Source: Streptomyces sp. RPA4-2
GTDB lineage: Bacteria; Actinomycetota; Actinomycetes; Streptomycetales; Streptomycetaceae
Direction of reading: 5' to 3'
DNA: 64,000 bases
Assembly: GCF_012273515.2 (NCBI RefSeq)
Contig: NZ_CP050975.2
Coordinates: 1,736,001 to 1,800,000 of the forward strand
This document shows, in pieces, positions 1 to 64,000 of the stretch. The translations under genes and the position numbers were made by a program. The stretch's first letter is position 1, and every line of letters starts with the position of its first letter. The notes beneath the pieces are model-generated. The model did no database searches. It saw only the letters and a program-made list of their open reading frames with translations, and was not told the origin of the DNA.

Positions 1-75
1 GCACGCACCAGGGGCTCGTCACGCGGCCCTGTCGGCGTGCCGTGCCGCAGGATCTCAGCGGTGGGGCAGGCTGTC

Positions 76-108
76 GACAGCGGGCGGACAAGCTGTCGGC
101 CCGCTGTC
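76..108. repeat. Inverted repeat, possible terminator of an upstream gene
   Basis: Perfect 10-base arms (GACAGCGGGC at 76-85, GCCCGCTGTC at 99-108) flank a 13-base loop. It lies before the Rieske gene and after whatever precedes the window, so it may end an upstream transcript or be an operator. There is no U-tract. Positions 1-206 otherwise show no gene. Confidence 0.35.
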
Positions 109-206
109 GATCAGGTCAAGAAGTCGCCACCCCCTGAACAGGTCACGGCGGTGGAGCGTACTTCTGTACGGATCAACCCATCACATCCATCGGAGGGAAA
201 GTCAGC

Positions 207-683
207 ATGACCAGCGAATCGCTTCACCCCGCCCCGGCCCCGGCACGCCGCACCGTCGTGGCGGCGGTCGGCGCGGCGGGACTCGCCGTCGCGCTGACCG
301 CGTGCGGGTCGGAGGACAAGTCCTCCGTCTCCTCCTCCAGCGCGAGCAGCGGCAGTTCGGGCGGCGGCGACAACGGCGCGGCCAGGAACGCGGGCGGCAC
401 GGTCCTCGCCAAGACCGCCGACATCCCGGAGGGCGGCGGCAAGGTCTTCGCCGACCAGGGCGTGGTGGTCACGCAGCCGACGGCGGGCACCTTCAAGGCC
501 TTCTCGTCCAAGTGCACCCACCAGGGCTGCGCCGTGAAGGACATCTCGAACGGCGTGATCACCTGCCCCTGCCACAACAGCCAGTTCTCCGCCACGGACG
601 GCAGCGTGAAGAAGGGGCCCGCGACGCAGGCCCTGGCGGCCGCCGACATCAGCGTGGACGGGGACTCGATCAAGCTCGCGTGA
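207..683 (+). CDS. Rieske (2Fe-2S) domain lipoprotein
   Basis: A 158-residue exported Rieske protein, probably an electron carrier on the outer face of the membrane. The N-terminus has a twin-arginine pair (residues 14-15), a hydrophobic stretch and a lipobox LTAC with Cys33, so it should be a Tat-exported lipoprotein. A Ser/Gly-rich linker of about 30 residues follows. The cluster ligands are clear: CTH (Cys104, His106) and CPCH (Cys121, His124), and Cys109 with Cys123 can form the disulfide typical of high-potential Rieske folds. A GGAGG ribosome site lies 10 bases before the ATG. The downstream gene is convergent, so this is a single-gene unit. The redox partner is unknown. Small Tat-exported Rieske proteins of this type are common in Streptomyces. 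Confidence 0.9.
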   Translation: MTSESLHPAPAPARRTVVAAVGAAGLAVALTACGSEDKSSVSSSSASSGSSGGGDNGAARNAGGTVLAKTADIPEGGGKVFADQGVVVTQPTAGTFKAFSSKCTHQGCAVKDISNGVITCPCHNSQFSATDGSVKKGPATQALAAADISVDGDSIKLA

Positions 684-695
684 CCCCGGCGGGCG

Positions 696-1334
696 TCAGC
701 GGCGCGGTCGCGCGAAACAGGCCAGCACGTCTTCGGTGGTGGTGACGGTGGCGACGAGGGCGAGCGTGTTGCGGATCATCGCGGGGGTGTAGTCGGAGGG
801 CACTCCCGCGATGGCGTCCGCGGGCACCACGACGGTGTAGCCGCGGTTCACGGCATCGAACACGGCATTCGGGACGGCGACGTTGGCGGAGACACCGGTC
901 ACCACGAGGGTGCGGCAGCCCAGGTTGCGCAGCAGCGCGTCGACATCCGTCCCCGCGATCGGCGACAGCCCGTGCAGACGGCGTACGACGAGGTCCTCCT
1001 CGGCGACCTCGATCGGGGCGGCGACCCGGACCGCCGCCGTCCCCGGCAGCTGGCGCACGGGAAGCCGTTCGGCGGCGCGGAAGAGCCGGGCGTTGCGGTT
1101 GGCGCCGCGCCCGTCGGCGCGCCGCTCCGCGACCGCGTGGATCACCTGCACCCCGCCCTCATGGGCCGCGGACACCAGCCGGGCCACCTGCGCCAACGCC
1201 CCGGAGGAGCGGGCCTCGTCGGCGAGTTCGGGCAGTGCGCTGCCAGGACCCACCACGCCCTGCTGGCACTCGACGGTGAGCAGCACGGTGGTGGCGGGAT
1301 CGAGGAGTTCACGGAGCTGTTCGTACGACGGCAC
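696..1334 (-). CDS. Isochorismatase-fold protein lacking the usual catalytic triad
   Basis: A 212-residue protein of the isochorismatase/cysteine hydrolase fold. Recognisable blocks are the first strand LLTVECQQG, the segment VVRRLHGLSPIAGT, the strand LVVTGVSANVAV and the final VVVPADAIAG. In active members these blocks carry Asp, Lys and Cys. Here the aligned residues read Glu (VEC), Arg (VRR) and Ala (SANVAV), so cysteine-hydrolase chemistry is doubtful. The GTG at 1334 is preferred over the upstream ATG at 1382 because GGGGGA stands 5-6 bases before it. It is divergent from the PPOX gene at 1478, and the palindrome at 1414-1430 lies between them. It may be a pseudoenzyme or may act by altered chemistry. 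Confidence 0.8.
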   Translation of the reverse strand: MPSYEQLRELLDPATTVLLTVECQQGVVGPGSALPELADEARSSGALAQVARLVSAAHEGGVQVIHAVAERRADGRGANRNARLFRAAERLPVRQLPGTAAVRVAAPIEVAEEDLVVRRLHGLSPIAGTDVDALLRNLGCRTLVVTGVSANVAVPNAVFDAVNRGYTVVVPADAIAGVPSDYTPAMIRNTLALVATVTTTEDVLACFARPRR

Positions 1335-1413
1335 GGTTCCCCCTTGTCGTCGAGGGTCGGGGCGGGGGAGCGTAACGACCATTGCGTGGGGACGGAAGAC
1401 GCCTCATGCTTTT

Positions 1414-1430
1414 TCTGACGCAACGTCAGA
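1414..1430. promoter_or_regulatory. Perfect palindrome, TetR-type operator candidate (copy 1)
   Basis: TCTGACG-CAA-CGTCAGA is a perfect 7-3-7 palindrome in the divergent region between the isochorismatase-fold gene and the PPOX gene. The same arms with a 3-base spacer occur at 47877-47893 before the DUF35-thiolase pair, and an imperfect copy occurs at 8211-8227. Such sites are typical of TetR-family repressors. The repressor is not encoded next to it. Confidence 0.6.
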
Positions 1431-1477
1431 GGATCTCTGTCGACGTACCAGGCCGACGTGGAAGAAGAGGTGACCGT

Positions 1478-1945
1478 ATGACCGTCACTCAGCGCAGGGG
1501 TCGGAAGATCATGATGACTCCCGGCGAACTGGACGAGTTCCTCACCACCCAGCGCACGTGCCGCGTCGCGACGGTGTCGCAGGACGGCGTCCCGCATGTG
1601 AGCGCCCTCTGGTTCGCCTGGGACGGCACCTCGTTGTGGCTCTACTCCGTGGTCCGCAGCAAGCGGTGGGCCCAGTTGCGGCGTGACCCGCGGGTCGCGG
1701 TGGTGGTCGACTCCGGGGAGGAGTACGACCAGTTGCGGGGCGTCGAGCTGTCCGGGACGGTGGAGTTCGTGGGCGAGGTCCCGCGCACCGGGGAGCTCCG
1801 CGCCGAACTCGACGTCCCGGAGACCCTGTTCGCCCGCAAGAACTTCGGTCTGGAGGAGATGCCGCACGACGGCCGCCACGCGTGGGCGCGGCTGACTCCG
1901 ACGGCGATCGCCTCCTGGGACTTCCGGAAGCTGCCGCCGCTGTAG
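1478..1945 (+). CDS. Pyridoxamine 5'-phosphate oxidase (PPOX)-fold flavin/F420-binding protein
   Basis: A 155-residue split-barrel protein. The N-terminal pattern ELDEFLTTQRTCRVATVSQDG followed by PHVSALWF is the usual beginning of PPOX-fold proteins that bind FMN or the deazaflavin F420. The central strand LWLYSVVRSKRWAQL and the RDPRVAVVVD block also fit. Such actinobacterial proteins are commonly F420-dependent reductases, but the substrate cannot be read from the sequence. The ATG at 1478 is chosen because GAAGAGG lies just before it; the frame stays open upstream without a better start. A TetR-type palindrome lies about 50 bases upstream and suggests repression by a ligand-responsive regulator. 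Confidence 0.85.
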   Translation: MTVTQRRGRKIMMTPGELDEFLTTQRTCRVATVSQDGVPHVSALWFAWDGTSLWLYSVVRSKRWAQLRRDPRVAVVVDSGEEYDQLRGVELSGTVEFVGEVPRTGELRAELDVPETLFARKNFGLEEMPHDGRHAWARLTPTAIASWDFRKLPPL

Positions 1946-1987
1946 AAACGCGGGGCGGCGGCACGCAGGCCGGTGCGCCACCGGTCG

Positions 1988-2075
1988 GTCAGGTCGACCA
2001 GGCGTCACACCGGTTGGCCAAGTCGGTCAGGTGAACCAGGCGTCACACCGGTCGGCCAAGTCGCTCAGGTCGGCC
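1988..2075 (+). repeat. 38-base tandem repeat between convergent genes
   Basis: Two near-identical 38-base units (1988-2025, 2026-2063) and the first 12 bases of a third follow each other, differing at about three positions. The repeat lies in the gap between the ends of the PPOX and LysR genes. It has no coding potential, and its function is unknown. Confidence 0.75.
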
Positions 2076-2105
2076 GGGCGCGGCGCCAAGGACAGGAGGG
2101 TCGGG

Positions 2106-3008
2106 TCAGTGGACCCCTTCCCCGGCCGCCCGCAGTGCCTCCACCGCCGCCCTGATCGACGGGCGGCGGTCGGCGTCCGCCCGCCAGACGACGTACACAT
2201 GGCGCCGTACACGCTGGCGCAGCGGCACCGTGACGACCCCCTCCGCCATCGGACGACGCCCGAGCACCGGCGCGATGCAGACGCCGAGCCCCGCGGCGAC
2301 CATGCTGAGCTGGGTGTGCGTCTCGGCGGCGCGATGGCCGACGTGTGGCTCGACGCCCTTGGAGCGCAGCGTGAACATCAGCCACTCGTGGCAGAACTCG
2401 CCCTCGCCCCAGGTGATCCACTCGTCCTCGGCGAACTCGGCCAGGTCGACCTCCGCGCGGTCAGCGAGCCGGTGGCCGACCGGCATCGCCACCTCGGCCG
2501 GGTCGTCGAGGATCGACGCCTTCACCAGGCCGTCGGGCAGCGGCATCGGCTTGTTGTACCAGTCGAGCACCACCGCCAGGTCGAGGTCGCCGCGCACCAC
2601 TCCCGCGACCCCGGCCTCCGGCTCCAGCTCGCACGAGCGCACCCGCAGCCCGGGGTGGTCGGCGCGCAGTGCGGCGAGCGCGGTGGGGAACAGCCCGCGG
2701 GCGGCGGTCGGGAACGCCGAGAGCCGCAGCTCGCCGACGACCTGGCCGCGCTGTGCCTCCAGGTCGGACTGGGCGAGTTCGACCTGCGAGAGGATGCGCG
2801 CCGCGTGGTCGGCGAGGAGCCGGCCCGCGTCCGTGAGCCTCACGCCTCGCCCGTTCTTGGCGAGCAGCTGCTGCCCCACCTCGCGCTCCAGCTTGGACAT
2901 CTGCTGGGAGACGGCCGAGGTCGTCACGTGCAGCCCGTCAGCCGCGCCGCTCACCGAGCCGTGCCGGGCCAGGGCGTCGAGGGTGCGCAGGCGCTCCAGA
3001 TTCAACAT
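2106..3008 (-). CDS. LysR-family transcriptional regulator
   Basis: A 300-residue LysR regulator of normal family length. Residues 1-60 form the winged helix-turn-helix: LERLRTLDALARHGSVSGAA, then the recognition helix HVTTSAVSQQMSKLERE and the wing LLAKNGRGVRLTDAG. Residues from about 90 onward form the periplasmic-binding-like effector domain with GELRLSAFPTA, DLDLAVVLD and GLGVCIAPVL. The ligand is unknown. It is divergently transcribed from the EamA transporter gene at 3084 with 75 bases between starts, so it most likely controls that exporter. Two GCTACGAGAT copies and a short dyad in the gap are candidate binding sites. Confidence 0.9.
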   Translation of the reverse strand: MLNLERLRTLDALARHGSVSGAADGLHVTTSAVSQQMSKLEREVGQQLLAKNGRGVRLTDAGRLLADHAARILSQVELAQSDLEAQRGQVVGELRLSAFPTAARGLFPTALAALRADHPGLRVRSCELEPEAGVAGVVRGDLDLAVVLDWYNKPMPLPDGLVKASILDDPAEVAMPVGHRLADRAEVDLAEFAEDEWITWGEGEFCHEWLMFTLRSKGVEPHVGHRAAETHTQLSMVAAGLGVCIAPVLGRRPMAEGVVTVPLRQRVRRHVYVVWRADADRRPSIRAAVEALRAAGEGVH

Positions 3009-3017
3009 GTAAGCAAT

Positions 3018-3060
3018 GCTACGAGATACCGGTCGAGAAATCTCGCTTGTGCTACGAGAT
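3018..3060. promoter_or_regulatory. Candidate LysR binding region between divergent genes
   Basis: The decamer GCTACGAGAT occurs at 3018-3027 and 3051-3060, and the dyad CGAGA-AA-TCTCG lies between them (3034-3045). The layout of repeated half-sites in a short divergent gap fits LysR regulation of the transporter. Confidence 0.4.
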
Positions 3061-3083
3061 CGTTCTGCTTCATCGTTACGACC

Positions 3084-4138
3084 ATGACCACCGTCGCCGC
3101 ACCGGGCACCCCCTCCCCCGAACCGACCGCCCCAGAATCGACCGCCCCTGAATCGACTTCCCCCGAGCCGGTCCCCGCCGAGCCGATCCCCACGGAGCTT
3201 AAGCCTCCGCCTCCCAGGCCTCCGCCGCCCGTGCGTCCACCGACCACGGGCCGAGCCGCCGCGCCGCGCTCGACTGGCGGATCCGCTTCGGCGCGCTCTC
3301 GCTCATCTGGGGGTTCAGCTTCCTGCTCATCAAGGTCGGCACGGAGAGCTACGCGCCGTTCCAGGTCACCCTCGGGCGGCTGGTGTTCGGAACCGCGGTG
3401 CTCGCGGCCGCGATGGCGGTGAAGCGGGAGCGGCTGCCGCGCGGAGCCCGCACCTGGGGACATCTCGCGGTCGCGGCCCTCCTGTTGAACGCGCTGCCGT
3501 TCTCGCTCTTCGCCTACGCGGAGCTGACGATCCCCTCCACGCTCGCGGGTATCTGCAACGCGACCTCGCCCCTGTGGGGCATGGGCCTGTCCATGGTCGC
3601 CCTGTCCGAGGACCGGCCGACCCGGCGCAGAGTCGCGGGTCTGGGCCTCGGCTTCCTCGGCGTCCTGACGGTCCTGGGCGCCTGGCAGGGTTTCCACGGC
3701 CTGGACGCCACGGGTACGGCGATGGCCCTGCTGGCCTCGCTGAGCTACCCGGTCGGCTGGATATACGTCCGTCGCACCCTGGCCGGCTCCGACCACTCGC
3801 ACCTGTCCATGACCGGCGCCCAGCTGCTCCTGGCCACCGCCCAACTGGCCCTGGTCACCCCGCTGTTCACCACCGTGCCGAGCCACTTCCCGCTCGTCCC
3901 GCTGCTGGCCACGGCCGCCCTGGGCGCCCTCGGCACGGGCTTGGCCGTCCTCGTCCAGTACGGCCTGGTCGCCGAGGTGGGCCCGACCACCGCGCAGATG
4001 GTCACGTACTTCATCCCGGTCATCGCCACCGCGGCGGGGGTCGCCGTCCTCGGCGAGTCGCTGACCTGGTCGACACCGGTCGGCGCGGTGATCGTCCTGG
4101 CCGGCGCGGCGCTCACCCGGACCAGGAGCCGTCGATGA
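3084..4138 (+). pseudogene. EamA/DMT-family exporter, interrupted by an apparent single-base frameshift
   Basis: A drug/metabolite transporter of the EamA type (ten membrane helices, two repeats). The ATG at 3084 begins a Pro/Glu/Thr-rich head. The canonical first helix (RFGALSLIWGFSFLLIK) is read in another frame that is closed upstream by a TAA at 3200-3202 and has no start codon before the GTG at 3383. Adding one base near 3200, for example G in GAGCTT-AAGCC, joins the two frames into about 351 residues with a smooth junction (TELEASAS). The rest, through VVLGESLTWSTPVGAVIVLAGAAL, is intact. It is either a true loss of function or a consensus deletion. Initiation at 3383 would drop the first helix and is less likely. 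Divergent from the LysR gene. Confidence 0.75.
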
Positions 4139-4139
4139 C

Positions 4140-5471
4140 TCACACGTAACGGCGGGCGGGCGCGGGACCCGCGGCGGAGGCGACGGCGTCCGCCAACGGT
4201 CCGATGTCGTCCGGCGTGAGCGTCGAGACGGTGATCCGGATGCCGGGCGGCGCGCTCATCCGGAAGCGTGCCCCCGGCGCGACCGCCCAGCCCGCGTGCA
4301 GCAGCCGCGCGACCGCTCCGGTCTCGTCCGGGACGGGAATCCAGACGTTCATCCCGCTGCGCCCGTGGGCCTCGATGCCACGCTCCGCGAGCGCGGTGAT
4401 CAGTGCGTCCCGGCGCCGCCCGTACGCGGCCGCCACCGCCGGCACTTCCACCGCACCGCTCGCCCACAGATGTGCGACCGCCCGCTGCAGCAGCCGGCTC
4501 ACCCAGCCGGGGCCGAGCCGCTGCCGCCCGTGCACACGGTCCATGGTGACGGCGTCCCCCGTGAGCACGGCGAGCCGCAGGTCGGGGCCGTACGCCTTGG
4601 CGACGGAGCGCACCAGGGCCCAGTGGTCGGTCACTCCGGCCAGCGGATGCAGGGGCAGATCGACGATCCGGTGTCCGTGGTCGTCCTCGACGAGCAGGGT
4701 GCGCGGGTACCGCGCCAGCACGGAACGCAGGGCACGCGCGCGTGTGGCGGTCACGGCGGCGCCGGTCGGGTTCTGCGCCCGGTCCGTGACGATCAGCGCG
4801 CGGGCGCCCCCCTCCAGCGCACGTCGTACGTCGTCGGGCAGCGGGCCCTCGTCGTCGACGCGCACCGGGACCGTGCGCAGTCCCAGCGCCGGCGCGAGAT
4901 CGAACACGCTGCCCCACCCCGGGTCCTCCACGGCGACGGCGTCACCCGGCTTGAGATGGGCCGCCAGGACGCGCTCGATGCCGTCGAGGGACCCGGACGT
5001 GACGACGACGGGACCCTCCGGCACCCCGTCCGCGTCGAGATCGGCGCGTGCGAGCCGCCACAGTTCCGGTTCCACGGCGGCGTCCCCGTACAGCACGGGG
5101 TCCCGGTCCGACTGTCCCGCCGCCGCGGCGAACGCCTCCGCGAGGCCGGGCAGCAGAGCGCGGTCCGGGTTGCCGTCCACCAGGTTCCGTACACCGTCCG
5201 GCACCTCGACCCGGATGTACTCGCGCCCCGTGGTGACGGGCTTGGAGCGGACACGGCTGCCTCGGCGGCCATCCGTCTCGATCACCCCGCGTTCCCGCAG
5301 CACGCGGTACGCGGCGGCCACGGTATTGGGATTCACCCCCAGCCGCGCGGCCAACTCCCGCATCGGGGGCAGTGGCTGTCCCGGTTCGAGCGCTCCGGCG
5401 CCCACCGCACGCTCGACGCTCGACGCGATGTCGGCTGCGCGGCGCCCTTCGATCGGATACTCTCCTAGCAC
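4140..5471 (-). CDS. MocR-type regulator (GntR winged helix fused to PLP-dependent aminotransferase fold)
   Basis: A 443-residue MocR protein. Residues 10-75 form the GntR helix-turn-helix (ALEPGQPLPPMRELAARLG, VNPNTVAAAYRVLRERG). The remainder is a fold-type I aminotransferase domain with VTSGSLDGIERVL, QNPTGAAV and the likely PLP lysine in SVAKAYGPDLR (about residue 290). MocR proteins usually sense PLP or a related amine. It is divergent from a PPOX-family gene at 5507, an arrangement that suggests vitamin B6 or flavin-linked control. The GTG at 5471 has no ribosome site but lies 7 bases after a CATAAT -10 box, so it is probably a leaderless start. The 3' end nearly abuts the convergent EamA gene. 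Confidence 0.9.
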   Translation of the reverse strand: MLGEYPIEGRRAADIASSVERAVGAGALEPGQPLPPMRELAARLGVNPNTVAAAYRVLRERGVIETDGRRGSRVRSKPVTTGREYIRVEVPDGVRNLVDGNPDRALLPGLAEAFAAAAGQSDRDPVLYGDAAVEPELWRLARADLDADGVPEGPVVVTSGSLDGIERVLAAHLKPGDAVAVEDPGWGSVFDLAPALGLRTVPVRVDDEGPLPDDVRRALEGGARALIVTDRAQNPTGAAVTATRARALRSVLARYPRTLLVEDDHGHRIVDLPLHPLAGVTDHWALVRSVAKAYGPDLRLAVLTGDAVTMDRVHGRQRLGPGWVSRLLQRAVAHLWASGAVEVPAVAAAYGRRRDALITALAERGIEAHGRSGMNVWIPVPDETGAVARLLHAGWAVAPGARFRMSAPPGIRITVSTLTPDDIGPLADAVASAAGPAPARRYV

Positions 5472-5478
5472 AAAGAAG

Positions 5479-5507
5479 ATTATGCACTAGTGCAATGGGG
5501 AGCGCAA
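5479..5507 (-). promoter_or_regulatory. Promoter of the MocR gene, leaderless type
   Basis: On the minus strand, TTGCGC (5502-5507) and CATAAT (5479-5484) are separated by 17 bases, a good vegetative sigma-factor spacing. The GTG start at 5471 lies 7 bases downstream. The palindrome at 5483-5494 overlaps the -10 box, a geometry suited to autorepression. Confidence 0.55.
5483..5494. promoter_or_regulatory. Perfect palindrome TGCACTAGTGCA, GntR/MocR operator candidate
   Basis: A perfect 12-base palindrome in the short gap between the divergent MocR and PPOX starts. It overlaps the MocR -10 box and lies 12 bases before the PPOX ATG, so one bound regulator could control both genes. Confidence 0.6.
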
Positions 5508-6196
5508 TGTCGGAGACGAGCACACAGCCAGAGACGGCGCGGGCCGCCGCCTACACCCCGACCGGCCGCACCGTCCCCACGCGTTCCAAGGAGCGCGCCG
5601 CGTACGACCACGAACTGGTCCACGCGATACTCGACGAGGGCTACGTCTGCCACCTCGGCTTCGTCCGGGACGGCGCGCCGGTGGTGCTGCCCACCCTCTA
5701 CGCGCGGGTCGGCCGACGCCTCTACCTGCACGGGTCGACGGGCTCGCGGCCCCTGCGGATGGCCGGCGGGACCGACCCCGGTCTGCCGGTCTGTGTGACC
5801 GTCACCCATGTCGACGGACTGGTCCTGGCCCGGTCCGCCTTCCACCACTCGATCAACTACCGCTCCGTGGTGGTGCACGGCATCGCCCACCAGGTGACGG
5901 ATCCGGACGAGAAGCGGGAGGCCCTGGACGCACTGGTCGACCAGGTCGTCCCCGGCCGCTCCTGCGACTCCCGCGCGGCCAACGCCAAGGAACTGGCCGC
6001 CACCGCGGTGATCGGCCTCGACCTGCGCGAGGTCTCCGCCAAGCTGCGCACCGGCGGCCCGAACGACGACCCCGAGGACCTGGCCCTCCCCCACTGGACC
6101 GGCGTCGTTCCCGTCACCAAGGGACACGGCACCCCGATCCCCGCCGCCGACCTCGCCCCCGGCATCGACGTCCCCGACTACCTGACGGCCCGGTAG
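5507..6196 (+). CDS. PPOX-family FMN-binding protein divergent from MocR
   Basis: A 229-residue flavin-binding split-barrel protein of the class usually annotated pyridoxamine 5'-phosphate oxidase family. The start of the barrel is YDHELVHAILDEGYVCHLGF, followed by APVVLPTLYARVGRRLYLHG and GLPVCVTVTHVDGLVLARS. The conserved block HHSINYRSVVVHG is characteristic of this subfamily. The ATG at 5507 is preferred because GGGGAG lies 4-5 bases before it; an in-frame ATG at 5495 lacks a ribosome site. The pairing with a MocR regulator suggests a role linked to PLP or an amine, though the actual reaction is unknown. Confidence 0.85.
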   Translation: MSETSTQPETARAAAYTPTGRTVPTRSKERAAYDHELVHAILDEGYVCHLGFVRDGAPVVLPTLYARVGRRLYLHGSTGSRPLRMAGGTDPGLPVCVTVTHVDGLVLARSAFHHSINYRSVVVHGIAHQVTDPDEKREALDALVDQVVPGRSCDSRAANAKELAATAVIGLDLREVSAKLRTGGPNDDPEDLALPHWTGVVPVTKGHGTPIPAADLAPGIDVPDYLTAR

Positions 6197-6256
6197 CGAG
6201 GAACAGCGAGGGACGAGGCCGGGAATCCGACCCGTCCGACCCGTCCGTGACGTCCG

Positions 6257-7294
6257 TCAGCTCCGGACCTGGGCCGTGCCGCCCCGGGCGGACAACTCCC
6301 TTGCGGGATCGCCCGCTTCGACACCGGCCGCACCGCCCAGGAACGGCCCCTCCGAAGGTTTCACCGGCGCCGACGACTGCGCGATGAAGGCGCCGGCCAG
6401 CACGACGGCACCGCCGACGATCTGCGGAGCGGACAGGTGCTCACCGAGCAGGACCCAGGCGAGCACGGTGGCGATGACCGCCTCCAGACAGGCCACGACG
6501 CCCGCGACCTGCGGGGAGAGCCTGCGCACGGAGAGCACGCCGGTGACGTACGCGACGACGGTCGCGATCAGCACGATCCAGCCCAGGAGCAGGGCGGCCG
6601 GAACGGACGTCCCGTTCATGTCCGCGCCGCCGCCGAGGACCGACCAGTCCATCGTCCAGGGCCGTGCGACGAGCGTCAGCAGGAGCGAGCCGACGAGCAG
6701 TCCGTACGCGATGACGCCGAGCGGGTCCGGTGCCTCGTCCCCCGCGTCGCTGCCCTGGTCGGACAGTACGAAGTAGCCGACCTGGCAGCAGGCGGCGCCC
6801 AGCGCGAGCAGCAGCCCGAGGGCGTCGAAGCCGAGCCCGGACCACACCTCGACGACACAGGCGAGTCCGCCCGCCGCGAGGACGACACCGAGTGCCGCGG
6901 CACGCGTCACGGGCCTGCGCTGCACGAACCGCACCCAGCCGAGCACGAGCGCCGGCGCGAGGTACTCGACGAGCAGGGCGACGCCGACGGGTATGCGGGA
7001 GATCGCCGCGAAGTAGCAGGCCTGGACACCGGCCACGGCGAGCAGACCGAACCCGGCCAGCAGCGCGGGACGCCGCCGAAGCAGCGCGCGATGGCGTACG
7101 GCCAGCGGCAGCATCACCAAAGCGGCGCCCGTGACCCTCAGCCACACCACGTGGAGCGGGTCCAGACCTGCCTCGATCAGCGGTTTCGCCGCGACACCCG
7201 ATCCGCCGAAGGCGACCGCCGACACGAGGGCGAGGCCCAGGCCGACGCCCTTTCCACGATTGCCCTGACTGCCCTGAGACGTATGCACCGGCAC
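6257..7294 (-). CDS. EamA-family membrane exporter
   Basis: About 345 residues with ten predicted membrane helices in two EamA repeats. The first begins GLGLALVSAVAFGGSGVAAK, and the second ends VLAWVLLGEHLSAPQIVGG. The first repeat has AISRIPVGVALLVEYLAPAL and the second VLSVRRLSPQVAGVVACLEA, both typical of RhtA-like exporters of amino acids or metabolites. The substrate is unknown. The start is uncertain: GTG at 7294 or 7288 gives a short hydrophilic head, and no strong ribosome site is seen. It follows the Clp-N gene by under 50 bases in the same direction, so the two may be cotranscribed. Confidence 0.85.
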   Translation of the reverse strand: MPVHTSQGSQGNRGKGVGLGLALVSAVAFGGSGVAAKPLIEAGLDPLHVVWLRVTGAALVMLPLAVRHRALLRRRPALLAGFGLLAVAGVQACYFAAISRIPVGVALLVEYLAPALVLGWVRFVQRRPVTRAAALGVVLAAGGLACVVEVWSGLGFDALGLLLALGAACCQVGYFVLSDQGSDAGDEAPDPLGVIAYGLLVGSLLLTLVARPWTMDWSVLGGGADMNGTSVPAALLLGWIVLIATVVAYVTGVLSVRRLSPQVAGVVACLEAVIATVLAWVLLGEHLSAPQIVGGAVVLAGAFIAQSSAPVKPSEGPFLGGAAGVEAGDPARELSARGGTAQVRS

Positions 7295-7340
7295 ATGATG
7301 ACAGGCGACGACATGAGCGTCACCCCCGATGACTCCTGTC

Positions 7341-8006
7341 TCATCGGCTGGACTCCGCGCCCGGGACCGTCCGGTACCCGCCTGCGGACCTGCCTGCGGA
7401 CCCGTCTGCCTGTTCGCCCGCGCATTCGTCCGCACATTCGTCCGCGCATTCATTGCGCAGCGCGCTCTCGATCCGCGGGAGCAGCACTCTGGCGTCCGCG
7501 CCCGCGCGCCGGAGTACCTCGACGGCCCGCGCCTGCGGATCGGCGACGATCGCGGCGAGCAGGTCGAGACAGCGGGCCCGCGCCTCACCGCGCAGTCCGG
7601 CGCGTGCGCACGCGCCCTCCATGGCACCCGCCGCCACCGGGGACCAGCCCGCCTCGACCACCACCGGCACGGCACCCGAGTCCTCCACGGCGCTCTGCCA
7701 GCGCAGCCCGTAGCCGATGCTGCGCTGGACGAGATAGCCGAGCAGCCGGGCGACCTGTGGGGCACCGTCGAAGACGGCGCGCACCCCCTGGTCGGACTCC
7801 AACAGCGAGTGCAGCAGGTGGGCCGTGTCGATCTGCCGGTCCCCGTCCCGCAGCGCCCGTCTGCGCGCGGCGGAGACCACCGAGGCGAGCTCGTCACTGA
7901 GCCCGGCCTCGAGTTCCGTACGGTGGGGACCGCTCTCGGCGGCCGACTGCGAGGGGATACGGGGTGGCACATCTCCCACCCCATCAGCCCCCGGGATCCG
8001 GGTCAT
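7341..8006 (-). CDS. Clp N-terminal-domain protein without ATPase domain
   Basis: About 221 residues with a ClpA/ClpB-type N-terminal double repeat. One repeat is LSDELASVVSAARRRALRDG followed by QIDTAHLLHSLLESDQGV. The second contains RGEARARCLDLLAAIVADPQ. There are no Walker motifs, so it could be an adaptor that binds Clp substrates or components, or a stand-alone repeat protein. The C-terminus is unusual: Glu-Cys-Ala-Asp units (ECADECADECAGEQ) followed by a Gly/Ser tail, encoded by 12-base DNA repeats. ATG at 8006 is the likely start, with a CGGGG just before it; other starts upstream would add an Arg-rich head. Confidence 0.75.
   Translation of the reverse strand: MTRIPGADGVGDVPPRIPSQSAAESGPHRTELEAGLSDELASVVSAARRRALRDGDRQIDTAHLLHSLLESDQGVRAVFDGAPQVARLLGYLVQRSIGYGLRWQSAVEDSGAVPVVVEAGWSPVAAGAMEGACARAGLRGEARARCLDLLAAIVADPQARAVEVLRRAGADARVLLPRIESALRNECADECADECAGEQADGSAGRSAGGYRTVPGAESSR
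7428..7456. repeat. 12-base tandem repeats inside the Clp-N gene
   Basis: The sequence GCATTCGTCCGC recurs with a 12-base period about two and a half times and encodes the Cys-rich ECAD units. Such repeats can expand or contract in frame and vary the tail length between strains. Confidence 0.6.
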
Positions 8007-8210
8007 CCCCGGAGGGCAGCATTTCCACGTCCCACACAGGGTGGGCAGGCGCGAGCGAGTTCTCCTCCTCAGGGATGACTTCGCACGGATTTCTCCCCCG
8101 GGCGCGCGCCGCCTTGCGTCGCGCCCCGCACGCGACCGCGCCACGGACGAGTGACCGGCCCCGGTCCACCGCCGCTCCCCCGGCCGCCGGGCCTTCCCGA
8201 CACCGCAATT

Positions 8211-8227
8211 CCTGACGGTTCATCAGT
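8211..8227. promoter_or_regulatory. Imperfect copy of the CTGACG palindrome (copy 2)
   Basis: CTGACG-GTT-CATCAG matches the perfect palindromes at 1414 and 47877 in arm sequence and 3-base spacing, with one mismatch between arms. It ends two bases before the -35 box of the SRPBCC gene promoter, a position suited to repression. Confidence 0.45.
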
Positions 8228-8228
8228 C

Positions 8229-8257
8229 TTGAATCTTCCAGGGCCTGCGGCTACCTT
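8229..8257 (+). promoter_or_regulatory. Promoter of the SRPBCC gene
   Basis: TTGAAT (8229-8234) and TACCTT (8252-8257) are separated by exactly 17 bases. Transcription would start near 8264, leaving a leader of under 50 bases before the ATG at 8311. Confidence 0.55.
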
Positions 8258-8310
8258 CCGCGACACCGTAGCTGCGCCGAGCGCAGCGCCCGACACGAAG
8301 GGGTGGCCGC

Positions 8311-8739
8311 ATGGCCGAAGTCAGCGCGGAAGCACGCATCGAGGCACCGGCCGAGAAGGTGTGGGCGCAGCTCACGGACTTCTCCTCGTACGGCGAGTGG
8401 AACTCGACCCACACCAGCTTCCCCAAGGGCGGCCCCGCCTCACTCGAGGTGGGCGGGACGTTCGAGGAGAACATGAAGCTCATGGGGTTCCCGGCCGAGG
8501 TCGGCTGGACCATCGAGGAACTGGAGCCCGCCCGCGTCCTGGCCATCCGCGGAAAGGGACCGATGGCCGTCACCGTCGCCACCCGCTACACGCTGACCCC
8601 CGACGGCGACGCCACCTCGGTGCGCATCGACGGGGAGTTCATCGGCGCCGCCGTCTCGCTGATGGCCGGCAAGCTCAAGGACTCGGCGACGGCCGCCCTC
8701 AACGAGTCGTTGCGCAAGCTGGGCGGACTGGTGACCTGA
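8311..8739 (+). CDS. SRPBCC-family (START/CoxG-like) protein
   Basis: A 142-residue single-domain SRPBCC protein that would form a helix-grip pocket for a hydrophobic ligand. The start VSAEARIEAPAEKVWAQLTD, the Trp in SSYGEWNSTH and the final long helix KDSATAALNESLRKLGGLV are the family's pattern. Members resemble CoxG or polyketide cyclases, but many in Streptomyces have no known ligand. An AAGGGG ribosome site precedes the ATG. A clear promoter and a palindrome lie upstream, and a strong hairpin shared with the convergent PadR gene lies downstream. Confidence 0.85.
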   Translation: MAEVSAEARIEAPAEKVWAQLTDFSSYGEWNSTHTSFPKGGPASLEVGGTFEENMKLMGFPAEVGWTIEELEPARVLAIRGKGPMAVTVATRYTLTPDGDATSVRIDGEFIGAAVSLMAGKLKDSATAALNESLRKLGGLVT

Positions 8740-8786
8740 GTCCCGCACCTGCGCCGAGGCCCGCACCCAGCCGCCGTAGGCGGAAA

Positions 8787-8818
8787 GGCGCCCCGCGAAG
8801 ACACTTCCACGGGGCGCC
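8787..8818. terminator. Bidirectional terminator hairpin
   Basis: GGCGCCCCG (8787-8795) pairs perfectly with CGGGGCGCC (8810-8818) around a 14-base loop. It lies between the convergent SRPBCC and PadR genes and can end both transcripts. Confidence 0.7.
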
Positions 8819-8840
8819 GTCAGGTACCACAGCATGCCCG

Positions 8841-9491
8841 TCAGTCCTCGTCGGCGAGGATCAGGTACAGCTTCTTACGGGCTTCGTTGATGACCGCCAG
8901 GGCCTTGTCGCGCTGGTCCTTGCTGCCGGTCTTCCAGACCTGACCGAAGGCCTCCATGAGGCCGAAGCCGGCCTGCCGGATCTCGTGCAGCGTCTCCCAG
9001 TCGACTCCGCGCCCGGCCTCTTCCCAGGGAGCGTCGGGCCCCTCCTCGGCCGCGCCGCGGCCTTCCTCGGTGAGCGAGAACAGCTTCTTGCCGCCCTCGG
9101 CCGTGTTCGTGATGAGACCTTCGTCCTCCAGCAACTGGAGGGTCGGGTAGACCGAACCAGGGCTGGGCTTCCACGCCCCGCCACTGCGCTCGGCGATCTC
9201 CTGGATCATCTCGTAGCCGTGCATGGGCCGGTCCTTGAGCAGCGCCAGGATCGACGCGCGTACGTCACCGCGCCGCGCCCTGCCCCGGGGGCCGCCCCGG
9301 CCTCCGCGCCCGCCACCCCAGGGGCCCGGGCCGAAGCCCGGTCCGCCGAAGCCGCCGGGACCACCGGGGCCGAAGGGCCCGAAAGCCCCGCGCCGCCCCT
9401 CGAAGCGGCCCCTGCCCCGCGGGCCGGGTCCGCCGTGCCGGCCGTGTCCACGTTCGAATCCGAATTCCTGTCCTTCGGAACGCATCGCCAT
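8841..9491 (-). CDS. PadR-family transcriptional regulator with Gly/Pro-rich N-terminus
   Basis: A 216-residue PadR regulator. Residues about 75-150 hold the winged helix: RASILALLKDRPMHGYEMIQ, ERSGGAWKPSPGSVYPTLQL and the wing EDEGLITNTAEGGKKLFSLT. The last 60 residues are the C-terminal dimerisation helices. The first 70 residues are unusual for the family: Gly, Pro, Arg and Phe make up nearly all of them, so this part is probably disordered. The ATG at 9491 is used; the ATG at 9485 is also possible because GGAG sits 8 bases before it. The palindrome at 9552 and the dyad before it are probable operators, suggesting autoregulation. Confidence 0.85.
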   Translation of the reverse strand: MAMRSEGQEFGFERGHGRHGGPGPRGRGRFEGRRGAFGPFGPGGPGGFGGPGFGPGPWGGGRGGRGGPRGRARRGDVRASILALLKDRPMHGYEMIQEIAERSGGAWKPSPGSVYPTLQLLEDEGLITNTAEGGKKLFSLTEEGRGAAEEGPDAPWEEAGRGVDWETLHEIRQAGFGLMEAFGQVWKTGSKDQRDKALAVINEARKKLYLILADED

Positions 9492-9526
9492 CACTCCATC
9501 CGTCTTTCCGTTGATCGACCCATCTT

Positions 9527-9561
9527 TCGTTGATCGGTCGCGATGCGTCAACGATATATCG
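9527..9561. promoter_or_regulatory. Candidate PadR operators
   Basis: A 7-base inverted repeat TCGTTGA (9527-9533) and TCAACGA (9548-9554) overlaps a perfect palindrome CGATATATCG (9552-9561). These AT-rich dyads stand out in GC-rich sequence just upstream of the PadR start. Confidence 0.45.
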
Positions 9562-9923
9562 GAACAGCTCGCTGAGCAACCCTCGGAGGCCGGGCAACCC
9601 TCGGATGCCGGATGCCGGGCAACCCTCGGATGCCGGATGCCGGGCGGCTCTCGGATGCCGGGCCTGCCGAAGACTCGGTGGAAGGAAGCCGCCTGCCGCG
9701 TACAGCCGGGTCGAAGGGGGCCGGGGTCACGACGCGGGAGCGACGGCCGGCGGGGCCAGAGCGCCGGAACCCGGGCGAGACGGGCTGGAACCCGCACGCG
9801 GGGGCCGGAACCCGGGCGAGGCGCGCCGGTATCAGGGCGAGACGGCTGGGAACCCGCGAGGGGCGGCCCGAAAGCGGGCCAGAACCCCGGAATTGGCCTT
9901 GTCCCCCGGCTCCCTGGGGCCGC
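9562..9923. repeat. Repeat-rich noncoding stretch
   Basis: No gene is supported here. From 9577 to 9666 the units CCTCGGATGCCGG and GATGCCGGGCAA alternate in a degenerate tandem array. From about 9760 to 9860 a looser array of GGAACCCGGGCGAGACGG-type units follows. Open frames through it have repeat-driven, low-complexity translations. Confidence 0.65.
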
Positions 9924-9935
9924 TAGCGTCGGGAC
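9924..9935 (+). promoter_or_regulatory. -10 box placing phzF on a leaderless message
   Basis: TAGCGT (9924-9929) lies 6 bases before the ATG at 9936, with no ribosome site between them. A TTGTCC 19 bases upstream is a weak -35. This is the usual arrangement of Streptomyces leaderless promoters. Confidence 0.45.
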
Positions 9936-10751
9936 ATGCGGATTCGAATCGTCGACGCCTTCACCGATCGCCCCTTCTCAGGCAACCCGGCCGGGGTCCT
10001 CCTCCTCGGCCCCGACGGCTTCCCCGAGGACGACTGGCTGCGGAACGTGGCTCTGGAGGTCAACCACGCGGAGACGGCGTTCGCGCACCCCTTGCCCGAG
10101 GGCGGTGACGCCGACTGGGCGCTGCGCTGGTTCACTCCCGCGAGCGAGGTCGCGATGTGCGGGCACGCGACCCTGGCCACCGCACACGTCCTGCGCACGA
10201 CGGGCACCCACACGGGACCGGTGCGGTTCGCCACCCACAGCGGCGTACTCCACGCCACGCCCCAGGAGGACGGCACCCTCACACTGGACTTCCCGACCGC
10301 GCCGCTGACCCCCGTCGGCGTACCCGACGGCGTCGCGGAGGCGCTCGGCGCCGAGCCGCTCACGGCCTTCGACACGGGCCCGAACACCGGAGACCTGCTG
10401 ATCGAGGTCGCCGACGAGAAGACGGTGCGCGGGCTGGCTCCCGACCTCGGGGCCCTGGCCCGGTACTCCGAGCGCGGCATCATCGCGACGGCCCGCTCGA
10501 CGGACCCCGCCCGGGGCTACGACTTCGTCTCGCGGTGTTTCTTCCCGAACATCGGCATCGACGAGGACCCGGTCACCGGCAGCGCCCACACGGCCCTCGC
10601 GCCCTACTGGTCCGAGCGTCTCGGCCGCCCCGACCTGACCGGTCTGCAGGCCTCCGCGCGCTCCGGTCTCGTCCGCACCGGGCTGCGCGGGGACCGTACC
10701 CTCCTGACCGGCAGCGCGGTCACGGTCATCGAGGGCGAGCTGCTCGTGTGA
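9936..10751 (+). CDS. PhzF-family isomerase/epimerase-like protein
   Basis: A 271-residue PhzF-fold protein of full family length. The conserved opening MRIRIVDAFTDRPFSGNPAG is followed by the catalytic glutamate (Glu46 in NHAETAF). The second half carries the matching EDPVTGSAHTALAPYW block. PhzF in phenazine biosynthesis isomerises a dihydro-anthranilate derivative by proton shuttling from this Glu, but no phenazine genes lie nearby, so the substrate is unknown. The start is read from a leaderless arrangement. The gene is convergent with the CPBP gene that follows. Confidence 0.9.
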   Translation: MRIRIVDAFTDRPFSGNPAGVLLLGPDGFPEDDWLRNVALEVNHAETAFAHPLPEGGDADWALRWFTPASEVAMCGHATLATAHVLRTTGTHTGPVRFATHSGVLHATPQEDGTLTLDFPTAPLTPVGVPDGVAEALGAEPLTAFDTGPNTGDLLIEVADEKTVRGLAPDLGALARYSERGIIATARSTDPARGYDFVSRCFFPNIGIDEDPVTGSAHTALAPYWSERLGRPDLTGLQASARSGLVRTGLRGDRTLLTGSAVTVIEGELLV

Positions 10752-10841
10752 CGGCGGACGGACGGCGGCGTACGAACGTACGGACTGAGCCGTCGCGGCA
10801 CGCCGGCGCGCTCGGCGGCGAGGCGCCCGGCGGCGGGGCGA

Positions 10842-11642
10842 TCACGCCGTGGGCAGCCACCCCACCTTCCCCGCCAACACCGCGTACCCGACGAACGCCC
10901 CGATGTCGAGCAGCGAGTGCGCGACCACGAGGGGCCCGACCCGGCCCCACCGCCGGTACAGGTAGACGAAGACGACGCCCATCACCATGTTGCCGACGAA
11001 GCCGCCGATGCCCTGGTAGAGGTGGTACGAGCCGCGCAGCACCGCGCTCGCGACCAGGGCGGTGCCCGGAGTCCAGCCCAACTGGCCCAGCCGGCGCAGC
11101 AGATAGCCGACGACGATGACCTCTTCCAGCACGGCGTTCTGCACGGCTGACAGGATCAGCACCGGGTACTTCCACCACACGTCGGGCAGCGCCTCCGGCA
11201 CGACCGTGAGGTTGGCGCCGAACCCGCGCGCCAGCAGATAGAAGGCGATGCCCGTGCTGCCGATCACCGCCGCGACGGCGGCCCCGCGTCCGAGGTCGGG
11301 CCAGGGCCGCGTGCGGTCGAACCCGATCACGCGCAGCCCCTGACCCTCCCGCAGCAGCAGGTGCGCGACCAGCGCGACCGGCACCAGGGCCGACGCGATG
11401 CCGAACAGCTGCCACGCCAGATCCAGCCAGGGCCGGCCCGGCGCGGCCGAGGCGTTCAGCGTGGCGGCCTGGTCCTTGAGACCACCCGGTTTGGTGACCG
11501 ATCCGACAAAGCTGATCAGCGCGGACACCCCGCTGGCCCCGAGCGAGAGCCCCAGGACGAGCAGTGTCTCGTCCCGGAAAATCCTTCGCGTCAGCCGCTC
11601 CCCAGGAAAAGAACCGGCCGGTGACCCCGCCTCCACCTGCAC
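10842..11642 (-). CDS. CPBP-family (CAAX prenyl protease-like) intramembrane metalloprotease homologue
   Basis: A 266-residue protein with about eight membrane helices. The CPBP motifs are present in order: the double glutamate in NAVLEEVIVVGYL (about residue 173), the His of RGSYHLYQG and the final His in VVAHSLLD. In bacteria these proteins cleave or chaperone membrane partners and often take part in bacteriocin immunity. No peptide gene is adjacent, so its role is open. The GTG at 11642 is preceded by GGAGGCGGGA, a strong ribosome site. Confidence 0.85.
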   Translation of the reverse strand: MQVEAGSPAGSFPGERLTRRIFRDETLLVLGLSLGASGVSALISFVGSVTKPGGLKDQAATLNASAAPGRPWLDLAWQLFGIASALVPVALVAHLLLREGQGLRVIGFDRTRPWPDLGRGAAVAAVIGSTGIAFYLLARGFGANLTVVPEALPDVWWKYPVLILSAVQNAVLEEVIVVGYLLRRLGQLGWTPGTALVASAVLRGSYHLYQGIGGFVGNMVMGVVFVYLYRRWGRVGPLVVAHSLLDIGAFVGYAVLAGKVGWLPTA

Positions 11643-11837
11643 TCCCGCCTCCAGTTGAGTAATCCCGCCTCATCCCCATCTTCGCCCCGCTAGGGTCTCG
11701 AAAGAAGTTGCGAAGATCGTGCGCGACAGGCCGTTGGGGGACGGACGCCGTACGGGCGTGCCTCCCCTTTTCGCCCTCTCCCGGCTTTCATACGTCTGCC
11801 TCGCGGCACCGGCTCACCCACGGAGGGCACCACCGTC

Positions 11838-13607
11838 ATGGGACGTCACAGCTTGCCCCACCAGTCCGGGGCGGGCACGGCCGACCCCCGTCCGCGCCCG
11901 CGCCGCCGCACGGTGGCCCTCGCGACGGCACTGGTGGTGACGGTCGCCGCGGGCGCGGCGGCCGCGGTCAACGGCGGCCTGTTCGCCATCGGTTCGTCCT
12001 GCCGGGACAGCGCCGTGCACATCACGGTCGCCGCGTCACCCGACGTGGCGCCCGCTCTGAAGGCGCTCGCCGACCATGCCCGAGAGCGCGACATCACGTC
12101 CGACGGGCGCTGCATCGACGTCACCGTGACCGCCCGCGAGTCGTACCAGGTCGCCCAGTCGCTGGGGTCGGGCAAGAGGGCCGGCTTCCAGGCGTGGGTG
12201 CCGGACTCCGACGTGTGGGTGGACGGGGTCACCACACGCAGCGGGGCGCTCCAGGTCACCAAGGCGGGCAACGTCGCGTCCTCACCGGTCGGTGTCGCGA
12301 TGGTCCCGTCCGCCGCCACGTCGCTCGGGTGGCCCGCCAAGACGTACACCTGGGCCGAACTGGCCGACGCCTCGATGCGGGACGACCGGTTCAGGCTGGG
12401 CGCGGCCGACCCGGCGCGCAGCGCGACCGGCCTGCTCGCGCTGACCCGGCTCAGCGGAACGGCGGACGGGACCGAGGGCGGCGGCATCCGGGCCGCGGCG
12501 CTGGCCAAGACGCTCTCGCCGCGCACGTCCGACAGCGACCGCCAGGTCCTCGACACCCTCCCCCGCGACGCCTCCGGTGCCGAGCGGAGCGACCCGAGGC
12601 GCAACCAGGCGCTGTTCCTCTCCGAGCAGTCGGCGTTCGTTCACAACTCCTCGTCCGGCCGCGGGCTCGGGCTCGACCTGTTCTATCCCAAGGACGGATC
12701 ACCGCGGCTCGACTACCCCTTCGCCCTCGTCGACCGGCCGCGGCTGAGCACCGACGAGAGCCGGGCCGCGCTGCGCTTCATGACGCTCTCGGGCGAGCCG
12801 GAGGGGCGGCGGATCCTTCAGCGGTCCGGGTTCCGCACGGACGACGACGAGGTGTCCGGCGCGCTGGTCGCCAAGGCCGGCGGCCGTGCCCCGCAGCCCT
12901 TCGACCGCGCCGCGACCGAACCCCTCCCGGAGAAGGCGGTCGAAGAGGCGCTGGGCACGTGGACGATCACGGTACAGAGCGCCCGGATCACCGCCGTCGT
13001 CGACGCCTCCGCGTCCATGTCGCAGCCGGTGCCGGGCACCGGCCGGACCCGTATGGACGTCACCAAGGCGGCCCTGCTCCAAGCGCTCGCCACCTTCACC
13101 ACGGAGGACGAGATCGGGCTGTGGAAGTTCTCCACCCGGCTCGACGGCGACCGCGACTACCGGGTGCTCGTGCCGACGCAGCGCCTCGGTGACCGGGAGG
13201 GCGGCAACGCCCAGCGGGCGAGACTGGCGGGGGCCTTCAACGCCCTGAAGCCCGTGCCGAACGGGGCGACGGGCCTGTACGACACCACCCTCGCCGCGTA
13301 CAAGGCGGTCACCTCCGGCTACGCGAAGGGCAGGTTCAACGCGCTGGTCCTGCTGACCGACGGTGTCAACGAGGACCCGGGAAGCATCTCGCGCGCCGCT
13401 CTCGTCTCCCGGCTGCGGCAGCTCGCCGACCCGCGGCACCCGGTGCCGCTGATCGCCATCGCGGTGGGCCCGGACGCGGACAAGGCGGAGGTCGAGGAGA
13501 TCGCCAAGGCGACCGGCGGCTCCGGCCAGGAGGTCAGCGATCCCTCGCAGATCCACTCGGTGATCCTCAGGGCCATCGTGCGAGCGGCCGCCCGCAGCCG
13601 GGGCTGA
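11838..13607 (+). CDS. Exported substrate-binding domain fused to a VWA domain
   Basis: A 589-residue protein. Residues about 24-46 form one signal or anchor helix (VALATALVVTVAAGAAAAVN). Residues about 60-365 resemble an extracellular solute-binding protein (VHITVAASPDVAPALKALAD, AFVHNSSS). Residues about 383-585 are a von Willebrand factor A domain with an intact metal site, DASAS (about 389), and LLTDG later. The combination suggests a surface protein that binds a ligand and also makes metal-dependent protein contacts. GGAGG lies 10 bases before the ATG. A TAGGGT -10 box near 11690 implies a leader of about 140 bases. It stands alone, without ABC transporter genes. Confidence 0.85.
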   Translation: MGRHSLPHQSGAGTADPRPRPRRRTVALATALVVTVAAGAAAAVNGGLFAIGSSCRDSAVHITVAASPDVAPALKALADHARERDITSDGRCIDVTVTARESYQVAQSLGSGKRAGFQAWVPDSDVWVDGVTTRSGALQVTKAGNVASSPVGVAMVPSAATSLGWPAKTYTWAELADASMRDDRFRLGAADPARSATGLLALTRLSGTADGTEGGGIRAAALAKTLSPRTSDSDRQVLDTLPRDASGAERSDPRRNQALFLSEQSAFVHNSSSGRGLGLDLFYPKDGSPRLDYPFALVDRPRLSTDESRAALRFMTLSGEPEGRRILQRSGFRTDDDEVSGALVAKAGGRAPQPFDRAATEPLPEKAVEEALGTWTITVQSARITAVVDASASMSQPVPGTGRTRMDVTKAALLQALATFTTEDEIGLWKFSTRLDGDRDYRVLVPTQRLGDREGGNAQRARLAGAFNALKPVPNGATGLYDTTLAAYKAVTSGYAKGRFNALVLLTDGVNEDPGSISRAALVSRLRQLADPRHPVPLIAIAVGPDADKAEVEEIAKATGGSGQEVSDPSQIHSVILRAIVRAAARSRG

Positions 13608-13715
13608 GGACGGCACCCACGCCTGCGGCGAGGCCGACGCGGCGCTCACACCCGCGGCCGGGGGTACTCACACCCGGAGCGGTGGTCACACCCACGGCCG
13701 GGACCCGGGCGGTGC

Positions 13716-15233
13716 TCACCCGAGGGGTACGGGCTCCGGCAGCCCCACCGGCCAGGTGTGCACCGGCTCCCCGAGGTGCATCAACTCGCCGTAGCGCCGG
13801 GTGGTCGCGGCCAGCGCGGCGTCCCGGCCCAGTCCCTTCTCCAGGGCCTGGTGGAAGGTGGCCGCCTGCCAGGTCGCCCCATTGACGCGCAGCCGGCACC
13901 GGTCCTCGATCACCCCGAGGTAGAAGTCGCGGTCGACGGGCTCCACCCCCCAGGCGTCCAGTCCCACGGCGGCGAGCGGCAGCAGTTCGTCACGGATCAG
14001 GTGGACCGCGTCCACCTCCGCGACGCCCCCGTACCGGCCCCGTCGCGGCCACTCCAGGCGCGCGTCGATGCCGTGGCGGCAGGCGGCGTCGAAGTTCGCG
14101 GCGGCGGACGCGAACGGCAGCCGTGTCCACACCGGCCGCGCCTCCTCGGCGAGGGCGCGGACGAGCCCGTAGTAGAAGGCCGCGTTGGCGACGACATCGG
14201 TGACGCTGGGCCCCGCGGGCAGCACACGGTTCTCCACGCGCAGATGCGGGACCCCGTCGGCGATGCCGTACACGGGCCGGTTCCAGCGGTACACCGTGCC
14301 GTTGTGCAGGACGAGTTCGGCGAGCTTGGGAACGCCTCCGGCGTCGAGGACCTCGAGAGGGTCCTCGTCGTCGCAGATCGGCAGCAGGGGCGGGAAGAAC
14401 CGCAGGTTCTCCTCGAAGAGGTCGTACGCCGACGAGACCCACCGCTCGCCGAACCAGGTGCGCGGCCGCACCCCCTGGGCCTGCAGTTCGGGCGGCCGGG
14501 TGTCGGTGGACTGCTGGAACAGCGGCGGCCGCGACTCGCGCCACAGCTCACGGCCGAACAGGAAGGGCGAGTTGGCGCCGACCACGACCTGCGCGGCGGC
14601 CACCGCCTGCGCCGCGTTCCACACGTCCGCGAAGCGTGCCGGGGTGACCTGGAGGTGCAACTGCACCGAGGTGCAGGCGGCTTCGGGCGCGATGGACTTC
14701 GACGTGCACACCAGATGCTCCACGCCCTCGATGTCGAGCACGAAGTCCTCACCGCGGGCGGCCACGATCTGGTCGTTGAGCAGGGTGTAGCGGTCGCCGT
14801 CCGACAGGTTCGACGACACCAGGTCGTCACGGTCGATCGTCGGCAGAATCCCGATCATCACGATTCCGGCATCGACCTCGGCGGCTTTCCGGTGCGCATA
14901 TGCCAGTGAAGTACCTAGCTCCTCGGCGAGCTGGTCGAATACCCTGCCGGCCAATCGATGTGGAGCTATGTTGACTTCCAGATTGAACATGGCAAGTTCT
15001 GTTTGGAAATCGTGACTCGCAATCCTTTCGAGTACTTGCGCATTCATCATCCTGGGCATGCCGTCGGGTCCGGCGAGATTCAGCTCGATCTCCAGGCCCA
15101 TGAGATTCTTCGGGCGATCGAACCGCTTCTCCTCCAGCAGTCGCGCCAGCCCCGCCAGACACTCCCGGAGCTTGCCGCGGTAGCGCTGGCGATCGGACAG
15201 GTCGAACGACCCTGCCACGACCTTCTCTCCCAT
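13716..15233 (-). CDS. Glutamate-cysteine ligase family protein (GCS2 type)
   Basis: A 505-residue protein of the GCS2-type carboxylate-amine ligase family, which joins glutamate to an amine using ATP. Family blocks are NLMGLEIELNLAGPDG near the start, FNLEVNIAPHRL, VMIGILPTIDRDD and CTSVQLHLQV in the middle, and RVENRVLPAGPSVTD in the second half. Streptomyces make mycothiol rather than glutathione, so the product may be a gamma-glutamyl compound other than the glutathione precursor. It could resemble EgtA of ergothioneine synthesis, but no other egt genes are near. The ATG at 15233 has GGAGGGA 7 bases before it. Confidence 0.85.
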   Translation of the reverse strand: MGEKVVAGSFDLSDRQRYRGKLRECLAGLARLLEEKRFDRPKNLMGLEIELNLAGPDGMPRMMNAQVLERIASHDFQTELAMFNLEVNIAPHRLAGRVFDQLAEELGTSLAYAHRKAAEVDAGIVMIGILPTIDRDDLVSSNLSDGDRYTLLNDQIVAARGEDFVLDIEGVEHLVCTSKSIAPEAACTSVQLHLQVTPARFADVWNAAQAVAAAQVVVGANSPFLFGRELWRESRPPLFQQSTDTRPPELQAQGVRPRTWFGERWVSSAYDLFEENLRFFPPLLPICDDEDPLEVLDAGGVPKLAELVLHNGTVYRWNRPVYGIADGVPHLRVENRVLPAGPSVTDVVANAAFYYGLVRALAEEARPVWTRLPFASAAANFDAACRHGIDARLEWPRRGRYGGVAEVDAVHLIRDELLPLAAVGLDAWGVEPVDRDFYLGVIEDRCRLRVNGATWQAATFHQALEKGLGRDAALAATTRRYGELMHLGEPVHTWPVGLPEPVPLG

Positions 15234-15771
15234 CGAAGTGTCCCTCCTCGAAGGGCGGGCCGATCCTCGGGCCCCCGCCGTCCCGGTGGATGATGCCCAG
15301 GCAAGCCGATCGATAACGCCTTGGAGGGCGCCGTCGGCCGCTACGCTGTGAGCAGGTGTCCAGCGGCACATTCACGAGGCATGGACCACGGCCTGTTTTC
15401 AGCCTGACATGATCTCGTGAAAAACGCCGACGAGAATCGGCCGACCGCTCGCGTGGAGTATTCCGAGGTCATCGTCGCACATCGCCGTGGAACCGGGATG
15501 AACCTCTCCTTTCGTCGACCGAATACCGCCTTGCTCTTCATATTCGGACCGACTAGACGAAACACCGTCTGAACACCTGTCGTATAAACTCCGCAAACGA
15601 GGCAGAGAGTTGGCGCTCGCGGTCCCAGGTCCTGCCGTCGAGGTGACACGCGGCAGGCGACACCCCCGTCGGCAGATCCAGACCCCCGCCCCTCCGACCC
15701 CGAGAGCTGACAGCGCCGTCCGCCCCCGCCCCCTCGCGCCACTGTGCCTGTCGAATGAGAGGCGACCCACC
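15234..15771. other. Divergent intergenic region, 538 bases, no confident gene
   Basis: Between the GCS2 gene and the gene at 15772. Local GC is lower than in the surrounding genes around 15410-15600. A 51-codon frame (15417-15572, plus strand, GTG start) has no ribosome site and no recognisable product. A promoter-like pair is noted at 15531-15559. Confidence 0.5.
15531..15559 (+). promoter_or_regulatory. Possible promoter for the gene at 15772
   Basis: TTGCTC (15531-15536) and TAGACG (15554-15559) are 17 bases apart. A message starting here would have a leader of about 200 bases, so the assignment is tentative. Confidence 0.3.
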
Positions 15772-16354
15772 ATGCCGCTGCACGTACCCCCGGCTCCCGC
15801 GCCCGCCCTGCGCACCGTTCTCACGGCACTCGGTTCCCCCACCGCAGTCCGCGAGGCCCGCACCCCGACCCTGCGGATGGCCGAGGGCCGGTCACCCCGA
15901 ACTCCCGCTGCCCGTACACGTCCTGGACCGGAGCGATCCGGCCGGCCCGTCCGCCACACGACTCGTCGCGTGGCGTTTCCTGATCCGCTGCGGCGAGCGC
16001 TCGGTGGCCGCGGCCGACACCATGCTCACCCCGGACGGCTGGGCCTTCTCGCACTTCTTCGAAGGCCCCTACATCACCGCCACCGAGCGCGCCCTGCGCC
16101 AGGCCGAGAACATGAAGCAGTCGTTCCAGGCACGCCTGCTGTCGGTGCCCGAGCTCTACATGCTCACCCTCTGGCTGCACGGGGACTGCGCCGCCGACGG
16201 CGCCACCGGTCACCCGGCCGCCACCGACCTCCTGGTGCCACTGGCGCCCGCGCCGCCCGGTATCGCCGCCCACCGCCCGCACCGCGTCGCCGAGTTCCTG
16301 CCGGTCCTCACCCACCGTCTGACCGCCGCCCCGCTGCTCAGCTCCCCCGCATAG
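15772..16354 (+). pseudogene. Conserved hypothetical protein, interrupted by an apparent single-base insertion
   Basis: The ATG at 15772 has GAGAGG 9 bases upstream and starts MPLHVPPAPAPALRTVLTAL in frame 1. From about residue 38 the sensible sequence continues in frame 2: HPELPLPVHVLDR, TRLVAWRFLIRCGERSVAAA and YMLTLWLHGD. Removing one G from the GGG near 15885-15887 restores about 193 residues with the junction RMAEAGHPELPLP. No catalytic motif is recognised. The joined sequence reads as a soluble Streptomyces-type protein of unknown role. Either the gene is broken or one base was inserted in the consensus. Confidence 0.65.
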
Positions 16355-16728
16355 CCACCCGCACCCGGTCACCCGCACCCGTCCATGTGCCCCGCAGCCG
16401 TTCCTCCGGCCGCGGGGCACGTCGTCGCGCCGCGCGGGTGGCCCGCCAGGACTCGCGTGAACCGGCTCGGAACCGGATCGGAACCGGCTCCGAACCGGCC
16501 CGCTCGTTCGGGCCCATCCCTGCTCGTACGAGGGGAAACGCGCCCCTGACCGCGCCGGACTAGCCCCATCCGACCACCGCGAACCCCCCGAAGGGACCGT
16601 GCGGTTGCGATGAACCGTCCGCGAGGGTGACGCGTCTCCAACCTGTGAGGAGCGCTGCTGCCAAATCCCTGCGGATTGACGCCCGTAGGGCAACACTGGG
16701 TTCCAAACACACACCACGGGGGGCGGCC
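16355..16728. other. Intergenic region with short repeats
   Basis: No gene is supported over these 374 bases. The stretch begins with CACCCGCACCCG-type repeats and contains an 11-base tandem array at 16459-16498. The rest leads into the gene at 16729 and shows no clear promoter. Confidence 0.5.
16459..16498 (+). repeat. 11-base tandem repeat
   Basis: Units of GAACCGGCTCG, GAACCGGATCG and GAACCGGCTCC, then a partial GAACCGG, follow head to tail (3.6 copies). Noncoding; function unknown. Confidence 0.75.
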
Positions 16729-17007
16729 ATGAGCAGTTCGAGCCGCGAATCAGACACCACGACCAGCACACACCTCTCAACCCAGCGAAAGATCCCATCC
16801 ATGTGCCAGCACCAGCCACCCTGTCCGTCAGCCGAATCAGCCGACCGGGAGTCCGCGCGTCTCGTGGCGCACCACCCGGAACAGGGATGGAGCCTGCTGT
16901 GCAACGGCGTTCTGCTCTTCGAGGACACCGGTGAGCTCCTGCCGGACGGCCAGATCATCGCGCCGCACCGCCCGCTGGGCAGCGAGCACGTGATGACGGC
17001 CGCCTGA
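16729..17007 (+). CDS. Small DUF5999-family protein
   Basis: A 92-residue protein whose last 68 residues (MCQHQPPCPSAES, then ARLVAHHPEQGWSLLCNGVL and FEDTGELLPDGQIIAPHR) match a short protein widespread in Streptomyces and known as DUF5999. The Cys/His pattern at the MCQHQPPC start could hold a metal. Translation may begin at the ATG at 16729, preceded by GGGGGG, or at the internal ATG at 16801, which gives the usual family length. The role is unknown. It is a monocistronic gene between repeat-bearing spacers. Confidence 0.7.
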   Translation: MSSSSRESDTTTSTHLSTQRKIPSMCQHQPPCPSAESADRESARLVAHHPEQGWSLLCNGVLLFEDTGELLPDGQIIAPHRPLGSEHVMTAA

Positions 17008-17170
17008 GCCGCACGCACCACGGGCGCCAGCCCGGACAGAACGAGGGGCCGGCCGGAGAGACACTCTCCGCACCGGCCCCGACGCATGTCCGCACGTGAT
17101 CACTCCGCGTAACTTCCCGAGGACCCTCCGACCCCGACTCCCCACTCGGCGCAACACCCCCATACCCGCC

Positions 17171-17203
17171 CGCCTACCTGCCTACCTGCCTACCTGCCTA
17201 CTA
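17171..17203 (+). repeat. 8-base tandem repeat (CTGCCTAC)
   Basis: Four consecutive near-perfect CTGCCTAC units upstream of the M23 peptidase gene. Short repeats of this kind are prone to copy-number change. The flanking spacer 17008-17267 shows no gene. Confidence 0.65.
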
Positions 17204-17244
17204 CGGTCTGCCCGAACGGACATTCCCCTCTGCCTCTCCACCTC

Positions 17245-17279
17245 CTGAAGTCCCGCGGACGAAACGCTAGCGTCCCTTC
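17245..17279 (+). promoter_or_regulatory. Leaderless promoter of the M23 peptidase gene
   Basis: CTGAAG (17245-17250) and TAGCGT (17268-17273) are 17 bases apart. The GTG at 17280 begins 6 bases after the -10 box, so the message probably starts at or next to the start codon. Confidence 0.5.
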
Positions 17280-18635
17280 GTGAGCCTCCGGGCGTCCGGG
17301 GAACCGTTGCCGGACCCGGCCCCGACGGCATCCGGTTCACCTCTACGGACCTCCCCCGAAGCGAGCAAGGCGGTCATGGGACTCCTGCACTCCCCCGATC
17401 GTGGGCGGCACCACCCGACGCCCGGTGACCGCACGGCCCAGGAGGATCCCGCGGCGCGCGAGGGACCGCCGAACGATCCGACGCCGGACGCACCTCTGAC
17501 GGGCGCGCAGCCGGTCGGCGTGGAGCCCGTCGGGGTCGACGCGGTGGACCCGGCGCCGTCGGACGAGCGCCCCGAGCACACGCGCCGCCGTCGCCGCCCC
17601 GGACCGTTCACCCTGCTGGCCCTGCCAGGGCTGACCGTCGTGCTGGGCTTCGCGGGGGTCATGGCCGCGACGGGCCGTCTGCCCTCGCCCTGGTCGGAGG
17701 ACTCGGACGCGCACCCGGCGACCGCGGGCAGCAGCGCGACGGACCGTGTCGACGCCTCGTACGTCCCATGGCTGCGCGAGGCGGCCAGGACCTGCTCCCT
17801 CCTGAAACCGTCCGTCCTCGCCGCCCAGATCGACCGGAGTTCCGGATGGAACACCGACCCAGCCACACTCTCGGGCACGGTGGGGATCGCCGGGTTCACC
17901 AAGAGCCAGTGGCGGACCTGGGGCAAGGACGCCGACGGCAACGGGAAGTCCTCGCCGCGCGACCCGGTGGACGCCATCATGGCGCTCGCCCGGCAGGACT
18001 GCGCTCTCGCCGAGGACGTCACCCGGCTCAGGACCCGTGGCACCGTGTCGGGCGACCTCCTCGACCTCACCCTGGCCGCCTACACGGTGGGCACGGACTC
18101 CGTGACGCGGGCGGGACGCGTACCGGCGACGGCGCGGACGTATCTCACCGAGGTCAAGGACCTGTCGGCGCGGTACAGGACCTTCGACCATGAGGAGAAC
18201 GCGAAACCCGGCACCGGCAAGGCGAGCGGGGTACTGGCCCCACCGGTGACCACCCTGGTGATCAGCTCCCCCTTCGGATCACGCAAACACCCCCTCACGG
18301 GCGTCACCAAACTGCACACGGGCGTCGACTTCGCCGCTCCCCGGAACGCGCCGGTGTCCGCCGCACGGCAGGGGCAGGTCGTGTTCGCGGGAATGACCAA
18401 GGCGTACGGCAACCGCGTCGTGATCGATCACGGCACGATCGGCGGCAGGCGGCTGGAGACCACCTACAGCCACATGTCGTCCCTGCTGGTCACGGCCGGT
18501 CAGAGCGTCGAGACCGGAACCGCGGTCGGGTTCGTCGGTTCCACGGGCCTGTCGACGGGCCCGCACCTGCACTTCGAGGTGCTCGTCGACGGCGCGTACA
18601 CCGATCCGATGCCGTGGCTCGCCGTCGCCCGCTGA
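17280..18635 (+). CDS. M23-family (LytM-type) cell-wall metallopeptidase, membrane anchored
   Basis: A 451-residue protein that should cut peptidoglycan cross-links outside the cell. A Pro-rich cytoplasmic head is followed by a single membrane segment near residue 120 (FTLLALPGLTVVLGFAGVMA). A central region (about 160-300) resembles a lytic-transglycosylase-like helical domain (VLAAQIDRSSGWNTD, then GIAGFTKSQWRTWG). The C-terminal LytM domain has the zinc ligands in KLHTGVDF (about 346) and GPHLHFEV (about 428), with FGSRKHPLTG before them. The GTG at 17280 is supported by its leaderless promoter; ATG at 17376, with AAGG upstream, is the alternative and removes 32 residues. Confidence 0.85.
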   Translation: MSLRASGEPLPDPAPTASGSPLRTSPEASKAVMGLLHSPDRGRHHPTPGDRTAQEDPAAREGPPNDPTPDAPLTGAQPVGVEPVGVDAVDPAPSDERPEHTRRRRRPGPFTLLALPGLTVVLGFAGVMAATGRLPSPWSEDSDAHPATAGSSATDRVDASYVPWLREAARTCSLLKPSVLAAQIDRSSGWNTDPATLSGTVGIAGFTKSQWRTWGKDADGNGKSSPRDPVDAIMALARQDCALAEDVTRLRTRGTVSGDLLDLTLAAYTVGTDSVTRAGRVPATARTYLTEVKDLSARYRTFDHEENAKPGTGKASGVLAPPVTTLVISSPFGSRKHPLTGVTKLHTGVDFAAPRNAPVSAARQGQVVFAGMTKAYGNRVVIDHGTIGGRRLETTYSHMSSLLVTAGQSVETGTAVGFVGSTGLSTGPHLHFEVLVDGAYTDPMPWLAVAR

Positions 18636-18756
18636 CGGCGCCGGGAGGTACGGCCGACGAAAGCGGCTCCAGGCGACCGGTAATGCCGGCCGCCGCCCTG
18701 TCCCAGGGCTCGTCACCGGCCCCCGCACCCCGAAAAGGGGCCGAGCACGGATATGC

Positions 18757-18804
18757 GGAAGAGGGGACGTGCCCCGGCTCTTGCCGGGGCACGTCCCCTC
18801 TTCC
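18757..18804. terminator. Strong bidirectional terminator, 22-base perfect stem
   Basis: Arms at 18757-18778 and 18783-18804 are perfectly complementary over 22 bases around a TCTT loop. It separates the convergent M23 peptidase and gcvP genes. Confidence 0.85.
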
Positions 18805-18867
18805 GATCCCTCACGTCACCGGGCGGGCCCTCACGTCACCGGGCCTGCCCGCCGGCCCTCCCCGGCC

Positions 18868-21753
18868 TCAGTCCTCGTAGGCGTCCAGCGGCGGGCAGGA
18901 GCAGACGAGGTTCCGGTCGCCGTACGCCTGGTCGATCCGGCGCACCGGCGGCCAGTACTTGTCCGCGGCCGCGACACCCGCCGGGAAGACCGCCTCCTCA
19001 CGCGTGTACGCGTGCTTCCACTCACCGCCGAGCGCGGCGGCGGTGTGCGGCGCGCCGCACAGCGGGTTGTCCTCCACCGGCCAGTCGCCCGAACCGACCT
19101 TCTCGATCTCCGCGCGGATGGCGATCATCGCGTCGCAGAACCGGTCGATCTCGACGAGGTCCTCGGACTCGGTCGGCTCGATCATCAGCGTGCCCGCGAC
19201 CGGGAAGGACATGGTGGGCGCGTGGAAGCCGTAGTCGATGAGCCGCTTGGCGACGTCGTCGACGCTGACGCCGGTCGCCTTCGTCAGCGGACGCAGGTCG
19301 ATGATGCACTCGTGGGCGACGAGCCCGCCGGGGCCGGTGTACAGCACCGGGTAGTGCGGCTCCAGACGCTTGGCGATGTAGTTCGCCGACAGCACGGCGA
19401 CCTGCGTGGCCCGCTTGAGGCCCTCGCCGCCCATCAGCCGGACGTAGGCCCACGAGATGGGCAGGATGCCCGCGGAGCCCCAGGGTGCGGCCGAGATCGG
19501 GCCGACACCGGTCTCGGGACCGGCGGCGGGCTGCAGCGGGTGGTTCGGCAGGTACGGCGCCAGGTGCGCGCGCACACCTACCGGGCCGACGCCCGGACCG
19601 CCGCCGCCGTGCGGGATGCAGAACGTCTTGTGCAGGTTGAGGTGCGAGACGTCACCGCCGAAGTGGCCCGGCTTGGCGAGGCCCACCAGCGCGTTGAGGT
19701 TGGCGCCGTCGACGTACACCTGCCCGCCCGCCTCGTGCACCTGGGCGCAGATGTCGGCGACATGCTCCTCGAACACACCGTGCGTCGAGGGGTACGTGAT
19801 CATCAGCACGGCCAGCTCGTCGCGGTGCTGCTCGATCTTGGCACGCAGGTCCGTGATGTCGATCTCGCCGTCCTCGGCGGTCTTCACGACGACGACCTTC
19901 ATGCCGGCCATCACGGCGCTCGCGGCGTTCGTGCCGTGCGCGGAGGACGGGATCAGGCAGATGGTGCGCTGCTCGTCCCCGTTGGCCCGGTGGTAGCCGC
20001 GGACGGCGAGCAGACCGGCCAGCTCGCCCTGCGAACCGGCGTTGGGCTGGAGCGACACCTTGTCGTATCCGGTGACCTCGGCGAGCCGCGTCTCCAGCTC
20101 CTCGATGAGCGTGAGGTAGCCCTGCGCCTGCTCGGCGGGTACGAAGGGGTGCAGCTGGCCGAACTCGGGCCAGGTGACCGGCTCCATCTCGGTGGTCGCG
20201 TTGAGCTTCATGGTGCAGGAACCCAGCGGGATCATGCCGCGGTCCAGCGCGTAGTCACGGTCGGAGAGCCGGCGCAGGTAGCGCAGCATCGCGGTCTCGG
20301 AGCGGTACTGGTGGAACACCGGGTGCGTGAGGTAGTCGTCGGTGCGCAGCAGCGCCTCGGGAAGCGTGTCCTCGGTGCTCGCGTCCAGCGCCTCGATGTC
20401 GCTCTCGATGCCGAACGCGGCCCATACGGCGCCCAGTTGCCTGCGCGCGGTGGTCTCGTCACAGGCGATCGACACGTGGTCGGCGTCGACGAGGTGGAGG
20501 TTGACGCCCTGGTCGCGCGCGCCCGTCACGATGTCGGCGGCCCGGCCCGGCACCCGGACGGTCAGCGTGTCGAAGTACGCGCCGTGCACGACCTCGGTGC
20601 CGCCGGCCCTCAGCCCCTCGGCGAGGAGCGTGGCGTAGCGGTGGGTGCGGCGGGCGATCGTCCTCAGCCCGTCCGGCCCGTGGTAGACCGCGTACATGCC
20701 CGCCATCACGGCGAGCAGCACCTGCGCGGTGCAGATGTTGCTGGTCGCCTTCTCACGGCGGATGTGCTGCTCGCGCGTCTGCAGGGCGAGCCGGTACGCC
20801 TTGTGTCCGTCCGCGTCGACGGAGACGCCGACCAGCCGGCCGGGCAGGCTGCGCGCGAACTTCTCGCGCACCGCCATGTATCCGGCGTGCGGACCGCCGA
20901 AGCCCATCGGGACGCCGAACCGCTGGGTCGTGCCGACCGCGATGTCGGCGCCGAGCTCGCCGGGCGAGGTGAGCAGGGTCAGGGCGAGCAGGTCGGCCGC
21001 GACGGTGACGACCGCGCCGAGCTCGTGCGCCTGCTCGATGACGGGCCTGAGGTCGCGTACGGCACCGGAGGCGCCCGGGTACTGGACGAGCACGCCGTTG
21101 ATCTCGCGCTCGGCGATCGCGGCCGGGATGCCCTCGCTCAGGTCGGCGACGACGACCTCGACGCCGGTGGGCTCGGCGCGGGTCTCGATGACGGCGACGG
21201 TCTGCGGCAGGGCGTCCGCGTCGATCAGGAAGAGGCCCTTCTTGTTCTTGCCCATGCGCCGGGACAGCGCCATCGCCTCGGCGGCTGCGGTGCCCTCGTC
21301 CAGCAGCGAGGCGCCGGAGGTGGGCAGTCCGGTCAGCTCGGCGACCACGGTCTGGAAGTTGAGCAGCGCCTCCAGGCGGCCCTGGGAGATCTCCGGCTGG
21401 TAGGGCGTGTAGGCGGTGTACCAGGCCGGGTTCTCCATGACGTTGCGGAGGATCACCGGCGGCGTGAAGGTGCCGTAGTAACCGAGGCCGATCATCGGGT
21501 CGAGGACCTGATTGCGGTCCGCGAGGGAGCGCAGCTCGGCCAGGACCTCGGCCTCGGTGCGCGCGCCCGGGAGCTCGAGCGCCTCGGCGTTCTTGATCAC
21601 GTCCGGCACGGCGGCGGCCGTCAGCTCGTCCAGCGAGCCGTACCCGACCTGCGCGAGCATCTTGGCCCGTGCTTCCGGGGCGGGCCCGATGTGGCGCTGC
21701 TCGAAGGGGATTCCCTGCTCGAGCTCGGAGAGCGGAATGCGATGGGCGGTCAT
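18868..21753 (-). CDS. gcvP: Glycine dehydrogenase (aminomethyl-transferring), P-protein of the glycine cleavage system
   Basis: A 961-residue fused P-protein that decarboxylates glycine with PLP and passes the aminomethyl group to lipoyl-GcvH. Signatures are [14 protein letters not shown] at the start, [20 protein letters not shown], and the PLP lysine in [18 protein letters not shown] (about residue 710), followed by the Gly-rich loop. Both halves of the internally duplicated fold are present, so it is the single-chain type. AGGAGG lies 8 bases before the ATG. A tandem glycine riboswitch precedes it, so expression should rise with glycine. gcvT and gcvH are not in this window. Confidence 0.97.
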
Positions 21754-21814
21754 TGCGGAGGCCTCCTGGTCACACACGACCTTCGAGGGGCACCACGGCG
21801 CGGGTGCCCCGACG

Positions 21815-22025
21815 GCCTCCCCCTCTGTCATCTGACCTGAGAGCTTCACCGGCCCGCCCGCCCGCTGCGACCCGGCTTTCACCGTCGGTGAGAGCGGAAG
21901 GCGTCAGCCCCGCCCTGCTTTCCAGAGTGACCTCGTCCGTGCGGTACGTGAGCCTGAGAGATTCCGGGGAGGATTTGCTCCTTCGGCGCCTCCGATGGTG
22001 TCTGGAGGACTCTCCCGCACGGGAT
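21815..22025 (-). ncRNA. Tandem glycine riboswitch upstream of gcvP
   Basis: Two consecutive glycine aptamers on the minus strand. The first runs from GGGAGAGTCC (near 22022) through GCGCCGAAGGAGCAAATC to AATCTCTCAGGC. The second contains TCTGGAAAGCAGGGC, then CGCTCTCACCGACGG, GAAGCTCTCAGGTC and GATGACAGAGGGGGAGG. These are the conserved cores of this class. Transcription starts upstream near a TACCCT -10 box. The aptamers end about 60 bases before the gcvP start, which leaves room for an expression platform. Confidence 0.93.
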
Positions 22026-22141
22026 CAGCAGCCGTTTGCCAGGGTACCAGCGTGAACAACGCACGGGCTTTCGAGTGGCCACCGTCACGAATGTGCTCTT
22101 TCGTAGTGCCTACGGATGAGTTGCAATCGAGTGGAGGGCCA

Positions 22142-22513
22142 GTGCAGACCGACATCGATCCGCGCAATCTGATCGGCCGCAAGGCGCTCGACCGCAATGG
22201 CGCCAAGATCGGCACGGTCGACGAGGTCTATCTGGACGACGCGACCGGCATACCGGAGTGGGCCGCCATACGTACGGGCCTGTTCAGCAGGGACGCCTTC
22301 GTGCCCCTGGAGCCCAGCGAACTCGTCGAGGGCAGTCTGCGCGTCCCCTTCGACCGCGCCCTGATCAAGGACGCCCCCGACTTCGGCGTGGGCCGCCACC
22401 TCTCTCCGGAGCAGGAGCTCCAGCTCTACCACCACTACGGTCTCGACGTGACGCCCCCGGGCCTCCCGCCGGACCGCGACTTCGGCCGTCTGGCGGGAAC
22501 GGACGAGACCTGA
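22142..22513 (+). CDS. PRC-barrel domain protein
   Basis: A 123-residue protein with one PRC-barrel (NLIGRKALDRNGAKIGTVDE, then DATGIPEWAAIRTGL), a small beta-barrel found in RimM and photosynthetic reaction centre H subunits. A short acidic tail contains GRHLSPEQELQLYHHYGLD. Small proteins of this type are common in Actinobacteria. They may act in stress response or as protein-binding modules, but no function is established here. The GTG at 22142 has GGAGGG 3-5 bases before it. It is divergent from gcvP and convergent with dinB. Confidence 0.85.
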   Translation: MQTDIDPRNLIGRKALDRNGAKIGTVDEVYLDDATGIPEWAAIRTGLFSRDAFVPLEPSELVEGSLRVPFDRALIKDAPDFGVGRHLSPEQELQLYHHYGLDVTPPGLPPDRDFGRLAGTDET

Positions 22514-22576
22514 GACAACCTGGCGGAGGCGCGGGAGAACGCGTCCGGGATACGGCGAACCAGGCGACCGGCCGGC

Positions 22577-22636
22577 CCGCACGGCCTCCGGTGCCCTGCC
22601 CAGCCCTTGCTGTCATCCGCACGGCCTCCGGTGCCC
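22577..22636 (+). repeat. 20-base direct repeat, 40-base period
   Basis: CCGCACGGCCTCCGGTGCCC occurs exactly at 22577-22596 and 22617-22636, in the spacer between the convergent PRC-barrel and dinB genes. Followed each time by CAGCCCTT. Confidence 0.8.
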
Positions 22637-22669
22637 AGCCCTTCCTGTGTCGGCCGGCCCGGACGGGGC

Positions 22670-24097
22670 TCAGGCCCTCCCGGGCGCACCGGCGGACACA
22701 CCGGTCGAATCCTCGGGTCTTCGGGGCACCAACGGCAGCGGGTCCGCGGGCTCCAAGGCCCGGTCGTCCGTACGGAACGTCCGCACCCGCCCCGGTTCCG
22801 AGTCGGGCGTCTCGAAACGCACCGTCACCCTCCCCAGCCCACTGCCCTGCACCCACCCGTGCCCGTACTCGGCATGGTGCACGTCGTGCCCCGCGGGCCA
22901 GCGCCGCTCGGCCGCCGGCACCTGTTCGGCGGCCGGCTCCTCCGCCCCCTCCTCCCCCTGCCCATCGGAATGCTCCTGCGCCGCCGTCTCCTCCACAGCG
23001 GCCCGGGCCTGCGCCGTGGCCTGGGCCTGGGCCTGCGCGAAGAGGTCCTCCTGCGTGTAGTCGGCGAGCCCTGACACACCGACGCCCAGCAGGCGAACAC
23101 CCCCCGTCGTGTCCACCGCTTCCAGGAGCCGCCCGGCCGCCTCTTGTACGACCGCGGGGTCGTCCGTGGGCCCCCGGAGCGTCTCGGACCGGGTCAGCGT
23201 CGAGAAGTCGTACCTGCGCACCTTCAGCACGATGGTCCGTCCCGACAACCCCGCCCTGCGCAGCCGCTGCACACACCGGTCGGCGAGCCGCTGCACCTCG
23301 AGCCCGACCCGCACCCGGTCATGGATGTCCACGTCATAGGTGTCCTCGACCGACACGGACTTCGTCTCCCGCTCGGCCACCACGGGCCGCTCGTCGCGCG
23401 CCAGCGCCATCGCGTACAGCGCGTGCCCGTGGGCCTTGCCCAGCAGCCGTACGAGCTCGTCCTCGCCCGCCTCGGCGATCTCGTCGACCGTGTTGATCCC
23501 GCCCCGTCGCAGATGGTCCCCGGTGGCAGGCCCCACGCCCGGCAGGGTCCGCACCGGCATCGGCCCGAGCAGCGCGCGCTCCGTCCCCGGCTCGATCACC
23601 ACCAGGCCGTCGGGTTTGGCCTGCTCGGAGGCGATCTTGGCGAGCATCTTGGAGGCCGCGAGCCCCACGGATCCGGTCAGGCCCGTGACAGCCCTGATGT
23701 CCGCGCGCAGCTTCACCCCGGCCAGCCGCGCCGAGGCGTCGTCCCAGGCGGTTCCCCCGGCCTCCAGGTCGACGAACGCCTCGTCCAGGCTCAGCGGCTC
23801 CACCAGGGGGGACAGCGTCCGCAGCAGCCCCATCACCTGGTCACTGATCTCCCGGTAGAGCTCGAAACGCGGCACGAGATACGCGGCGTTCGGCGCGAGC
23901 CTGCGCGCCTGGGCCATCGGCATCGCCGAGTGCACCCCGAAGACACGGGCCTCGTACGAGGCGGTGGCGACCACGCCGCGCAGCCCGAGGCCGCCCACGA
24001 CGACGGCCTTCCCCCGCAGGCTCGGCTTGGATGCCTGCTCCGCCGAGGCGAAGAAGGCATCCATGTCGAGATGCAGGATCGTGGGCGCGTTTCTCAC
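22670..24097 (-). CDS. dinB: DNA polymerase IV (Y-family translesion polymerase)
   Basis: A 475-residue Y-family polymerase that copies past damaged bases. Catalytic metal ligands lie in ILHLDMDAFFASAEQ (residue 9 onward) and LSLDEAFVDLE (about 103). The little-finger region follows KMLAKIASEQAKPDG and TLPGVGPAT. The last 130 residues are an extension beyond the usual 350-residue core: an Ala/Gln-rich repeat (AQAQAQATAQARAA), then an acidic linker and a C-terminal motif (HDVHHAEYGHGWVQGSG) seen in actinobacterial DinB proteins. No clear beta-clamp motif was verified. The start is GTG at 24097. Confidence 0.95.
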   Translation of the reverse strand: MRNAPTILHLDMDAFFASAEQASKPSLRGKAVVVGGLGLRGVVATASYEARVFGVHSAMPMAQARRLAPNAAYLVPRFELYREISDQVMGLLRTLSPLVEPLSLDEAFVDLEAGGTAWDDASARLAGVKLRADIRAVTGLTGSVGLAASKMLAKIASEQAKPDGLVVIEPGTERALLGPMPVRTLPGVGPATGDHLRRGGINTVDEIAEAGEDELVRLLGKAHGHALYAMALARDERPVVAERETKSVSVEDTYDVDIHDRVRVGLEVQRLADRCVQRLRRAGLSGRTIVLKVRRYDFSTLTRSETLRGPTDDPAVVQEAAGRLLEAVDTTGGVRLLGVGVSGLADYTQEDLFAQAQAQATAQARAAVEETAAQEHSDGQGEEGAEEPAAEQVPAAERRWPAGHDVHHAEYGHGWVQGSGLGRVTVRFETPDSEPGRVRTFRTDDRALEPADPLPLVPRRPEDSTGVSAGAPGRA

Positions 24098-24258
24098 ACC
24101 CCCGATGCTGCCCTACGCCACTGACATCGCCCCCGGACTCCGGCCGTAGGGCCGAACCGCGCCGTCCGCCGAGTCGGACCCCCATTCCGGACCGCGCCAC
24201 GACGCCGGTCCGCACGGCCCTCCAGGCCGCGCGGACCGTCGGATCGCGCCGCCGCCCG

Positions 24259-24933
24259 TCAGACCGCGCGGTTGCGCCGTCGTGCCAGCTCGTCCGCGGG
24301 GTTGTGGCCGACGAGCGTCTCGCCCGTGTCCACCCGCTCCCCGTGCAGCTGTGAGAGGGCGTTCTCGACGTCCCGCCACACCACGCCGACGGCGATCCCG
24401 AAAACGCCCTGGCCGCCCTGGAGCAGGGCGTGGACCTCGTCGGGCGAGGAACACTCGTAGACGGTCGCGCCGTCGCTCATCAGCGTCATCCGCTCCAGGT
24501 CCCGGAAGCCACGCTCCCTGAGGTGCTGGACCGTGGTGCGGATGTTCTGCAGCGACACACCCGTGTCGAGGAAGCGCTTCACGATCTTCAGGACCACCAC
24601 GTCCCGGAAGCTGTACAACCGCTGCGTCCCCGACCCGTAGGCGGGCCGCACGCTCGGCTCGACCAGCCCCGTCCTGGCCCAGTAGTCGAGCTGCCGGTAG
24701 GTGATGCCCGCGGCGGCACACGCCGTGGGCCCTCGGTAGCCGATCTCCTCGGCGTCCGTCCCGCCCTCGCCCGGCACCGCTGTCGGCCGCTGTGGAACAT
24801 GGTCGGCCGCGCTGTCGTGATGGGGGTACCCCCTGCTCGAGCCGAGCCGAGAGCTTGGGGGAGGGTACGGGCCGCTCTCCCCCAGACCGCGTCCGGGGGC
24901 ACCCCCAGCCGTACCGTCGCCGCTGCTTCTCAC
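24259..24933 (-). CDS. MerR-family regulator (second MerR of the FHA/ftsR cluster)
   Basis: A 224-residue MerR protein. After a Pro/Ser-rich head of about 55 residues, the helix-turn-helix begins EIGYRGPTACAAAGITYRQL, then YWARTGLVEPSVR and YSFRDVVVLKIVKRFLDTGV. A dimerising helix and an effector-like C-terminal segment follow. It corresponds in position to the mycobacterial MerR gene that lies beyond the DUF151 gene in the garA block. The GTG at 24933 has GGAGG 5 bases upstream. A good promoter at 24964-24992 drives it separately from the genes upstream. Confidence 0.85.
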   Translation of the reverse strand: MRSSGDGTAGGAPGRGLGESGPYPPPSSRLGSSRGYPHHDSAADHVPQRPTAVPGEGGTDAEEIGYRGPTACAAAGITYRQLDYWARTGLVEPSVRPAYGSGTQRLYSFRDVVVLKIVKRFLDTGVSLQNIRTTVQHLRERGFRDLERMTLMSDGATVYECSSPDEVHALLQGGQGVFGIAVGVVWRDVENALSQLHGERVDTGETLVGHNPADELARRRNRAV

Positions 24934-24963
24934 GCCGACCTCCGTCCTTGACCTGCCTTCTCG

Positions 24964-24992
24964 ACGGTAGGCAGTCACCAGGGGTGCGTCAA
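24964..24992 (-). promoter_or_regulatory. Promoter of the second MerR gene
   Basis: On the minus strand, TTGACG (24987-24992) and TACCGT (24964-24969) are separated by exactly 17 bases. The start site would fall about 25 bases before the GTG at 24933, just upstream of its GGAGG. Confidence 0.7.
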
Positions 24993-25001
24993 CGATCGCC
25001 A

Positions 25002-25019
25002 CACTCGGCACGCCGAGTG
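25002..25019. promoter_or_regulatory. Palindrome upstream of the MerR promoter
   Basis: CACTCGGC-AC-GCCGAGTG, 8-base perfect arms, ends 10 bases upstream of the -35 box. It is a candidate operator or activator site for this promoter. Confidence 0.45.
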
Positions 25020-25203
25020 ATAATCACCCAAGGAGTGGTTTCCCGTGTCCCACCGCGGGGAAAGGCTAGCCGAATGCTCTCGGAGTGAGCCGCAGCGCGC
25101 CACAGTCGCCACGGGCAATTGCCGCCGGGAGTACTCCGATCCCGTGACGCGGCACAGCTGCGGGGAACGGGTGTCCGGACGCCCGCCGGGGACGCCCGGC
25201 CCC

Positions 25204-25677
25204 TCACTGGCTGTTGGTCCCGAAGTCCTCGGGAGAGATCTGGTCGAGGAACTCCCGGAACTTCTCCACCTCGTCCTCCTGCTCGTCCGGAATCGCGATC
25301 CCCGCGTCGTCGAGCACCCCGTCACTGCCGTAGATCGGCGTTCCGGTGCGCAGCGCCAGCGCTATGGCATCGGACGGACGGGCGCTGACCTCGACCCCGC
25401 TGGCGAACACCAGCTCCGCGTAGAAGACCCCCTCGCGCAGATCGGTGATGCGCACCTCGGTGAGCTCCTGGCCGACGGCTTCCAGCACGTCCTTGAACAG
25501 GTCGTGGGTCAGCGGTCGTGCGGGGGCCATGCCCTGCTGGGCGAAGGCGATCGCCGTCGCCTCCCCCGGTCCGATCCAGATGGGGAGGTAGCGATCGCCT
25601 CCCACTTCACGCAGGAGCACGATCGGTTGGTTGGAGGGCATTTCGACCCGGACACCTACGACATCGAGCTCGTTCAC
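25204..25677 (-). CDS. Bifunctional nuclease family protein (DUF151)
   Basis: A 157-residue BFN/DUF151 protein. Diagnostic blocks are NELDVVGVRVEMPSNQPIVL, REVGGDRYLPIWIGPGEATA, and the segment ELVFASGVEVSARPSDAIAL. Plant relatives have DNase and RNase activity, but bacterial members are poorly characterised. Its place between the two MerR genes is conserved across Actinobacteria (the same neighbour as in the mycobacterial garA block). The GTG at 25677 begins it; the acidic C-terminus (DEQEDEVEKFREFLDQISPE) is typical of the actinobacterial form. Confidence 0.9.
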   Translation of the reverse strand: MNELDVVGVRVEMPSNQPIVLLREVGGDRYLPIWIGPGEATAIAFAQQGMAPARPLTHDLFKDVLEAVGQELTEVRITDLREGVFYAELVFASGVEVSARPSDAIALALRTGTPIYGSDGVLDDAGIAIPDEQEDEVEKFREFLDQISPEDFGTNSQ

Positions 25678-25763
25678 ACAGCAACCCTAGGCCGTGCCCG
25701 GGACGTTTGGGTAGTCGAGCACAGGACGGGTGGCCGATCCGGACAGCCGGCAGGGCCCCGAGG

Positions 25764-26504
25764 TCAGGGCAGCCTTACGCCCAGCGCGGTCTGCACCAGT
25801 GCGGCGTGCAGCCTCACCGTGAGCCCCGCCAGCTCCTTCGTACGCGCCTCCGCGTGCGCCCTCGTCTGCGGATTGCGGTGGCGCCTCAGCGGGGCCACCA
25901 CCTGGTCCACCAGCCCCGCGTCCCGTTCGGCCGCGGCCTTCATCGCCCGCAGATGGCGCGGCTCGATACCGAACCGCCCCAGCTCGACGACGAGCGCGGC
26001 GACCGTCACCGCCTCGGCGTCGTACGTCCCCTCCGCCAGTGGGGCGATGAGCCCGTACGACTCCCACTCCTGGAGCTCCTGCTCGCCGATCTCGGCGGCG
26101 GCCAGCAGCTCCGAACGGCCCACCCGGACCGCCGCGGGCGCGTCGGGCTCCAGCGGCTCCCCGTCACCCCCGTCGCGCTGACGCCCCAGGGACGGCAGCC
26201 GTACGGGCTCGCCCCGCTCCAGGGCGTCCAGATGCTCGCGGATGACCTTCAGTGGAAGATAGTGGTCCCGCTGCATCCTCAGGACGTGCCCGAGGCGCTC
26301 GACGTCGTCCGCGCTGAACTTGCGATACCCCGAGGGTGTCCGCCGAGGCTCGATGAGCCCCTCCGACTCCAGGAACCGGATCTTGGAGATGGTGACCTCG
26401 GGGAACTCGTCCCGCAGCGCGTTCAGCACCGCGCCGATACTCATCAGCCCACTGTCCGTTGCGGCGGTACCGCTGCCGGCACCGCCGCTCGGTGTTCGAA
26501 GCAT
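25764..26504 (-). CDS. ftsR: MerR-family transcriptional regulator FtsR
   Basis: A 246-residue MerR-type regulator of the FtsR group, which in Corynebacterium activates ftsZ. The helix-turn-helix starts MSIGAVLNALRDEFPEVTIS, with KIRFLESEGLIEPRRTPSGY and the wing RKFSADDVERLGHVLRMQRD. The second half is a helical effector-like domain with an Arg/His-rich region (PLRRHRNPQTRAHAEA). It follows the FHA gene by 42 bases in the same direction, and this neighbourhood is kept from mycobacteria to Streptomyces. The start is ATG at 26504, with AGGAAGG upstream. Confidence 0.9.
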   Translation of the reverse strand: MLRTPSGGAGSGTAATDSGLMSIGAVLNALRDEFPEVTISKIRFLESEGLIEPRRTPSGYRKFSADDVERLGHVLRMQRDHYLPLKVIREHLDALERGEPVRLPSLGRQRDGGDGEPLEPDAPAAVRVGRSELLAAAEIGEQELQEWESYGLIAPLAEGTYDAEAVTVAALVVELGRFGIEPRHLRAMKAAAERDAGLVDQVVAPLRRHRNPQTRAHAEARTKELAGLTVRLHAALVQTALGVRLP

Positions 26505-26546
26505 GGACCTTCCTGGGGGTCCCCCCGGACGGAGTCTGGGGAAGGG

Positions 26547-27383
26547 TCAGATACCTCGCTGGCTCGCGTAGAAGACCAGCCGGTACTTACCGATCTGCAC
26601 CTCGTCGCCGTTCGACAGCGGAACCGAGTCGATCCGCTCCCGGTTGACGTACGTACCGTTCAGGCTGCCCACGTCGGCGACCGTGAACGAACCGTCCGCG
26701 GCGCGACGGAACTCCACATGCCGGCGCGACACGGTCACGTCGTCGAGGAAGATGTCGCTCTGCGGATGGCGCCCGGCCGTGGTCAGCTCACCGTCCAGGA
26801 GGAAGCGGCTGCCCGAGTTCGGACCGCGGCGGACCACCAGGAGCGCCGAGCCGAGCGGCAGTGCGTCGACGGCGGCCTGCGCCTCCGGGGAGAGCGTGGG
26901 CATCTGCGTCTGACCGGTGACCTCGGCGTCGTAGGCCTCGAGGCCAGAGATGGAGATCGTCGACGTCGTCTCGGACGGGCGCTCCGGGACCGCCCCGGGC
27001 CGCAGCGGCGCACCGCAGTTCGAACAGAAGCGGCTGTTTTCCGCGTTGCGGTTACCGCACCTCGTACACACCAGGGCCGACATCGGATCCTCCTGCCGCG
27101 GCTGCCCCCCAGGGACATGAGACGCGTACGGGTCGGCGGCGAACCCTCCACCCGTACTTGAGGCTGACGGTTCCCCGAAACCTATGCGGCCGGACTGGGC
27201 AGGGTCAACAGACGGCGCGCCCTGACCACCGGAAATGTCGCCGCCCGGACCAGCCACCTGGTCCCGGAACAGCGGGCGCTCGCCACCCTGGCCCTCCACG
27301 TCTCCATGGCGTGGTGCACGGTGCCGGGCGTTGTCGCCGCCCTCGCGTGCGCTCTTGCCGAACAACTTCGCAAACAACTTCAC
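26547..27383 (-). CDS. FHA-domain protein, GarA/OdhI-like, with zinc ribbon
   Basis: A 278-residue protein. Residues 1-100 are a polar linker. Residues about 106-122 form a zinc ribbon (CTRCGN, then CSNCGAPLRPG). The kinase-target motif ETTS (SETTSTISISG, about residue 137) is the site phosphorylated by Ser/Thr kinases in GarA and OdhI, which then bind their own FHA domain and release 2-oxoglutarate dehydrogenase. The FHA domain (about 190-265) has GRHPQSDIFLDDVTVSRRHV and GSLNGTYVNRE. The family link predicts control of central nitrogen/carbon metabolism. The GTG at 27383 is preceded by AAGGGGAA. GarA itself lacks the zinc ribbon and long head. Confidence 0.88.
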   Translation of the reverse strand: MKLFAKLFGKSAREGGDNARHRAPRHGDVEGQGGERPLFRDQVAGPGGDISGGQGAPSVDPAQSGRIGFGEPSASSTGGGFAADPYASHVPGGQPRQEDPMSALVCTRCGNRNAENSRFCSNCGAPLRPGAVPERPSETTSTISISGLEAYDAEVTGQTQMPTLSPEAQAAVDALPLGSALLVVRRGPNSGSRFLLDGELTTAGRHPQSDIFLDDVTVSRRHVEFRRAADGSFTVADVGSLNGTYVNRERIDSVPLSNGDEVQIGKYRLVFYASQRGI

Positions 27384-27573
27384 GGGCGATTCCCCTTGAC
27401 CGAAACAGACCCGCCCGTGGGGCAGGACGAACCCTGATTGCACACACCGGTCGACCCGGACATCCTCACAACGTCCGTATCCACCAGACAGTTTCCACCA
27501 CGCACCACCCATTCGGTGCGCCGACCCCCCGCAACCTCATGCCCTCGCCGCACCACCCCCATGCGCCCCCGGC

Positions 27574-28440
27574 TCACTGGGAGGAGGACCGAGCGTAGTC
27601 AGGCAGCTTCGCGGCCCGCAAGGCGTCCACAACGATCTTCGTCGCGCGCTCCACCGTGACGGTGGCCTGCTCCTTCTCCAGAGTCTGCACCACGCCTCCG
27701 GGAATGTTGAGCGCCGGCTCGAGGTCCTGCGGTTTGCCGATGACCTTGAAACGATAGGGCTGGGTGATCTTGTTCCCGTCCACGCTCACACCCTTGCCGG
27801 AGTCGCTCAGATAGGTGCTGGCGACGACGCGCACACCGTTCACCTGAATCGCCTCCGCGCCGGCGGCGCGCAGCTCCTGGATCGCGTCAAGCAGCATGTC
27901 CGCCTTGACCGTCCCCTTCGTATCGTCGATGGTCAGCGTGATGCCGGGTCCCTGCGCCGCCACCGTGCCCGCCAGAATGCCGAGTTGCTTCTCCTTCTCG
28001 GCCGTCTGCTTGCGCGCCTCGGCAGCCTGGTTCGAGCTGTTCTCCAGCTCGGTGCGCTGATCCTCGAGACCCTGCTTCTCGTCCTCAAGACGCTGAGTCC
28101 GGTTGTCGAGTTCATCGAGGATACGTACGAGATCTTCTTGACGTGCGCCACGCAGTGCGCTGCCGCTGTCGCTGTTGGACGCCACCTGGACGGCCAGACC
28201 GAAGCCGAGGCCGAACAGCAGCACCGCGACGATGAGTTGCGCACGGGACACTCTGGGCGGCCACACCCCCTTCACCAGCCGCTGGCGGCCGGTCAGCGCC
28301 GGGACGGCGTTCGTGTCGTCCGGCGGGGGCGTTCCGTCCTGCCGGGGCGCGGAACTCTCGGCGGCGGCCGGAACCTCTTCGGGAAGTTCCCGGCGCAGCC
28401 GGTTGTCGGGGGTCTCACCCTCGTTGCTCATCGGCCTCAC
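27574..28440 (-). CDS. DUF881-family membrane-anchored protein
   Basis: A 288-residue protein with an acidic cytoplasmic head, one membrane segment near residue 72 (AQLIVAVLLFGLGFGLAVQV) and an extracytoplasmic coiled coil (ILDELDNRTQRLEDEKQGLE). The DUF881 core follows: QGPGITLTIDD, ADMLLDAIQELRAAGAEAIQ and NGVRVVASTY. It is the downstream member of a DUF881-small basic protein-DUF881 trio conserved in Actinobacteria, whose function is poorly known but fits an envelope complex. GTG at 28440 overlaps the small basic protein stop (GTGA); ATG at 28431 is an alternative. Confidence 0.88.
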   Translation of the reverse strand: MRPMSNEGETPDNRLRRELPEEVPAAAESSAPRQDGTPPPDDTNAVPALTGRQRLVKGVWPPRVSRAQLIVAVLLFGLGFGLAVQVASNSDSGSALRGARQEDLVRILDELDNRTQRLEDEKQGLEDQRTELENSSNQAAEARKQTAEKEKQLGILAGTVAAQGPGITLTIDDTKGTVKADMLLDAIQELRAAGAEAIQVNGVRVVASTYLSDSGKGVSVDGNKITQPYRFKVIGKPQDLEPALNIPGGVVQTLEKEQATVTVERATKIVVDALRAAKLPDYARSSSQ

Positions 28441-28769
28441 GCCCGGAACACGTGCCGACGGATCGCCGCGGCGTTGGAGAAGATACGGATACCGAGGACG
28501 ACCACGACCCCGGTGGAGAGCTGGGCACCGACGCCCAACTTGTCGCCCAGGAAGACGATCAGCGCGGCGACGACCACGTTCGACAGGAACGAGACCACGA
28601 AGACCTTGTCGTCGAAGATGCCGTCGAGCATCGCGCGCAAGCCTCCGAAGACGGCGTCGAGCGCCGCCACGACGGCGATCGGAAGGTAGGGTTCCACGAT
28701 CACCGGAACCTCGGGCCGGACCAACAATCCGGCCACGACTCCCACGACGAGGCCCAGTACGGCGATCAC
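28437..28769 (-). CDS. Small basic family protein (integral membrane)
   Basis: A 110-residue membrane protein (MIAVLGLVVGVVAGLLV, IAVVAALDAVFGGLRAMLDG, FLSNVVVAALIVFLGDKLGV, TGVVVVLGIRIFSNAA), the small basic protein family. Three to four membrane helices carry charged residues between them. It lies between two DUF881 genes with 4-base overlaps on each side (ATGA with the upstream gene, GTGA with the downstream one), so the trio is translationally coupled. Its role has not been established. Confidence 0.9.
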   Translation of the reverse strand: MIAVLGLVVGVVAGLLVRPEVPVIVEPYLPIAVVAALDAVFGGLRAMLDGIFDDKVFVVSFLSNVVVAALIVFLGDKLGVGAQLSTGVVVVLGIRIFSNAAAIRRHVFRA

Positions 28770-29662
28770 GATGTGCCCTTCTCTGTGCTCGGCTGTGCTG
28801 TACGTACGATCACACTTGGTGCGGCGGACAACCGGACGTCGTCGTCGACGGAGATGCTGGTCCGGATGCCGTAGTTCTCCTGAAGGGCGTGAAGATACAG
28901 CCCGTCGGCACTGTTCTGGAACCTGGTGCTGAGCCGCTCGCCGTCGCCCACCGCGAGCACCGTGTAGGGCGGTACCAGCGGCTTGTTGTCGACCAGTATC
29001 GCGTCTCCCGCGGCCCGGATCGCCGAGAGCGCCGTCAGCCGCTGTCCGTTGATCGACACGGCCTCCGCGCCGGACTCCCAGAGCCCGTTGACGACCCGCT
29101 GCATGTCGCGGTCGCGGACCCGGCCGGTGTCCGAGAAGCCATCGGTCTCCCGCGGATCACCGTCGCCGCCCTGGGTGGCTTCCTTGGCGTCGTTCACGAC
29201 CAGCTTCACGCCGGGGCCGTGCACCGCGACGGCACCCGACAGGATGCCGACCAGGTCGGCCTGGTCGCCGCCGCCCTGCTTCTTCAGTGCCTCGCGCTGC
29301 CGGGCGCTCACGTCGTCGCGCAGGGTGTCGACACTGCCCTCGAGTTTGTCCGCGGACGAGGTCTCGCGCTGGATCCGGTCGATGAGCTCCTGGCGCTCCT
29401 TGGCCACGACCGGCGCGGCGATCCGCGCGTTGGCCGCTCCCACGGTCACGACCAGGGCGGCGAGCACGAGACCGGCGGCGAGACCGAGCTTCGCCCGTAC
29501 CGTCTTCGGCATGCCGCCGGCGCCCTCGGTCTTCTTGCGGGCGGCCGCCTCGGCGTATCCGTCGTCGAGGCTGTGGTCCATGACGTTGGTGAGCAGCGAC
29601 ATGGAGGCGTCCGGGCGCGAGGGGCGCGGAGGTGTGCTCCGAACGGGGGGCTGCTGCGGCAT
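28766..29662 (-). CDS. DUF881-family membrane-anchored protein (upstream copy)
   Basis: A 298-residue protein. A head of about 55 residues includes SLLTNVMDHSLDDGYAEAAA, then one membrane segment (LGLAAGLVLAALVVTVGAAN). A coiled coil (ERQELIDRIQRETSSADKLE) precedes the DUF881 core with HGPGVKLVVNDA, VNGLWESGAEAVSINGQRLT and VLAVGDGERLSTRFQ. It differs from the downstream copy in its acidic insertion near DGDPRETDGF, so the two are likely partners rather than spares. ATG at 29662 is preferred; an in-frame ATG at 29671 would add three residues. Confidence 0.88.
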   Translation of the reverse strand: MPQQPPVRSTPPRPSRPDASMSLLTNVMDHSLDDGYAEAAARKKTEGAGGMPKTVRAKLGLAAGLVLAALVVTVGAANARIAAPVVAKERQELIDRIQRETSSADKLEGSVDTLRDDVSARQREALKKQGGGDQADLVGILSGAVAVHGPGVKLVVNDAKEATQGGDGDPRETDGFSDTGRVRDRDMQRVVNGLWESGAEAVSINGQRLTALSAIRAAGDAILVDNKPLVPPYTVLAVGDGERLSTRFQNSADGLYLHALQENYGIRTSISVDDDVRLSAAPSVIVRTAQPSTEKGTS

Positions 29663-29816
29663 GCCGCACATCGTCGCACGTCGTGGGTGCTACCTCCGAA
29701 TGGCCCCACCCGCGTACCGGACAGGCCCCCTTGGGGACACCTGTCCGGCACGCACGCGTGCAGGTCCCGGGACAGCCGACGTTCGCGCGTGGGGGCGAAC
29801 GTCGCCTGTCGCGGCG

Positions 29817-32312
29817 CTAGCGACCGGCGCTGTCCACGACGGCCGCCCACTCGTCGAGCAGGGCCTCCGCCGACGCGACGTCGGGGCCCTCGGCCCACAG
29901 ATGCGTCACGGCCTCGGCGGGGTCGGGCAGCACCATCACCCAGCGCCCGTCGGTCTCCACGACCCGAACACCGTCGGTGGTGTCCACGAACCGGTCCCCC
30001 GCCTCCTCCACGACCCGGCGCATCACGAGCCCCTTGACCGCCCAAGGAGTCGCGAGGTCCCGCTTGAGGACATGCGCCCGCGGAATCCGCGCGTCGATCT
30101 GGCTGAGCGTGAGCTGCGTCCGCGCCACCAGCCCGATGAGGCGTACGAAAGCGGCCGCGCCGTCGAACACACTGCTGAACTCCGGAATGATGAAGCCGCC
30201 GCGGCCGTCACCACCGAAGATCGTCGACTCGTCCCGTCCGACCCGGGTCAGGTCGTCCGGGGACGTGGTCGTCCACTCCACCTGCGTCCCGTGGTAGGCC
30301 GCCACCTGCTCGGCGATCCGCGTGGTGGTCACCGGCAACGCCACACGCCCACTGCGCCGCTCCGCGGCCACCAGGTCGAGCATCACGAGGAGAGCCCGGT
30401 CGTCCTCGACGATCCGCCCCTTCTCGTCGACCAGCGAGAGCCGCTCGCCCACCGGGTCGAAGCGCACGCCGAACGCGGCCCGCGCGGACGCGACGATCTC
30501 GCCGAGCCGCACCAGTCCGGCCCGCCGTGTGTCGGCGGTCTCCGTCGGCCTGGACTCGTCCAGACCGGGGTTGATGGTCAGGGAGTCGACACCGAGCTTG
30601 CCCAGGAGGCTGGGAAGCACCAGACCGGCACTGCCGTTCGAGGCGTCCACCACCACCTTCAGCCCGGACTCGGCGATACCCGTCGTGTCCACATTCCTGA
30701 GCAGCGAACCCGTGTACGAGTCGAAGACGCTGGCCGGGAAGTACAGATCCCCGATCTCACCCGGGAACGCGCGCCGGTACTCCTGTCGCGCGAACACCCG
30801 GTCGAGCTTCCGCTGTCCACCCTGCGACAGGTCGGCGCCCTCCCCGTCGAAGAACATGATGTCGACGGAGTCCGGCACCCCGGGCGTCGTGCGGATCATG
30901 ATCCCGCCCGCACTGCCTCGCGCCGTCTGCTGCCTGGCCACCGGCAGCGGTACGTTCTCCAGGTCGCGTACGTCGATGGCGCTGGCCTGCAACGCCGAGA
31001 TGACCGCCCTTTTCAGCGCCCGCGCGCCTCGGGAGTGGTCACGGGCCGTGGTGACCGTGGAGCCCTTCTTGAGAGTCGTCGCGTACGCCCCGGCGAGGCG
31101 CACCGCCAACTCCGGAGTGATCTCCACGTTCAGGATGCCGGACACACCGCGTGCTCCGAAGAGGTGCGCCTGACCGCGCGACTCCCAGATCACCGAGGTG
31201 TTGACGAAGGCGCCGGCCTCGATGGTCTTGAACGGGTAGACGCGTACGTTTCCCTGAATGATCGATTCTTCACCGACGAGGCATTCGTCGCCGATGACGG
31301 CGCCGTCCTCGATGCGGGCGGCCCGCATGATGTCGGTGTTCTTGCCGATGACACAGCCCCGAAGGTTGCTGTGCTGGCCGACGTACACGTTGTCGTGCAC
31401 GACGGCTCTGTGCAGGAAGGCACCGCTCTTGACGACGACGTTGGACCCGATGACCGTGTGTTCGCGGATTTCGGCGTCCGCCTCGACCTTCGCGTAGTCC
31501 CCGATGTAGAGCGGGCCGCGCAGCACGGCGTCGGGGTGCACTTCGGCGCCCTCGGCGACCCATACGCCCGGGGAGATCTCGAAGCCGTCGATCTCGACGT
31601 CGACCTTGCCCTCCAGGACGTCGGCCTGCGCCTTCACGTAGCTCTCGTGGGTGCCCACGTCCTCCCAGTAGCCCTCGGCGATGTATCCGAAGACAGGCTT
31701 TCCTTCCTTCATCAGCTGAGGGAAGACGTCGCCCGACCAGTCGACCGAGACATCCGCCTCGACGTAGTCGAAGACTTCGGGCTCCATGACGTAGATACCC
31801 GTGTTCACGGTGTCCGAGAAGACCTGACCCCAGGTCGGCTTCTCCAGGAAGCGCTCGACCTTGCCCTCTTCGTCCACGATGGTGATGCCGAATTCGAGGG
31901 GGTTGGGGACACGCGTCAGGCAGACGGTGACCAGCGCACCCTTTTCCTTGTGGAAATTGATGAGATCGGTGAGATCGAAGTCGGTCAGGGCATCGCCGGA
32001 GATCACCAGGAAGGTGTCGTCCTTCAACGCCTCCTCGGCGTTCTTGACGCTACCGGCAGTACCGAGTGGCTTCTCCTCATTGGCATAGGTGAGCTCCATG
32101 CCGAGCTCCTCGCCGTCACCGAAGTAGTTCTTGACCAAAGAGGCCAAGAACTGAACAGTCACGACGGTCTCGTTGAGCCCATGCCTTTTGAGCAGCCTGA
32201 GCACGTGCTCCATGATCGGGCGATTCGCCACGGGCAGGAGCGGCTTGGGCATGCTTGAGGTCATGGGACGAAGGCGAGTACCTTCGCCTCCGGCCATCAC
32301 TACGGCCTTCAT
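29817..32312 (-). CDS. Sugar nucleotidyltransferase fused to a phosphomannomutase-like domain
   Basis: An 831-residue protein of the actinobacterial mannose-1-phosphate guanyltransferase type. Residues 1-230 form an NDP-sugar pyrophosphorylase with an intact signature ([20 protein letters not shown]). Residues about 250-370 form a left-handed beta-helix of hexapeptide repeats ([20 protein letters not shown]). From about 375 the fold is that of phosphohexomutases. The block [17 protein letters not shown] lies near its start, but the TASHNP phosphoserine loop is replaced by [11 protein letters not shown], so mutase activity is doubtful. It would supply GDP-mannose or a related sugar nucleotide to the envelope. 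It lies between the pgsA-like and DUF881 genes. Confidence 0.88.
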
Positions 32313-32428
32313 GTCGGAAGCGTCCTCCTTTAAGAGACGACGGACTAGCCGACTTCACCCGTCCAGATTGTCCCGCAGTTTTCGAGCGCGGGCCATCGGG
32401 GCGCTTCAACTGCCCCTGCGGGCCGAGC

Positions 32429-33037
32429 TCAATCGGCCGTGGTGTCCGCCCGGACAAGCCGGCGGACCTGCACCACGTACAGGACTCCTGCCCACCAGTA
32501 CAGGGTTGTACCCCACCCGGCGAACGCCCATCCGAAAATCGCACCGAAGGACGCGAGCCATCCGTGTCCGTCGCTGAGCAGCAACAACGGGAAGGCGTAC
32601 ATCAGGTTGAAGGTGGCGGCCTTCCCCAGGAAGTTCACCTGCGGCGGCGGATAGCCGTGGCGCCGGAGGATGCCCACCATGACCAGCAGCACCAGTTCAC
32701 GCGCGACAAGCGCCGCGGTCAGCCAGATCGGCAGAATCTCGCGCCAGGTGAGGCCCACGAGAGTCGACAGGATGTAGAGGCGGTCGGCCGCGGGATCCAG
32801 CAGCCGGCCGAGGCTGCTGATCTGGTTCCAGCGGCGTGCGAGCTTCCCGTCGAGATAGTCGCTGATGCCGCTCAGCATCAACACGAGCAGCGCCCAGCCG
32901 TCGCTCTTGGGGCCTCCGAACTCGGGCCTGAGGATCAGCCACAGGAAGATGGGTACGCCTACCAGGCGTGCCATGCTGAGGATGTTCGGGATGGTGAGGA
33001 CCCGGTCCGTCTGAACGCGAGTCTCCTGGACCTCCAC
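32429..33037 (-). CDS. CDP-alcohol phosphatidyltransferase family protein (PgsA-like)
   Basis: A 202-residue integral membrane enzyme that transfers a phosphatidyl group from CDP-diacylglycerol to an alcohol. The diagnostic D(x)2DG(x)2AR(x)8G(x)3D(x)3D motif is complete, beginning SDYLDGKLARRWNQ and ending RLLDPAADR. Four to five membrane helices follow. The acceptor is unknown; the pgsA2 gene of mycobacteria holds the same place in the equivalent gene block. GTG at 33037 is chosen because AGGAGG lies 7 bases upstream. It heads the minus-strand cluster. Confidence 0.9.
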   Translation of the reverse strand: MEVQETRVQTDRVLTIPNILSMARLVGVPIFLWLILRPEFGGPKSDGWALLVLMLSGISDYLDGKLARRWNQISSLGRLLDPAADRLYILSTLVGLTWREILPIWLTAALVARELVLLVMVGILRRHGYPPPQVNFLGKAATFNLMYAFPLLLLSDGHGWLASFGAIFGWAFAGWGTTLYWWAGVLYVVQVRRLVRADTTAD

Positions 33038-33172
33038 CCGGGGGCCTCCTGTGGGAAATGTGCCAACGATGCCCCCTGACCTTACCCGCAGCCCTGACAG
33101 CGCGACGCGGCGGGTGTCGCCCCGCCGAAAACCAACCATGCCGGGCGGCTCGGAAAGCCCGGAAAACAAAAA

Positions 33173-33211
33173 AGCTCCGGCTCTCAGGCATAATGCCTGA
33201 GAGCCGGAGCT
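33173..33211 (-). terminator. rRNA operon terminator
   Basis: An 18-base perfect stem (33173-33190 with 33194-33211) and a 3-base loop, followed on the minus strand by a run of six T residues. It lies just after the 5S gene, at the end of the rRNA operon. Confidence 0.92.
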
Positions 33212-33220
33212 CTAAAATTT

Positions 33221-33339
33221 GTTCGGCGGCGTCCTACTCTCCCACAGGGTCCCCCCTGCAGTACCATCGGCGCTGTGAGGCTTAGCTTCCGGGTTCGGAA
33301 TGTAACCGGGCGTTTCCCTCACGCTATGACCACCGAAAC
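33221..33339 (-). rRNA. rrf: 5S ribosomal RNA
   Basis: The sequence, read on the minus strand, begins GTTTCGGTGGTCATAGCG and ends CGCCGCCGAAC. It contains the conserved CCCGGTTACATTCCGAACC segment of bacterial 5S and is about 119 bases long. It is the last gene of the operon. Confidence 0.95.
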
Positions 33340-33403
33340 ACTATGAAACTTTCAACCGGAGCCGTGGCATAGCTACGACGGTTGTTCGTGGTTTCAGAAC
33401 CAA

Positions 33404-33420
33404 CACAGTGGACGCGAGCA
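33404..33420 (-). other. 23S processing stem, 3' arm
   Basis: The 17 bases CACAGTGGACGCGAGCA are the exact reverse complement of 36550-36566. Pairing of the two arms closes the 23S precursor into the long stem cut by RNase III. Confidence 0.8.
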
Positions 33421-33425
33421 ACTGA

Positions 33426-38388
<4,963 letters not shown>

Positions 38389-38565
38389 ATGTTTTCCCGT
38401 AATCGGGACGACACCACGAGAGCGGAACAAGGAAGAGGAATAATCCTCCCGGTTCACAGCGTCCTCGCTGTGCGCCTACCCCAAGGGGCAGGACTTTTTC
38501 AAAGGAACCTCGTCCCGGCCGATCGGCCGGAGACGGGGTATCAACATATCTGGCGTTGATTTTTG

Positions 38566-38590
38566 GCACGCTGTTGAGTTCTCAAGGAAC
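38566..38590 (-). promoter_or_regulatory. Conserved rRNA leader element (antitermination-like)
   Basis: The minus-strand sequence TTCCTTGAGAACTCAACAGC is a conserved actinobacterial rRNA leader box, repeated in variant form in the 16S-23S spacer. It is probably part of the rRNA antitermination or processing signal. Confidence 0.5.
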
Positions 38591-38658
38591 GGACGCTTCC
38601 TTTGTACTCACCCTCTCGGGCTTTCCTCCGGGCGCTTCCCTTCGGTCTTGCGTTTCCG

Positions 38659-38668
38659 ACTCTATCAG
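38659..38668 (-). promoter_or_regulatory. rRNA promoter -10 element, proximal
   Basis: CTGATAGAGT on the minus strand contains a TAGAGT -10 box. The identical decamer recurs 83 bases upstream. No good -35 is seen. Multiple tandem promoters are normal for Streptomyces rRNA operons. Confidence 0.5.
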
Positions 38669-38741
38669 ACCGTTTCCGTATCCGATTTCCTCGGTGCTTT
38701 CCAGGTTTCCGCTCTCGCGTTTCCCTTTCCGGCGGTTCCAA

Positions 38742-38751
38742 ACTCTATCAG
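38742..38751 (-). promoter_or_regulatory. rRNA promoter -10 element, distal
   Basis: Second exact copy of CTGATAGAGT on the minus strand. Spacing of 83 bases between identical boxes suggests duplicated rRNA promoters. Confidence 0.5.
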
Positions 38752-38903
38752 TGATTTTCCGTCTCTCTGACCACCCTCCTGCAGACATGCAGAAGGAGAC
38801 CCCGAGATAGGATCTGACAAGTTGGGTGCTGCCAGGCAACGACGCTTGGACGCGCCGCTCAGCCTCAAGCAGGAGTACGACTGTACAGGGGGCCTCGGAG
38901 CGG

Positions 38904-38920
38904 GCGCAAATCGTTTGCGC
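38904..38920. promoter_or_regulatory. Palindrome overlapping an rRNA or crr promoter
   Basis: GCGCAAA-TCG-TTTGCGC is a perfect 7-base inverted repeat. A minus-strand TTGACA at 38934-38939 would place its -10 region (AAACGA) inside this palindrome. It lies between the divergent rRNA operon and crr, so it could serve either side. Confidence 0.4.
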
Positions 38921-39054
38921 CGTGCTCTACGTCTGTCAACCGGAACCTCTCGTGCAGAACCGGCACTTCATATGACATACCCTGCTCAAACAGTGCGCCG
39001 TCCCGGACAGGCAGTGACGGCCCCTCATGAATCTCCACCTCTGGGAGGCTTCCC

Positions 39055-39504
39055 ATGACCACCGTTACGTCCCCTCTTGCAGGACGCGCCATCGGACTCG
39101 CCGCGGTACCGGATCCCGTGTTCTCCGGGGCGATGGTCGGCCCCGGCACGGCGATCGATCCCGTGCGTGAGCCCTCGGAGGCTGTCGCTCCCGTGGACGG
39201 AGTAATTGTCTCCCTCCACCCGCACGCCTTCGTCGTCGTCGACGAACAGGGTCACGGCGTGCTCACGCACCTGGGCATCGACACCGTGCAGCTCAACGGC
39301 GAGGGCTTCGAGCTGCTCGTCAACAAGGGAGACACCGTCACGCGCGGTCAGGCCGTGTTGCGCTGGAACCCGGCTGCCGTGGAGCAGGCCGGCAAGTCGC
39401 CGATCTGCCCGGTCGTGGCGCTCGAGGCCACGGCCGATTCCCTCTCCGAGGTCCGCGAGGACGGCGACGTGAAGTCCGGCGACACTCTCTTCGCCTGGCA
39501 GTGA
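39055..39504 (+). CDS. crr: PTS glucose-family IIA component (Crr)
   Basis: A 149-residue IIA-Glc type phosphocarrier. It receives phosphate from HPr and passes it to sugar permeases such as the N-acetylglucosamine system of Streptomyces. The phosphorylated His is His72 in GVLTHLGIDTVQLNGEGF. The second active-site His lies in SLHPHAFVVVDEQGHG. GGGAGG stands 6 bases before the ATG. The ptsI gene follows in the same direction, an order also known in S. coelicolor. HPr (ptsH) is not in the window. Confidence 0.95.
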   Translation: MTTVTSPLAGRAIGLAAVPDPVFSGAMVGPGTAIDPVREPSEAVAPVDGVIVSLHPHAFVVVDEQGHGVLTHLGIDTVQLNGEGFELLVNKGDTVTRGQAVLRWNPAAVEQAGKSPICPVVALEATADSLSEVREDGDVKSGDTLFAWQ

Positions 39505-39581
39505 CCTCCGTGCCGTCCTCGACGGCACATCGCACAACCACCGCGGCGGCGGGACCCGCCGCACTATCGGAGACGGGTGAG

Positions 39582-41252
39582 ATGGAGACAACGCTGCGAG
39601 GCGTCGGCGTGAGCCACGGTGTGGCGATCGGCGAGGTTCGGCACATGGGAACGGCGGTCCTCGAACCGCCTGCCAAGCAGATCCCCGCGGAGGACGCGGA
39701 GCGCGAACAGGGGCGCGCCCGCAAGGCCGTCGAGGCGGTGGCGGCCGACCTGATTGCGCGCGGCAATCTGGCGGGTGGCGAGGCCCAGCACGTGCTCGAG
39801 GCGCAGGCCATGATGGCCCAGGACCCCGAATTGATGGCGGACGTCGACCGGCGGATCGCCGTCGGCAGCACGGCCGAGCGCGCGGTCTACGACGCATTCG
39901 CCTCGTACCGGGCTCTGTTGGCGGGTGCCGGTGAGTACCTCGCCGGCCGTGTGGCCGACCTCGACGACGTGCGGAACCGTATCGTCGCGCGGCTGCTCGG
40001 CGTGCCCATGCCGGGTGTACCGGACAGTGACGAGCCCTACGTTCTCATCGCCCGTGACCTCGCCCCCGCGGACACGGCGCTGCTCGACCCCACCCTCGTG
40101 CTCGGCTTCGTCACCGAGGAGGGCGGGCCGACCAGCCACAGCGCGATCCTGGCGCGGGCGCTCGGCGTACCCGCCGTGGTCGCGCTGCCCGGCGCCGGCG
40201 AACTCGCCGAGGGCACCGTGATCGCCGTGGACGGCAGCAGCGGTGAGATCTTCGTGGAGCCGAGCGCAGAGAAGAAGGCACAGCTGCAAGCCGCGGCCGC
40301 GGAGCGCAAGGCGGCACTGTCCGTGTCGACCGGTCCCGGCGCCACCTCCGACGGGCACAAGGTGCCGCTGCTGGCCAACGTCGGTGGACCGTCCGACGTG
40401 CCGGCCGCTGTGGAGGCCGGAGCCGAAGGTGTCGGTCTGTTCCGTACCGAGTTCCTCTTCCTGGACGACAGCAAGCAGGCGCCCTCGGAGGTGAAGCAGG
40501 TCGAGGCGTACCGGCAGGTGCTCGAGGCGTTCCCCGAGGGACGTGTCGTGGTGCGTGTGCTGGACGCGGGCGCGGACAAGCCGCTCGAGTTCCTGACTCC
40601 TGCCGACGAGCCGAACCCGGCGCTGGGAGTGCGGGGTCTGCGTACGTTGCTCGACCACCCCGACGTGCTGCGCACGCAGCTGACGGCGCTGGCGAAGGCT
40701 TCGGAAGGGCTGCCGGTCCACCTCGAAGTGATGGCTCCGATGGTCGCGGACCGCATCGACGCCAAGGCGTTCGCCGACGCGTGCCGTGCCGCCGGACTGC
40801 GGGCGAAGTTCGGTGCCATGGTGGAGATCCCGTCGGCCGCCCTGCGGGCGCGGTCGATCCTCCAGGAGGTCGAGTTCCTGTCCCTGGGCACGAACGACCT
40901 CGCGCAGTACACCTTCGCCGCGGACCGGCAGGTGGGCGCGGTGTCCCGGCTGCAGGACCCGTGGCAGCCCGCGTTGCTCGACCTGGTCGCGCTGTCCGCC
41001 GAGGCGGCGAAGGCCGAGGGCAAGAGCTGTGGCGTCTGCGGTGAGGCCGCGTCCGACCCGCTGCTCGCGTGTGTGCTGACCGGTCTGGGGATCACCTCCC
41101 TGTCGATGGGTGCCGCGTCGATTCCCTATGTCCGGGCGGCGCTCGCCAAGTACACGCTCGCGCAGTGCGAACGTGCGGCCGCGGCCGCACGTGCCGCGGA
41201 CACGGCCGAGGAGGCGCGCACGGCGGCTCAGGCGGTGCTCTCCGGCGAGTGA
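39582..41252 (+). CDS. ptsI: Phosphoenolpyruvate-protein phosphotransferase (PTS enzyme I)
   Basis: A 556-residue enzyme I that takes phosphate from PEP and gives it to HPr. The phosphohistidine lies in GGPTSHSAILARALGVPAVV (His about 186). The PEP-binding arm contains GLFRTEFLFLDD, and the late cysteine lies in SCGVCGEAASDPLL. The start at 39582 (METTLRGVGVSHGVAIGE) matches the usual family beginning; the frame is open back to a GTG at 39501 that overlaps the crr stop, and an extension there cannot be excluded. It is cotranscribed with crr. Confidence 0.95.
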   Translation: METTLRGVGVSHGVAIGEVRHMGTAVLEPPAKQIPAEDAEREQGRARKAVEAVAADLIARGNLAGGEAQHVLEAQAMMAQDPELMADVDRRIAVGSTAERAVYDAFASYRALLAGAGEYLAGRVADLDDVRNRIVARLLGVPMPGVPDSDEPYVLIARDLAPADTALLDPTLVLGFVTEEGGPTSHSAILARALGVPAVVALPGAGELAEGTVIAVDGSSGEIFVEPSAEKKAQLQAAAAERKAALSVSTGPGATSDGHKVPLLANVGGPSDVPAAVEAGAEGVGLFRTEFLFLDDSKQAPSEVKQVEAYRQVLEAFPEGRVVVRVLDAGADKPLEFLTPADEPNPALGVRGLRTLLDHPDVLRTQLTALAKASEGLPVHLEVMAPMVADRIDAKAFADACRAAGLRAKFGAMVEIPSAALRARSILQEVEFLSLGTNDLAQYTFAADRQVGAVSRLQDPWQPALLDLVALSAEAAKAEGKSCGVCGEAASDPLLACVLTGLGITSLSMGAASIPYVRAALAKYTLAQCERAAAAARAADTAEEARTAAQAVLSGE

Positions 41253-41285
41253 CGTGGCTCCTCGCCGAGCGAGGGCCGCCTGCTG

Positions 41286-41317
41286 AGGGGCGCTCCACCT
41301 GCGGGTGGGGCGCCCCT
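41286..41317. terminator. Terminator after ptsI
   Basis: A stem pairing AGGGGCGC with GCGCCCCT, extended inward by TCCACC with GGTGGG and a TGCG loop. It lies between the convergent ptsI and the gene ending at 41324. Confidence 0.75.
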
Positions 41318-41323
41318 TCGCCT

Positions 41324-42217
41324 TCAGTGGGTGTGGTCCGTCGTCCCTGCTTCGGGTCCGAGGTCGGGCGGTACGCAGTAGTCGACGCCCGATTCCGGGG
41401 AGACCAGGTCACCGGACGCGACGTCGGTGCAGTAGGCGTCGAAGACCTCGCCGGCGGTGAGGGGTTCCAGTCCGTCGGCGCGCAGGCGCCATCCGTAGAC
41501 GCGGTCGGTCGTGCCGGGGGCGGCGGTGCGCATGACGAGGCCGCCGGCGCTTCGGGTGGCGATGCCCAGGGCGAGGACCGTGGTGAATTCCAGGGCTTCG
41601 GCTTCGTCGAGGCGGGCGGTGCCCCCGGCGTCGTCGTGGGCCCGGAGCGCGGCGACGAGTGGTTCGGGTGGCGTCGAGACACTGCAGACGAGGTGGCGCT
41701 CGCCGGGACCCGCGGTGTCGAGGACCCGGGCGAGGAGGCGGGAGGCCCGGGCGAAGGACGCGCGTCCGATGTCCTCGCCGCAGGACGCGCAGTTGCCGAC
41801 GCGGGCCAGGAGCGTCGTCGCGTACTCCCAGGTCGCTTTGCGGACGGCTTCGTCGATCAGGTCCGGAACGAGGTCGGCGAGGGGCTGGCCCTGGTACGGA
41901 ACGGTGGAGCCGGTGGCGGCCAGTTCGGCGGTGAAACGGGTGCGGCTGGCGGCGGCGTCGGGTTCCAGTCCGTTGTGGACGCAGAACTCCGCGTACTCCT
42001 CGGGGTCGAAGAGCGCCACCGTGGTGTGGCTGCCCTGGGCGGCGAGGGTCCGCAGCAGGGATTCCACCTGCTGGAGGTAGGCCGTGTGGTCGTCGAAGGT
42101 GAAGGTGCGGTAGCGCCGCATCGCTGTGAAGTCGTGGGCGTCGGTCAGCAGACCGATCGTGCCGGCGATTTCACGGCGCAGGACGCGTCGCATGGTCTGG
42201 TGTTCGGTGTGCGCCAT
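41324..42217 (-). CDS. Conserved hypothetical protein with Cys-pair motif
   Basis: A 297-residue soluble protein not assigned to a known family. It is mostly helical with acidic surface patches. A CASCGED segment (about residue 151) could be one half of a metal or disulfide site, and single cysteines lie at VCSVS, AYCTD and YCVPP. Features such as TAMRRYRTFTFDDHTAYLQQ, LARVLDTAGPGERHLVCSV and AEALEFTTVLALGIA may help searches. The ATG at 42217 has GGGGGAA directly upstream; an earlier ATG at 42244 lacks a ribosome site. Codon use is normal for this genome, so it is a real gene. Confidence 0.75.
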   Translation of the reverse strand: MAHTEHQTMRRVLRREIAGTIGLLTDAHDFTAMRRYRTFTFDDHTAYLQQVESLLRTLAAQGSHTTVALFDPEEYAEFCVHNGLEPDAAASRTRFTAELAATGSTVPYQGQPLADLVPDLIDEAVRKATWEYATTLLARVGNCASCGEDIGRASFARASRLLARVLDTAGPGERHLVCSVSTPPEPLVAALRAHDDAGGTARLDEAEALEFTTVLALGIATRSAGGLVMRTAAPGTTDRVYGWRLRADGLEPLTAGEVFDAYCTDVASGDLVSPESGVDYCVPPDLGPEAGTTDHTH

Positions 42218-42464
42218 TGTTTCCCCCTGCGCACAGTCGATCAATGCTCACTCACAGTAACCGGCGGCACTGACAACGGCCTGCGGGCGAGGTGCTCGCG
42301 GACCGCTCTGCGAGGGAACGAGCAGGTCACAGGGGTGGACGCGCCCGGGACGGTCCAGCCGCCGGCGCGGCTCGACCGTCGCGGTGACGGCGCGTGGATC
42401 GGTGCCGCCCCGGGCGGACGGTGCGAGTCCGAGGCCGCCCGAGCGGGTTGGCCGCGGAGGCTGG

Positions 42465-44432
42465 TCAGCCGCGCTTGCGGGCCAGGTCCTCGTAGAACCT
42501 CAGCAGTTCGACGTTGTCCACGGAGCCGACGTTGACCGCCTTGTCCAGAGGAGTGCCCTGCAGCAGGCGCTTGACCGGGACCTCGATGCGTTTGCCCGTG
42601 AGCGTGTGCGGGACGCCGGGGACCTCGATGACCTCGTCGGGGACATGGCGCGGCGAGAGCTGTTCGCGGATGGTCTGCTTGATGCGGTTCAGCAGGGCTT
42701 CGTCGAGTGCGGCTCCGGGGGCGAGCTGGACGAAGAGGGGCATCCAGTAGCCGCCGTCGGGCTGTTCGATGCCGATGACGAGCGACTCCTTGATCTCGGG
42801 GAGGCGTTCGACGGCTTCGTAGATGTCGGCCGAGCCCATGCGCACGCCCTGGCGGTTGAGCGTGGAGTCGGAGCGGCCATGGATGACCACGGAGTCCCGC
42901 GAGGTGACGGTGATCCAGTCACCGTGACGCCATACTCCGGGGTAGGTGTCGAAGTAACTGTCGTGGTACCGGCTGCCGTCGGGGTCGTTCCAGAAGCGGA
43001 TGGGCATGGACGGCATCGGGTTGGTGACCACGAGTTCACCGACTTCGTCGATGAGGGGTTTGCCGCTCGGGTCCCAGGACTGGAGGTCGGTGCCGAGTCC
43101 CGCCGCCTGGAGCTCGCCGATGTACACCGGGAGGGTGGGCACGGCTCCCGCGAAGCAGGAGCACACGTCGGTCCCTCCGCTGACCGAGGCGATCCACAGG
43201 TCCTCGCCCACCTCGTCGTGCAGCCAGCGGAATCCGTCGGGCGGCAGCGGCGAGCCGGTGGTCGCGACGCACCGCACGCGCGTGAGGTCGAAGTCGCGTG
43301 CGGGGTGCACCTCCGCCTTGCGGCACGCCATGACGTACGCGGCGGACGTACCGAAGAGGGTCGCTCCCGTACGTTCGGCGATACGCCACTGGGCACCGGT
43401 GTCCGGGTAGCCGGGACTGCCGTCGTACAGGACGATCGTGGTGCCCGTGAGCAGGCCCGACACGAGGAAGTTCCACATCATCCAGCCGGTGGACGTGTAC
43501 CAGAAGAAGCGGTCCTCGGTGCTCAGGTCGCAGTGCAGCCCGAGCTGCTTGAGGTGCTCGACGAGGATGCCGCCCTGGGACTGGACGATCGCCTTGGGCA
43601 GTCCGGTCGTTCCCGACGAATAGAGCACCCACAGGGGGTGGTCGAACGGCACCGGTTCGAAGACCGGCTCCACATCGGCTGAGGTCAGCGTGGACCAGTC
43701 CAGGGCGCCTTCGGGGGCGTCCGTGCCGAGCAGCGGGATGTGGACGACGGCGCGCAGGGTGGGCAGTTCGTCACGCAGTTCGGCGACCACGTCGCGGCGG
43801 TCGTGCTCCTTGCCGCCGTAGCGGTAGCCGTCGACCGTGAAGAGCACGACGGGCTCGACCTGCTGGAAGCGGTCGAGGACGCTGCGGGCTCCGAAGTCGG
43901 GGGCGCAGGAGGTCCACACGGCCCCCACGGCGGCCGTGGCGAGCAGGGCGACCACGGCCTGCGGAACGTTCGGGAGATAGCCGCTGACGCGGTCGCCCGG
44001 GTGTACGCCGAGGGCGCGCAGCTCGGCGGCCAGGGAGCCGACCTGGCGGCGCAGCTCGGACCAGCTCACGGGGGTCGGCTCGTGGGTCTCGTCGACGTAG
44101 AGGAGCGCCGGTTCGTCGGCGCGGGTTCCGGCCGCGCGCAGAGCGTGCTCGGCGTAGTTGAGGGTCGCTCCGGGGAACCATTCGGCGCCGGGCATCGACC
44201 GGTCGCCGAGCACGCGCGCGTAGGGGGTCGAGAAGCCTACGTCGAACCACTCGGTGACGGCTTTCCAGAACGTGTCCAGTTCGTCCACCGACCAGCGGTG
44301 CAGTGCCGCGTAGCCGCCGTGGGACGGGGCTCCGTGGTGCTCGGCCGCCCAGGCCTGGAATTTCGTGATCTGTGCCTGGGCGATGCGCTCTGGAGCGGGC
44401 TGCCAGAGCGGTGAGGGGTTCGCGGTGGACAT
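42465..44432 (-). CDS. Acetoacetate-CoA ligase
   Basis: A 655-residue acyl-adenylating ligase of the acetoacetyl-CoA synthetase type, close to family length. It would activate acetoacetate with ATP and CoA. The N-terminal signature PLWQPAPERIAQAQITKFQA is of this subfamily. The P-loop-like motif WVLYSSGTTGLPKAIVQSQG (about residue 270), the TGWMMWNF block, and the A8 core GRSDSTLNRQGVRMGSADIY are present, and the catalytic Lys lies in HTLTGKRIEVPVKRLL. GGGAG stands 8 bases before the ATG. It is divergent from the GH31 gene, with a palindrome in between. Confidence 0.92.
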   Translation of the reverse strand: MSTANPSPLWQPAPERIAQAQITKFQAWAAEHHGAPSHGGYAALHRWSVDELDTFWKAVTEWFDVGFSTPYARVLGDRSMPGAEWFPGATLNYAEHALRAAGTRADEPALLYVDETHEPTPVSWSELRRQVGSLAAELRALGVHPGDRVSGYLPNVPQAVVALLATAAVGAVWTSCAPDFGARSVLDRFQQVEPVVLFTVDGYRYGGKEHDRRDVVAELRDELPTLRAVVHIPLLGTDAPEGALDWSTLTSADVEPVFEPVPFDHPLWVLYSSGTTGLPKAIVQSQGGILVEHLKQLGLHCDLSTEDRFFWYTSTGWMMWNFLVSGLLTGTTIVLYDGSPGYPDTGAQWRIAERTGATLFGTSAAYVMACRKAEVHPARDFDLTRVRCVATTGSPLPPDGFRWLHDEVGEDLWIASVSGGTDVCSCFAGAVPTLPVYIGELQAAGLGTDLQSWDPSGKPLIDEVGELVVTNPMPSMPIRFWNDPDGSRYHDSYFDTYPGVWRHGDWITVTSRDSVVIHGRSDSTLNRQGVRMGSADIYEAVERLPEIKESLVIGIEQPDGGYWMPLFVQLAPGAALDEALLNRIKQTIREQLSPRHVPDEVIEVPGVPHTLTGKRIEVPVKRLLQGTPLDKAVNVGSVDNVELLRFYEDLARKRG

Positions 44433-44584
44433 GGGGCGGCTCCCGGACTGTGCGCGTCGTGTGCGTCGGTCGCGCACGCGCTGGGGTGTGCGCGTCGCGC
44501 GGCTGACACGGACGATGCCATGTGATCGACTTCAGCACCAGGGCGCGCCACACATAGTCGGCGACATGAAGATGTGCCCTCACC

Positions 44585-44616
44585 ACGGGTGAACGGAAGT
44601 TGAACGACTCACCCGT
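44585..44616. promoter_or_regulatory. Inverted repeat upstream of the GH31 gene
   Basis: ACGGGTGA (44585-44592) and TCACCCGT (44609-44616) are perfect 8-base arms 16 bases apart, 20 bases before the GH31 start and in the divergent gap with the acetoacetate-CoA ligase gene. A LacI- or GntR-type dimer could use it. Also contains two TTGAACG-like words. Confidence 0.4.
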
Positions 44617-44636
44617 TCGATGGAGGCAATGGCAGG

Positions 44637-47012
44637 GTGAGCAGCATGGATGGTCGTGACCTGGTGCGTTCGGTGAAGGCGGTCGGTTCGACGGGGGCGG
44701 CCCAAGGGTTGCGGACCGTGCGTGCCGCATGGCGCAGGCGGCGTGCCGATGCCGCCGGGCTGCCGCGACGGGGGGCCGAGCGTGCACGGGTGCCGGGCCC
44801 GGTGCAGGCCGTGGAACCGGGGCCCGGCGGTGGTGTCGTCCGGTTCAGCCGATCGGAACTGCGGATCATGGTCGCGGTGAGCGGCGCGGTGTTCTGGGGC
44901 TGGGACGGCGTCGGTCCGGAGCCGTCGTACGGGCTCGCCGGCCGTTGTCCGGAACCTGACCCGCGGGCCGTCCTGGAGCCCGACAAGGACGGCGGGTGGC
45001 GGGTGGTGGCCGAACGGGTGACGGTCGTCGTCTCGCGGCACGGCGCCGTCGAGGTGCGCACCCCTGGTGGGGTGATCCTACGCCGCGATCTGCCGCCCCG
45101 CTGGTGGGAGCCGGTCGGCGGGGGCACGGCGCGCTGGATGCAGCGTTCGGAAGTGGCCGCCGACGCTCGGTTCTTCGGTCTTGGCGGGCGGGCGGCGGGT
45201 CCTCGGTTGCGCGACGGCACGTACCGGTTGTGGAACACCGATCCGGGGCATGCCTTCGCGCCCGGCGACGACCCGCTGTACATCACCATGCCCGTGCAGA
45301 TGGTGGTCGCCGACGCGGCCACCCATCTCGTGTTCCACGACTCCTCGTGGGACGGCACGGTGGTTCTGCGCGAGGGTGAGGAGGGCGCGGGCTCCGGACA
45401 CGACCGGGCCGGGACGTGCGAGCTGCGGATGGACGGCGGACCACTGCGCTGCTGGGTCATAGTGGGCACTCCCGCGCGCGTGCTGCACGCCTGGGTGTCG
45501 CTGACCGGGGCCCCCGCGCTGCCGCCCGCCTGGGCGCTGGGCCACCATCACGCGCGCTGGGGCTTCGGCAGTGAGCAGGAGGTGCGGCGGATCGTCGCGG
45601 GCTACCAGGAGCGTGATCTGCCGCTCGACGCGGTTCATCTGGACATCGACCACTACGACGCGCACCAGGTGTTCACCGTCGACCGGGAGCGCTTCCCGAA
45701 ACTGCCGGCGCTCGCCGGGGATCTGCGTCGTGACGGTATCCGGCTGGTGTCCATCGTCGACGCGGCCGTCAAGGCCGAGCCGGGCAACGCGGTGTACGAC
45801 AGTGGCGTCGCCGAGAACGCCTTCGTGAGGGATGCCTCGGGCCGGCCCGTACGCGGTGTGGTGTGGCCCGGGGACTCGGTCCATCCGGACTTCACGGACG
45901 CGCGCGTGCGGCAGTGGTGGGGCGGTCTCTACGAGGAGCGGCTCGCGCAGGGGTTCGCGGGGTTCTGGCACGACATGAACGAACCCACGTCGTTCACGGC
46001 CTTCGGGGAGTCGACGCTGCCGCGGTCGGCGCGGCATTCCCTGGAGGGGCGCGGGGGTGACCATCGTGAGGCGCACAATGTGTACGCCCTGGGGATGGCC
46101 GGGGCCGCGTACGAGGGTCTGCGCCAACTGGTCCCCCAGGAGCGGCCGTTCCTCTTCTCGCGCTCGGGGTGGGCCGGAATGCAGCGCTACGGGGGGACCT
46201 GGTCCGGGGACGTGGCCACCGGCTGGCCCGGGTTGCGGGCGTCGCTGTCGTTGGTGCTGGGACTCGGTCTGTGCGGGGTGCCGTACTCGGGTCCCGACGT
46301 GGGCGGCTTCGACGGGAGTCCGTCGCCGGAGCTGTATCTGCGGTGGTTCCAGCTCGGCGCGTATCTCCCGCTGTTCCGTACGCACGCGAGTCTGCGGGCG
46401 GGGCGCCGGGAGCCCTGGGAGTTCGGTGCCGACGTTCTGGAGCACGCGCGCGTGGCGCTCGTCGAGCGGCGGCGGCTGTTGCCGTACTTCGTGACGCTCG
46501 CGCATCTGGCGGCCCGTACCGGAGCGCCGTACGTGCGTCCGGTGTGGTGGGGCGCGCCCGAGGACCGGGCGCTGCGCGACTGCGAGGACACCTTCCTGCT
46601 CGGCGACTGTCTCCTCGTGGCGCCGGTGCTGGACCACGGGGCGGACCGGCGTGCGGTCCAGCTGCCGCGGGGGCGCTGGTACGACACCGTCACCGAAGAG
46701 GCCTACGAGGGGCCGGCCCAGGTGCTGCTCGACGCCCCCTTGTCGCGGATTCCGGTCCTGGCGCGCGCGGGTGCCGTTCTGCCCGTCCGGGGCGATGACG
46801 GCGCTCTGGAGCTGGAGGTGTGGGCTCCCGCGCGCGGGCGGGCCGGTGGTGGCCTCGTGGTGCCCGACGAGGGCGACGGCTGGGACGAGCCCGAGGTGGA
46901 ACGCTATGTGACGCGTTGGGAGGGGGAGCACGTGGTCGTCCGGCGGGAGGGGGACAACGGCGCGAGCGAGCCGGAGCGTCCCGTTCGGATGCGGGGTCTC
47001 GGGACGCTCTGA
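44637..47012 (+). CDS. Glycoside hydrolase family 31 (alpha-glucosidase-like)
   Basis: A 791-residue GH31 enzyme. The (beta/alpha)8 domain contains LPPAWALGHHHARWGFGSEQ, the nucleophile Asp in GFWHDMNEPTSF (about residue 445) and the acid/base Asp in YGGTWSGDVATGW (about 523). A C-terminal beta-domain holds DCLLVAPVLDHGADRRAVQL. No signal peptide is seen, so it probably acts inside the cell on maltooligosaccharides or related alpha-glucosides. GTG at 44637 and ATG at 44646 are both possible starts; GGAGG lies 13 bases before the first. Confidence 0.9.
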   Translation: MSSMDGRDLVRSVKAVGSTGAAQGLRTVRAAWRRRRADAAGLPRRGAERARVPGPVQAVEPGPGGGVVRFSRSELRIMVAVSGAVFWGWDGVGPEPSYGLAGRCPEPDPRAVLEPDKDGGWRVVAERVTVVVSRHGAVEVRTPGGVILRRDLPPRWWEPVGGGTARWMQRSEVAADARFFGLGGRAAGPRLRDGTYRLWNTDPGHAFAPGDDPLYITMPVQMVVADAATHLVFHDSSWDGTVVLREGEEGAGSGHDRAGTCELRMDGGPLRCWVIVGTPARVLHAWVSLTGAPALPPAWALGHHHARWGFGSEQEVRRIVAGYQERDLPLDAVHLDIDHYDAHQVFTVDRERFPKLPALAGDLRRDGIRLVSIVDAAVKAEPGNAVYDSGVAENAFVRDASGRPVRGVVWPGDSVHPDFTDARVRQWWGGLYEERLAQGFAGFWHDMNEPTSFTAFGESTLPRSARHSLEGRGGDHREAHNVYALGMAGAAYEGLRQLVPQERPFLFSRSGWAGMQRYGGTWSGDVATGWPGLRASLSLVLGLGLCGVPYSGPDVGGFDGSPSPELYLRWFQLGAYLPLFRTHASLRAGRREPWEFGADVLEHARVALVERRRLLPYFVTLAHLAARTGAPYVRPVWWGAPEDRALRDCEDTFLLGDCLLVAPVLDHGADRRAVQLPRGRWYDTVTEEAYEGPAQVLLDAPLSRIPVLARAGAVLPVRGDDGALELEVWAPARGRAGGGLVVPDEGDGWDEPEVERYVTRWEGEHVVVRREGDNGASEPERPVRMRGLGTL

Positions 47013-47044
47013 AGGGCCCCGTGGGGCCCCAGGAGTCCCTTCAG
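47009..47044. terminator. Compound hairpin between convergent genes
   Basis: An inner stem GGGCCCC-GT-GGGGCCC (47014-47029) lies inside an outer one, CTGAAGGG (47009-47016) with CCCTTCAG (47037-47044). It overlaps the stop codons of both the GH31 and NUDIX genes, so the two convergent messages end in the same hairpin. Confidence 0.65.
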
Positions 47045-47574
47045 TACCGTCCCTCGAACCATGCCCCGGCCGCCAGGGTGTGCAGCGGGAAGGCGAGTTC
47101 GGCCGGTCTGCGCAGCAGGTGCCAGCCCTCGGTCTCGTCCGTGGCGGCGGAGACCGGCAGGTCGGCCGCCGGGCGCTCCGGGAGGAGGCCGAAGAGCAGC
47201 AGGTGGCCCGCGGGGGAGCTCATCGCGTCCGCGAGGCGTACCTCGCGGCCGGCGGCGTCGATGCCCGTCTCTTCCCTGAGCTCCCGGACGACGGCGTGCC
47301 GCCAGTCCTCCCGGTCGTCGATGAAGCCTCCGGGCAATGCGATGCCCCCGCGCGCGGGGGCGATGGTCCGGGTGATGACGACCAGGGCGGTGCCCGCGGC
47401 GTCGTAGACGGGCTGCAGGGCCACCGCGACCGGCAAGGGGTTGCGGTAGGCGACGGTGCCACAGGCCGCGCAGGTGCGGGGCCAGCCGGAGATGCCCTCT
47501 CCGTAGGGTGCTCCGCAACTCGAACAGTGCGAGTCCGGGGCGAAGTCGGCAGGCGGGTGCGGGGTTTCGGACAC
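47041..47574 (-). CDS. NUDIX hydrolase with N-terminal zinc ribbon
   Basis: A 177-residue enzyme. The first 40 residues form a zinc ribbon (CSSCGAPYGEGIS, then CAACGTVAYRNPLPV), as in NudC-like hydrolases. The NUDIX box is intact: GGFIDDREDWRHAVVRELRE followed by ETGI. It likely cleaves a nucleoside diphosphate derivative such as NADH or a nucleotide sugar; the substrate is not determined by the motif. GTG at 47574 is the likely start but its ribosome site is weak, so the start is uncertain. Confidence 0.85.
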   Translation of the reverse strand: MSETPHPPADFAPDSHCSSCGAPYGEGISGWPRTCAACGTVAYRNPLPVAVALQPVYDAAGTALVVITRTIAPARGGIALPGGFIDDREDWRHAVVRELREETGIDAAGREVRLADAMSSPAGHLLLFGLLPERPAADLPVSAATDETEGWHLLRRPAELAFPLHTLAAGAWFEGRY

Positions 47575-47876
47575 GCCGGGACTGTAGCCGATCACCCGGC
47601 CCCGGCTTCCGGCGCCTCCGTCCTCGGTCCGTATTCCGCCGCGATGCCGCCACTCGTCGGCGAGGTTGGTGCCGCCGCTCCTCGGCGAGGTTGATGAGCC
47701 CGAGGCCTTCGAGGCCGGTGTCGAGCGACCGGTTCGCTGCGGGACGAGCGTCACTGCCGGAAGGACGGCCGGAACCACCCCCGTGGGCCCCGGCCGCCCC
47801 TCCTGTACTCCGACGCCCCGGAGGCCTGCGTGGTTCTCTTCCGAAGCTGCCCATTTTCCGTTGCCCGTGACACACT
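47575..47876. repeat. Intergenic region with a 25-base tandem repeat
   Basis: About 300 bases without a gene. Units at 47646-47670 and 47671-47695 are 25 bases each, identical but for three positions (core TCGGCGAGGTTG). The rest leads to the palindrome at 47877. Confidence 0.6.
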
Positions 47877-47893
47877 TCTGACGTTCCGTCAGA
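47877..47893. promoter_or_regulatory. Perfect palindrome, TetR-type operator candidate (copy 3)
   Basis: TCTGACG-TTC-CGTCAGA, the same 7-3-7 palindrome as at 1414. It lies 20 bases before the DUF35 start, over the likely promoter of the DUF35-thiolase pair. Confidence 0.65.
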
Positions 47894-47912
47894 TCCATGC
47901 CATGGAGGGGTC

Positions 47913-48359
47913 TTGTCGCGTACGCACACACCTGTGGTCGCCGGATGGTTCGCCGGAGACGGGGACGGGTTCCATCTGCTCGGCACGCGCTGCTCGGCGT
48001 GCGCCTCGGTCTTCTTCCCCCGCGAGGACGGCTTCTGCCGCAATCCCGGCTGCCCCGGCGGAGACCTGAACGAGGTCCCGCTCTCCCGGCGCGGTCGCAT
48101 CTGGTCCTACACGGACAGCCGGTACCGGCCACCGTCACCGTATGTGACCGATCCGGAACTCTCGTGGGAGCCCTACGCGTTGATCGCTGTGGAGCTGGAA
48201 TCCGAGCGGATCGTCGTACTCGGCCAGACGGTTCCCGGTGTCTCCACCGTCGATCTGGCGGTGGGCATGGAGGTGGAGGTCGTCCCCGGTGTCCTGAACG
48301 AGGACGAGGAGACGACGTGGACGACGTGGCACTGGCGGCCGACGGGGGTGACGGCATGA
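47913..48359 (+). CDS. Zn-ribbon DUF35 OB-fold acyl-CoA-associated protein
   Basis: A 148-residue DUF35 protein. Residues about 25-50 form a rubredoxin-like zinc ribbon (CSACASVFFPREDGFCRNPG), followed by an OB fold (RGRIWSYTDSRYRPPSPY, ALIAVELESERIVVLGQTVP). These proteins bind acyl-CoA and pair with thiolase-like enzymes, for example in steroid side-chain degradation. The next gene is such a thiolase. TTG at 47913 is the start, with GGAGGGG just upstream. Its stop overlaps an 11-codon minicistron by ATGA. Confidence 0.88.
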   Translation: MSRTHTPVVAGWFAGDGDGFHLLGTRCSACASVFFPREDGFCRNPGCPGGDLNEVPLSRRGRIWSYTDSRYRPPSPYVTDPELSWEPYALIAVELESERIVVLGQTVPGVSTVDLAVGMEVEVVPGVLNEDEETTWTTWHWRPTGVTA

Positions 48360-48392
48360 GGAGCATGCGGGGCACGGGGGTGACGGCATGAG
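48342..48392 (+). repeat. 19-base duplication of the DUF35/thiolase junction
   Basis: ACGGGGGTGACGGCATGAG occurs at 48342-48360 and 48374-48392 (32-base period). Each copy contains an overlapping stop/start ATGA. Confidence 0.85.
48356..48391 (+). other. Minicistron coupling DUF35 to the thiolase gene
   Basis: An ATG at 48356 overlaps the DUF35 stop (ATGA), opens 11 codons (MRSMRGTGVTA) and ends in a TGA at 48389-48391 that overlaps the thiolase ATG at 48388 (again ATGA). It is best explained as a by-product of the junction duplication; it may keep ribosomes coupled between the two genes. Confidence 0.45.
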
Positions 48393-49578
48393 CGGCGAGG
48401 TGGCGGTGCTCGGCGCGGGCATGCACCCCTGGGGCAAGTGGGGACACGGCTTCGTCGAGTACGGGGTCGCGGCGGCCCGCGCGGCGCTGGCCGACGCGGG
48501 GGTCGACTGGCGTGACGTCGACTCGGTCGTGGGCGCGGACACCGTGCGCGGTGGCTATCCCGGACACGTGGCGGGCGCGACCTTCGCGAAGGCGCTCGGC
48601 TGGCAGGGAGCACGGGTGACGAGCGTGTACGCGGCGTGCGCCTCCGGGGCGCAGGCCGTCGGCACCGCGCGGGCGCAGATCCTGTCGGGTCTCGCGGACC
48701 TGGTGCTCGTAGTGGGCGCGGACGCGGCGCCCAAGGGGTTCTTCCGTCCGGCGGGCGGGGACCGGCCGGACGATCCCGACTGGTTGCGGTTCCGTGTCCT
48801 CGGGGCGACGAATCCGACGTACTTCGGGCTGTACGCGCGCAGGCGGATGGCCGTGCACGGAGACACCCTGGAGGACTTCGCGCAGGTCAAGGTGAAGAAC
48901 GCCGCCTTCGGGGCACTGAACCCGAACGCGCGGTACCGCAAGAGGGTCACCGCCGAGGAGGTGGCCGGCTCCGCGGTCGTCGCCGATCCGCTGCGGCTGC
49001 TCGACATCTGCGCGACCTCCGACGGAGGAGCCGCTCTGGTGCTGTCGAGCATGGAGTTCGCACGACGGCACGGGACAGCCGACCCCGTGCGGATCCGCGC
49101 GGTGTCGACGGTGACGCCGCGCTATCCCCACACCGTGCTGGATCTGCCGGACATCGCCACGGACTCCGCGGCCGCGGTGGAGCCCGCTGCGGACACCTTC
49201 CGCGCCTCGATCGCACGGGCGGCTTACGAGGAGGCGGGTATCGGCCCGGAGGATCTGTCGCTGGCCGAGGTGTACGACCTGTCCACGGCGCTTGAGTTGC
49301 AGTGGTACGAGGATCTCGGGTTGTGCACGGAGGGCGAGGCGGCGAAGTTGTTGTGGGAAGGGGCCACGGCGCTCGGTGGCCGGATACCGGTCAACGCCAG
49401 CGGCGGCCTGGCCTCCTTCGGTGAAGCCGTACCGGCACAGGCCATAGCCCAGGTGTGCGAGCTGACCTGGCAGTTGCGGGGCCACGCGGGCGACCGGCAG
49501 GTCGGGGGAGCACGCGTGGGGATCACCGCGAACCAAGGGCTGTTCGGACACGGGTCGTCGGTGGTCGCCGTCCGCTGA
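48388..49578 (+). CDS. Thiolase-like (SCP-x/Ltp type) acyl-CoA enzyme
   Basis: A 396-residue thiolase-fold protein of the lipid-transfer/SCP-x group. The nucleophile-region motif VYAACASGAQAVGTARAQ retains Cys (about residue 89). The C-terminal motif reads NASGGLASFGEAVPAQAI, so the GHP histidine of classical thiolases is replaced. This is also the case in Ltp-type aldolases that work with a DUF35 partner. A retro-aldol or retro-Claisen step on an acyl-CoA is therefore likely, on an unknown substrate. It is translationally coupled to the DUF35 gene. The palindrome at 47877 suggests induction by an acyl-CoA-like ligand. Confidence 0.88.
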   Translation: MSGEVAVLGAGMHPWGKWGHGFVEYGVAAARAALADAGVDWRDVDSVVGADTVRGGYPGHVAGATFAKALGWQGARVTSVYAACASGAQAVGTARAQILSGLADLVLVVGADAAPKGFFRPAGGDRPDDPDWLRFRVLGATNPTYFGLYARRRMAVHGDTLEDFAQVKVKNAAFGALNPNARYRKRVTAEEVAGSAVVADPLRLLDICATSDGGAALVLSSMEFARRHGTADPVRIRAVSTVTPRYPHTVLDLPDIATDSAAAVEPAADTFRASIARAAYEEAGIGPEDLSLAEVYDLSTALELQWYEDLGLCTEGEAAKLLWEGATALGGRIPVNASGGLASFGEAVPAQAIAQVCELTWQLRGHAGDRQVGGARVGITANQGLFGHGSSVVAVR

Positions 49579-49677
49579 GCCGCCAGATCTGCGCACTCTC
49601 TGTGATGAGTCGGGAATCCCGCGTGAACAGCTCGTGAATCACGCCCGGGTGTGCGCGGACGGCGCCAGTATGCTTCC

Positions 49678-51309
49678 GTGCCCTCCTGGACGGATACTGT
49701 CCGCTTCGCCTTCCAGCCGGTCGTCAACCTGACGACCGGAGGGGTCGCGGCGCTGGAGATACTCGCCCGTCCGGAGGCCGGAGACATCCTCGCGCAGGCC
49801 CGTCGCGATCCCGAACTCGACGGCCGGCTGGCCGCGGTGGCGATCCAGTCGGCGGCCCGCAAAGGAACCGCTCTGCCGCTGCACGTCAACGTGTTCGCCG
49901 GGACCCTGGCCGATCTCGGCGGACTCGCGGCGCTGCGCGAGGCGGTCCGCGCGGCCGGGCGGCTGCCGTGGGAGGTCACGGTCGACATCGGTCCTCCGTA
50001 CACGCATGTGCCGCAGCACGCCCTGCTGGAGGCGGTCGCCACGCTGCGCGGCGACGGCTTTCGGATCTGCGCTGACGGCGTGGGTGACGGCGACGTACCG
50101 CTGCGCCTGCTCACGGATCTCGCACCCGAGCTGGTGAAGCTCGACGTGTCACTGCTGGCGCGCCCCGCGGCCGTGCGGGCGATGCGGACGCTGTGCGAAC
50201 AGTTGGGCGCGTTGTTGTCCGTGGAGGGCGTCGAGACGGAGCTGCAGTGCGCGGCCGCGGTGTCGGCGGGCGCTCAACTGGCGCAGGGCGACCTGTTCGC
50301 GCCGCCCGCCCGGCTGCCCGCGGCGGACGTATACGTTCCGGCCCTCTCCCCCGGCGTCGCCCCGACGCCCCCGTCCGGGCCTTCGGTGCTGCAGTTCGTG
50401 CGGCCCGCCGCACTGTTGCCCGCGACGGCCTCCGCGGGGCGGGTACGCGCGCTGCTCACCGGGTCGCCCGACGTGTCCGGGGTGCTGCTCGTGGACTCCG
50501 CGGGGATCCCGGTCCGCTCGGTGCACCGGTCACGATTCCTGCTGTCCATGTCGGGTCCCTACGGGCACGCGCTGTACGCCGACCGCCCGGCCGCCAAGCT
50601 CGGTGATCCGCCACGCACGGTCGGCGTGGACGCCACCGCGTGGGAGGTCCTCGACGTGGTGGCGGACGGGGAACGGGACCGTACGTCCGACGACGTGGCG
50701 GTCGTCGACCGCTACGGGCGGTGCGTGGGAGTCGTACGCCTGGCCGATCTCGTACGAGCGCTCTCCGAGAGCCGGGTCGAGGAGGCGGCGGGGCTCAACC
50801 CGCTGACACGGCTGCCCGGTTCGGACGTGATCACCACGGAGGTGGACCGGCGGATCGCGCACGGCCGCGTGTTCGCGCTCAGCTGGCTCGATGTCGACCA
50901 TTTCAAGCAGGTCAACGACGGAGCGGGATTCGCGGCGGGCGACGAACTGATCCGCGCGGTCGGGCGGGCTCTGCAGCTCGCGGCGTCCGAGGCGACCCGG
51001 GTGGGGCACATCGGTGGCGACGACTTCCTGGTCCTGGCGGACCCGGACACGCTCGACCCACTGGCCAGTTCCGTGCTCGACGCGCCCTGGTCGGCGGGCG
51101 GCCGGCCCGTCACGCTGTCGCTGGCCACGATCCTCTGCGCGCCGGGAAGCGTGAGCGACCACCGACAGGCGGCGGCCTGTCTGGCACCGCTGAAGCAGGC
51201 GGCGAAGTCACTGAGCGGGGCGAGCTGGGTGCTGGGGCGTGCGGGTCTACCGGGCCATGAGGTCCGCCGCGGCTCGGGCGCGGCACAGGCGCAGGCTCAG
51301 GCGGGCTGA
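49678..51309 (+). CDS. EAL-CBS-like-GGDEF cyclic di-GMP protein (degenerate EAL)
   Basis: A 543-residue soluble protein with an unusual order. Residues about 1-225 are an EAL domain: ALEILARPE, LHVNVFAGTL, LVKLDVSLL, SVEGVETE and AQLAQGDLF are kept, but the metal-binding DDFG motif reads ICADGVGDG and the ExTE motif reads TVDIG, so hydrolysis is doubtful. Residues about 240-380 include CBS-like elements (VVDRYGRCVGVVRLADLVRA). The C-terminal GGDEF domain has DVDHFKQVND and GGDDF, which can be active. It may make cyclic di-GMP under control of its own EAL/CBS sensor. GTG at 49678 is preferred; a TATGCT lies just before it and no ribosome site is seen. Confidence 0.85.
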   Translation: MPSWTDTVRFAFQPVVNLTTGGVAALEILARPEAGDILAQARRDPELDGRLAAVAIQSAARKGTALPLHVNVFAGTLADLGGLAALREAVRAAGRLPWEVTVDIGPPYTHVPQHALLEAVATLRGDGFRICADGVGDGDVPLRLLTDLAPELVKLDVSLLARPAAVRAMRTLCEQLGALLSVEGVETELQCAAAVSAGAQLAQGDLFAPPARLPAADVYVPALSPGVAPTPPSGPSVLQFVRPAALLPATASAGRVRALLTGSPDVSGVLLVDSAGIPVRSVHRSRFLLSMSGPYGHALYADRPAAKLGDPPRTVGVDATAWEVLDVVADGERDRTSDDVAVVDRYGRCVGVVRLADLVRALSESRVEEAAGLNPLTRLPGSDVITTEVDRRIAHGRVFALSWLDVDHFKQVNDGAGFAAGDELIRAVGRALQLAASEATRVGHIGGDDFLVLADPDTLDPLASSVLDAPWSAGGRPVTLSLATILCAPGSVSDHRQAAACLAPLKQAAKSLSGASWVLGRAGLPGHEVRRGSGAAQAQAQAG

Positions 51310-51845
51310 GCGGCATGGGGCGGGTATCTGTCGATTCCCGTAGGTGGGTGCGGCGGCGGGGTACCGGGTGACTTGCGGGGACACGGGAGCCGCATGGAGC
51401 GTGGGTGCACCGGAACCGAGTGGACGGGCGGGGACACCGGAGCCGCGTGCCGCGGGGAGACACGGGAGCCCTGCGACGGGCGGTGCTCAGGGGGCGGTCG
51501 CCCCCGAACGAGGGGGCCGGGAGGCCCGTGCCGTGTGTCGATCTTGGCTCGTTCACGGCCCTCAACCGTTCCCGTCACCGACCTTGACGCCCCCTGGGCA
51601 CCGGTGAACACTTCCGGGTGTCAGTCGGCATCGCCGCATTCGGGCGTCTCCAGGCACCGCGCCGCTCGGGTTCCCGACCTGTTCCAAAGGCCGTCCCCCA
51701 CGGGCGATTCCGCTGCGACGGCACGCTCGTCACGGACGCCGGGCGGGGCGCGGGACCTCCCTGCCCTCGGCTGAAGTGGCCATGGGAAACGCACCCTGCA
51801 CGGTGGCCCGGGGCGGTCCGCTCCGGGCGAGGCCTAGGAGCCGCC
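51310..51845. other. Intergenic region with GGGACACGGGAGCC repeats
   Basis: About 530 bases before glpF without a supported gene. Three degenerate GGGGACACGGGAGCCGC-like units lie near 51377, 51430 and 51455. The later part (about 51540-51640) should contain the glpF promoter, but no clear -35/-10 pair was identified. No GylR-type regulator gene is adjacent. Confidence 0.5.
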
Positions 51846-52586
51846 ATGAGCAACGGCGACATATTCGTCGGCGAGTTGATCGGCACTGCGATTCTGATTC
51901 TGTTCGGCGCGGGCGTCTGCGCCGCTGTCACACTCGACAAGTCCAAGGCGCAGGGCGCCGGCTGGGTCGTCATCGCCTTCGGATGGGGATTCGGCGTGCT
52001 CGCCGGCGCGTACACCGCCGCACCGCTGTCCGGAGGACAGCTCAACCCGGCCGTGACCATCGGTTTCGCCATCGAGGGCACGACCAAGTGGGAGGACGTG
52101 CCCTTCTACGTCCTGGGGCAGTTCGCCGGCGCCGCGATCGGCGCCACTCTCTGCTGGCTGCTCTACCTCGGCCAGTTCAACCTCAACGCGGACGAGGACA
52201 ACGCCATCGAGACGCTGGGCATCTTCTCGACCCGGCCCGAGATCGACAACCCGGTGCAGAACCTCATCACCGAGACCATCGCCACCGCCGGCCTGATGCT
52301 GCCCATTCTGGCCATGGTCGGCGGGCAGAAGCACGTGGCGGGGATCGGCGACGCGGGACTACCGGTGCAGCTCATCGCGTTCCTGGTCGTCGGTATCGGC
52401 CTCTCGCTGGGCGGCCCCACCGGGTACGCCATCAACCCGGCACGCGACCTGGGACCACGCCTCATCCACGCACTGCTGCCGATTCCCAACAAGGGCACCT
52501 CGCAGTGGAGCTACTCCTGGATCCCGGTGGTCGGCCCGATCGCGGGTGCCGCCATCGGGGCCGCGATCTACAACGCAGCCTTCTGA
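51846..52586 (+). CDS. glpF: Glycerol uptake facilitator (MIP/aquaglyceroporin)
   Basis: A 246-residue channel with six membrane helices. Both NPA half-helices are present: QLNPAVTIG and [11 protein letters not shown], the latter followed by Asp as in glycerol facilitators. The opening helix is [20 protein letters not shown]. It brings glycerol into the cell for the kinase encoded next. AGGAG stands 5 bases before the ATG. The gap to glpK is 13 bases, so they form one operon. Confidence 0.95.
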
Positions 52587-52599
52587 CGAAGGGGACGTC

Positions 52600-54120
<1,521 letters not shown>

Positions 54121-54177
54121 GAACGAGGTCCACGCGCGCGTGGCCCGCGTGAGGCGTACGCGCGCGTGCGGAGCTGC

Positions 54178-54209
54178 GGCCCGTACCCCGGTCGGCGGGG
54201 GTACGGGCC
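54178..54209. terminator. Terminator between glpK and cvnD
   Basis: GGCCCGTACCCC (54178-54189) pairs perfectly with GGGGTACGGGCC (54198-54209) around an 8-base loop. It can end both convergent messages. Confidence 0.75.
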
Positions 54210-54238
54210 GTATCCACCGCGCCGCCCAGGGGCCCGGG

Positions 54239-54844
54239 TCAGGTCGCGACGGGTTCGCGCCGGGCGGCGGTGGTCGCCAGCGCGTGCTGGACGACCTCGA
54301 TGAGGACCTCCTTGGCCGACTCCCGGTCCCGTGCGTCGCACAGGACGAGCGGCACGTCCTCGTCGAGGTCCAGGGCCTGACGCACCTCCTCGACCGGGTG
54401 GCGGGCCACTCCTTCGAAGCAGTTGACCCCCATCACGAACGGAATGGAGCGCCGCTCGAAGTAGTCGACGGCGGCGAAGCAGTCCTCCAGCCGCCGGGTG
54501 TCGGCGAGCACGATCGCACCGAGCGAACCGGTGGCCAGTTCGTCCCACAGGAACCAGAAGCGGTCCTGTCCGGGCGTCCCGAAGAGGTACAGCACCAGGT
54601 CCTCGCGGAGGGTGATGCGGCCGAAGTCCATGGCGACGGTGGTGGTGTTCTTGCCCTCCACACCGCTGGTGTCGTCCACGGGCCGGCCCGCCTCGGTGAG
54701 CACCTCCTCGGTGCGGAGCGGCTTGATCTCACTGACCGCGCCGACCAGGGTCGTCTTGCCCACGCCGAAGCCGCCGGCCACCAGGATCTTGAGCGTGACG
54801 GGCTCGACCGGAGGCTTGCCGCGCTCAGTACGCCCGAAGATCAT
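54239..54844 (-). CDS. cvnD: Conservon small GTPase-like protein CvnD
   Basis: A 201-residue Ras-like GTP-binding protein, fourth member of the conservon. The P-loop is KILVAGGFGVGKTTLVGAVS (about residues 19-38). The G3 region reads LYLFGTPGQDRFWF. The later part has ALDLDEDVPLVLCDARD. CvnD proteins bind and hydrolyse GTP and associate with CvnA-C at the membrane, in a scheme likened to eukaryotic receptor-G protein signalling. The ATG at 54844 overlaps the oxoprolinase stop by ATGA, so it is coupled to that gene rather than to cvnC as usual. AGGAG lies 9 bases upstream. Confidence 0.92.
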   Translation of the reverse strand: MIFGRTERGKPPVEPVTLKILVAGGFGVGKTTLVGAVSEIKPLRTEEVLTEAGRPVDDTSGVEGKNTTTVAMDFGRITLREDLVLYLFGTPGQDRFWFLWDELATGSLGAIVLADTRRLEDCFAAVDYFERRSIPFVMGVNCFEGVARHPVEEVRQALDLDEDVPLVLCDARDRESAKEVLIEVVQHALATTAARREPVAT

Positions 54845-57800
54845 TGGTCTCTACTCCTGCTTGCTGGGGGGTCGTGCGGCGGTGGGCCGTAGCCTCCGCC
54901 GCCGGGGGTTTCGATGACGAGTACGTCGCCGGGGCCGACATCCGTCGTAGCACTTCCGCCAAGTTCGGTGACCGTGCCGTCGGCGCGCTCCACCCGGCCC
55001 GCCCCGAGTGCCCCCGGCCCGCCGCCCGCCATGCCGTAGGGCGGCATCCGGCGGTGCTGGGAGAGCGTGGAGACGGTCATCGGCTCGAGGAAACGGATCC
55101 GGCGCACGGCGCCGTCCCCGCCGTTCCAGCGTCCCCGGCCTCCGCTGCCGTGCCGGACCGCGAACTCGTCGAGCCGGACCGGCAGCCGCCATTCCAGCAC
55201 CTCGGGGTCGGTGAGCCGCGAGTTGGTCATGTGGGTCTGCACGACGGACGCGCCGGGGAAGCCGTCCCCGGCGCCCGATCCGGAGGCCACGGTCTCGTAG
55301 TACTGGCAGCGCTCATTGCCGAACGTGACGTTGTTCATCGTGCCGGAGCCCTCGGCCTGTACACCCAGGGCTCCGTACAGCGCTCCGGTGATCGCCTGGG
55401 ACGTCTCCACGTTGCCGGCGACCACGGCGGCCGGGGGCTCCGGGGCGAGCATCGAGCCGGGCGGCACCACGATGTCCAAAGGACGCAGGCAGCCTTCGTT
55501 GAGCGGGATGTCGTCGTCGACCAGGGTGCGGAAGACGTACAGGACCGCGGCGTCGACCACGGAGAGGGGCGCGTTGAAGTTGGTGGTGAGCTGCGCGGAC
55601 GTACCCGTGAAGTCGATGGTCGCGGAGCGCTCGCGGCGGTCCACCCGCACGCTGACCCGGATGACGGCCCCCGAGTCGGTCTCGTAGGCGAACTCGCCGT
55701 CCTCCAGGGCGTCGATGACGCGTCGCACGGCTTCCTCGGCATTGTCCTGCACATGGCGCATATAGGCCTGTACGACGTCGAACCCGAAGTCCTCGATCAT
55801 GCGGGCGACTTCGTCCACGCCCTTCTGGTTGGCGGCGATCTGGGCGCGCAGGTCGGCGAGGTTGGTCTCCGGATCGCGCGAGGGGTAGGGCGCCTCGGTG
55901 AGCAGGGCCCGTGTCTCCGGCTCGCGGAACCGGCCGTTCTCGGCGAGCAGCCAGTTGTCGAACAGGACGCCTTCCTCGTCGATGGTGCGGCTGTCCGCGG
56001 GCATGGAACCCGGCGCGATGCCGCCGATCTCGGCGTGGTGGCCGCGTGAGGCGACGTAGAAGAGGATCCGGTCACCCTCCGTGTCGAACACCGGGGTGAT
56101 CACGGTGACGTCCGGCAGGTGGGTACCACCGTGGTACGGGTCGTTGACCGCGTACGTGTCGCCGGGCCGCATGCTGTCGCCGCGCCGCCGGACGACCTCC
56201 TGCACGCTGGTGCCCATGGAGCCCAAGTGCACCGGGATGTGGGGTGCGTTGGCCACCAGGCTGCCGTCGGGGTCGAAGAGGGCGCAGGAGAAGTCCAGGC
56301 GCTCCTTGATGTTGACCGACTGGGCGGTGGACTCCAGGCGGGCGCCCATCTGCTCGGCGATGGACATGAAGAGGTTGTTGAAGACCTCCAGGAGGACCGG
56401 GTCCGCTTCCGTGCCGAGATCGGAACTCTGCGTGACCGCCACGCGTTCCATGAGCAGATGCCCGTCGTCGGTCGCCGCGGCCCGCCAGCCGTCGTCGACG
56501 ACGGTCGTCGCGCTGGACTCCGTGATGATCGCGGGTCCGGTGACGGTCTGCCCGGGGGGCAGTTGCTCGCGGCGGTGCAGGGGCACGTCGCGACGGGCAC
56601 CCCCGGTGTGGAGGCTGACCGTCTCCCGGCGCACCGGGGGCGGACGAGGGGGTGACGAGGGCGGAGAGATCGGGGGGTTCGGTGAGACCGGTGGCTTCCA
56701 CGGACAGGGCTTCCACGACGACCGGACGATCGAGGGTGAAGGAGTAGGTGGCGCGATGGAGTTCTTCGAAGGCCCGGGTCATGGCGTCGGGCCGCGTCAG
56801 CTCGACGGTGAGCGCCGTGTCCGTGCCGTCGTAGCGGAGTTGGGCGCGGCGGGTGACGCGGATGCGGTGCCCCGGCACGTCCTCGGCGAGGAGTTCGGCA
56901 CGCGCCGCGCCCTCCAGGTCGTCGGCGGTCTTGAGCACGCCGGGCATCGAGGAGAGCTCCAGGGGTGCCTCCACGGACTGCTCGCGCATGGCCGTGGTGT
57001 CGGCCAGCCCGATGCCGAGGGCGGAGAGGACACCGGCCATGGGCGGCACGAGGACCGTGCGGATGCCGAGCGAGTCGGCCACCATGCACGCGTGCTGACC
57101 GCCCGCGCCGCCGAAGGTGGTGAGTGCGTACCGGGTGACGTCGTGGCCCTTCTGGACCGAGATCCGCTTGACGGCGTTGGCGATGTTGGCCACGGCGATC
57201 TGCAGGTATCCCTCGGCCACCTGCTCCGGGGTGCGGTCGTCGCCGGTCTTCTCGCGGATCTCGCGCGCGAGAGCGGCGAACCGGCCGCGGACGAGGGTGT
57301 CGTCGAGGGCCTGGTCGCCGTCGGGGCCGAACACCTGGGGGAAGTACGCGGGCTGGATGCGGCCGAGCACCACATTGGCGTCGGTGACCGTGAGCGGGCC
57401 GCCACCGCGGTAGGAGGCGGGTCCTGGAGTGGCGCCGGCCGAGTCGGGTCCCACGCGGTAGCGGGAGCCGTCGAAGTGAAGCACCGAGCCGCCCCCGGCG
57501 GCGACGGTGTGGATGTCCAGCATGGGCGCGCGCAGCCGGACCCCGGCGATCCGCGTGGTGAAGACGCGTTCGTACTCGCCCGCGAAGTGCGAGACGTCCG
57601 TGGAGGTGCCGCCCATGTCGAAGCCGATGACGCGGTCGAAGCCGGCGAGCTGCGACATCCGGGCCATGCCGACGATGCCGCCCGCGGGCCCGGACAGGAC
57701 GGCGTCCTTGCCGCGGAACTGGCCGGCTTCGGTGAGTCCTCCGTTGGACTGCATGAACATCAGCCGCACGCCGCGGAGTTCGTCGGCGACATGCTGGACG

Positions 57801-58459
57801 TAGCGGCGCAGCACCGGCGACAGGTACGCGTCCACGACCGCCGTGTCGCCCCGCGGGACCAGCCTCATCAACGGGCTGACCTCGCTGGAGAGCGAGATCT
57901 GCGGGAATCCGACCGTGGCCGCGAGTTCGCCGACGGCCTGTTCGTGGGTGGGGTGGAGGTGACTGTGCATGCAGACGACGGCGACGGCGCGGATGCCGGA
58001 GTCGTACGCCTCCTGGAGGGGCACGGCGAGGGCGTCGAGGTCGGGGGCGCGCAGGACGGTGCCGTCGGCGGCGATCCGCTCGTCGACCTCGACCACGCGC
58101 TCGTACAGCAGCTCGGGCAGTTCGATGGCGCGGGCGAAGATGCGGGGGCGGTTCTGGTAGGCGATGCGCAGGGCGTCCCGGAAGCCGCGGGTGATGACGA
58201 GAAGGGTGCGTTCTCCCTTGCGTTCCAGGAGGGCGTTGGTGGCGACGGTGGTGCCCATGCGGACGGCGTCGACGGGCGTGTCCTGGGGATCCCGGCCGTC
58301 GTCGCCAAGGAGTTGGCGTACGCCCGCTACCGCCGCGTCGGTGTACCGGGCGGGATTGTCGGACAGCAGTTTGTGCGTGAGCAGACGGCCGTCCGGGCGT
58401 CGCGCGACGATGTCGGTGAAAGTGCCGCCCCGGTCGACCCAGAACTGCCAGCCAGTCAC
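54841..58459 (-). pseudogene. Full-length 5-oxoprolinase (fused HyuA/HyuB), with an apparent single-base frameshift
   Basis: A fused hydantoinase A plus hydantoinase B polypeptide that would open 5-oxoproline to glutamate with ATP. The first part has [36 protein letters not shown] and [12 protein letters not shown]. The second has [33 protein letters not shown] and VIETPGGGGYGPP. The frame of the A part runs past its C-terminus into nonsense, while the true continuation ([20 protein letters not shown], then [14 protein letters not shown]) is in the next frame from 56634. Deleting one G from the G5 run at 56636-56640 joins them into 1205 residues, the usual family length. The GTG at 58459 has GGGGAA before it. 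It lies inside the conservon, coupled to cvnD. Confidence 0.85.
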
Positions 58460-58483
58460 TTTTGTTCCCCGCTTCCGCCCAGC

Positions 58484-58879
58484 TCAGAGCGCTCGGAGGC
58501 CGTTGATCACGTCGCGCAGAATACTCTCGTCCGGCAGCTCGGCCGGGGGTACGGGACGTGTCACATGGACCATTTCCTCGTGCACGAGGTCACCGATCAG
58601 GACCCGTACCACTCCGATGGGCAGGTCGAGCTCGGCGGCGAGTTCGGCGACCGACTGGGGCGTGTCGCGGCAGAGTTCCACGATGTCCACGTGTTCCGGG
58701 GACAGGCTGTGGTCCGCTTCGGGGTCGTCCGCGTGCGGTTCGGCGACGACCACGGCGATCAGGTCGAGGCGATGCTGGGCCGGGCTGGTGGTGCGGCCGC
58801 GCGTCATGGCATAGGGCCGGACCACCGGTCCGGCGTCGTCGTCGAACCAGTGGCTTGTTCCCTGACCGTCTCCGCTCAT
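58484..58879 (-). CDS. cvnC: Conservon protein CvnC (DUF742)
   Basis: A 131-residue DUF742 protein. The N-terminal segment VVRPYAMTRGRTTSP is the family signature. The rest predicts a winged-helix-like fold (VDIVELCRDTPQSVAELAAE, IGVVRVLIGDLVHEEMVHV). CvnC links the sensor CvnA and the roadblock CvnB to the GTPase. It follows cvnB by 9 bases. In most conservons cvnD comes next; here the oxoprolinase gene intervenes with a 24-base gap. Confidence 0.92.
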   Translation of the reverse strand: MSGDGQGTSHWFDDDAGPVVRPYAMTRGRTTSPAQHRLDLIAVVVAEPHADDPEADHSLSPEHVDIVELCRDTPQSVAELAAELDLPIGVVRVLIGDLVHEEMVHVTRPVPPAELPDESILRDVINGLRAL

Positions 58880-58888
58880 GCCATCCCA

Positions 58889-59329
58889 CTACCCGCCGGA
58901 GGGCAGATCGGTGCGCGGAGCGGCGGCCAGATGTGCGCCGACCCGCTTCACCAGGAGTGTCATTTCGTAGGCGACCTGCCCGACGTCGGAGTCGGCGTCC
59001 GAGAACACGGCGAGGCAGCTGCCGTCACCGGCGGCCGTGACGAAGAGGAAGGCGTTCTCGAGTTCGACGACGGTCTGCCGGACGCCGCCCGCCTCGAAGT
59101 GTCGTCCGACCCCCTTGGCCAGGCTGTGGAAGCCGGAGGCGACGGCGGCCAGGTGCTCGCTGTCCTCCCGGGTCAGGTCCTTGGACGCCCCGGTGGGCAG
59201 GCCGTCGCCGGAGAGCACGATCGCCTTGCGGATACTGGCGACGCGGTCCACCAGATCGTCGAGGAGCCAGTTCAGCTCTCCCGACGCCGTGCCGGTCTCG
59301 GTGGGCCCTGTTGTCTTCGGCGCGGTCAT
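58889..59329 (-). CDS. cvnB: Conservon roadblock/LC7 protein CvnB
   Basis: A 146-residue roadblock/LC7 protein. The core is ELNWLLDDLVDRVASIRKAI, VLSGDGLPTGASKDL and HLAAVASGFHSLAKGVGRHF, followed by ENAFLFVTAAGDGSCLAVF. Such proteins dimerise and act as GTPase partners. ATG at 59329 overlaps the cvnA stop by 4 bases (ATGA), showing translational coupling. Confidence 0.93.
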   Translation of the reverse strand: MTAPKTTGPTETGTASGELNWLLDDLVDRVASIRKAIVLSGDGLPTGASKDLTREDSEHLAAVASGFHSLAKGVGRHFEAGGVRQTVVELENAFLFVTAAGDGSCLAVFSDADSDVGQVAYEMTLLVKRVGAHLAAAPRTDLPSGG

Positions 59330-62217
59330 CGGCCGTCCCCCTCTGTGGTTCCTGGTGCTGTGCCGTCCTGGGCCTGGTCGCCCACGGCGTTCTCCTCGCG
59401 GCCGCGCCGCCAGCCGCGCTGGAGCGAGGCCATCCGGTTGCGAACCTCTTCGGCGTCACGTTCGGCGGGATCCGGCCCGCGGACCGCGCCGGCCCCCTCG
59501 CGCTCCCCGCGCCGCTCGGGGCCGTCCTTCAACTGCGGGGCCAGATGGGCCTGCCGGACGCGGCGGGGCAGGGGGCTCGTACCCGGTTCCGCCCCTTCGG
59601 CCGTGGTGTCGGGGCTCGGGCCGGTCCCGGTCGTACCCGGCGGGGACGTGCGACGGGTGCGTCTCGGCAGCGCGGAGGCCGCCTGGTTGGGGCCGGGCGT
59701 CTCGGACCGGGGGCCCGGAACGCCGGAGCGGGGGGTCGCGCCCTGGGCGCGTTCGCCGTTGCGACGCGCGGAGGTGTCGGTGCGTTCGGCGCGCCGGACG
59801 GCCGACGGCTTCGCGCTCTCGCGCTCGGCCAGGCCGGCGACACCGAGCAGTTCCACCGGCTCCAGGCCCTTGGCCGGCTCCGGAGCCTCGGCGGTGCGCT
59901 CGTCCGTCTCGCCGCGCCGGGGCCGTGTCCGGGTCACGGGACGACCGTGCGAGCTGACGAGTTTGGGGGACCTGCGCCGCGGCAGCGGCACCGGGGCGCC
60001 CGGACCGTCGTCACCGGCGCGGGCCGTCTCGTCCTGCCCCTCACGGCCCGGCTGGTGGTGCTCGACCGGTCCGCCGGCGATGGAGCGGCGCGGACCGAAC
60101 AGACCATCCTGCTCGGTGTCCTCGTCGAGGGCGTCCGGGAATCCGCCGAGGGCGTCCAGCTCCACCGGGGCCTCCAGTTCGACCGGGCCGTCCAGGATCG
60201 AGGCGGGCAGACCGGGGAGGCGCACCGGGACCTCGGACAGCGCCGCCTTGCGGTCCGCCTCGACCTTGCCCTCCTTCGAGGGCAGTGTGCGGTCGAGGCG
60301 GAAGCCGATGCCGTTGGTGTCCGGGACGTCGTCCGTGAGCAGCGCGTCGGAGAGGAAGACGATGGCGGTCGTGCCGCCATACGGGGAGGGCTGGAGGGAG
60401 ACGCGTACGTTCTGCCGCTGGGCGAGCCTGCTGACGACGAAAAGACCGAGCCGGTCGGTGTCGGAGAGCTCGAACTCGGGGGTTTCGGCGAGCCGCAGAT
60501 TGGCGTCGAGGAGTGCTTCGGCCGCCATGCCGAGGCCGCGGTCGTGGATCTCCAGGGTGAAGCCGTTGGCGACGCGTTCGCCGATGACCTGCACGGCGGT
60601 GTGCGGGGGCGAGAACACCGTGGCGTTCTCGAGGAGTTCGGCCACGAGGTGGGTGATGTCGGCCACCGCCGGCCCGGTGACGGCGACGCGGGGCAGCCGG
60701 CGCACCTCGATGCGCTCGTAGTCCTCCACCTCGGCGACGGCAGCGCGGACGATGTCCATGAGCTGAACGGGCTTGCGCCACTGCCGGGAGGGGGCGGCGC
60801 CGGAGAGGATGACGAGCCCCTCGGCGTGCCGGCGCATACGCGTGGTCAGGTGGTCCAGGCGGAACAGGTCGGCGAGTTCGTCGGTGTCCTCGGTCCTGCG
60901 TTCCATGGTGTCGAGGAGGGTGAGCTGTTTGTGGAGCAGGACCTGGCTGCGGCGGGCGAGGTTGACGAAGACCTCGGAGACACCGTCGCGGAGTTCGGAC
61001 TGCTTGACCGCGGCCTCGACAGCGGCGCGCTGGAGGGTGTTGAGGGCCTGGCCGACCTCGCCGATCTCGTTCCTGTCGTACTCCAGGCGCGGTGCTTCGG
61101 TCTCGACGTCGACCTGTTCACCCGCCGAGAGCCGGCGCATCACGCTGGGCAGCCGGACGCCGGAGGCCTCGTGGGCCTCCAGACGCAGTCGGCCCAGGTC
61201 GCGGATGAGGCTCCGGCCGATGCGGACGGACATGATGAGCGAGACCAGCACGGCGACGAGCCCGAGGACGCCCGCGATGGCCGCCTTGACGACGACTCCC
61301 GTGGCCACGGGCCGGATCCGGTCGTGGTAGCGGTCGGTCGCCCTGTTGTCGAGGTCGCCGAGTTCGTCGAGCACATGGCCGGCGGCCCGGTCCCAGCTCT
61401 TCGCGGTGACGCCGTGGGGCGAACCGGCCGGGGAGGTGACGACGGCTTGCTCGGCGACACGCAGGGGCGCCGTGTCGGCGTTCTTCCAGTAGCTCTCGTA
61501 GCGCTCGCTCTCCGAGTCGGGCAGCAGCGGCAGACTGACGTCGTAGAGCAGCGTGCGCTGGGCCACGAGATCGGAGATGTCACGGATGTCGTCACCGGTG
61601 ACGCGGCCCGCGACCAGCGCGGAGCCGAGGAGGGCGTCCTCGCGGGAGAGCAGCTCGCGCGCGATGTCGATGTTGACGAGGGCGCGGCCCTGCTTGTCCA
61701 TCTCGACGTTGTCGACGAGATGGAGGTTGGAGACCAGGGTGTAGCAGGGGTCGACGAGACGGTTGTAGAGGTCGAGGGCCTGGGCCCGGTCGACGGTGCC
61801 CTCCTCGACGCTGCGGCGCAGCGAGTCGATGCCGTCGAGGGCGTCCAGCATGATGGTGAGGCGCTCCGCGGTGCCCGCGCCCATCTCCTCGGCCATGCCG
61901 TCACTCTTGGCGTTCCCGCGGACCTTCGCCACGGCCCGGTCGGTGGCGCTCCGGCTGTGCCGCAGCGCCGCGAGCGCGTCGGACGCGCGGGGATCGGCGA
62001 GATAGACGAGGGTCTGGCGGCGCTCCTGCTGGAGGACGCCGACGGCGTCCTCGGTGGGGTAGCCGATCTTCTCGACGACGTCGGACACGTGGAACAACTG
62101 GTTCGCCTCGCGCCCGGTGATGACCGTCGCGAAGGCCCAGATACCCGTCAGGGAGAGGAGTGGCACGAGGAGCAGCGCCACGATCTTCCGGCGGATGGAC
62201 TTCCCGCGAAAGCGCAT
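59326..62217 (-). CDS. cvnA: Conservon sensor-kinase-like protein CvnA
   Basis: A 963-residue membrane protein. Membrane helix 1 (about 12-34, IVALLLVPLLSLTGIWAFAT) is followed by an extracytoplasmic nitrate/nitrite-sensor-type helical domain. Helix 2 (about 302-327, AAIAGVLGLVAVLVSLIMSV) is followed by a HAMP linker. The histidine-kinase-type ATPase domain has HLVAELLENATVFSPPHT (N box, about 525) and EIHDRGLGMAAEALLDANLR (G1, about 557). No canonical phosphorylatable H-box is evident. The last 280 residues are a Pro/Arg-rich disordered tail. ATG at 62217 has GGGGGAGG just before it. A TAGGCT -10 box lies at 62280-62285. Confidence 0.92.
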   Translation of the reverse strand: MRFRGKSIRRKIVALLLVPLLSLTGIWAFATVITGREANQLFHVSDVVEKIGYPTEDAVGVLQQERRQTLVYLADPRASDALAALRHSRSATDRAVAKVRGNAKSDGMAEEMGAGTAERLTIMLDALDGIDSLRRSVEEGTVDRAQALDLYNRLVDPCYTLVSNLHLVDNVEMDKQGRALVNIDIARELLSREDALLGSALVAGRVTGDDIRDISDLVAQRTLLYDVSLPLLPDSESERYESYWKNADTAPLRVAEQAVVTSPAGSPHGVTAKSWDRAAGHVLDELGDLDNRATDRYHDRIRPVATGVVVKAAIAGVLGLVAVLVSLIMSVRIGRSLIRDLGRLRLEAHEASGVRLPSVMRRLSAGEQVDVETEAPRLEYDRNEIGEVGQALNTLQRAAVEAAVKQSELRDGVSEVFVNLARRSQVLLHKQLTLLDTMERRTEDTDELADLFRLDHLTTRMRRHAEGLVILSGAAPSRQWRKPVQLMDIVRAAVAEVEDYERIEVRRLPRVAVTGPAVADITHLVAELLENATVFSPPHTAVQVIGERVANGFTLEIHDRGLGMAAEALLDANLRLAETPEFELSDTDRLGLFVVSRLAQRQNVRVSLQPSPYGGTTAIVFLSDALLTDDVPDTNGIGFRLDRTLPSKEGKVEADRKAALSEVPVRLPGLPASILDGPVELEAPVELDALGGFPDALDEDTEQDGLFGPRRSIAGGPVEHHQPGREGQDETARAGDDGPGAPVPLPRRRSPKLVSSHGRPVTRTRPRRGETDERTAEAPEPAKGLEPVELLGVAGLAERESAKPSAVRRAERTDTSARRNGERAQGATPRSGVPGPRSETPGPNQAASALPRRTRRTSPPGTTGTGPSPDTTAEGAEPGTSPLPRRVRQAHLAPQLKDGPERRGEREGAGAVRGPDPAERDAEEVRNRMASLQRGWRRGREENAVGDQAQDGTAPGTTEGDGR

Positions 62218-62279
62218 GGCCTCCCCCAGCTCGGCCCCCTCCGGCCCGGGGGCACACCTGTGCGTCAACAAACGGCGTG

Positions 62280-62285
62280 AGCCTA
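62280..62285 (-). promoter_or_regulatory. Conservon promoter -10 box
   Basis: TAGGCT on the minus strand, preceded by GTAG as in an extended -10 element, about 60 bases before the cvnA start. The -35 region (near CGAGTT) is weak. Confidence 0.35.
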
Positions 62286-62663
62286 CTACTGACTCACAGG
62301 TAACTCGAAGGGCTGTCCGGGCGGCCGCCCGGCGCGAAGGTCGCGGAACCTACGCGCTTCCGGGAACCGGGGATGGGCAGTTGTCCGTCCATTGGGGGAG
62401 ATTGCCTCCCTGATTCCGGCACGCGTGAGCGAATCGCATCGGACCGGCGGACTTGGTCAGTTGGCCGGATTTTTTCGCTGGTCGGGAATCTTCGGGGCAC
62501 TCCGTTCGTCTTTCTGTGTGGGATATGGGGGCGGAATCGGCCACAGGGGTCGCATGACGCGTCCAGGCGGCGTAAAGCAGCGCAAGCCGGGCAGCCACTG
62601 GGGAGCAGGTGCCGTACGGCACCCGTGCGAGAGGTCTGCTGGGCGGTGGGGAGTGACGAGTTG
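62286..62663. other. Divergent spacer upstream of cvnA
   Basis: No gene is supported between the conservon promoter and the membrane-protein gene at 62664. Open frames starting near 62373 have no ribosome site and translate to low-complexity sequence before the real start. The T-rich run around 62470-62480 is the only notable base-composition feature. Confidence 0.45.
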
Positions 62664-63527
62664 ATGGGCACGGCGGAGCGGCACGGGGCGTCCGGGAGCG
62701 GTGTTGCGGCACCGGTGGCGGAGCGCGGAACCGCACAGGCATCGGATCGCGACAGCCCGGTGGACGGGCGCGATCGAGGGGACGGGCGGCACGCCGCGGC
62801 GGGCGGACCCGGCGAAGTGGGCGGACAGAGAGCTGTCACGGCCGAGCGCGAGCGGTCGGGCGGGCGGGGCGCCTCGCATCAGGAGCAGGACCCCGTGATC
62901 GGGCGGCAGGCCGCCGCCCGGGACGGAGGCGCCCGCACCAGCGTGGGGAGTCGATACGTACGACGGAGCGGCTCTGCCGCGGCATCCCGTGAGCACGAGC
63001 ACGCGGGCAGGCCGGGCGGTGCGTCCGACGGGCACCGGCATGTGGAGGGGACGGGAGTGGCCGCCGGTGCGCAGGGGGCGGCGAGCCGGGGCGGTGCGGT
63101 CGGCCGGGGCGTCGCCGCGCACGAAGAGCAGGCGTACTACCGGCCGTTGTGGATCGAGGAGCCGGCGCGGCGTCGGCGGTTGCCCGACCCGGTGCGGACG
63201 TCGGCCGTGCGGGCGGTCCTCATCATCTCCGTGACACTGATCCAGGCGGTGACCGCCTTCCTGGCCACGATGGCGGCGTCCTGGCTGGCCTTCCCCATGG
63301 TCCTGAGCAGCGTGGCCAGCACGGTCGTGGCGACCTGGGCCGTCCTCGACGTCTGGGTCACACGGCAGGTGTGGAATCAGCGCAACGGGGTGGTGTCGGA
63401 GCCGAGCAGCACCGCCCGGGCCCTGCGGCGGGAGCGCCGTCGGGCGCGACGCCAGGCGCGCACGACGGAGCGGGCGCAGGAGCGGATACAACGGCGGGGC
63501 GGCGCCGGGCGGTTGTCGCACCCGTGA
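62664..63527 (+). CDS. Membrane protein with long Gly/Arg-rich head
   Basis: About 287 residues, not assigned to a family. The first 155 residues are low-complexity (Gly, Ala, Arg, Ser), probably disordered. Residues about 160-175 (QAYYRPLWIEEPARRRRLPD) precede two membrane helices (VLIISVTLIQAVTAFLATMA and FPMVLSSVASTVVATWAVLD). The tail is strongly basic (ARALRRERRRARRQARTTER). It could be a small membrane-anchored scaffold facing the cytoplasm at both ends. Start at ATG 62664 or GTG 62646; both have purine-rich upstream sequence. It is divergent from the conservon. Confidence 0.6.
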   Translation: MGTAERHGASGSGVAAPVAERGTAQASDRDSPVDGRDRGDGRHAAAGGPGEVGGQRAVTAERERSGGRGASHQEQDPVIGRQAAARDGGARTSVGSRYVRRSGSAAASREHEHAGRPGGASDGHRHVEGTGVAAGAQGAASRGGAVGRGVAAHEEQAYYRPLWIEEPARRRRLPDPVRTSAVRAVLIISVTLIQAVTAFLATMAASWLAFPMVLSSVASTVVATWAVLDVWVTRQVWNQRNGVVSEPSSTARALRRERRRARRQARTTERAQERIQRRGGAGRLSHP

Positions 63528-63745
63528 GGCCGAAGGCCTGAGGTCGGCATCGTCGACCATTTCTGAGGGCGACGCCCCGAGATCAGCGTCGTCGACGCCT
63601 CTCAGTGCGGTGCTTCGAGGCCGACTGTCCCGACGCCGGGCTCCGGGGGTTCACCCTCCCGGAGCCGCGTTCGGGAAGCCGTCCGGGCCCAGCACGTCGG
63701 GCCGCCTCGCGCCTCGCGCTCATCGGGTCGCCCTCAGAGGCGGCG

Positions 63746-64000
63746 TCAGAGGTTCGCGACGGCGGCTTCGTCTTGTTCCACCGGGCCCTGGCTGGAGGCG
63801 AGTTGACGCCTCGCCTTCATGAACGGGCGCGGGCGGTCGACGGAGAGCACGGCGGTGGTGCGGCCATCTCGCTCGTACAGGGCGAGGAGGCCGCCCTCTC
63901 CCGGTGCGCCGTCCTCGATGGTGCCCTCGGCGATCCGGACGGTGTCCGCCTTCTGGCGACGTCCCGCGAACTGGATGCGCGCGCCGTACTGATCGGACCA
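63746..64000 (-). CDS. C-terminus of an NAD(P)/FAD-dependent ferredoxin reductase-like protein (partial)
   Basis: The last 84 residues of a gene entering from beyond the window end. The motif WSDQYGARIQFAGR is characteristic of the C-terminal domain of ferredoxin/rubredoxin reductases of the BphA4 type. After it come LLALYERDGRTTAVLSVDRP and a short tail (EQDEAAVANL). The N-terminal FAD and NAD domains are off the window. A Rieske or ferredoxin partner would be expected nearby, outside. The preceding spacer, 63528-63745, shows no gene. Confidence 0.8.
   Translation of the reverse strand, partial: WSDQYGARIQFAGRRQKADTVRIAEGTIEDGAPGEGGLLALYERDGRTTAVLSVDRPRPFMKARRQLASSQGPVEQDEAAVANL

Follow-up and report, generated by a model that had tools for sequence, protein, structure and literature searches.

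The question raised by this locus is why an oxoprolinase gene lies between cvnC and cvnD of a Streptomyces conservon, and whether its product is a component of the G-protein-like signaling complex encoded around it. The window analyzed is a stretch of 64,000 nucleotides from the genome of Streptomyces sp. RPA4-2 (NZ_CP050975.2, positions 1,736,001 to 1,800,000), and coordinates below are positions in the window.

Organization of the Locus and the Frames of the Oxoprolinase

A sequence-only reading of the window had assigned the order cvnA-cvnB-cvnC-oxoprolinase-cvnD to a single strand at 54239..62217, and open reading frames and Pfam matches agree with these identities and with the order, strand, and coordinates. 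The cvnA gene (59326..62217) encodes a sensor kinase-like protein in which a Pfam scan run from an upstream start (59326–62271) identified NIT (2.1e-44, 153 bits) and HATPase_c (4.7e-08) domains. It is followed by cvnB (58889..59329), encoding a Roadblock/LC7 protein (Robl_LC7, 1.9e-26), by cvnC (58484..58879), encoding a DUF742 protein (8.3e-39), and, beyond the insert, by cvnD (54239..54844), which encodes a small GTPase (PF03029, 9.2e-35), all on the minus strand. These four proteins are those that define a conservon, but the published synteny rule, in which cvnD lies three genes from cvnA, does not hold here because the oxoprolinase gene intervenes before cvnD. In the other 10 conservons of the RPA4-2 genome, cvnD is next after cvnC, with gaps between the matches of −4 to 309 nt, and in a sample of the phylum cvnD was found within 1.5 kb at 18 of 20 loci. 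The convergent neighbors glpF-glpK (51618..54120, plus strand) also adjoin cvnD in many relatives.

The insert had been taken for one intact gene; in RPA4-2 its HyuA and HyuB halves occupy different, overlapping frames on the minus strand. Frame 1 (56072..58459; 795 aa), identified from the open reading frame, Pfam, and alignment, covers the HyuA-type half with its Hydant_A_N and Hydantoinase_A domains, in which the phosphate motifs DxGGTxTD and DxGGT, so named in PMC8453981, were spotted by eye. Frame 2 (54841..56634; 597 aa), identified from the open reading frame and Pfam, encodes the HyuB-type half preceded by the last part of the HyuA C-terminal domain, and alignment with seven relatives places the change of frame approximately at 56634..56690 (minus strand), in a variable linker. 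The longest open oxoprolinase frame has 819 codons in RPA4-2 as compared with 1213–1309 in 57 of the 58 relatives that were fetched; the remaining relative, L049, is likewise split, with a longest frame of 816 codons. The insert resembles the eukaryotic-type 5-oxoprolinases OPLAH and OXP1, members with the caprolactamase CapAB of the hydantoinase/oxoprolinase superfamily, in that HyuA and HyuB are fused, over about 1220 aa in the relatives. The RPA4-2 copy differs from them in that both domains are present but in two frames rather than a single chain, in its location inside a signaling operon, and in having a substrate that is putative.

Constraint was measured as the ratio of private amino-acid to silent changes, compared among six near relatives. 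The ratios in these relatives are 47:77 for the HyuA half, 25:79 for the HyuB half, and 51:74 for cvnA; the insert is thus under roughly the same constraint as cvnA and its frame is open in nearly all relatives, so that the oxoprolinase matters to most of its hosts. The HyuB half of RPA4-2 has a surplus of private amino-acid changes (15:17 versus 25:79, p 0.013); there is no surplus in the HyuA half (14:30 versus 47:77, p 0.82), and the two halves pooled give 29:47 versus 72:156 (p 0.18). The RPA4-2 cvnD tilts similarly in its raw counts (5:10 versus 4:27). Amino-acid excess was rejected as proof of decay in RPA4-2, since the HyuB half alone supports it and cvnD tilts alike.

As judged from its frames, the oxoprolinase is apparently broken in the RPA4-2 genome. 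It is possible, although on balance we doubt it, that the frameshift is an assembly error and that the strain itself carries an unbroken gene. Such an error would be in keeping with the open frames of all four cvn genes, with the lack of significant excess in the HyuA half and in the pooled halves, and with the tilt of cvnD, but the excess in the HyuB half and the split frame of L049 argue against it. So do a second length difference, relative to L039, which affects the tail of this gene and is accompanied by an ATGA overlap with cvnD, and the remnants in other genomes (see below), which show that the oxoprolinase decays at this site.

Junctions of the Insert with cvnC and cvnD

The GTG start of the insert lies 24 nt after the cvnC stop in RPA4-2, as had been read from the sequence. 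Measured from cvnC, the matching stretch begins 24–33 nt away in 47 of the 58 relatives and 72–3911 nt away in the other 11. The ATGA coupling to cvnD, also proposed earlier, is present in RPA4-2 but is atypical; 52 of the relatives show an overlap of 20 nt, one has 4 nt, and five have none. Consensus scans from cvnC to cvnD in RPA4-2, a weak test, found no promoter-like or terminator-like site and, with the tight spacing and the overlap, make the suggested membership in the operon likely in this strain. Tight same-strand spacing is common among the relatives, but the wider gap in the 11 leaves room for a promoter of the insert's own, so that co-transcription is less sure there.

In all 20 outgroup Streptomyces loci, cvnC and cvnD overlap directly by 20 nt, with the cvnD start within cvnC, at a position that corresponds to the 3′ end of cvnC in RPA4-2 (58484..58516, minus strand, from the junction sequences). 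The possibility that outgroup cvnD has no ribosome site was rejected, since at all 20 loci the ATG and a GAGGT lie inside the cvnC end. GAGGT is present in the cvnC end at none of the 58 insert-bearing (type A) loci and at none of the 21 insert-free (type B) loci tested, and a Shine-Dalgarno (SD)-like motif is found no more than 20 nt from cvnD at 58 of 58 and 20 of 21 of these loci, respectively. In RPA4-2, the junction sequences point to an AGGAG within the end of the insert (54854..54858, minus strand) as the likely ribosome site of cvnD. Insert-free members of the clade keep cvnD, with no overlap between cvnC and cvnD and gaps from 13 nt upward. We propose that the insert landed at the former cvnC-cvnD overlap and that cvnD acquired a new ribosome site at its end.

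This replacement of the cvnD initiation site would also fit a translational coupling in which ribosomes ending oxoprolinase set CvnD output, so that insertion re-tuned CvnD relative to CvnC, and the 20-nt overlap of most inserts with cvnD is the same as that of cvnC in the 20 outgroup loci. However, cvnD is preceded by its own SD-like site, and insert-free relatives with gaps of at least 13 nt keep cvnD without any overlap; we regard this explanation as quite unlikely.

Distribution, Loss, and Proposed Origin of the Insert

The arrangement extends well beyond one strain. In a sample of the genus, cvnC-oxoprolinase-cvnD was found in 59 of 199 genomes, comprising the 58 fetched relatives and the RPA4-2 window. 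In a second sample, of named loci, that shares some genomes with the first, the same order occurs in 33 of the best 80 of 588 loci, with 2 further loci cut by a contig end, and the oxoprolinase lies away from conservons in 45 of the best 80. One of these 45 lies 2.5 kb from another conservon.

Among 88 classified members of the clade, 29 retain the conservon without the insert. Pieces of oxoprolinase are recognizable at 12 of the 29 insert-free junctions, as compared with a mean of 0.25 of 27 in a control with shuffled gaps, two gaps over 1000 nt being left unshuffled; remnants seen by eye in L101, L108, L110, and L118 fell below the threshold and are excluded from the 12. For these 12, an ancestral empty site was rejected. 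At the other 17 junctions the search found no remnant at the threshold used, and loss is deduced there from features of the junction, which were examined at 21 of the 29; an ancestral empty site is unlikely for these members also, as the 21 so examined have the derived junction in common.

The conservon tree (80 rows) takes 13 changes between presence and absence, and its deepest rows bear the insert. In a tree of the HyuB half, constructed by a quick method from 98 rows of which 32 are in conservons, the in-conservon copies cluster separately from the upstream copies that other Streptomyces carry. The in-conservon label requires 2 changes on this tree because one basal row intermingles with a displaced copy in one genome (G103) and with a copy from Nocardia. 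Derivation of the in-conservon gene from the upstream copy of other Streptomyces was rejected, the two lying in separate parts of this quick tree. The preferred history is that a fused ATP-dependent 5-oxoprolinase gene of the eukaryotic type (HyuA and HyuB) probably entered, once, a conservon with a NIT-type CvnA that adjoined glpF-glpK in the common ancestor of a large clade within Streptomyces, and that it would since have been lost many times with the conservon remaining, its frame becoming split in RPA4-2.

Five sampled genomes have a carnitine-type cassette (thioesterase, dehydrogenase, BKACE, and IclR regulator) at the cvnC/cvnD junction. The junction might thus be a lasting cargo site for catabolic genes of nitrogen compounds, at which the first entry rewired CvnD translation and placed metabolism and signaling on one transcript, a reading that we consider doubtful. 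No cassette thioesterase was found in the RPA4-2 genome by a search that had no positive control and shows little.

The Enzyme and Its Relationship to the Signaling Complex

In G103, oxoprolinase follows pxpA, pxpB, and pxpC, with the pyroglutamyl peptidase gene (pcp) close by, a context that points to 5-oxoproline as the substrate. The assignment is made by homology and context. The best solved relative by sequence in the PDB, a 1288-aa chain that matches residues 7–1201 of an intact relative (E 3e-147), counts for the assignment by its match but against it by its name, N-methylhydantoinase. PxpABC, the prokaryotic 5-oxoprolinase, has the same predicted reaction but belongs to unrelated protein families. 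Its pxpB and pxpC genes were examined in G103 only, and elsewhere PxpABC is judged by pxpA alone; in the RPA4-2 genome pxpA is about 30 kb from oxoprolinase. Genomes that lack a pxpA match have a HyuB gene in 23 of 26 cases, as compared with 114 of 173 among those that have a match (p 0.014 by a one-sided Fisher test, relatedness ignored); in the 194 genomes within the quality limits, the figures are 22 of 23 and 113 of 171, respectively (p 0.0017, relatedness ignored). This complementarity with pxpA is contextual support for the same reaction. Co-transcription with the conservon is most likely, and the enzyme would convert 5-oxoproline to glutamate, a step that PxpABC, on the evidence of pxpA, probably also performs in most of these species.

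The resemblance to conservons with a cvnE (P450) or cvnF (GAF) gene lies in the conserved cvnA-D operon with an additional, fifth gene in the same orientation. The known accessory genes come after cvnD and encode P450 or GAF domains, and accessory proteins overwhelmingly accompany CvnA proteins that lack a NIT or sensory domain (PMC13343842). Here the fifth gene precedes cvnD, encodes a metabolic enzyme with neither a P450 nor a GAF domain, is often lost within the clade, and accompanies a CvnA with a NIT match, although the published rule on CvnA is an overwhelming tendency. It could be supposed that the oxoprolinase acts as a genuine accessory component like CvnE or CvnF, binding CvnA or CvnD so that turnover of 5-oxoproline and glutamate feeds the GTPase switch; its conserved place across the 59 genomes and the precedent of CvnF8, an accessory protein that acts on its kinase (PMC13343842), are consistent with this. 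Besides the position of the gene and the sensor domain of CvnA, the persistence of the conservon without it and its occurrence away from conservons, together with the split frame of RPA4-2, argue against such a role, which we consider very unlikely. The earlier suggestion that the enzyme is wired to the complex thus finds no support; the repeated changes of state on the conservon tree and the location of the G103 enzyme beside pxpABC also weigh against it.

We therefore favor, with considerable confidence, a single entry of an ordinary 5-oxoprolinase, which travels with the operon and has repeatedly dropped out; it would be a metabolic lodger rather than a signaling component, because the conservon is kept through repeated loss and the frame is split in RPA4-2. 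Two observations run against this reading: the constraint on the insert, whose frame is open in 57 of the 58 relatives, and the persistence of its position within the operon throughout a large clade. No paper in the open-access literature searched joins a conservon with an oxoprolinase or a hydantoinase, and the conservon insert was not found in the available parts of PMC3123327, PMC2374992, and PMC4316618.

The core of a conserved signaling operon can thus admit a metabolic gene and survive, and the likely stages, from entry through a rebuilt translation start to decay and leftover pieces, are all seen among living relatives. Surveys that demand cvnD three genes after cvnA would record such operons as lacking a GTPase. 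If CvnD output changed as the insert came and went, these relatives would provide a natural comparative set for CvnC:CvnD dosage.

Organization and distribution of the insert-bearing conservon

In the window the conservon runs on the minus strand from 62217 to 54239 in the order cvnA, cvnB, cvnC, oxoprolinase, cvnD, which was proposed in the sequence-only reading and is borne out by Pfam matches to NIT and HATPase_c (cvnA), Roadblock/LC7 (cvnB), DUF742 (cvnC), Hydant_A_N, Hydantoinase_A and Hydantoinase_B (the insert) and PF03029 (ATP_bind_1; cvnD). We take CvnD to be a GTPase from the PF03029 match together with the conservon order. The distance from the cvnC stop codon to the GTG start of the insert is 24 nt, as that reading had it, and cvnD is faced from the other side by glpK and glpF. 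The premise of that reading, that cvnD usually comes straight after cvnC, holds for all 10 other conservons of this genome (hit gaps of -4 to 309). In 18 of the 20 newly fetched loci of a phylum sample, from which 8 loci under the family cut-off were excluded, cvnD lies within 1.5 kb, and in the remaining two none was seen. Two conservon-like loci of another family, L244 and L264, had no cvnD detected within 1.5 kb of cvnC; PMC4316618 describes conservons that have lost cvnD.

The survey for the same insertion that had been suggested places it in 59 of 199 genomes drawn from the genus, not in one strain alone. A HyuB match at 1e-50 was found in 137 of the 199, and 60 of these matches reach roughly 80% identity or higher, as judged by reading the list; 59 of the 60 (58 fetched relatives and the window) lie between cvnC and cvnD, the remaining one, in genome G103, being located elsewhere. 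Among named loci (best 80 of 588), which share some genomes with the unnamed set, the full cvnC-oxoprolinase-cvnD arrangement occurs in 33, including S. diastatochromogenes, S. antibioticus, S. actuosus and S. coacervatus; in 2 the arrangement is truncated where the contig stops, and in 45 the gene is outside. One of these 45, from Amycolatopsis sp. GM8, is the only case among them with an oxoprolinase gene near another conservon (about 2.5 kb away, divergent).

The matching stretch begins 24–33 nt after cvnC in 47 of the 58 relatives and 72–3911 nt after it in the other 11, in which an insert promoter is possible. No promoter-like or terminator-like site was found from cvnC to cvnD in the window, a test that is weak in Streptomyces.

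Three locus states and the probable history of the insert

A locus state was assigned in 112 of the 199 genomes: (i) type A, with the insert (58 fetched loci and the window); (ii) type B, in which the conservon is the same but the insert is missing (29 fetched loci, 21 and then 8 more); and (iii) type C, an outgroup picked for an oxoprolinase gene 8–14 kb upstream. In type C, cvnC and cvnD have 20 nt in common, and the cvnC end contains an ATG and a GAGGT motif at the start of cvnD (both 20/20); L227, L232, L233 and L234 have a hit overlap as in type C. GAGGT is not present at the cvnC end in type A (58/58) or type B (21/21), the commonest sequences of which have ACG or GCG where type C has ATG. 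All type A loci (58/58) and all but one of the type B loci (20/21) have an SD-like site no more than 20 nt from cvnD. Pieces of oxoprolinase (E 1e-3 or better) remain in 12 of the 29 type B junctions, the longest in L225; in a control with base-shuffled gaps the mean was 0.25 over 27 junctions, with the gaps above 1000 nt of L104 and L109, both among the twelve, left unshuffled.

A quick CvnA-D tree sets type C apart from all other rows by a branch with an SH-aLRT value of 100; among those other rows the deepest carry the insert. Parsimony gives 13 changes in presence or absence over 80 rows; it cannot by itself tell gain from loss, which are distinguished by the remnants and junction features. 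Our reading is one entry followed by about a dozen losses. A quick tree of HyuB (98 rows, 32 in-conservon) groups the in-conservon copies with those of Streptantibioticus, Kitasatospora and a few Streptomyces and keeps them separate from the type C upstream copies; the in-conservon label requires two changes because one basal set mixes a type A row, the displaced G103 copy and one from Nocardia.

Five fetched loci (L060, L064 (partial), L078, L104 and L109) have an opposite-strand cassette between cvnC and the oxoprolinase gene or its remnant, with genes, by families from L104, for a thioesterase, an L-carnitine dehydrogenase-like protein, a BKACE-family enzyme and an IclR regulator. Because all four proteins fall short of any NCBIfam cut-off for a named enzyme, a carnitine-type role is a lead, and the opposite orientation of the cassette means that it cannot share the conservon transcript as coding message. 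Seven of the 11 wide-gap relatives share sequence with the stretch between the cassette regulator gene and oxoprolinase; cassette border sequence is matched by the gaps of L047, L056, L057, L065, L067, L081 and L085.

The divided reading frame in the window

Rather than the single gene first described, the window has two overlapping minus-strand frames, for the HyuA half (56072–58459) and then the HyuB half (54841–56634), and the frame changes, by alignment to seven relatives, at about 56634–56690 in a variable linker. The longest open frame from cvnC to cvnD is 819 codons, versus 1213–1309 in 57 of the 58 fetched relatives and 816 in the other, L049. Private amino-acid to private silent changes in the window, compared with six near relatives pooled, are 15:17 versus 25:79 for the HyuB half (one-sided p 0.013), 14:30 versus 47:77 for the HyuA half (p 0.82) and 29:47 versus 72:156 for both joined (p 0.18); cvnA gives 13:20 versus 51:74 and cvnD 5:10 versus 4:27. 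True decay and assembly error are both possible. The ATGA overlap with cvnD noted earlier is present but atypical, the relatives overlapping by 20 nt in 52 of 58, by 4 nt in 1 and not at all in 5; the window insert ends in this way because its tail differs in length from that of L039, an intact relative.

Enzyme function and the question of a signalling role

Residues 7–1201 of the L039 protein match a solved chain of 1288 residues (3e-147) with the molecule name N-methylhydantoinase, and more weakly the 6yra chains (named 5-oxoprolinase and hydantoinase) and chains of acetone and acetophenone carboxylases. The closest 120 proteins, where named by their sources, are hydantoinase B/oxoprolinase or 5-oxoprolinase. 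The displaced G103 gene comes after pxpA, pxpB and pxpC, and a pyroglutamyl peptidase is encoded close by. PxpABC is described in PMC13274462 as the usual bacterial enzyme, the eukaryotic type being rarer. A pxpA match is missing in 26 genomes (20 listed, 6 by absence from the list), and HyuB is present in 23 of these versus 114 of the 173 with one (one-sided p 0.014, kinship ignored); two of the three genomes without both are 78% and 81% complete, and within quality limits (194 genomes) the counts are 22/23 versus 113/171 (p 0.0017, kinship ignored). In the one-contig genome G136 (locus L115), both a HyuB match at 1e-50 and a pxpA match are missing. In the genome of the window, pxpA lies at C1:1824374, some 30 kb away from the insert, and the insert is the only Hydantoinase_A match.

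PADLOC identified Wadjet-type defence genes in the interval from pxpA to the conservon, a JetA3-like one in this genome (L270:3556-5073; C1 ~1819555-1821072) and a JetC3-like one in another locus (L119:9517-14214); two neighbouring proteins had no match. Upstream of the conservon, L271:8815-13630 (C1 ~1808800-1813600 in this genome) has aldehyde dehydrogenase, amino-acid permease and GMC oxidoreductase genes, by family possibly a choline/betaine locus.

The sequence-only reading had raised the possibility that the enzyme is wired to the G-protein-like complex. According to PMC13343842, accessory cvnE/cvnF genes come after cvnD, their products are overwhelmingly paired with CvnA lacking sensory domains, and CvnA8 is stimulated by CvnF8; PMC8510531 assigns GAF genes to conservons 7 and 8 and P450 genes to conservons 9 to 12. 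In contrast to the CvnE/CvnF systems so described, the window CvnA has a NIT domain and the extra gene lies inside the operon; moreover, 29 of the 88 classified clade members keep the conservon without the insert, and together these features speak against such wiring. No report of a conservon together with an oxoprolinase or hydantoinase was found in the open-access library searched. The rule given in PMC13343842 scores cvnD only if it is three genes from cvnA, so insert-bearing operons would be miscounted.

What has been inserted into this signalling operon is an ordinary enzyme gene, and the insertion is real and conserved. The insert is most likely a lodger and not a signalling part, and the simplest reading of its role is a metabolic one.
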